From positions 1 to 21,863 of the IMG/VR virus record IMGVR_UViG_3300042691_014309: 21,863 nt of DNA; one strand, given 5' to 3'. The stretch is from a virus. Shown here in pieces: positions 1 through 21,863 of the stretch (position 1 is its first letter; every line of letters begins with the position of its first letter). The position numbers and the translations under genes were made by a program. The notes beneath the pieces were generated by a model, which did not search any database, was not told where the DNA came from, and was given only the letters and a program-made list of their open reading frames with translations.

Positions 1-1
1 T

Positions 2-316
2 ATGGAAATTACAGGAGAAAAATTACTAGAAAAAATTAAAAATGGTGAAAAAATAATTCTAAAATTAGAAACGTCCTGGTGTCAACCCTGTCGGTCAATG
101 AAACCAATATTTGAAAGAGTTGCTGCGGAAAATACAACAGACGTTCAAATGTACTCAATGGATGTTGATCAAAATAGAGAAGTTGCAATGGCATTAGGGG
201 TTAGGAGCGTACCAACAATTAAAGTATTCAACGGAGGAAATGTAACAAATACAAAAGTAGGAGTTCTACAAGAAAATGAAATAAAAGGTTTGGTTCAAGA
301 ATTAATAAATGGATAA
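2..316 (+). CDS. Thioredoxin-like protein
   Basis: A 104-residue thioredoxin-fold protein, close to the usual thioredoxin length. The redox-active pair is WCQPC (Cys27, Cys30), and the conserved cis-proline is Pro71 in SVPTIKVF. The Gln-Pro dipeptide replaces the usual Gly-Pro, which normally alters redox potential. It has no signal peptide, so it should act in the cytoplasm, most likely as a phage reductant for ribonucleotide reductase or another dithiol enzyme; that role is inferred from phage thioredoxins generally. The start at position 2 gives a normal N-terminus, so the gene appears complete although it abuts the window edge. Its last 8 bases overlap the next gene, a glutaredoxin-like protein, so the two are probably translationally coupled. 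Confidence 0.93.
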   Translation: MEITGEKLLEKIKNGEKIILKLETSWCQPCRSMKPIFERVAAENTTDVQMYSMDVDQNREVAMALGVRSVPTIKVFNGGNVTNTKVGVLQENEIKGLVQELING

Positions 317-593
317 GGTTGTTGTTTTATTCACAATGAAAGGATGTCCTTTTTGTGAAGACATGAAAGAAATGTTGGTAAAAGAAAATATTGATTTCGT
401 TGATAGAGATATTGAAGAATATGAGGAAGAATATAATTTGTTTGTTGAAATAACAAACAATGAATATGTGCCAGCTTTCATATTAATAGAAGAACCTGAA
501 ACAGATCCCAAAAGTGAATTGTTTGCCCCTGATAGAGATTTTGAGGATATCAATGAAGGTGTTAAAATAATAAAGAAATGGATTAATGGATAA
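309..593 (+). CDS. Glutaredoxin-like protein
   Basis: A 94-residue glutaredoxin-fold protein. The N-terminus has a beta strand followed by the CPFC active site (Cys13, Cys16), and YVPAF at about residue 54 supplies the expected cis-proline. The acidic middle segment and the insert after the cis-proline (about residues 60-80) are longer than in minimal glutaredoxins. The start overlaps the end of the thioredoxin gene in another frame, so the pair forms a small redox operon, as in T4-type phages where nrdC-like proteins serve nucleotide reduction. A strong hairpin terminator follows at once. The exact partner enzyme cannot be told from this window. Confidence 0.88.
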   Translation: MDKVVVLFTMKGCPFCEDMKEMLVKENIDFVDRDIEEYEEEYNLFVEITNNEYVPAFILIEEPETDPKSELFAPDRDFEDINEGVKIIKKWING

Positions 594-598
594 TAAAA

Positions 599-626
599 AT
601 CCCCACTCAAAAGGTGGGGATTCTTT
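599..626. terminator. Bidirectional intrinsic terminator
   Basis: ATCCCCAC (599-606) pairs perfectly with GTGGGGAT (614-621) around a short A-rich loop, followed by a T run. The other strand also has a T run after the stem (AAAAAT precedes it here). It lies between convergent genes and probably stops both. Confidence 0.9.
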
Positions 627-1322
627 TTAAAATAAAATTACGTGTTCCAATAGATCCTGTTTAAGATATGGTTTTTCACCATTCGGATCAAGTATATCGT
701 CAATAAGATTATAATCCTTTATACGATCCTCAAATGAGGTTAAATCAAAATCAAAGACATCTAATATAAGAGATTTTATCCTTTCTTTGTGTATTTTAGA
801 ATCTGAAACAATTTTAATTTTAAAATCTTCCGACTCATCAATATCTGTATTGTAGAAAAACATAACCTCATCAACGTTCATTAAATTAAACATATGATTA
901 AAAATATAGTGAGAGTAATAGATAGCGGATCTACCACAATTTAAAGAGTAACCATATGGGAATTCTGAACTTATTGATAATTCACTTATTGGTTCGGGTT
1001 CCTCAACAAACGGAGATTTATTTGTTTTAAACCAAACTTTAGAGATCGGATTAATTTCTTGACCATATTTGATAATATCAATCACATTAATCTGACCGTA
1101 TTCAAGATCCTTTAGTTGTTCATCAAATTTTTCAATGAATTCTAATTTTATATCCATAAGATCTAATTGAGTTTCACTTGTTGTTAGACCATTAACAACC
1201 ATAAAAGATCCACAATCAGAAACTTGGATTATTGATTTATTTGTTTTGTCAATTTTAGAAAGAATGAAATCTGCAAATAGGTTGACAATACCTCTTCTTG
1301 AATTTTTGTTAATTAATCTCAT
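627..1322 (-). CDS. Conserved-looking phage protein of unknown function
   Basis: A 231-residue protein with no signal peptide or membrane span. The N-terminus (MRLINKNSRRGIVNLF) is basic; the middle contains SDCGSFMVVNG and LNCGRSAIYYSHYIFNH, which look like compact core strands of an enzyme-like fold, but I do not recognise a family. A faint resemblance of the first half to S-adenosylmethionine synthetase N-terminal sequence was considered and is too weak to call. The start is the ATG at 1322, about 39 nt downstream of a TATTTAT box on the same strand. It follows the minus-strand gene at 1371-2393 and ends at the shared terminator with the glutaredoxin gene. Confidence 0.75.
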   Translation of the reverse strand: MRLINKNSRRGIVNLFADFILSKIDKTNKSIIQVSDCGSFMVVNGLTTSETQLDLMDIKLEFIEKFDEQLKDLEYGQINVIDIIKYGQEINPISKVWFKTNKSPFVEEPEPISELSISSEFPYGYSLNCGRSAIYYSHYIFNHMFNLMNVDEVMFFYNTDIDESEDFKIKIVSDSKIHKERIKSLILDVFDFDLTSFEDRIKDYNLIDDILDPNGEKPYLKQDLLEHVILF

Positions 1323-1361
1323 ATATTTTTTTTACAATTTGTATGAAATTAAATTAACATT

Positions 1362-1368
1362 ATAAATA
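1362..1368 (-). promoter_or_regulatory. TATTTAT box upstream of the 627-1322 gene
   Basis: On the minus strand this reads ACTATTTATAATG. It is one of a set of TATTTAT boxes placed in gene orientation upstream of transcription units in this window. The start codon is 39 nt further on. Confidence 0.4.
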
Positions 1369-1370
1369 GT

Positions 1371-2393
1371 TTACATATAAAGACGATCAGGAAGCATTTC
1401 ATTAATGTATTGAGAAACCTTTGTATGATCAGCATAATCTGAAACACTAATTCTTAACCATTCATCGGCACTATACATATATTCCGTAACCATACTGGTG
1501 TATGTTAACATATCGGAATAAAGATTTTTATTTGTCCCCTTAAACTCAACTAAAAAATTTATTATATCACTACGTATGTCTCGTATTTTTATGTAAGGTG
1601 TATGTATGGTTTTTTCGTTTTTTTTTGATTGAACCCAGTCGTGTCTACCAATGAATAATGTTGAAAGTTCGTTAAATACATCTTCATAAACCTCATCATT
1701 ATATGCTTGATTATAAGCTTCATCACCCAACCAACGAAGTTGATTTTTTAAATCATATAGATCTCCTTTAAATAAAGAGTTCATAGAGTCCTTATCTCCA
1801 ACTATAGACGCTATATTTGATTCGGTTATTATAAATCTACCATTGTTGTCAGATATATCCTTAAAATAAGGACTTGAATATTCATCCAAAGAAAATTCCT
1901 GATTACCAACTATTTCAAGAACTCTTTCTTCTAGTAATTTAATATTTTTTTCATCAAGTTCTTTTATAATATCATCATAAACATCATAAACCGTATCTGA
2001 AAAAGGCTCCCACCAGTCCTCATCTAACGCTTTTTCAACAATATCCCTATCATTATAATCTATTGAATATTGATTGTCTTTGAAAAATTCAGATAGTTCG
2101 TTTAAACGATCTAATCTTAGATAATACCCATCTGGACGAATTTGTACATCACCTAAACTATATTCAATTATTTCATTTATATATGATGGGTCATCGTTAA
2201 TAAGAGCTAGCATTACAGAATTTACTAATTCAGGATCGTTATAATCAATCGTTTCTAAACTTATTCTATCTAATAAACCTCTTCTTTTAACTAACGATAA
2301 AAATTTGGAAACATCATTACCAAATGCCGATGAAAACTCATCCCAGTCACCATTATTAAATTGATTTATAAATTTTTCTAATCCTGTACTCAT
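1371..2393 (-). CDS. Large acidic protein of unknown function
   Basis: A 340-residue, Asp/Glu-rich protein. It begins MSTGLEKFINQFNNGDWDEF and has many aromatic residues paired with acidic ones (DEDWWEPFSD, YNQAYNDEVYEDVF), suggesting an all-helical soluble protein. There are no transmembrane segments and no recognisable catalytic motif. Its composition resembles the tagged protein at 2699-4165, which also has long acidic helical stretches, so it may belong to the same structural or internal-virion class; that is inference. The ATG at 2393 is only 4 nt downstream of a TATTTAT box, which would give an almost leaderless mRNA. It is probably independent of the small gene upstream, from which it is separated by a terminator. 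Confidence 0.75.
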   Translation of the reverse strand: MSTGLEKFINQFNNGDWDEFSSAFGNDVSKFLSLVKRRGLLDRISLETIDYNDPELVNSVMLALINDDPSYINEIIEYSLGDVQIRPDGYYLRLDRLNELSEFFKDNQYSIDYNDRDIVEKALDEDWWEPFSDTVYDVYDDIIKELDEKNIKLLEERVLEIVGNQEFSLDEYSSPYFKDISDNNGRFIITESNIASIVGDKDSMNSLFKGDLYDLKNQLRWLGDEAYNQAYNDEVYEDVFNELSTLFIGRHDWVQSKKNEKTIHTPYIKIRDIRSDIINFLVEFKGTNKNLYSDMLTYTSMVTEYMYSADEWLRISVSDYADHTKVSQYINEMLPDRLYM

Positions 2394-2397
2394 ATTA

Positions 2398-2404
2398 ATA
2401 AATA
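2398..2404 (-). promoter_or_regulatory. TATTTAT box, 4 nt from start codon
   Basis: The minus strand reads AATATTTATTAAT then ATG. The 4-nt spacer is the same length as in the boxes before 13588 (minus) and 19450 (plus). If this is a promoter, the transcript is essentially leaderless. Confidence 0.5.
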
Positions 2405-2437
2405 TTAAAAAAGGTGGAAACTAACGTAACCACCTTT
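2405..2437 (-). terminator. Intrinsic terminator of the small Cys-rich gene
   Basis: On the minus strand AAAGGTGG (2437-2430) and CCACCTTT (2417-2410) form an 8-bp stem, followed by a T run (2412-2407). It lies directly after the small gene at 2458-2607 and before the start of the next minus-strand gene. Confidence 0.85.
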
Positions 2438-2457
2438 AATTTCTTGGTAGAAATAAA

Positions 2458-2607
2458 TTATCTTTTGTTATAATACTTCTCAACAATTTTTTTAACGGAC
2501 TCTTGAACAGTGGCATTTTTTACTTGCTGAGGCTGTCCCTGAGCTGTTGATTGTTGAGTAGTGGTATTTCCACCGTTGTTCTTATTTTTGCATCCACACC
2601 CCATCAT
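2458..2607 (-). CDS. Small MGCGC-type protein
   Basis: A 49-residue open frame. It begins MMGCGCKNKNNGG, continues through a Gln/Thr/Ala-rich low-complexity linker, and ends in a basic amphipathic helix (VQESVKKIVEKYYNKR). Either ATG at 2607 or 2604 could be used. The CGC near the N-terminus could bind metal or be lipid-modified, but there is no signal peptide, so it is not a conventional lipoprotein. Small proteins opening with MGCGC are a familiar hypothetical class in large phages, which supports a real gene; the function is unknown. It has its own TATTTAT box 28 nt upstream and its own terminator downstream, so it is probably a single-gene transcript. Confidence 0.75.
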   Translation of the reverse strand: MMGCGCKNKNNGGNTTTQQSTAQGQPQQVKNATVQESVKKIVEKYYNKR

Positions 2608-2635
2608 CAATTGTTTTTAATGTGTTTATTTTAAT

Positions 2636-2642
2636 ATAAATA
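2636..2642 (-). promoter_or_regulatory. TATTTAT box for the MGCGC gene
   Basis: The minus strand reads GATATTTATATT, 28 nt before the start. It is divergent from the plus-strand TATTTAT box at 2687-2693. Confidence 0.45.
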
Positions 2643-2686
2643 TCACAACACAAGATAATATGTAAATAATTTTAATATGAATAACA

Positions 2687-2693
2687 TATTTAT
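2687..2693 (+). promoter_or_regulatory. TATTTAT box, 5 nt from start codon
   Basis: ACATATTTATTGTAT is followed directly by ATG at 2699. The 5-nt spacing implies a leaderless transcript if the box works like a -10/-7 element. Confidence 0.5.
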
Positions 2694-2698
2694 TGTAT

Positions 2699-4165
2699 AT
2701 GAAAAAAGTTGTAAAACTTACCGAATCAAAATTGATTAATATAATAAAAAATGTGATCAACGAACAAGAGGGGGAATATTATGAAATTCCCGCTAGCGAA
2801 TATAAACAATTGTTATCTGCCACAGGTTACAATGGTAGAGTGTTATCTAAAATAAAAAGATTTGAAGGTAAACCAATTAAAGTTCTCGGTAATTTGGATT
2901 TATCTAGTACTCCAGTTCAAGATTTAGGTAAATTATATGTTGTTGGTAATTTATTTTTGCAGCGTAGTAAAATACAAACTCTTGATGATGTTACGGTTAC
3001 TGGTAATATATCTCATTATAGTACACCATATCAGGATAAGTTAGATAGAATTGCAAGACAAAAAATAATTGATGAAGCTAATAGTAGGAGAGAAAATAAT
3101 ATATGGGATCCTGAAGATACTGATGAAGAAGGTTTAATGGCGAATATTGTTTTTAACTATGCGGTTAGAGAAGGCGAACTTAAAGCATTGTCTGATGAAG
3201 AAAAAGTTGAATTAGATAATTTGAAAGAAGAACTTGAGACTGTAGAATCAAGAATGGAAGTTGAAGACGATGAGGAACTTTACGATGAGTTAAGTGAAAA
3301 ATATGATGAGATCCAAGAAAGAATTGATGAGTTAAGTAAATACGTTGATGTTTATGATCTAATCCCAGGAAAATATGGTCATTATAGAATGAATGTTTTT
3401 GAATCACTATCTGAAGGAATTGAATATGCGATTAGTAGTGAGGATGATGCTAGAAAATCATTATATGACTACAATGAAAATCTTATTGATGAAATTGGGT
3501 ATGAAAGTTTTCATAGTTATATAGTTGAAGAATATATTGATAAAGATTCTCTCGCTGATTATCTTGAAGATATGTTTAGAGATGATATATATGAATCACC
3601 GGAAAGTTATGATGTAAAAAGAGAATTAAGTAGTTATCAAGAAGATGAGATTTGGCTTCTTAAAATGGAAAAATGGGTGTATGAAAAGGGTGGTGTTAGA
3701 GCCCCAATACAATATCAAACCAGAGAAAGTGGGAATATCTTTGATTTTATGGATGAAGATGATAACAGATTCCAATTAAAATATGATGGAACAAGATGGG
3801 TATTATATAAAGATGGTTCTGTAGTACAACCAGGACAATTATATGATGATGAAGACACTGATGATCACCAAGATGATCGTGAAAGTAGAATTTCTGATAT
3901 AGAATATGAAATACAAGAAATTGAAGAAAATCCTGAAGGGGATTTGGATGAAGATTCGGTTGAAGAAATTGTTGAGGATAAAAAGGATGAAGTTAGAAAC
4001 GATCCATTGAGATGGATCAAAGATCATGGTTTGGAAATTAAATATTTTATTGACAAAGATGATTTTATAAGAGGTTTATCTAATGATGAGGATTATGGTA
4101 ATTTAAATGGTTATGATGGAACATATGATTATTATGATGGTTATATTGTTATGAGAATTGGCTAA
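2699..4165 (+). CDS. Large acidic protein with N-terminal tag and repeat segment
   Basis: A 488-residue protein with several parts. Residues 1-23 (MKKVVKLTESKLINII plus KNVINEQ) form an amphipathic basic helix with LTE and INE tripeptides, of a kind seen on several proteins in this window. Residues 50-105 hold two or three repeat units of the type GNLDLSSTPVQDLGKL and GNLFLQRSKIQTLDDV, like leucine-rich or beta-solenoid repeats found in phage proteins. Residues about 165-215 are a charged coiled coil, and the remainder is Asp/Glu/Tyr-rich. No enzyme motif is seen. The start was set at ATG 2699 because the TATTTAT box covers the upstream TTG. Possibly an internal or structural virion protein; this is inferred from the tag only. 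Confidence 0.8.
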   Translation: MKKVVKLTESKLINIIKNVINEQEGEYYEIPASEYKQLLSATGYNGRVLSKIKRFEGKPIKVLGNLDLSSTPVQDLGKLYVVGNLFLQRSKIQTLDDVTVTGNISHYSTPYQDKLDRIARQKIIDEANSRRENNIWDPEDTDEEGLMANIVFNYAVREGELKALSDEEKVELDNLKEELETVESRMEVEDDEELYDELSEKYDEIQERIDELSKYVDVYDLIPGKYGHYRMNVFESLSEGIEYAISSEDDARKSLYDYNENLIDEIGYESFHSYIVEEYIDKDSLADYLEDMFRDDIYESPESYDVKRELSSYQEDEIWLLKMEKWVYEKGGVRAPIQYQTRESGNIFDFMDEDDNRFQLKYDGTRWVLYKDGSVVQPGQLYDDEDTDDHQDDRESRISDIEYEIQEIEENPEGDLDEDSVEEIVEDKKDEVRNDPLRWIKDHGLEIKYFIDKDDFIRGLSNDEDYGNLNGYDGTYDYYDGYIVMRIG

Positions 4166-4175
4166 TCAACAATTT

Positions 4176-4193
4176 ACAGATAACATAATCTGT
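4176..4193 (+). other. Small inverted repeat, weak terminator candidate
   Basis: ACAGAT and ATCTGT form a 6-bp stem with a 6-nt loop 11 nt after the stop of the tagged gene, followed shortly by TATATTTTTG. It could be a weak terminator or an operator for the next promoter. Confidence 0.35.
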
Positions 4194-4197
4194 GTTA

Positions 4198-4205
4198 TAT
4201 TTTTG
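4198..4205 (+). promoter_or_regulatory. TAnnTTTG-type promoter element
   Basis: TATTTTTG fits the Bacteroidota -7 consensus TAnnTTTG and lies 5 nt before the ATG at 4211, a spacing close to that of the better promoters at 15658, 17347 and 21048. No clear TTG is found 19 nt upstream, so confidence is moderate. Confidence 0.45.
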
Positions 4206-4210
4206 TCTAA

Positions 4211-4999
4211 ATGACAAGAAAACGAAAAAATAAGAAGATAGAATTTCTAATGGATACCGATTGGTTATTTGAAGATCCGATAGATAGAGAACACAAAGAG
4301 TATAAATTATTGAGTTATTTCCAAAAGATGGGAGAAAAGCTTGATAATATGGAATTATACCCTGGATTTATTGAGTTATCCCTTCATTTGGCGAATGTCC
4401 AAACTTTAATCAGAGAAAAAAAGTTAATCTACACTGACAAAAAATTTGACTCAATTGATGATGAGTTATTAGTTAGAGATCTCAAAATAAAAAAGATTCC
4501 CGAAATGTCCCAAACCGAGAATGAGGAATTTGTTAAGATATTAACATTTACTGCACCCAGACTTTTGGAATACTTTAACATTGCCAAGTCAATATGGTCA
4601 ATAGTATTTGATACTATCGGGATCAATATAAAGAAAAACAAAAAAAATCTACAAACTAAAAAAGGGTATTTTTATTATAACGAGAAGAAATCCGGTAATC
4701 TTTATCTTTGGGAATATAATATTAAATCTGCGGCAAAAAAATCATCAGAAGAAAAGACATTAGTTAATTTAATATATTCTGAACCAAAACTAAAATTGAC
4801 AATACCGAAAATAATAAATACATTTTCACAATGGAATGGTGAGGATGAAAGATCTTCATTACCTGTTTTTGAGATGACGTGTAGTGATATATTCCCCATT
4901 AATGAAACCCTACTACCACTATTCAAAAGAAAGTTAATTAATACTATTCGTCAATCTCAATTTGATGAAGAAAAATTTGAAAATATTAAAATATTATAA
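4211..4999 (+). CDS. Phage protein of unknown function (MDTDWLFEDPID type)
   Basis: A 262-residue soluble protein. After a very basic start (MTRKRKNKKIEF) comes MDTDWLFEDPIDREHKEYKL and a helical region ending PGFIELSLHLANVQTL; the C-terminus has FPINETLLPLFKRKLINT. The family is unknown to me by function, but the DTDWLFEDPID opening looks like a conserved protein of large Bacteroidota phages, from memory only. It is first in a run of genes (4211-7382) with overlaps or gaps of a few bases, so it is probably the head of an operon. A structural or assembly role is plausible because the next genes resemble virion components, but this is inference. Confidence 0.8.
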   Translation: MTRKRKNKKIEFLMDTDWLFEDPIDREHKEYKLLSYFQKMGEKLDNMELYPGFIELSLHLANVQTLIREKKLIYTDKKFDSIDDELLVRDLKIKKIPEMSQTENEEFVKILTFTAPRLLEYFNIAKSIWSIVFDTIGINIKKNKKNLQTKKGYFYYNEKKSGNLYLWEYNIKSAAKKSSEEKTLVNLIYSEPKLKLTIPKIINTFSQWNGEDERSSLPVFEMTCSDIFPINETLLPLFKRKLINTIRQSQFDEEKFENIKIL

Positions 5000-5000
5000 A

Positions 5001-5159
5001 ATGGAAGAAAATTTGATTTTGTTAATTAAATATTTGGTTGAAAAAAATCCAAATGATTATGATTTAGGAAAAGAAGTTAGATCCTTAATCAATAAAATCA
5101 ACAAAGAAGAAAACCAAGAAAAGATAAAGGAAGAATGGGGTTCAACAAACGGATATTAA
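5001..5159 (+). CDS. Small helical protein
   Basis: A 52-residue protein (MEENLILLIKYLVEKNPNDY, then a charged helix rich in Glu and Lys). Starting at ATG 5001 places it 1 nt after the stop of the previous gene, which suggests coupled translation. The N-terminal half is hydrophobic but amphipathic rather than membrane-spanning. No family is recognised. The last 25 bases overlap the next gene in another frame. Confidence 0.65.
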   Translation: MEENLILLIKYLVEKNPNDYDLGKEVRSLINKINKEENQEKIKEEWGSTNGY

Positions 5160-5323
5160 AAAAAGAAAATATCATCAATAATCTACATAATCTTGAAACG
5201 TATCTCTCTGCGGATTGCATCATAATTTCTGATGAATTTTCAAAGGAAGTTTATAAGATGTATTGTGAGAATATTAACACGGATGAAATCATAAAATATA
5301 TAAAATTTAATATAAATGGCTGA
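5135..5323 (+). CDS. Small protein of unknown function
   Basis: A 62-residue protein (MGFNKRILKKENIINNLHNL, then LSADCIIISDEFSKEVYKMY). It is predicted to be helical and soluble. It overlaps both neighbours, starting inside the preceding gene and ending 8 bases into the next one, so it fits the compact operon. Overlap on both sides and a typical composition support a real gene. The function is unknown; a small chaperone or assembly factor for the following structural-like protein is only a guess from position. Confidence 0.65.
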   Translation: MGFNKRILKKENIINNLHNLETYLSADCIIISDEFSKEVYKMYCENINTDEIIKYIKFNING

Positions 5324-5711
5324 AAAAATAATTACCACAGACTTTAGAATGTATGAACCACTCAAAACAAATAGATGGTTGATTGAATTGGAAGGGATGG
5401 ATATCAAACCATACCTTTTCAGGAAATATAAAATTTACAACGAAGGTGAAGACATCATTTTCACAACCGAGTTTGTTGAAACAACTGAGGATGTTGTTAA
5501 TCCAAAAGAGTTTTTTAATATTGTTGGGGTAAAAATTCAATATTTAGATCCAACAGGTGCGGTAATCAATGGGTTAAAGTTTGACATAAAAGGGATGAAT
5601 TTTGAACAAAAAGTGTCATACGCAAAAGATAAATTTAAAATTACAAAATTAAGATTTATTGTTAAATCGGAAACAATACATCCATTATATATAATTGAAA
5701 AAAAAGATTAA
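5316..5711 (+). CDS. Possible virion (tail-tube-like) protein
   Basis: A 131-residue, mostly beta-rich protein. The sequence KTNRWLIELEG near residue 17, followed by alternating hydrophobic strands and a C-terminal strand KLRFIVKSE, resembles the pattern of tail-tube or tail-completion proteins, where an N-terminal R-W-x(2)-E motif introduces a two-sheet sandwich. I see no diagnostic motif, so the assignment is tentative. The gene starts within the end of its predecessor and the next gene starts 1 nt after its stop. No signal peptide or membrane segment. Confidence 0.7.
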   Translation: MAEKIITTDFRMYEPLKTNRWLIELEGMDIKPYLFRKYKIYNEGEDIIFTTEFVETTEDVVNPKEFFNIVGVKIQYLDPTGAVINGLKFDIKGMNFEQKVSYAKDKFKITKLRFIVKSETIHPLYIIEKKD

Positions 5712-5712
5712 A

Positions 5713-6537
5713 ATGGAGTTATTAAAAGGAATGGTAGTTGGTTGCGGTGAAGGTAACATTAGTTGGTATCCCGAAAGAATGTACACCTTACAAGATCTTG
5801 TATATCAAACAAAACCAAAAAATATTATTGAGGTAGGTTTTAACGAAGGACATTCAATGAAGTTAATATGTGATTCATTGGTTAAACTCAAAAACGATGA
5901 CCCAAACTTTAATCAAGAACCAATTAGAATTTTAATCTTTGATGATTGCAAGCATGATAATGTGATTAATAACTTTGAAATTCTTGTTGAACATTATAAA
6001 AAATTTAACATACATTTGAATCTTATTCCCGGTAACTCACTTGAAGTTGTCCCAAGAGTTTTAGATACGGTAAAAAGTAAATTTGATTTTATTGAGATTG
6101 ATGGGTGTCATTTTGAAGAATGTGTTAGGGGAGATTTAAATAATCTGATTAATTTTGTAAGCGATAATGGTATAATATATTTGGATGATTATAAATCCTC
6201 AAAAGACCCAACAGAGGGGGTAAATAAAGTTGTTGATTCATTTGACTGGTATGGATTTAATACCTATTATATTGATGGAGTATTTTGGGCTCATAAAACA
6301 AACAATAAAATGGAAAACAATAAAGAACAAGTTAATCACCCAAGTCATTATGGAGGATCGGATAATCTTTATGAAGCCATCAAGGTGATTGATGCGTGGG
6401 ACTTAGGGTTCAGTTTGGGTAATACCGTAAAGTATATCTCAAGAGCAGGAAAAAAGAATAAGGATAAAGAACTTGAGGATCTAAAGAAAGCCTTATGGTA
6501 CTTACAACATCACATTGAAACATTAGAGAAAAAATGA
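5713..6537 (+). CDS. Fusion: class I SAM methyltransferase plus DUF3310 domain
   Basis: Residues 1-198 look like a Methyltransf_24-type methyltransferase. The SAM-binding glycine loop is IIEVGFNEGHS (about residues 38-48), and IEIDGCHFEECVRGDL followed by GIIYLDDY matches the acidic motifs of that family. The substrate is unknown. From residue 200 (MENNKEQVNHPSHYGG) the protein is a typical DUF3310 domain, with NHPSHY, YEAIKVIDAW, GNTVKYISRAGKK and an ALWYLQHHIE helix. DUF3310 proteins are usually separate small phage proteins of about 70-80 residues. An in-frame ATG at 6310 begins exactly at the DUF3310 domain, so a separate DUF3310 protein may also be made from an internal start. Its stop (TGA 6535-6537) overlaps the start of the DNA methyltransferase. 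Confidence 0.85.
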   Translation: MELLKGMVVGCGEGNISWYPERMYTLQDLVYQTKPKNIIEVGFNEGHSMKLICDSLVKLKNDDPNFNQEPIRILIFDDCKHDNVINNFEILVEHYKKFNIHLNLIPGNSLEVVPRVLDTVKSKFDFIEIDGCHFEECVRGDLNNLINFVSDNGIIYLDDYKSSKDPTEGVNKVVDSFDWYGFNTYYIDGVFWAHKTNNKMENNKEQVNHPSHYGGSDNLYEAIKVIDAWDLGFSLGNTVKYISRAGKKNKDKELEDLKKALWYLQHHIETLEKK

Positions 6538-7382
6538 TAGAAACAGGAAGAATAATTAATGGGGATTGTATTGAGGTAATGAAAACATTACCTGAAGGTA
6601 GTGTGGATTTAATTGTAACCAGCTGTCCTTATGGGGTTGGTATTGATTATGATGTACACGAAGATGATGTTGAGTTTGAGGAATACAAAGTGTTTAGTAA
6701 AAATTGGTTAACTGAAGCATATAATGTATTAAAAGACGATGGACGAATTGCTTTGAATATCCCATACGAAATCAACAGACAAAAGAAAGGTGGAAGAATA
6801 TTCTTTGTATCGGAGATGTGGCAAATTATGAAGGAAATTGGATTTGGTTTCTTCGGTATTGTTGATTTGGAAGAAGAATCACCACACAGAAGTAAAACAA
6901 CTGCTTGGGGATCTTGGATGAGTCCGTCTAGTCCCTACATATATAACCCAAAGGAGTGTGTAATACTTGCATACAAAAAACACCATATTAAAAAGGTTAA
7001 AGGAGAACCTCAGTGGAAAGGGACACCTACTGAAATTGAACAGGAGGATGGAACCATAAAAAAGAAAGTTGTGTATGAAGAAACGGATAAGAAGGAGTTT
7101 ATGGAGCTTGTTTTTGGTCAGTGGAATTACTTTGCAGATACTAAGTCACTCACCAAAGCAACGTTCTCAATGGACATCCCAACCAAAGCTATCAAGATTT
7201 TATCCTACAAAAATGATGTAATTTTAGATCCATTTGCTGGTAGTGGGACTACATTGGTTGCTGCGGAAGTATTGGGAAGAAGATGGTTGGGAATTGAATT
7301 ATCACCAAATTATTGTAATATTGCTAATACAAGAGTTAATTACTTCAAGACGTTGGAATTGATGAGGGATGATATTGTTTAA
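6534..7382 (+). CDS. DNA methyltransferase (beta-type, N4-C or N6-A)
   Basis: A 282-residue amino-methyltransferase in the circular order motif IV before motif I. GDCIEVMKTLPEGSVDLIVT leads into catalytic motif IV, which reads SCPY (residues 30-33) rather than SPPY or DPPY. The SAM-binding motif DPFAGSGTT is at about 232-240, followed by GRRWLGIELSPNYC. An internal GTPTEIEQEDGT stretch is probably part of target recognition. Phages use such enzymes to modify DNA against host restriction. The Pro-to-Cys change in the catalytic loop is unusual, and activity is uncertain. The target sequence cannot be predicted. No restriction endonuclease is beside it, so it looks like an orphan methyltransferase. 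The start overlaps the fusion gene by ATGA. Confidence 0.9.
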   Translation: MIETGRIINGDCIEVMKTLPEGSVDLIVTSCPYGVGIDYDVHEDDVEFEEYKVFSKNWLTEAYNVLKDDGRIALNIPYEINRQKKGGRIFFVSEMWQIMKEIGFGFFGIVDLEEESPHRSKTTAWGSWMSPSSPYIYNPKECVILAYKKHHIKKVKGEPQWKGTPTEIEQEDGTIKKKVVYEETDKKEFMELVFGQWNYFADTKSLTKATFSMDIPTKAIKILSYKNDVILDPFAGSGTTLVAAEVLGRRWLGIELSPNYCNIANTRVNYFKTLELMRDDIV

Positions 7383-7396
7383 TAACTGATTTATAC

Positions 7397-7585
7397 ATGA
7401 GAAAAAAACCATTTGAAAAGTTCAAAGAAGAGTGTGGTAAGATTGCAATTACCATTGAGGGTGATTACACTATTATTATAGATAAAGGACTAAATAAGTT
7501 TAAATACCATACAATGATCTATGATGTTCATATACATAATAAAAATGATATAATTACGATTTATGTTTATAAAAAATCATCTTAA
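7397..7585 (+). CDS. Small basic protein of unknown function
   Basis: A 62-residue protein: a basic N-terminal helix (MRKKPFEKFKEECGK) followed by three or four short beta strands (IAITIEGDYTIIID, KYHTMIYDVHIH, IITIYVYKKSS). It may be a small beta-sheet protein of nucleic-acid-binding type, but no motif supports this. It starts 14 nt after the methyltransferase stop and could share its transcript. Confidence 0.6.
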   Translation: MRKKPFEKFKEECGKIAITIEGDYTIIIDKGLNKFKYHTMIYDVHIHNKNDIITIYVYKKSS

Positions 7586-7586
7586 A

Positions 7587-7594
7587 TATATTTG
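7587..7594 (+). promoter_or_regulatory. Possible TAnnTTTG promoter
   Basis: TATATTTG fits TAnnTTTG but has no TTG at the expected distance. It lies 35 nt before the ATG at 7630. Confidence 0.3.
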
Positions 7595-7629
7595 ACATAA
7601 TCATTAATAATACCTAAAATTGGATAGAA

Positions 7630-8106
7630 ATGAAAAGATTAATATTTAAAATTAAATTATTTTTTAAACGAGTAAAAACAAAAAACAAAATGATTGGAAA
7701 AAATGTAAAATTGGTTAAATGTACACCATCAGGAAAACCCTCATCGGGTAATCCTAACATTGGTAGTGATGGGTTATTTAGAATTAGTAGTAATTGGGTT
7801 ACTGGTAACTGTTATAATGGATACGGTATTTGTAACTCTTTTGGTCACACGGCAGGATGGGTATACGAATATGAAATTGAAGGGGTACAAACAGTTCAAG
7901 ACATCCAAAATGAGATCAAAGAAATGGAGGAAAAACTCTTTTGCCTTAAATCCAAAATAGAATGGATGAATGAGGTGGGTGCCACCGAATACGATGAGGA
8001 TGAATTTAAGGTGTATGAAACCCTAAAGACTCTTCAGAATGACGGTTTGTCGATTAAAGATAAAACAAAATTAATTGCTTCTCTCATTAAAGGTAACAAT
8101 TGTTAA
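7630..8106 (+). CDS. Protein of unknown function with Gly/Asn-rich N-half and coiled coil
   Basis: A 158-residue protein. A strongly basic start (MKRLIFKIKLFFKRVKTKNK) precedes a second possible start, ATG at 7690 (MIGKNVKLVKCTPSGKPSSG). The middle is Gly/Asn/Ser-rich with four cysteines (NCYNGYGICNSF), then a coiled-coil segment IQNEIKEMEEKLFCLKSKIEW. The C-terminal sequence LSIKDKTKLIASLIK is helical. The pattern of an SH3-like or beta domain plus a coiled coil resembles small phage accessory proteins. No function is recognised. A strong terminator follows immediately. Confidence 0.7.
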   Translation: MKRLIFKIKLFFKRVKTKNKMIGKNVKLVKCTPSGKPSSGNPNIGSDGLFRISSNWVTGNCYNGYGICNSFGHTAGWVYEYEIEGVQTVQDIQNEIKEMEEKLFCLKSKIEWMNEVGATEYDEDEFKVYETLKTLQNDGLSIKDKTKLIASLIKGNNC

Positions 8107-8112
8107 AATATG

Positions 8113-8140
8113 AAACCCACCAATTAAAGGTGGGTTTTTT
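8113..8140 (+). terminator. Intrinsic terminator
   Basis: AAACCCACC pairs with GGTGGGTTT around a 7-nt AT loop, followed by a T run. Confidence 0.92.
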
Positions 8141-8165
8141 ATTTACATAAAATAAAACAATAATA

Positions 8166-8172
8166 TATTTAT
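8166..8172 (+). promoter_or_regulatory. TATTTAT box with long leader
   Basis: AATATATTTATTCC lies 105 nt upstream of the next ATG. It would generate a leader of about 100 nt containing the hairpins described at 8176-8250. Confidence 0.45.
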
Positions 8173-8175
8173 TCC

Positions 8176-8250
8176 TGAAACCTTGTTACTGGGTTCCGAG
8201 TGTCCTTGAGGCATTTGAGTTGGAGAGAGACCAACGATTCGGAGTTCAAT
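8176..8250 (+). promoter_or_regulatory. Structured 5' leader
   Basis: This region has no open frame and is richer in G and C than its surroundings. GTTGG (8219-8223) pairs with CCAAC (8231-8235). An outer stem joins TCCGA (8195-8199) to TCGGA (8239-8243), extendable by wobble pairs, and CCTTGAGG lies between them, giving a possible three-way junction. TGAAACCTTGTT (8176-8187) is the exact reverse complement of 9275-9286, just after the gene. It is not a tRNA: no acceptor stem or anticodon arm can be drawn. Confidence 0.45.
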
Positions 8251-8277
8251 AAACATAAAAAATAAAAATAAGGAAAA

Positions 8278-9264
8278 ATGTATTACAATCAAATCAGTGA
8301 TAAGCCATGTGCTTATATCACAAAAGGAAAACAAAGAATTAAACAATTCGGTCAGAATGTTTATCTAAAAGACGGATCAGAGTTTGAAATAGAACTTTAC
8401 AACCCATCAAGAAAAACCGTCCTATCAAAAATAAAAATCAATGGAGAGTTCATTACAGGTGGTGGTATTGTACTACGTCCAGGTGAGAGAGTATTTCTTG
8501 AGAGGTACATTGATGTCCCCCACAAATTCAAGTATGAAACTTATACCGTAGAGACCACAAATGAAACCATGAATGCGATTGCAAATAATGGTGACGTTGA
8601 GATTCTATTTTATGAGGAAGAGGACATTATTGATGTTAGAATAAATACCTTATCTTGGAATCCTACTTATACGACAAATAATTATAATGATATTATTGGC
8701 ACATATTTTAATACAAGTATAAATTACGATTCAAAATCCAATGTAGATGTAAATTTAACCAGTTTTAATGACACATTAGGTTTTAGTAACAATCCACGAT
8801 CAAATAAATTTGAACAAAAACCAAGAAGTAGAGGTTTATTTAAAAAAACTAAATCGGTTGAAACAGGTAGAGTTGAAAAGGGATCATCAAGTGATCAAAC
8901 ATTCAAGACCGTAAATAAAAATTTTAACTCTTGGACTATATCAACATCAGTATGGAAGATATTACCGGAATCTCAAAAACCTGTTGAAAAAAAGGATTTA
9001 ATTGAAAGATGCCCAAAGTGTTTAACAAAGATAAAAAAGTCATCTTGGAAATTTTGTCCTGAGTGTGGGAATGAATTGGTGAGGACAAAAACTGAAATTA
9101 ACTACATTGATTCAATTTATGTTGACCATAACGGTAAACGATATATGATGCAAGATTATAGAATGGAATTGGATAAATTCTTTGAATTACATAAAAATAA
9201 ATTAATTTATCTTAAAACCAGCTCAATCGGAAGAGACACGATCCGAGCGGTAGTAATTGACTAA
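8278..9264 (+). CDS. Zinc-ribbon protein of unknown function
   Basis: A 328-residue protein. Residues 1-105 are beta-rich, with FEIELYNPSRKTVLSKIKINGEF and a GERVFLERYIDVP segment of the sort seen in virion decoration or carbohydrate-binding folds. A low-complexity Ser/Thr/Asn-rich linker covers about 120-215. A zinc ribbon (CPKC then CPEC, about 245-262) follows, and the C-terminal region (HNGKRYMMQDYRMELDKFF) is helical. No catalytic motif is seen. The same type of N-terminal domain appears in hypothetical proteins of Bacteroidota elements, from memory. It has its own TATTTAT box, a structured leader and a terminator, so it is an independent transcript. Confidence 0.8.
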   Translation: MYYNQISDKPCAYITKGKQRIKQFGQNVYLKDGSEFEIELYNPSRKTVLSKIKINGEFITGGGIVLRPGERVFLERYIDVPHKFKYETYTVETTNETMNAIANNGDVEILFYEEEDIIDVRINTLSWNPTYTTNNYNDIIGTYFNTSINYDSKSNVDVNLTSFNDTLGFSNNPRSNKFEQKPRSRGLFKKTKSVETGRVEKGSSSDQTFKTVNKNFNSWTISTSVWKILPESQKPVEKKDLIERCPKCLTKIKKSSWKFCPECGNELVRTKTEINYIDSIYVDHNGKRYMMQDYRMELDKFFELHKNKLIYLKTSSIGRDTIRAVVID

Positions 9265-9274
9265 TAAAAATAAC

Positions 9275-9286
9275 AACAAGGTTTCA
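9275..9286. repeat. Distal arm of a 12-bp inverted repeat flanking 8278-9264
   Basis: AACAAGGTTTCA is the perfect reverse complement of TGAAACCTTGTT at 8176-8187. The two arms sit in the leader and trailer of one transcript. Confidence 0.6.
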
Positions 9287-9293
9287 AAATATT

Positions 9294-9320
9294 AAACCCA
9301 CTTTTTGAGTGGGTTTTTTT
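9294..9320. terminator. Intrinsic terminator between convergent genes
   Basis: AAACCCACT pairs with AGTGGGTTT around a short T-rich loop, followed by a T run. It serves the plus-strand zinc-ribbon gene and may also stop the minus-strand transglycosylase transcript, whose stop codon is at its edge. Confidence 0.88.
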
Positions 9321-9870
9321 ATTTAAGAGATAACCATTTTGATTTATAATCCTTATTGGTAGAACAATATCTACCATAATCATTAACGATTGGGTAACCG
9401 GTATTATAATAACCACAAGCAACACCCCAATTACCATATCTGTTATGTAGTTTTCTTAATAACTTCATACTTGTCTCAATATTCAGTTTTAGATCATTCA
9501 TTATTTTATATTTGGAATAACGAACTTTATTAATATAAAGTGAAGTATTTGGCATAATTTGCATCGGGCCAAGAGCCCCAACACAAGAAGTTCTACTTGG
9601 ATTATACTTCCAATCAAAAGGCCCACGATAAGTTGTTTCTTTATATGCCACATTGTATGCAACATATTTTGGGACATTATATTTTTCTGAGTATTTCTCA
9701 ATCAGTTCATACATCTGAATACATTTTGGTGATTTAATGTCAGATGGATCACCAACAAACATAGTGTTATCTGGTTCACTAAAAGTGTTATTCATACTTG
9801 AAAGAAACCCAATAATTGAGACACATCCTACAAGATATGATAATTTAAGGATTGATGAAAACTTGAACAT
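9319..9870 (-). CDS. Lytic transglycosylase (SLT domain), membrane-anchored or secreted
   Basis: A 183-residue peptidoglycan-cleaving enzyme. Residues about 7-24 are a hydrophobic N-terminal signal or anchor (ILKLSYLVGCVSIIGFLSS). The SLT domain begins near residue 52: YKETTYRG carries the catalytic Glu78, GALGPMQIMP (98-107) is the substrate-binding motif, and NWGVACGYYNTG ends the fold. Such enzymes cut glycan strands to form 1,6-anhydromuropeptides. In this phage it could be the endolysin, exported by its own signal sequence, or an entry enzyme. It follows 6 nt after the small membrane-protein gene 9877-10194, so the two probably form a lysis pair. Cysteines at positions 50 and 96 could form a disulphide outside the membrane. 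Confidence 0.9.
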   Translation of the reverse strand: MFKFSSILKLSYLVGCVSIIGFLSSMNNTFSEPDNTMFVGDPSDIKSPKCIQMYELIEKYSEKYNVPKYVAYNVAYKETTYRGPFDWKYNPSRTSCVGALGPMQIMPNTSLYINKVRYSKYKIMNDLKLNIETSMKLLRKLHNRYGNWGVACGYYNTGYPIVNDYGRYCSTNKDYKSKWLSLK

Positions 9871-9876
9871 AATTTT

Positions 9877-10194
9877 TTATTTTGAAACGTCAGAAAAAAT
9901 ATTTCTCGCATAGAGTTTAAATACGGAAACACCAATTGAATCTTGATATACGGTATAATCTCCCGTCTTCTTATCAATAATTATCAGGTGATTGTGTTCA
10001 TCAAGAGCAAGATTGACTTGACTCCTGTTTACCTTTACGGTATGGATCGTAGGTTTCTGAGGCCCATACTTACTATTATAAGCTGAACCAATATAAAACC
10101 CTGCAACCAAAGAAATGGAAACAAAGGATAAAAAAATAATGTTTTTGAATACTGGTTTTGATTTCTCAAAAAACTTTACAAACTTTTCTTTCAT
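9877..10194 (-). CDS. Small single-pass membrane protein, lysis-linked candidate
   Basis: A 105-residue protein with a basic N-terminus (MKEKFVKFFEKSKPVFK), one transmembrane helix at about 18-37 (NIIFLSFVSISLVAGFYIG), and a soluble C-terminal domain (HTVKVNRSQVNLALDEHNHL, IIDKKTGDYTVYQDS) likely to lie outside the cytoplasmic membrane. It is cotranscribed with the transglycosylase downstream. The position suggests a holin-, spanin- or anti-holin-like role, but the sequence has no diagnostic feature of those classes. A host-type promoter lies upstream. Confidence 0.75.
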   Translation of the reverse strand: MKEKFVKFFEKSKPVFKNIIFLSFVSISLVAGFYIGSAYNSKYGPQKPTIHTVKVNRSQVNLALDEHNHLIIIDKKTGDYTVYQDSIGVSVFKLYARNIFSDVSK

Positions 10195-10217
10195 AATTTT
10201 TAATTTTTAAATTTCTA

Positions 10218-10248
10218 CAAACATAGGGATTTTTAAACAATAAGACAA
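10218..10248 (-). promoter_or_regulatory. Host-type promoter for the lysis pair
   Basis: On the minus strand TATGTTTG (10225-10218) fits TAnnTTTG, with TTG 20 nt upstream. The start codon is 23 nt downstream. Confidence 0.6.
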
Positions 10249-10294
10249 ATGGTATTTACATTTTGATTTAGATGGATTAATTCAGATTACAAAG

Positions 10295-10301
10295 TATTTA
10301 T
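10295..10301 (+). promoter_or_regulatory. TATTTAT box for the DHH gene
   Basis: AAGTATTTATATG, 17 nt before the ATG at 10319. Confidence 0.5.
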
Positions 10302-10318
10302 ATGAAAAACAATAATAT

Positions 10319-11743
10319 ATGACGACCAGTAAAAATAGACACGTCCTGGTTGAAAGTGGATTACGAGATATCACATCTCTCGCTAGAAGATACCCAAAAG
10401 CGAAAATCTACTTTCACCAGGACCTTTGACTTGACGGAGTAACAACCGCATTGGCAATGAAACATTATCTTGAAAATAACGGGATTAAAGTTGTTGATGC
10501 TGAAATAATACAATATGGTGATAAAGAATTTGCAATAAAAAAAATGGACGCAAATGGGGATGTAATGCCGGTTTTGGTTGATTTTGCCCATGGCCGTCCA
10601 ATGTTTGTAATCCATACTGATCACCACGATACACAAGCTGGTGTTGAGCAAGGAACATCAACAAGTTTTAGATCCTCAAGGTCAAATGTTGAAACAATAT
10701 CTCAAATTATTTCCCCAAAAGAAATATTTTCACCTGAAGATATTCAGTTAATTTCAACAGTAGATTCTGCGGATTATGCAAGATTTGATATTACCCCCGA
10801 GGAAGTAATGAATTATCTTTTTAAACTTGATAAAGACAAATCATTACAAAGAAACAAAATGTTAATGGGGTTGGTTGTTAATAAATTATTGTTGGCTTAT
10901 AAGAACAAACCAGGTTTCTTGGATTCAATCGTTTTAAATGCGAAACCATCATTAATTAGTATATTAAATAACATTAGATCTCAAATTGCGGAAAAAGGAT
11001 ATGCTGGAGTTGAATCTTTAGAAAAACACAAGGAAGAGTATGTTCAAACAATGAAAAGTCACCCAAATGTTCAGATTGAAGGTAATATAATAGTTCAATA
11101 TGGTGGAGGATCAATGATGAAACCAGGATCTTATGATAGATACACACCATTTAGAAATAATCCTGAAGCCGATTTCTTGGTTATTGCTTGGCCTTTGGGA
11201 TTGGTTCAAGCATCTTGTAATCCGTTTAAAAAAGAAAGAGCACTTAAAGGTGTTAATTTAGGTGAAATTAAAGATGAGGTTCTTGCGAAGTGGGAATCAC
11301 AACTTAAGGATAGACAAATACCATTATCAACAATAAAGTGGGTTTCAGAATCAGGTAAAGATTTTGGATCTGAGTCAGTTGGGTTTACGTTTAAAGATTT
11401 CAAAGCATTATATGGATTTGAATCAAAAAGTGAGAGTGGAAAATCATTAATGAAAGACATTGAAACCGCAATGTCCAAACCATTTAGTGATTTAACTGAA
11501 GAGGAAATGAGTATGTTGGATAATATCACTGTAAGTGCTTGGGATGTGATTGTTTCTAATAGTGGTGGGCACAAATGTATAACTAACATTTCAGGTTTAA
11601 GTTATCTTGGTAGATCTAAAAGACCTCCATCAGGTAAATACAAATACCAAAAAGATAGTGAAGATGCTGCGTATGTTAAATTCACAAAAATGATACAAAG
11701 AGAATTTGTTAGAGTATTGAAAGAAAAAATTGGTGAAGAATAA
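10319..11743 (+). CDS. DHH/DHHA1 phosphoesterase interrupted by a 6-nt stop-containing insert
   Basis: The frame begins at ATG 10319 (MTTSKNRHVLVESGLRDI) and runs to an in-frame TGA at 10427-10429, then stays open in the same frame to 11743. Skipping six bases (TGA CTT) gives KIYFHQDLDGVTTALAMK, an exact DHH-family motif I (H33, D35, D37, G38); reading through the TGA would insert two residues inside it. Downstream are HTDHHDTQ (the DHH motif), VDSADYARF (the later Asp motif) and, near the C-terminus, NSGGHKCITNISGL, the GGH signature of DHHA1. The hopped product would be about 472 residues. Family members are Mn-dependent nucleases or phosphoesterases acting on DNA, nanoRNA, cyclic dinucleotides or polyphosphate; the substrate here is unknown. 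The uninterrupted start most gene finders would choose (TTG 10451 or ATG 10457) lacks motif I. A homing endonuclease gene follows 55 nt later. Confidence 0.85.
10343..10432 (+). other. Candidate translational bypass element in the DHH gene
   Basis: The 5' arm 10343-10362 pairs with the 3' arm 10405-10423: 19 pairs with one G-U and a single bulged T (10350). The 42-nt loop has its own small stems (CGAGA/TCTCG and CGCT/AGCG). The stem ends on the base before the take-off codon CTT (10424-10426). TGA follows immediately, then a second CTT (10430-10432) as landing codon, then GAC GGA. This repeats the T4 gene 60 logic of matched codons flanking a stop plus stimulatory RNA structure, but with a six-base gap. 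CTTTGAC is also the slippery heptamer of RF2 genes. Confidence 0.75.
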
Positions 11744-11776
11744 TCAAATCGGTGGACATTAATGGATTGATTACTA

Positions 11777-11783
11777 TATTTAT
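11777..11783 (+). promoter_or_regulatory. TATTTAT box for the first homing endonuclease
   Basis: It sits within the palindrome ACTATATTTATAGT (11773-11786), 15 nt before the ATG at 11799. Confidence 0.45.
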
Positions 11784-11798
11784 AGTAAATATCTATTT

Positions 11799-13256
11799 AT
11801 GCTTTTAACAAAAACACTCAAAATAAGGATCACTGGAAATGTTGCTGACTACTATAAAAAAAATAACATAGATGTCATACTCAATGAGTATAATGAATTA
11901 CCAATTGAGTTGGTTAATCCACAAAGTCATCTAATCGTTGATGCGGTTTGCGATGTTTGCGGTAAAGAAGTAAAAATTCAATATAGAAGATACAATCAAT
12001 CAATTAGTAGAGGTGGGTATTATACTTGTTCTTCTGTTTGCAATAAAACAAAACGAGAAAATACCTGTGTTGAAAAATACGGAGAAAAAACCCCCTTCAA
12101 GACAAAGGAGTTTAAAGAAAAATCAAAAAAAACTAGTTTATTAAAATGGGGTACGGAACATTTTAGACAAAGTGAAAAATGGAAATATGAAAATGGGGGT
12201 AAAGAAAAAGAAAAAAGAAAAGAAACAATATTTAAACAATTTTTGATTGATAACCCCCAAGTGATTGATCAAGATGAAAAACATTTTATTGTGAAGTGTG
12301 ATATTCACGGACAATCCAAAATACCTAAAGGTTTATTTGCTAACAGGAAAATAATTAAAACTGAACTATGTTGTGAATGTAATCCGGTTGATAGTAACGT
12401 ATCGGGTAAAGAAATTTTGTTATTCAAATTAATAAGTGAATTATATGATGGTGAGATTATCCAATCATACAAAATTAATCGTAAAGAAATTGATATTTAT
12501 TTACCTAAATTAAAAATAGGATTTGAATTTAATGGTCTTAGGTGGCATTCTGAATTATTCGTTGAGAACGATTACCACATTAAAAAAACCAAAATATGTA
12601 ATGAGAATGGTGTCAGATTGATTCATATATTTGAAGATGATTTTGATTTTAAATATGATATTGTTAAGTCAATAATTGGAAATATTTTAAATACCTCAAA
12701 TAGGGTATATGCCAGAAAAACAAACATAAAAATCATTAAAGATAAAAATATAGTTAAAGAATTTTTGATCAAAAATCACTTACAAGGTTTTGTTAATACT
12801 AACATTAATTATGGATTATATTATAATGGTGAGTTAATATCGTTGATGACTTTTATGAAGACAAGAAAGATTTTGAATAAAAATCAAAAAGACGATGAAT
12901 ATGAGTTAGTTAGATTTTGTAATAAAGTTGGAGTTTCCGTTATCGGAGGAGCATCTAAATTATTTAAACAATTTATTAAAGATTATAATCCTATTAGTGT
13001 GTTATCTTATTGTGATATATCTTGGGCTAATGGTGATTTGTATAAAAATCTTGGATTTGATTTAATTGGGTTAAGTAAACCTAATTATCATTATGTTATT
13101 AATGGTAAACGTGAGAATAGGATTAATTATCAAAAACATAAATTAGTTAAACAAGGTTACGATAAAAATTTAACTGAAGTTGAAATAATGGATGGATTGA
13201 GGTATTATAGAATCTTTAATTGTGGGAATGAGAAATATCTTTATCAGTCAAAATAA
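11799..13256 (+). CDS. Free-standing homing endonuclease, PD-(D/E)XK / Vsr-like
   Basis: A 485-residue protein. The N-terminal part has Cys pairs (CDVCGKEVK, CSSVCNK) that may form a zinc finger, then a charged region with KYGEKTPFKTKEFKEK typical of modular DNA-binding in phage endonucleases, and a second Cys cluster (KCDIHG, CCECN). At about 205-285 SGKEILLFKLI, KEIDIYLPKLKIGFEFNGLRWHSE and GVRLIHIFEDDF resemble the Vsr/EDxHD nuclease fold. The C-terminal 170 residues (FCNKVGVSVIGGASKLFKQF, SYCDISWANGDLYKNLGF) form a GNAT-like domain I associate with phage homing endonucleases. It sits right after the DHH gene and before a convergent DUF192 gene with 13 bases of overlap. Placement suggests insertion next to its target. 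Confidence 0.82.
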   Translation: MLLTKTLKIRITGNVADYYKKNNIDVILNEYNELPIELVNPQSHLIVDAVCDVCGKEVKIQYRRYNQSISRGGYYTCSSVCNKTKRENTCVEKYGEKTPFKTKEFKEKSKKTSLLKWGTEHFRQSEKWKYENGGKEKEKRKETIFKQFLIDNPQVIDQDEKHFIVKCDIHGQSKIPKGLFANRKIIKTELCCECNPVDSNVSGKEILLFKLISELYDGEIIQSYKINRKEIDIYLPKLKIGFEFNGLRWHSELFVENDYHIKKTKICNENGVRLIHIFEDDFDFKYDIVKSIIGNILNTSNRVYARKTNIKIIKDKNIVKEFLIKNHLQGFVNTNINYGLYYNGELISLMTFMKTRKILNKNQKDDEYELVRFCNKVGVSVIGGASKLFKQFIKDYNPISVLSYCDISWANGDLYKNLGFDLIGLSKPNYHYVINGKRENRINYQKHKLVKQGYDKNLTEVEIMDGLRYYRIFNCGNEKYLYQSK

Positions 13257-13588
13257 ACTCTATCGCCCTCTTTAATATCATATCTATTACAAGTTCCACC
13301 AAGAACTTCAAGAACAAGATCACCTTCTCCTGAATAGTGATCACACTCATTTGTAAAACATGGTTTACAATTATGGTGTATTTTGTAAATAGTATTTGCC
13401 TTTATGAAAATTATATCAAGAGGTATAACACAATTTTTCATCCAAAAATGATGTTCACCATCTCTCATAAAAAATAACATTCCATCAAAGGTATCATCAA
13501 ATTTCTTATACATCATACCTTCTTCAATGTCTTTTTTTGTTAAAACACATTTTACATTGAATAGATTGTTATTTATTATTAATTCCAT
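13244..13588 (-). CDS. DUF192 family protein
   Basis: A 114-residue protein with the DUF192 signature: [36 protein letters not shown], then [23 protein letters not shown]192 proteins are small beta-barrels of unclear function, often secreted; this one has no signal peptide. The variant with two extra Cys ([12 protein letters not shown]) may bind metal. I chose ATG 13588 because the upstream ATG at 13594 overlaps the TATTTAT box. It ends 13 bases inside the end of the homing endonuclease gene (convergent), and its start lies only 10 nt from the divergent Nudix gene. Confidence 0.85.
13570..13576 (+). promoter_or_regulatory. TATTTAT box for Nudix, inside DUF192 coding sequence
   Basis: GTTATTTATTATT, 22 nt before ATG 13599. 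It lies within the first codons of the divergent DUF192 gene, so the two promoters cross over. Confidence 0.4.
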
Positions 13589-13592
13589 ACAC

Positions 13593-13599
13593 ATAAATA
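13593..13599 (-). promoter_or_regulatory. TATTTAT box for DUF192, overlapping the Nudix start
   Basis: The minus strand reads ATATTTATGTGT then ATG (13588); the spacer is 4 nt. The box covers the first base of the Nudix start codon on the other strand. Confidence 0.5.
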
Positions 13600-14030
13600 T
13601 GAATAAAAATAAAAAATTGGATAGATTTTCAGGTATCTTGATTAAATGTAATGATAAAGTGTTACTATGTAAAAGAAGTCCTGATCAATCATTACCCGGA
13701 AAATGGTCAATACCTGGTGGTAGTGTTGAGAATGGTGAATCACCAAGGGAGGCTGCGGTTAGAGAATTCTTTGAAGAGACAAACATTATTATTGAGGATC
13801 CTGATGAGTTAAAATTGATTGGTGTTATAAATAGATATACGAAGGATGGTAAACATTTAAAGGGTGTTATGTATGTTTATTTCATTGAAGTTGATGAGGA
13901 AATATATCCTGATCTTGAAAATGCTGAAGACGGATACGAACATAGTGAATGCGGGTATTTTGGGATGATTGATTTACCATTTGATGATTATAAGGATCAA
14001 TTATTCAAAATTATATTGAAAATTTTGTAA
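13599..14030 (+). CDS. Nudix hydrolase
   Basis: A 143-residue Nudix protein. After [20 protein letters not shown] the Nudix box runs from residue 41 to 63 ([20 protein letters not shown] then TNI). It matches G-x5-E-x7-R-E-U-x-E-E-x-G-U except that Asn replaces the last Gly. The catalytic REFFEE acidic residues are intact, so activity is expected. [10 protein letters not shown] just before the box is typical. Nudix enzymes cleave nucleoside diphosphates linked to another group; the phage substrate might be dNTP, NAD-related or RNA 5' ends, but cannot be told. Divergent from DUF192 and followed by the small RNA candidate. Confidence 0.92.
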
Positions 14031-14058
14031 AAAAATTGAATTTTCGTAAACATTGTAA

Positions 14059-14160
14059 TATTTATAACATACAACAACAAATTCCCCTTTCTTACTTATT
14101 GTTGGTTTAAAAACTTGAAAATCCCAAATGGTTCTTAGTTGAATTTATTTGGGATTTTTT
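14059..14160 (+). ncRNA. Orphan transcription unit: small RNA candidate
   Basis: A TATTTAT box (14059-14065) is followed by about 90 nt without a plausible open frame and then a strong terminator: AAATCCCAAAT (14119-14129) pairs with ATTTGGGATTT (14147-14157), followed by eight Ts. Within the region CAACAA (about 14072) can pair with TTGTTG (about 14098). It could be a small RNA of about 90 nt, or simply the terminator of the Nudix gene with a chance box. Confidence 0.4.
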
Positions 14161-14161
14161 T
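14118..14161 (+). terminator. Intrinsic terminator
   Basis: A 10-11 bp stem (AAATCCCAAAT / ATTTGGGATTT) with a 17-nt loop and a T run. It ends the Nudix transcript and the possible small RNA. Confidence 0.88.
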
Positions 14162-14190
14162 TGTTTAATATAATTTTTTATGTATCTTTG
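14161..14190 (+). promoter_or_regulatory. Host-type promoter TTG-N19-TATCTTTG
   Basis: TTG at 14161-14163, exactly 19 nt, TATCTTTG at 14183-14190. This is a perfect Bacteroidota primary-sigma promoter. The ATG is 17 nt downstream, so unlike the other three this transcript has a short leader. Confidence 0.85.
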
Positions 14191-14207
14191 TTGAAATAAT
14201 TAAAGAT

Positions 14208-14591
14208 ATGGAAAAAGAATTTGTACCTTATGCTCCGTCATTAAGACTTAAAGCACTTGGGTTTGATGAACCTTGTTTTGGATATTACAAATATGATGAA
14301 TTAATAATAGAAGGAAGGTATAAGAACTCAGACCATGGTTTTTCTATTTCAGCACCAACATTCTCACAAGCCTTCAGATGGTTTAGAGAGAAGCATGATT
14401 TATTTTCTTCTGAGGTTTATGATAGAGGATTGAATAATGGTAAAATACCTGTGATACATTCATATTCATTTAGAATATTGAACCTGAATAATTTTGAAGA
14501 TTTTTATGGAAAGATTTTTAATACATACGAAGAAGCAGAACTTGATTGTCTTGAAAAGCTATTAGAAATTGTAGAATCTAAATCAAAATAA
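14208..14591 (+). CDS. Bacteroidota phage/prophage family protein, paralogue 1
   Basis: A 127-residue protein with a conserved frame shared with the next two genes: MEKEFVPYAPSLRLKALGFD then EPCFGYYK, a variable middle, APTFSQAFRWFREKHDLFS, a variable strand region, and a C-terminal helix EEAELDCLEKLLEIVESKSK. This type of protein is common in Bacteroidota genomes and prophages as a hypothetical protein; no biochemical function is known to me. It is the first of three tandem copies under the promoter at 14161. Confidence 0.85.
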   Translation: MEKEFVPYAPSLRLKALGFDEPCFGYYKYDELIIEGRYKNSDHGFSISAPTFSQAFRWFREKHDLFSSEVYDRGLNNGKIPVIHSYSFRILNLNNFEDFYGKIFNTYEEAELDCLEKLLEIVESKSK

Positions 14592-14592
14592 T

Positions 14593-15012
14593 ATGGAAAA
14601 AGAATTTGTACCATATCCACTTGCTTTAAGATTAAAAGCACTTGGGTTTGATGGACCTTGTTTTGGGTTTTATAAATTAGGTGATATTGATATTTATTAT
14701 GACACAATACTCCAAGGAAAAAATCATAAATTCAGAAACAATACTCAGCTAAATTTTTATGGTGATTTAAAGGAAAAAGTTTCAGCCCCTACCTTCTCAC
14801 AAGCATTTAGATGGTTTAGAGAGAAGCATAACTTACACTCATTTATTGATTGTAAGTGGAAAAATCTAGGTTGGGAATTTGAATTAGTTGATTTGAATAA
14901 GATGGAAGTAGTATCACTAATTGGTAAAAAATATGGATATAACACTCCCGAAGAAGCAGAACTTGCTTGCTTGGAAAAATTAATTGAAATTGTTGAATCT
15001 AAATCAAAATAA
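14593..15012 (+). CDS. Same family, paralogue 2
   Basis: A 139-residue second copy: MEKEFVPYPLALRLKALGFD, GPCFGFYK, then a longer insert (LGDIDIYYDTILQGKNHKF), APTFSQAFRWFREKHNLHSF, and EEAELACLEKLIEIVESKSK. It starts 1 nt after the stop of copy 1. Conserved ends and a divergent middle suggest that the variable centre carries specificity. Confidence 0.85.
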   Translation: MEKEFVPYPLALRLKALGFDGPCFGFYKLGDIDIYYDTILQGKNHKFRNNTQLNFYGDLKEKVSAPTFSQAFRWFREKHNLHSFIDCKWKNLGWEFELVDLNKMEVVSLIGKKYGYNTPEEAELACLEKLIEIVESKSK

Positions 15013-15013
15013 T

Positions 15014-15394
15014 ATGGAAAAAGAATTTGTACCTTATGAGTTGGCTTTAAGAATGAAAGCACTTGGATTTGATGAGCCTTGTTTTGGTGTTTATGACCCC
15101 GATTCTACATTTCATGAAATCCGCTCAATATATTCAATTTCATTTTTAAATAATATTGAAGATAGAGTATTAGCTCCAACATTCTCACAAGCATTTAGAT
15201 GGTTTAGAGAGAAGTATGATTTGAGAATTTGGATTGAATCTAATTATGGTGTTGCAAAGTTTGAATATGTAATTGCCACAACAAACCCTAATTTCATAGA
15301 TAAACAATTCAATGACTTATCAGCTTATAAAACCTACGAAAAAGCAGAACTTGCTTGTCTTGATAAGTTATTAGAAATTGTTGAAAATAAATAA
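15014..15394 (+). CDS. Same family, paralogue 3
   Basis: A 126-residue third copy: MEKEFVPYELALRMKALGFD, EPCFGVYD, APTFSQAFRWFREKYDLRIW, and a C-terminus EKAELACLDKLLEIVENK. The junctions between copies (AAATCAAAATAATATGGAAA) are identical, showing tandem duplication or ongoing gene conversion at the ends. A short gap (7 nt) then leads to the lipoprotein gene, so all may be one transcript. Confidence 0.85.
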   Translation: MEKEFVPYELALRMKALGFDEPCFGVYDPDSTFHEIRSIYSISFLNNIEDRVLAPTFSQAFRWFREKYDLRIWIESNYGVAKFEYVIATTNPNFIDKQFNDLSAYKTYEKAELACLDKLLEIVENK

Positions 15395-15401
15395 TAATTG
15401 T

Positions 15402-15644
15402 ATGAAAAAAGTTTTGTATGTTGTTTTGGGTGTGATTATGATCACATCTTGTACTGATAACCAAAGAGCAAGAAGTTGGGGTGGTACTGAAGAAGTTAGT
15501 CTTAAAAAAAATGAGGTTCTAATGAATATCACTTGGAAAGGTGATGATATGTGGGTTCTAACAAAGGACACCACTACTGGTGAATGTCATTTCAGAGAAC
15601 ATAGTTCTTTTGGTATTATTGAAGGTGAAATTGTTTTGAAATAA
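15402..15644 (+). CDS. Small lipoprotein
   Basis: An 80-residue protein with a lipoprotein signal: MKKVLYVVLGVIMITSC, lipobox ITSC with Cys17, then TDNQRARSWGG. The mature part is only about 63 residues (VLMNITWKGDDMWVLTKDTT) and appears to be a small beta-domain. In phages such small lipoproteins often act in superinfection exclusion or modify the host envelope; here that is inference. The ATG follows directly on the three paralogues. Confidence 0.85.
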   Translation: MKKVLYVVLGVIMITSCTDNQRARSWGGTEEVSLKKNEVLMNITWKGDDMWVLTKDTTTGECHFREHSSFGIIEGEIVLK

Positions 15645-15665
15645 CAAAAATATTTTTTATCTTTG
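15636..15665 (+). promoter_or_regulatory. Host-type promoter TTG-N19-TATCTTTG, leaderless spacing
   Basis: TTG at 15636-15638, 19 nt, TATCTTTG at 15658-15665, then TAAT and ATG. The transcript should start at or near the ATG. Confidence 0.85.
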
Positions 15666-15669
15666 TAAT

Positions 15670-15945
15670 ATGAATAAGGTAGGATATAAAGTTAGAATTA
15701 TAAACGAGAAGTTTGGAGAACTTCTTAATGAAGTATTTATTGATGAGGTTCAGTTCAAGATCTTCTTGGAAATGGTTCACGGATGTTTGGAACTTAAAAA
15801 TGATTTGAGATTCTTCAATGGAGGTACATTTTTGATCAATATTCCATTCCGGTTTTTGGAAGACTCCATCATTGTGACTGGTACACAAGATATTGATATG
15901 GTTGAACCTATCAAAAGTAAAATTGAAGCACTTGTAACGAAATGA
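15670..15945 (+). CDS. Small protein of unknown function
   Basis: A 91-residue soluble protein: MNKVGYKVRIINEKFGELLN, FKIFLEMVHGCLELKNDLRF, FRFLEDSIIVTGTQDIDM and a C-terminal helix. No known motif. It has a perfect host-type promoter 4 nt from its start, so it is probably expressed early. Its TGA overlaps the ATG region of the next lipoprotein, which implies coupling. Confidence 0.75.
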   Translation: MNKVGYKVRIINEKFGELLNEVFIDEVQFKIFLEMVHGCLELKNDLRFFNGGTFLINIPFRFLEDSIIVTGTQDIDMVEPIKSKIEALVTK

Positions 15946-15947
15946 TT

Positions 15948-16397
15948 ATGAAAAAAATGTTCTTGTTTATTTGTATTGGGTTGGGAGTAATGTCCTGTCA
16001 GAAGGATAACATCCAACCCAATGATCCACCACTTCCACCACAACCAATTGTGTATGATACAATTGTAATGGACACCGCACTAAATATGGTTGGGGAAAGT
16101 TGGGTAATTACCGGTTATCGTGTCAGTGAGATCGGAAGTATTATCCCTACAAATGATACTCTTGCGTTTAATACGATTAATCAATATACCTTCAATGGTA
16201 ATGGTGCAACGTATTCGTTCTATACCACCGCATCGGCATATAATCTAACAATGAATTATACACCATGGGGTAACTTGAGTGGAACTATTTATGATGGTAA
16301 TATCAATAATGGAGTCATAAATGGATTGAAATTCGTTGATGTTACAATGGGATCCTCAAACCAAACAAATTATTATTTGTGGATGCATAAGATATAA
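15948..16397 (+). CDS. Lipoprotein with beta-rich C-terminal domain
   Basis: A 149-residue lipoprotein: MKKMFLFICIGLGVMSC, lipobox VMSC with Cys17, followed by QKDNIQPNDPPLPPQP (a Pro-rich stalk) and a beta-sandwich-like domain with WVITGYRVSEIG, NQYTFNGNGATYSFYT and GNLSGTIYDGN. An earlier ATG at 15942 is possible (ATGATTATG), but 15948 gives the better signal peptide. It is likely displayed on the host envelope. Two lipoprotein genes within 600 bases suggest a host-envelope or superinfection-exclusion module. Confidence 0.85.
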   Translation: MKKMFLFICIGLGVMSCQKDNIQPNDPPLPPQPIVYDTIVMDTALNMVGESWVITGYRVSEIGSIIPTNDTLAFNTINQYTFNGNGATYSFYTTASAYNLTMNYTPWGNLSGTIYDGNINNGVINGLKFVDVTMGSSNQTNYYLWMHKI

Positions 16398-16401
16398 GTT
16401 T

Positions 16402-16421
16402 CCTTGTTTAGAAAAACAAGG
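16402..16421 (+). other. Perfect 8-bp hairpin after the lipoprotein
   Basis: CCTTGTTT, AGAA, AAACAAGG. It is followed by a G-rich stretch (GTGGTGGCAG) rather than Ts, so it is not a standard terminator; possibly an RNA-stability or structured-RNA element. The 16398-16456 stretch is less AT-rich than its neighbours. Confidence 0.6.
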
Positions 16422-16456
16422 TGGTGGCAGTTCGTTCTCCAATGGACGATCCCGAT

Positions 16457-16487
16457 AAAGGAATCAGAAATGGTTCCTTTTTTTGTT
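16457..16487 (+). terminator. Intrinsic terminator
   Basis: AAAGGAATC (16457-16465) pairs with GGTTCCTTT (16472-16480), including one G-U, followed by a T run. Confidence 0.85.
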
Positions 16488-16494
16488 TATCATA

Positions 16495-16501
16495 TATTTA
16501 T
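16495..16501 (+). promoter_or_regulatory. TATTTAT box for the tagged gene
   Basis: CATATATTTATAAATAAAC, 13 nt before ATG 16515. It is very similar in spacing and context to the box at 17805-17811. Confidence 0.5.
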
Positions 16502-16514
16502 AAATAAACAAGTT

Positions 16515-17276
16515 ATGAATATTAGAAGAATTTTAATTTCCGAACAAGAAAAGAAAGATATATTATCACAATATGGTGTGAAAAAAGATGTTATCTCTGA
16601 ACAAACATTAAACTCTGATGGGACATATGTGGTTAAACGTGATCAAGTATTTTATAGTAGTGGTGAGCAGTTAGGTGGATCAGCATCAAAAGTTTATGTT
16701 AGAAAAGATACTATAGTATATCCAGATAAAGATGGTAAATCAGTTATATTTAATGTTTATTATAAAGAAAACAATCAATTTAAACTATCGGGTAGTAAAG
16801 GTAAATTAAATTGTGGTCAAAATATTATAAACGTTGGTAGCCAAACCTATCAACAAGCGCCAGACACTGGACAACCATTTAAAACCACAATTAATAAAAT
16901 GTTTTGTGGTGGTGATATTTTAAAAACTAAAAAGACGGAAACAAAACAAAAATCAAAAACAATTAAGTTAACATTATCTGACGAAGAAAAATGTTTATTA
17001 CCTAACGACAATGTGTGGCAGTATGCCAAACAAAAAGATAGATGGTTTGCATCTAAAAATGGTATTGATTGGTTTGATATTACAAATAATAGTAAGGCAA
17101 CTACCCTATTAAAATCTAGTTGCAAATCGTTGAAAGATATTTTGGCTTTTATCCCACCTGTAATTAGTGATGATGAAACACTTCCACCAATACCAACATC
17201 ACCGGATAGTAAAAATGTAATTAGTAAAAATAATGCCCCTGACATGGATAACGAAGTCCGAAACATGGGTAATTAA
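16515..17276 (+). CDS. Protein of unknown function with N-terminal ISEQ-type tag
   Basis: A 253-residue protein. The first 30 residues (MNIRRILISEQEKKDI, then YGVKKDVISEQ) match a recurrent N-terminal pattern in this window, with ISE at two points. The central part is beta-rich (FYSSGEQLGGSASKVYVRKD) with three or four Cys, and the C-terminal tail is Pro-, Ser- and Asn-rich (FIPPVISDDETLPPIPTS). No enzyme motif is found. The start is ATG 16515 since it lies right after the promoter; earlier codons run through the terminator. Possibly an internal virion or baseplate-associated protein. Confidence 0.75.
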   Translation: MNIRRILISEQEKKDILSQYGVKKDVISEQTLNSDGTYVVKRDQVFYSSGEQLGGSASKVYVRKDTIVYPDKDGKSVIFNVYYKENNQFKLSGSKGKLNCGQNIINVGSQTYQQAPDTGQPFKTTINKMFCGGDILKTKKTETKQKSKTIKLTLSDEEKCLLPNDNVWQYAKQKDRWFASKNGIDWFDITNNSKATTLLKSSCKSLKDILAFIPPVISDDETLPPIPTSPDSKNVISKNNAPDMDNEVRNMGN

Positions 17277-17301
17277 ATACTCATCAAAGAACGAATAATT
17301 T

Positions 17302-17327
17302 AAAAGGAACTTAGGTTCCTTTTTTTG
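17302..17327 (+). terminator. Intrinsic terminator
   Basis: AAAAGGAAC (17302-17310) pairs with GTTCCTTTT (17315-17323) with a 4-nt loop; a T run follows. It overlaps the -33 region of the next promoter. Confidence 0.88.
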
Positions 17328-17354
17328 TTTATTACATTTTTTTTACTATCTTTG
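17325..17354 (+). promoter_or_regulatory. Host-type promoter TTG-N19-TATCTTTG, leaderless spacing
   Basis: TTG at 17325-17327 (inside the terminator T run), 19 nt, TATCTTTG at 17347-17354, then TGGT and ATG. Confidence 0.85.
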
Positions 17355-17358
17355 TGGT

Positions 17359-17763
17359 ATGGAAAAAGTTTTATATATAGTAAGAGGAATACCTGGTTCA
17401 GGAAAATCAACTTTCGCAAAACAATTAACCTCAAACGTCTTTGAGGCTGATCAATACTTTATGGTATATGATGATCCATATGGTGAGGGTGTATATAAGT
17501 TTGATCCATCCAAAATAAAAGAAGCTCATGCTGAATGTCAAGATAATGTCAGATCAGCAATGATGTCATCTATCTCAAAAATTGCGGTATCAAATACATT
17601 CACCCAAGAGTGGGAAATGAAACCATATTTTGATATGGCAAAAGAATTTGGTTATATGGTATTTTGTGTTGTTGTGGAAAAAAGGCATGATAATAAAAAT
17701 GATCATAATGTACCTGAAGATAAGATAGAACAAATGAAAAATAGATTTAGTATAAAATTATGA
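17359..17763 (+). CDS. Polynucleotide-kinase-like P-loop protein
   Basis: A 134-residue AAA/P-loop kinase of the T4 Pnk kinase-domain or NEDD4BP2-like type. The Walker A motif is GIPGSGKST (residues 10-18). FEADQYF holds the acidic residue after strand 2, SKIAVSNTFT is the strand after the lid, and VPEDKIEQMKNRF at the end is the typical VP-x(3)-I-x(2)-M-x(2)-RF tail. The likely reaction is 5'-OH phosphorylation of a nucleic acid or of a small substrate; the phosphatase domain of full Pnk is absent. It has a perfect host-type promoter and ends with TGA. Confidence 0.87.
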   Translation: MEKVLYIVRGIPGSGKSTFAKQLTSNVFEADQYFMVYDDPYGEGVYKFDPSKIKEAHAECQDNVRSAMMSSISKIAVSNTFTQEWEMKPYFDMAKEFGYMVFCVVVEKRHDNKNDHNVPEDKIEQMKNRFSIKL

Positions 17764-17804
17764 AATAAATCACAAACGACACCGACTTTTAATATAACTT
17801 GAAG

Positions 17805-17811
17805 TATTTAT
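17805..17811 (+). promoter_or_regulatory. TATTTAT box for the HNH homing endonuclease
   Basis: GAAGTATTTATAATAAAAGAGG, 13 nt before ATG 17825. The box may have served the metallophosphoesterase before the endonuclease gene arrived. Confidence 0.5.
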
Positions 17812-17824
17812 AATAAAAGAGGTT

Positions 17825-18766
17825 ATGGAATGTAAAGTTTGTAAAAAAGAATTAGTTGGTAAATCAAAAATTTTGTGTAATATTTGTACAAATAAAAAAC
17901 ATAAAATTTTATGTAAAAAATGTGGAAAAGAATGTGAAATATCCGCAGGATATGTTAGAAGAATAGATTTGGTTACTTTTAATTGTAAACAATGTAAGTT
18001 ACACGGAGAGGGTAATCCTAATTTTGGAAAAAAATGGTCAATAGAAAAACGAAAAAAATTTTCTGAACTAACTAAAAGTAGAGTTGATGAAAATTATAGA
18101 AAAAAATGCTCAAAAGGGATGAAAGGGAAAAAAGTTTCTGAAGATGCTAAAAATAAAAGAAAAATAACAAATAGTTTAAAAATATTAAATGGATATGTTA
18201 AACCAGAAATGAGTGAAAAAACCAAAGAAAAAATTGGTAAAAAATCTTCATTAAAATTCACTGAAGAGTATAAACAAAAAATGAGGGTTATAAACGAAAA
18301 AAATGGTGTTTGGATTCCGTTAGAAAAAAAAGATGATTATAAGTTTTACCGTGAAATTTCCAATTGGGTTGGACAAGTTATAACCGAAAATACAATTGGT
18401 GTTGAAAATTTAAAAAACGGTGTTTTATTCAATAAAGAAAATAAAAATAAAAATAAACCATTTTATGTTAGAGATCATATTTTTGGTAGAAAAAATGGAT
18501 TTTATATGGGGGTTTTTCCGGAAATCATTAGACATCCGTCAAATTGTCAACTAATTACCCACGGAGATAATGTTAGAAAATCTTTTAAAAATAATGACTC
18601 TGAAATAGAACTAAATGAACTTTTTAATAAAATAATAAATTGGGGATTAGAATATTTTGAACAATCCTTATGTCTTGAATTGATAAATAATTATAAAAAC
18701 GGTGAAAGATATAATAAAAATGATTATATTTGTAAAATAAAAAATAATAAGTATGTTAAAATTTAA
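17825..18766 (+). CDS. Free-standing HNH homing endonuclease with NUMOD3 motif
   Basis: A 313-residue protein. Two N-terminal Cys clusters (CKVCKKELV, CNIC; then CKKCGKEC, CKQC) look like zinc fingers. A NUMOD3-type DNA-binding motif follows (GEGNPNFGKKWSIEKRKKFS, about residues 60-79), with more SEKTKEKIGKKSS-type repeats. The HNH nuclease core is at the C-terminal side: VRDHIFGRKNG (Asp217, His218), HPSNCQLITHGDNVRKS. Such enzymes cut double-stranded DNA of related phages lacking the gene. It overlaps the start of the metallophosphoesterase gene by 14 bases and shares its promoter. Its composition (very Lys-rich, AT-rich) is more extreme than its neighbours, consistent with a mobile gene. 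Confidence 0.88.
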   Translation: MECKVCKKELVGKSKILCNICTNKKHKILCKKCGKECEISAGYVRRIDLVTFNCKQCKLHGEGNPNFGKKWSIEKRKKFSELTKSRVDENYRKKCSKGMKGKKVSEDAKNKRKITNSLKILNGYVKPEMSEKTKEKIGKKSSLKFTEEYKQKMRVINEKNGVWIPLEKKDDYKFYREISNWVGQVITENTIGVENLKNGVLFNKENKNKNKPFYVRDHIFGRKNGFYMGVFPEIIRHPSNCQLITHGDNVRKSFKNNDSEIELNELFNKIINWGLEYFEQSLCLELINNYKNGERYNKNDYICKIKNNKYVKI

Positions 18767-19423
18767 AAAAATAATATCCGAGGGAAACACAGGTAGAGTG
18801 TGGATTACCTCGGATACTTAACTCATTTCGGTCACAAAAATATTGTGCGTGGTGTTACAAACTGGAGAACCCATGATGGTGAAGTTCCGGAGAACTCAAC
18901 AAGGGATTTTCAAACAATTGAACAAATGAATGATGCAATTGTAAACAACATTAACTCTGTTGTTGGACAAGATGATACATTAATTATGCTTGGTGATGTT
19001 TCATTTGGTGGGTTTGATAATATTGGATTATTTTTGGATAGGTTGGTTTGTAAAAACATCCACTTGATTCTTGGTAATCACGATCATCACATTGAGAATG
19101 ACCGAGGCGGAATCCAAGATAAGTTTTTGAGTATCCAACATTATTTGGAGGTTAAAATTGGAGATCATTCTTTTGTTATGTGTCATTATCCACTCCAAAG
19201 TTGGAATGGAATGAATAAAGGTGTTATCCATCTTCACGGACACGTTCATCTACCTGAACACCGAAAGTTTGGGAATGGAAAGAAAATGGATGTTGGTGTT
19301 GATGGCAATGGTATGAAACCATATAGTATTGACGAAATCATTAAAATAATGGATAAAAGGATGGTTGCGTCTGAAATCTTGGATGATCATCATTTGGATG
19401 GTAAACTCGGAGTTGTGGGATAA
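18753..19423 (+). CDS. Calcineurin-like metallophosphoesterase interrupted by a 5-nt stop-containing insert
   Basis: The frame begins at ATG 18753 (MLKFKKIISEGNTGRVWITS, then DT) and meets TAA at 18819-18821. Five bases later the second frame continues HFGHKNIVRGVTNW to 19423. Skipping TAACT joins them as VWITSDTHFGHKN, the exact first metal-binding motif (D21, H23). Downstream are GDVS, GNHDHH, CHYPL and GHVH, the rest of the two-metal centre, so everything else is intact. The hopped length is 221 residues; (671 minus 5) divides by three. A GTG start at 18800 is possible but would begin MDYLGYLTHFGH and lack the first strand and the metal-binding Asp. The gene starts within the end of the HNH endonuclease gene. 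Substrate unknown. Confidence 0.85.
18775..18823 (+). other. Candidate translational bypass element in the metallophosphoesterase gene
   Basis: TATCCGAGG (18775-18783) pairs perfectly with CCTCGGATA (18808-18816), 9 bp, with an inner CACA/TGTG stem in the loop. The 3' arm ends on the first base of the take-off codon ACT (18816-18818). TA follows, then ACT again (18821-18823) as landing codon, and the TA plus A make TAA in the zero frame. The next codon is CAT. The layout mirrors the element at 10343-10432, with a 5-nt instead of 6-nt hop. Confidence 0.72.
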
Positions 19424-19436
19424 ATCGCAACTCCGA
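19407..19436 (+). other. Strong hairpin at the end of the metallophosphoesterase gene
   Basis: TCGGAGTTG (19407-19415) pairs with CAACTCCGA (19428-19436), a perfect 9-bp stem across the stop codon. There is no T run after it; a TATTTAT box follows 2 nt later. It could be an unusual terminator or a 3'-end protecting structure. Confidence 0.6.
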
Positions 19437-19438
19437 TA

Positions 19439-19445
19439 TATTTAT
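19439..19445 (+). promoter_or_regulatory. TATTTAT box, 4 nt from start codon
   Basis: GATATATTTATTTGT then ATG at 19450; the 4-nt spacer suggests a leaderless mRNA. Confidence 0.5.
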
Positions 19446-19449
19446 TTGT

Positions 19450-19767
19450 ATGAAGAAATATATCATTACAGAGTCACAAAATAAATTCCTCAAAAGAATT
19501 AGGAGAATCGGAGAATTGAGAGATATTATTCAGTTCCAAGTACAAATTCAGGATCCTTGTAATTTTAGTGATGGTGACGAATACGCTCATTTTTGTATTA
19601 ATGAAGGTATGAGATTCTTTTTTGGTGATGAAGACTATGAAAGGGATGATGATGTATTTTCAGATGAAGAAAGAAATGAAGGTAGAGAGGAAATTGAAAA
19701 GTTAATGTTTGATGACTATTATGACGATTTCGTTGAACTCTGGAATGAAATTTCTGATGATTGTTAA
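19450..19767 (+). CDS. Small acidic protein with ITESQ tag
   Basis: A 105-residue protein. The first residues MKKYIITESQNKFLKRIRRI match the N-terminal tag seen on neighbouring genes. The remainder is strongly acidic (YERDDDVFSDEERNEGREEI, FDDYYDDFVELWNEISDDC) and helical, giving a polarised basic-then-acidic protein. No motif or function is recognised. It is 12 nt upstream of the metalloprotease gene and probably cotranscribed with it. Confidence 0.78.
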   Translation: MKKYIITESQNKFLKRIRRIGELRDIIQFQVQIQDPCNFSDGDEYAHFCINEGMRFFFGDEDYERDDDVFSDEERNEGREEIEKLMFDDYYDDFVELWNEISDDC

Positions 19768-19779
19768 TAAAGTATTGAT

Positions 19780-21024
19780 ATGAAAAAAGTTATTATAACA
19801 GAAACACAATATGATCTAATATCAAAAAGTTTGATTAGTGAAGCCGTTGGGGTTCCTGAATTCGTTATGGATTCTGCGGAAAAATTATATGGTATTGTGT
19901 CGGCATTTCTAAAAAAGATAGATAAAAAACAAGACGAATATAAACTAAAAACAAACGTAAATCTACCAATTGGTGATGAAGTTTTAAGGACTTTAAAACT
20001 TTCTGTACATACCGAAGAACTTGCTGGGTATAAAGGAAAAGTGGAGATTGCATCAATGGGAGTTTCATACGCATTTAAATTTGATAGAGGTATTTTAATG
20101 CAGATTAATGAAACATCTAGTGAGATAGAATTAAATGTGAATTTTGTTACATCAAGTGAGTGGGAACCAAAGGATCTATACGATAGATTCGTTAGGGATG
20201 AGGTTAATACCATATCAGTAATGGCTCACGAATTAAAACATAGATTTGATAGATTAAAAAAGAAGGTAGAACTTGTTGGTGGAACGGCGGATTATCAGGC
20301 CTATTCTAAAGGAATGTCTTTTGGTATTCCGGTGATTGAAGAATTTATGAGGAATAGTTATTTTATTCAAAATGCCGAAAACTTGGTGAGACCTACAGAG
20401 ATTGCAACAAGAATGATTAAAAAAGGTATAACAAGAGATGAGTTTTACGAGTTCATAACAAATGATATTGTTTATGATGAATTAAAAGAAATAAAAAACT
20501 TCTCATTTGAACATTTAATTTCTGGTTTAAAAAGTCAAATGGGTAGATGTGATGAATTATTGAAGTTTGTTGGGTTAAAACCAAAAACAATGTCCATTGA
20601 GAAAAAAATTGAGGAAGTATTGATAATTGTTTATGTTAATATTGTAAATGCCAAAATGGAGGCTTTTGATAATTATTTCTTTGATCATTATGATATGATG
20701 GTACAACAGATGGGGCCTTTGGTTAAAATGTTTATGGAACAAGCACCAAATCAAGAAGAGAAAGAAAAAATTAGAGATAAATATATTAGATATGTTATTA
20801 AATATGAAGGTAGAGAAATTGATTTCTTTAAAGATGAGTGTGAAAAGTTTAATTATATTGCAACAAAAGTGATGAAAAAAATATCAAAAGTATATTCCCT
20901 TCTACCTGAAGAAGATAAAACGCAAACCAATGAGTCAATATTGGATTGGGATCTACATCAAAAAATGATGGAAAAAAAATACGGAAAAAGACCAATAGAA
21001 AACACGTACAATTTCAAAAAATAA
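19780..21024 (+). CDS. Predicted zinc metalloprotease (HELKH) with N-terminal tag
   Basis: A 414-residue protein. The N-terminal tag is MKKVIITETQYDLISKSLIS followed by EA. A beta-rich segment (residues 80-130) precedes an active-site helix TISVMAHELKHRFDRLKK with HExxH at 150-154 (H150, E151, H154), the zincin signature. About 50 residues later NLVRPTEIATRMIKKG supplies a plausible third ligand, Glu. The last 150 residues are helical and charged. Such HELxH proteins are found in large phages, often unannotated. A tagged protease would fit ejection with the DNA, acting early in the host; that is inference. No signal peptide. Confidence 0.8.
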   Translation: MKKVIITETQYDLISKSLISEAVGVPEFVMDSAEKLYGIVSAFLKKIDKKQDEYKLKTNVNLPIGDEVLRTLKLSVHTEELAGYKGKVEIASMGVSYAFKFDRGILMQINETSSEIELNVNFVTSSEWEPKDLYDRFVRDEVNTISVMAHELKHRFDRLKKKVELVGGTADYQAYSKGMSFGIPVIEEFMRNSYFIQNAENLVRPTEIATRMIKKGITRDEFYEFITNDIVYDELKEIKNFSFEHLISGLKSQMGRCDELLKFVGLKPKTMSIEKKIEEVLIIVYVNIVNAKMEAFDNYFFDHYDMMVQQMGPLVKMFMEQAPNQEEKEKIRDKYIRYVIKYEGREIDFFKDECEKFNYIATKVMKKISKVYSLLPEEDKTQTNESILDWDLHQKMMEKKYGKRPIENTYNFKK

Positions 21025-21025
21025 T

Positions 21026-21055
21026 TTGTGAGTTAAAAATATTTTCATATCTTTG
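21026..21055 (+). promoter_or_regulatory. Host-type promoter TTG-N19-TATCTTTG, leaderless spacing
   Basis: TTG at 21026-21028, 19 nt, TATCTTTG at 21048-21055, then TGAT and ATG 21060. Confidence 0.85.
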
Positions 21056-21059
21056 TGAT

Positions 21060-21293
21060 ATGGAAAAGTTCAACTTTAATTACAAACAACTTAAAAGTGA
21101 AGGGACTATGTACTTCACCTATGGTAATTTATCAATCAAACTACGTAATGTAAGTCAAGACAGATTTAATGTCTTTATGACCATTACCTTTGATGGTAAA
21201 ACTATATTCTGTCAGGATTATAGATCCAAAACATCAATTATCAAAAGAGTTGATGAAATTTCCAAAAAGTACGAAAATGAAAAAACCCTGTAA
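21060..21293 (+). CDS. Small protein of unknown function
   Basis: A 77-residue beta-rich protein: MEKFNFNYKQLKSEGTMYFT, YGNLSIKLRNVSQDRFNVFM, DGKTIFCQDYRSKTSI and a helical tail EISKKYENEKTL. It is probably a small antiparallel sheet domain. Function unknown. It starts 4 nt after a perfect host-type promoter, so it is likely an early gene. Its end overlaps the next gene by 17 bases. Confidence 0.75.
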   Translation: MEKFNFNYKQLKSEGTMYFTYGNLSIKLRNVSQDRFNVFMTITFDGKTIFCQDYRSKTSIIKRVDEISKKYENEKTL

Positions 21294-21471
21294 AGAGTGC
21301 CCTCACCTCATCCGTAATCGTCATAATGATATGATTGTGGAGTTCGGAAAAAGAACCGGAAAGAAACACAATTGTCATATGACGGAAGGAAAAAAAGATT
21401 TGTGGAATGTAACGGATAAGAAACTTGAATGTTATGGAAGTAAAACGTCCTATGATAAACAATCGTTTTAA
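21277..21471 (+). CDS. Small Cys-rich protein, DUF6283-like
   Basis: A 64-residue protein: MKKPCKECPHLIRNRHNDMI with a CxxCP pair (Cys5, Cys8), then KKHNCHMTEGKKDLW and LECYGSK. The pattern CKxCP followed by a distant C-H pair matches small metal-binding proteins of the DUF6283 type found in phages, from memory. It probably binds zinc or an iron centre. ATG 21277 overlaps the end of the previous gene. An 11-bp hairpin spans its stop codon. Confidence 0.72.
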   Translation: MKKPCKECPHLIRNRHNDMIVEFGKRTGKKHNCHMTEGKKDLWNVTDKKLECYGSKTSYDKQSF

Positions 21472-21484
21472 TGTTGTTTATCAT
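21452..21484 (+). terminator. Strong hairpin across the stop of the Cys-rich gene
   Basis: ATGATAAACAA (21452-21462) pairs perfectly with TTGTTTATCAT (21474-21484), 11 bp with an 11-nt loop. The stop codon is in the loop. Only a short T-rich tail (TTTGTTATAC) follows, so it is a probable but not classic terminator. Confidence 0.55.
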
Positions 21485-21486
21485 TT

Positions 21487-21496
21487 GTTATACACA
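21487..21496. repeat. Left arm of a 10-bp inverted repeat flanking the last gene
   Basis: GTTATACACA here is the perfect reverse complement of TGTGTATAAC at 21791-21800. The arms flank one gene. Confidence 0.6.
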
Positions 21497-21530
21497 GTTT
21501 AATCGGAATTAACAACTAAAATTTAATAAA

Positions 21531-21788
21531 ATGAAAAAATATAGAATTAAAGAAGAAAAGTTTGAAGATGGTAGGAGTGAATTTTATCCTCAATTTTTAG
21601 GTAGAGTGTTGGAACAACGTAGAAGTGTTTTAGATAAAAAACAGGTAGTGTTTGATGAAGTTGATGGGTGGATAACGCTAAATAAAGGTGGATTACCTAA
21701 TGATGGTTATAATGATGCTATGGAAATCATAAAACACGATAAAAGAAGTATAGTTAAAATTGAGGAGAAAATTCACGTTGTAGATTAA
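21531..21788 (+). CDS. Small conserved-looking protein of Bacteroidota type
   Basis: An 85-residue soluble protein: MKKYRIKEEKFEDGRSEFYP, QFLGRVLEQRRSVLDKKQVV, FDEVDGWITLNKGGLPNDGY, then EIIKHDKRSIVKIEEKIHVV. The opening, with KYRIKE and SEFYPQ, is a pattern of short hypothetical proteins in Bacteroidota genomes, from memory. Function is unknown. It has an untranslated leader of about 35 nt (AACAACTAAAATTTAATAAA) and lies between the two arms of a 10-bp inverted repeat, so it could be a mobile cassette-like unit. Confidence 0.72.
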   Translation: MKKYRIKEEKFEDGRSEFYPQFLGRVLEQRRSVLDKKQVVFDEVDGWITLNKGGLPNDGYNDAMEIIKHDKRSIVKIEEKIHVVD

Positions 21789-21790
21789 AT

Positions 21791-21863
21791 TGTGTATAAC
21801 GGTTGGGTATATGTGAAGTACCTTACCACAGAAATTTAAATTTAGTAGAAACTTTATGAGGTA
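21791..21863. repeat. Right arm of the inverted repeat and start of a cut-off structured region
   Basis: TGTGTATAAC (21791-21800) is followed by GGTTGGGTATATG, including GTTGGGT, which fits the integron core GTTRRRY. The region runs off the window, so whether it forms an attC-like imperfect palindrome cannot be seen. Confidence 0.35.

Follow-up and report, generated by a model that had tools for sequence, protein, structure and literature searches.

A phage protein with an HExxH motif and an exchangeable N-terminal tag is a candidate head-packaged zinc protease

Here, we analysed a 21,863-base virus record from IMG/VR (IMGVR_UViG_3300042691_014309, hereafter the window) and found that it encodes a tagged HExxH protein, P0001, which we predict to be a zinc metallopeptidase (positions 19,780–21,024, plus strand; 414 amino acids, ATG start). 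We consider it fairly likely that P0001 is a protease that is packaged into the phage head, trimmed at E21|A22 and ejected with the DNA to cut a host protein early in infection. In such a mechanism, the tag of about 21 residues would serve as a capsid-targeting propeptide that recruits P0001 to the prohead core and would be cut off behind E21 by an S77 (gp21-type) prohead protease as the head matures. The trimmed enzyme, with AVGVPE as its N-terminus, would then be ejected together with the DNA and would cleave its host substrate at an early stage. We infer zinc binding, activity, cleavage, packaging, ejection, host substrate and host group of P0001 from comparisons of sequences and models. 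That the predicted protease would cut proteins of host defence or transcription, as proposed in an original prediction made from the letters of the window, is plausible. If this holds true, abundant uncultured phages would bring ready-made proteases into the cell, which would act before phage gene expression.

The protein family and its predicted active site

Relatives of P0001 were gathered in scans of IMG/VR, of which the first gave 4 loci and the second 33 loci, while 80 of 82 relatives, 4 of them matching the tail alone, were retained in a third scan with a broader alignment. From the loci, we chose 28 distinct rows so as to span the family (the window protein and 27 relatives with 28–55% identity to it). 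In named phages, tblastn with P0001 gave no match at E ≤ 1 and the proteins of loci L118 and L129 gave none at E ≤ 0.1; tblastn with the L127 protein found one weak match (E 2e-3) in LR745206, the 634,780-bp record of an uncultured phage. None of 55 pattern matches in GTDB bacterial and archaeal genomes encodes a P0001 relative, and among the papers listed in literature searches on capsid targeting, prohead proteases, the tag, packaged metalloproteases and injected effectors, none describes a P0001-like protein in its title or abstract.

The open reading frame, the HELKH motif at residues 150–154 (positions 20,227–20,241, plus strand) and RPTEIATR further downstream were all confirmed as originally described. 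HExxH is invariant in alignments of 5, 22 and 28 rows (5/5, 22/22 and 28/28, the window row counted in each), and H150, E151, H154, E200, V203, R204 and E207 are all invariant in the 28 rows. The motif appeared in 143 of 20,000 composition shuffles of P0001 and in 3 of 376 gene-like ORFs of the related 304-kb record G005, the P0001 homologue being among the three; given the shuffles and the invariance across 28 rows, we rejected an occurrence by chance. Membership of P0001 in a zinc protease family, with activity and zinc binding predicted, is thus strongly supported, and the claim of a zinc metalloprotease is backed by an invariant HExxH that lies inside a predicted helix.

The third zinc ligand had been assigned to the Glu of RPTEIATR, which, as this motif spans residues 204–211, is E207 (positions 20,398–20,400, plus strand). 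This choice is doubtful. The protein encoded in LR745206, which we take as a distant homologue in view of its alignment and of blastp, where 185 residues matched at 26% (E 2e-7; small database), keeps HELTH, Glu at 200 and Arg at 204 but carries Gln at 207; E200 (positions 20,377–20,379, plus strand; invariant in 28/28 rows) is thus the likelier ligand, a preference drawn from one sequence of about 20% identity.

Structure models and fold searches

HELKH lies within a helix both in the AF2 model of the full protein (helix 141–159; mean pLDDT 76.5, 22 sequences) and in that of the domain spanning residues 24–268 (mean pLDDT 88.0, 28 sequences). The predicted core starts with a beta-rich half, followed by the HELKH helix and then by more helices; E200 and E207 share one helix (198–215) in the full model and occupy two short adjoining helices in the domain model. 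A PDB fold search with the full model and the core domain gave no match at E ≤ 0.001, and no Z of 5 or more was reached by the full or the domain model in a second PDB fold comparison. Of the features expected of a zincin, the models thus show HExxH within a helix, and the PDB gave no clear match for the fold.

Weak rows for the full model included M1 zinc aminopeptidases (e.g. 6ydx, Z 4.2, rmsd 4.7, 151 aligned residues) amid unrelated ones, whereas no M1 aminopeptidase was among the 50 matches listed for the domain model. Two anthrax lethal-factor chains were among the weak rows for the domain model (Z 2.4/2.2, rmsd 6.5/6.3, 112/110 residues), which we took as a common arrangement. In BFVD, a fold search reached E ≤ 0.001 with three phage proteins, all of them uncharacterised. 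No Pfam family, including SprT, ArdC or similar ones, exceeded its cut-off for P0001; rows below the cut-off were VAPB_antitox (E 0.00058), MreB-like (0.02) and M91 (0.066). Peptidase_M91 (PF14891) aligned weakly with the HExxH region (residues 57–165) and, at 14 bits, stayed below its cut-off of 25. PHROG gave nothing at E ≤ 0.1 (best E 0.24), NCBIfam no model at E ≤ 0.1, and the five-row profile A1 matched no PDB sequence at E ≤ 10.

Could P0001 then be a catalytically dead, zincin-like internal protein with a structural role? The lack of a clear fold match and the uncertain third ligand would be in line with this, but the invariance of H, E and H in 28/28 rows, the HELTH of the LR745206 relative and the fact that the core, where it is replaced (see below), is again an HExxH domain make it very unlikely.

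The N-terminal tag and its junction

Residues 1–21 (positions 19,780–19,842, plus strand) form the tag, a predicted capsid-targeting propeptide that ends in L-I-S-E. The predicted prohead-protease cleavage site E21|A22 lies at positions 19,840–19,845 and the predicted mature N-terminus AVGVPE, which is conserved, at positions 19,843–19,860 (both plus strand). Across the 28 rows, P1 is Glu in all, P3 is Leu in 15, Ile in 11 and Met in 2, and P1' is Ala in 25 and Arg, Lys or Thr in one each; V, L or A follows, then GVP (27 rows) or GIP (one row). The window protein's own junction reads L-I-S-E|A. The three rows without Ala at P1' and the two with Met at P3 count against our reading. Up to this Glu the tags vary: close relatives have long (M.KIIITE.Q..LI.K.LLSE) as well as short versions (MKIIITESQ..LIKE), IIITESQxxLIKE tags are among those joined at the common Glu, and other tags in distant relatives (IIKKVLRE, IKQLLRE, LKKLIKEEVTNMLE) are joined at the identical position. 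Tags that differ in length and sequence are, to judge by these alignments, exchanged at the junction Glu. The putative targeting tag noted in the original prediction is thus conserved in kind, with an [I/L/M]-x-Glu end in 28/28 rows. The LR745206 homologue (L313:916-2262, LR745206.1) has a far longer N-terminal extension with a junction of the same kind, ..VLNE|KLGVP.

According to section 2.5 of PMC9026906, T4 gp21 cuts after L/I-X-E, and T4 internal proteins are described as carrying propeptides of 10–20 residues, termed capsid-targeting sequences (PMC5694885). Foreign proteins fused to the capsid-targeting sequence of IPIII were packaged (PMC9026906), and the internal proteins as well as Alt, with a propeptide of 7 residues, are processed, many of them being ejected (PMC9026906, PMC5694885). 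The [I/L/M]-x-Glu junction of P0001 fits the gp21 motif and also the site at which the major capsid protein of related phages is predicted to be cut (see below), which suggests propeptide processing and head packaging of P0001. Like IPI, IPII, IPIII and Alt of T4, P0001 has a short N-terminal propeptide-like peptide ending in L/I-x-E, and like the tags of T4 internal proteins, this kind of tag is found on unrelated proteins. In contrast to these, the cargo of P0001 is an HExxH domain, the tag classes are different, a conserved C-terminal TNESI..W tail is present and packaging is predicted. These likenesses suggest that P0001 is a variant on the T4-type capsid-targeted internal proteins, which are a known kind.

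Ejection (inner body) proteins of the giant phages phiKZ and SPN3US are head proteins cut after x-x-E, several of which are delivered with the DNA according to PMC5694885 and PMC13282480. The likeness to P0001 would lie in processing and delivery; SPN3US propeptides are mostly much longer and end in A-X-E, and the phiKZ motif, given as S/A/G-X-E in the same sources, is unlike [I/L/M]-x-E.

The same kind of tag on other proteins

The tag is common to otherwise unrelated proteins. Three further tagged proteins are encoded in the window, all on the plus strand: a small one directly upstream of P0001 (MKKYIITESQ..., positions 19,450–19,767), one with a homologue in G005 (MNIRRILISEQEKKDILSQYG..., positions 16,515–17,276) and a third one at positions 2,699–4,165 (MKKVVKLTESKLINIIKNVINEQ...). 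In the 376 non-overlapping gene-like ORFs of at least 60 amino acids in G005, a tag motif, which was defined after examples had been seen, gave 34 hits (31 ORFs) within the first 25 residues compared to 17 elsewhere (18-fold, binomial p = 2.7e-22), whereby three ORFs matched twice and at least one match, a DNA polymerase, is spurious. Pfam scans of 19 of the 31 tagged ORFs left 16 without a family over cut-off; the other three were two DUF6576 proteins and said DNA polymerase, a false positive of the motif. At least three N-terminal tag classes (KKVIRLTESDLTRIVKRVINE, KIIITESQ and RILISEEEKQRIL) occur in G005 (loci L035-L050) on many unrelated proteins. The tagged proteins of G005 thus form a candidate list of packaged proteins and, if our reading is true, the tag would be a sequence rule by which such candidates can be listed without phage isolation.

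A cleavage-type site ([ILM]xE[AGSTQ]) was found near the N-terminus of 14/31 tagged and 48/345 untagged ORFs in G005. As just 14 of the 31 have it, many tagged proteins may escape cleavage, and the 17 tagged ORFs without such a site would also suit a protein that is never packaged, i.e. an intracellular protease or host-takeover enzyme whose tag serves, for example, localisation or oligomerisation. The coincidence of the junction, the capsid cleavage motif and the point of core exchange speaks against this, and we regard it as quite unlikely. The original claim of packaging, which we continue to favour, gains indirect support from the concordance of junction and capsid site and from the exchange of tags and cores at the cleavage Glu.

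Prohead protease, capsid protein and phage group

In a first set of 9 records, which includes the window, a search for an S77 (gp21-type) prohead protease was successful in one; in a second set of 15, mostly large ones, it was successful in 10 (11 of 24 in total). For a gp23-type capsid protein, the corresponding counts are 1 of 9 and 11 of 15. Homologues of T4 gp21 and gp23 were thus found in about half of the related records searched. The S77 protease was not found in the 21.9-kb window, which is a fragment. S77 and gp23 are both missing in G018 (274 kb), G019 (224 kb) and G004 (214 kb), and in G016 (206 kb) S77 was not found and the gp23 gene is present only in part; these misses in long records count against our reading, although the records may be fragments as well. 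The predicted cleavage site of the capsid protein reads LINE|A in G005; of 10 further loci, several of which are near-identical, nine have LINE|A and one has LLTE|A.

In G005, a bS21 gene lies near the prohead protease gene on the reverse strand, a placement likewise described in PMC9723584 for freshwater Bacteroidetes-infecting huge phages; bS21 matches occur in 3 of 9 records, two of them over cut-off. The closest capsid proteins of isolates are those of Microcystis phage Mel-JY01 and Flavobacterium phage immuto and, as these are about 38–40% identical over half of the query, we infer the host of the window's phage. The phages carrying P0001 would be T4-like huge phages that probably infect Bacteroidetes. 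Phage immuto has no match to the P0001 family; a literature search listed no proteomics for it, and it is not mentioned in passages from one paper on Baltic Flavobacterium phages.

A match to the gene was obtained in none of eight records. These were immuto and, out of 80 records listed for a related capsid protein, the 7 longest; one of the latter is a 296-kb record with a 78%-identical capsid protein and the other six have 74–152 kb. Most are fragments, and the search had no positive control of its own. That the gene was not found in the 296-kb relative would suit an accessory host-interaction factor, and the gene seems to be accessory.

These data also bear on the question whether P0001 might be packaged for a different purpose, as a helper protease of maturation that breaks down scaffold or tags inside the head and is not directed at the host. 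Tag and junction would indeed put P0001 in the prohead, and PMC7824862 puts forward a role in maturation for a zincin that group 1 jumbo phages conserve. Yet the gene and the head genes are about 120 kb apart in the linear contig G005, it was not found in the 296-kb relative (by the search without positive control mentioned above), and some phages have an unrelated HExxH domain in place of the core, a swap which in our expectation counts against an assembly enzyme with fixed substrates. We thus consider such an in-head role unlikely and prefer a host-directed protease. For zincins of jumbo phages (SprT-like, ArdC-like, AMR59696) and for injected polyvalent proteins, PMC7824862 proposes cutting of host proteins or maturation. 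By their descriptions, P0001 is set apart from these zincins as a stand-alone protein of 414 amino acids with a T4-type tag, and injected polyvalent proteins are very large and multidomain, whereas P0001 has no Pfam domain over cut-off.

The C-terminal tail and the exchange of the core

The C-terminal tail TNESILDWDLHQKMMEKKYGKRPIE (positions 20,926–21,000, plus strand) is retained where the core is swapped. In a search by the tail alone, 80 of 129 loci were retained, 79 of which were read (L015, already in the set, was omitted). Among these 79 tail-bearing ORFs, 71 have the window-type core, one (L212) is an incomplete copy of the usual type, and seven (L148, L149, L151, L160, L170, L196 and L197) have a different, small HExxH core; two groups among them consist of identical copies (L148, L149 and L151; L196 and L197), and four of the seven copies are contigs of L129-L132. 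The swapped core is shorter and reads AHEVAHLLLKH or AHEVTHLLLNH, followed downstream by EIEAD or EMEAD, while the kind of tag and the tail are as usual. When the L129 protein was compared with the family by profile, only residues 143–185 aligned, which comprise the tail and a few residues before it.

The exchange can be followed at the DNA level by blastn of L129 against 16 relatives with the usual core. On the left side, L129 is 79–91% identical over 716–739 bases in 15 of 16 relatives, the sixteenth being cut short there. This homology stops exactly at the last base of the tag Glu codon in 8 of the 15 and earlier in 7; where such alignments end is affected by the scoring, yet not one extends beyond the Glu codon. 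In 12 of 16 relatives the homology restarts 2 bases upstream of the QTNES codons, the other four giving no alignment over the tail. As the break lies at or before the Glu codon, the point of exchange coincides with the predicted maturation site.

The surrounding gene order is largely preserved. F1, F3, F2, the P0001-type gene and F4 follow each other in the usual loci and also at L129, F2 being a metallophosphoesterase that adjoins upstream in most compared loci (positions 18,800–19,423 of the window, plus strand) and F1 a protein that we take to have a P-loop motif. L170 has the usual order as well; in L196, F3 is directly upstream, F1 and F2 are not in the stretch, and F24 and F4 follow downstream as usual.

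The E.EAD motif of the swapped core is, we assume, a likeness to ImmA/IrrE (Peptidase_M78), which is also a small HExxH domain and differs from the window core. The L129 protein scored 14.4 bits against a Peptidase_M78 cut-off of 22, and the scores of Pfam M48 and of the NCBIfam Lit model were also below their cut-offs; the swapped core of L129-L132, L170, L196 and L197 is hence named ImmA/IrrE-like by its motif alone. Residues 81–123 of the L129 protein (L129:5545-6099) weakly resemble the phage-exclusion protease Lit (PRK09672, E 0.0014, 17.9 bits against a cut-off of 274).

That one HExxH domain takes the place of another while tag and tail stay fixed argues that proteolysis as such is selected and that the target varies. 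As a broader hypothesis, which we hold tentatively and at somewhat below even chances, huge phages related to the freshwater Bacteroidetes bS21 clade would keep at this locus a processed head-targeting peptide and the TNESI..W tail, with unrelated zinc proteases swapped in between at the predicted cut codon and, in some copies, a SET methyltransferase domain behind the tail, and different host-cutting proteases would be injected by a common route. If so, the two exchangeable cores would help to find host proteins worth cutting at the start of infection.

We also considered the TNES tail as a second prohead-protease site, which we think unlikely since Thr occupies P3 (in some, Ala-Thr or the like) and since the proteins of L115-L119 and L012 do not end with the tail but carry it internally. 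In L012 (L012:9968-11596) and also in L013, L014 and L016, the protease ORF continues in frame beyond the tail with a SET domain, identified in L012, the one copy scanned, as PF00856 (E 2.4e-10, over cut-off); this tagged protein may have a second effector domain. L006 (L006:7592-9079) and L007 have another C-terminal extension after the same tail (DGRYYFWKDRSGGYQVSKSH...), for which no Pfam family exceeded its cut-off in L006.

Other observations in the window

No tRNA genes were found in the 21,863 bases. Two ORFs of the window, at positions 17,825–18,766, between the conserved F1 and F2 genes, and 11,799–13,256, have no counterpart in 22 other loci compared and are presumably insertions of the homing-endonuclease type. 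A methyltransferase (PF13578) and DUF3310 (PF11753) are fused in one ORF at positions 5,695–6,537. Three tandem paralogues at positions 14,208–15,394, which begin with EKEFVPY and contain ALR or SLR as well as KALGFD.PCFG, point to a local gene triplication.
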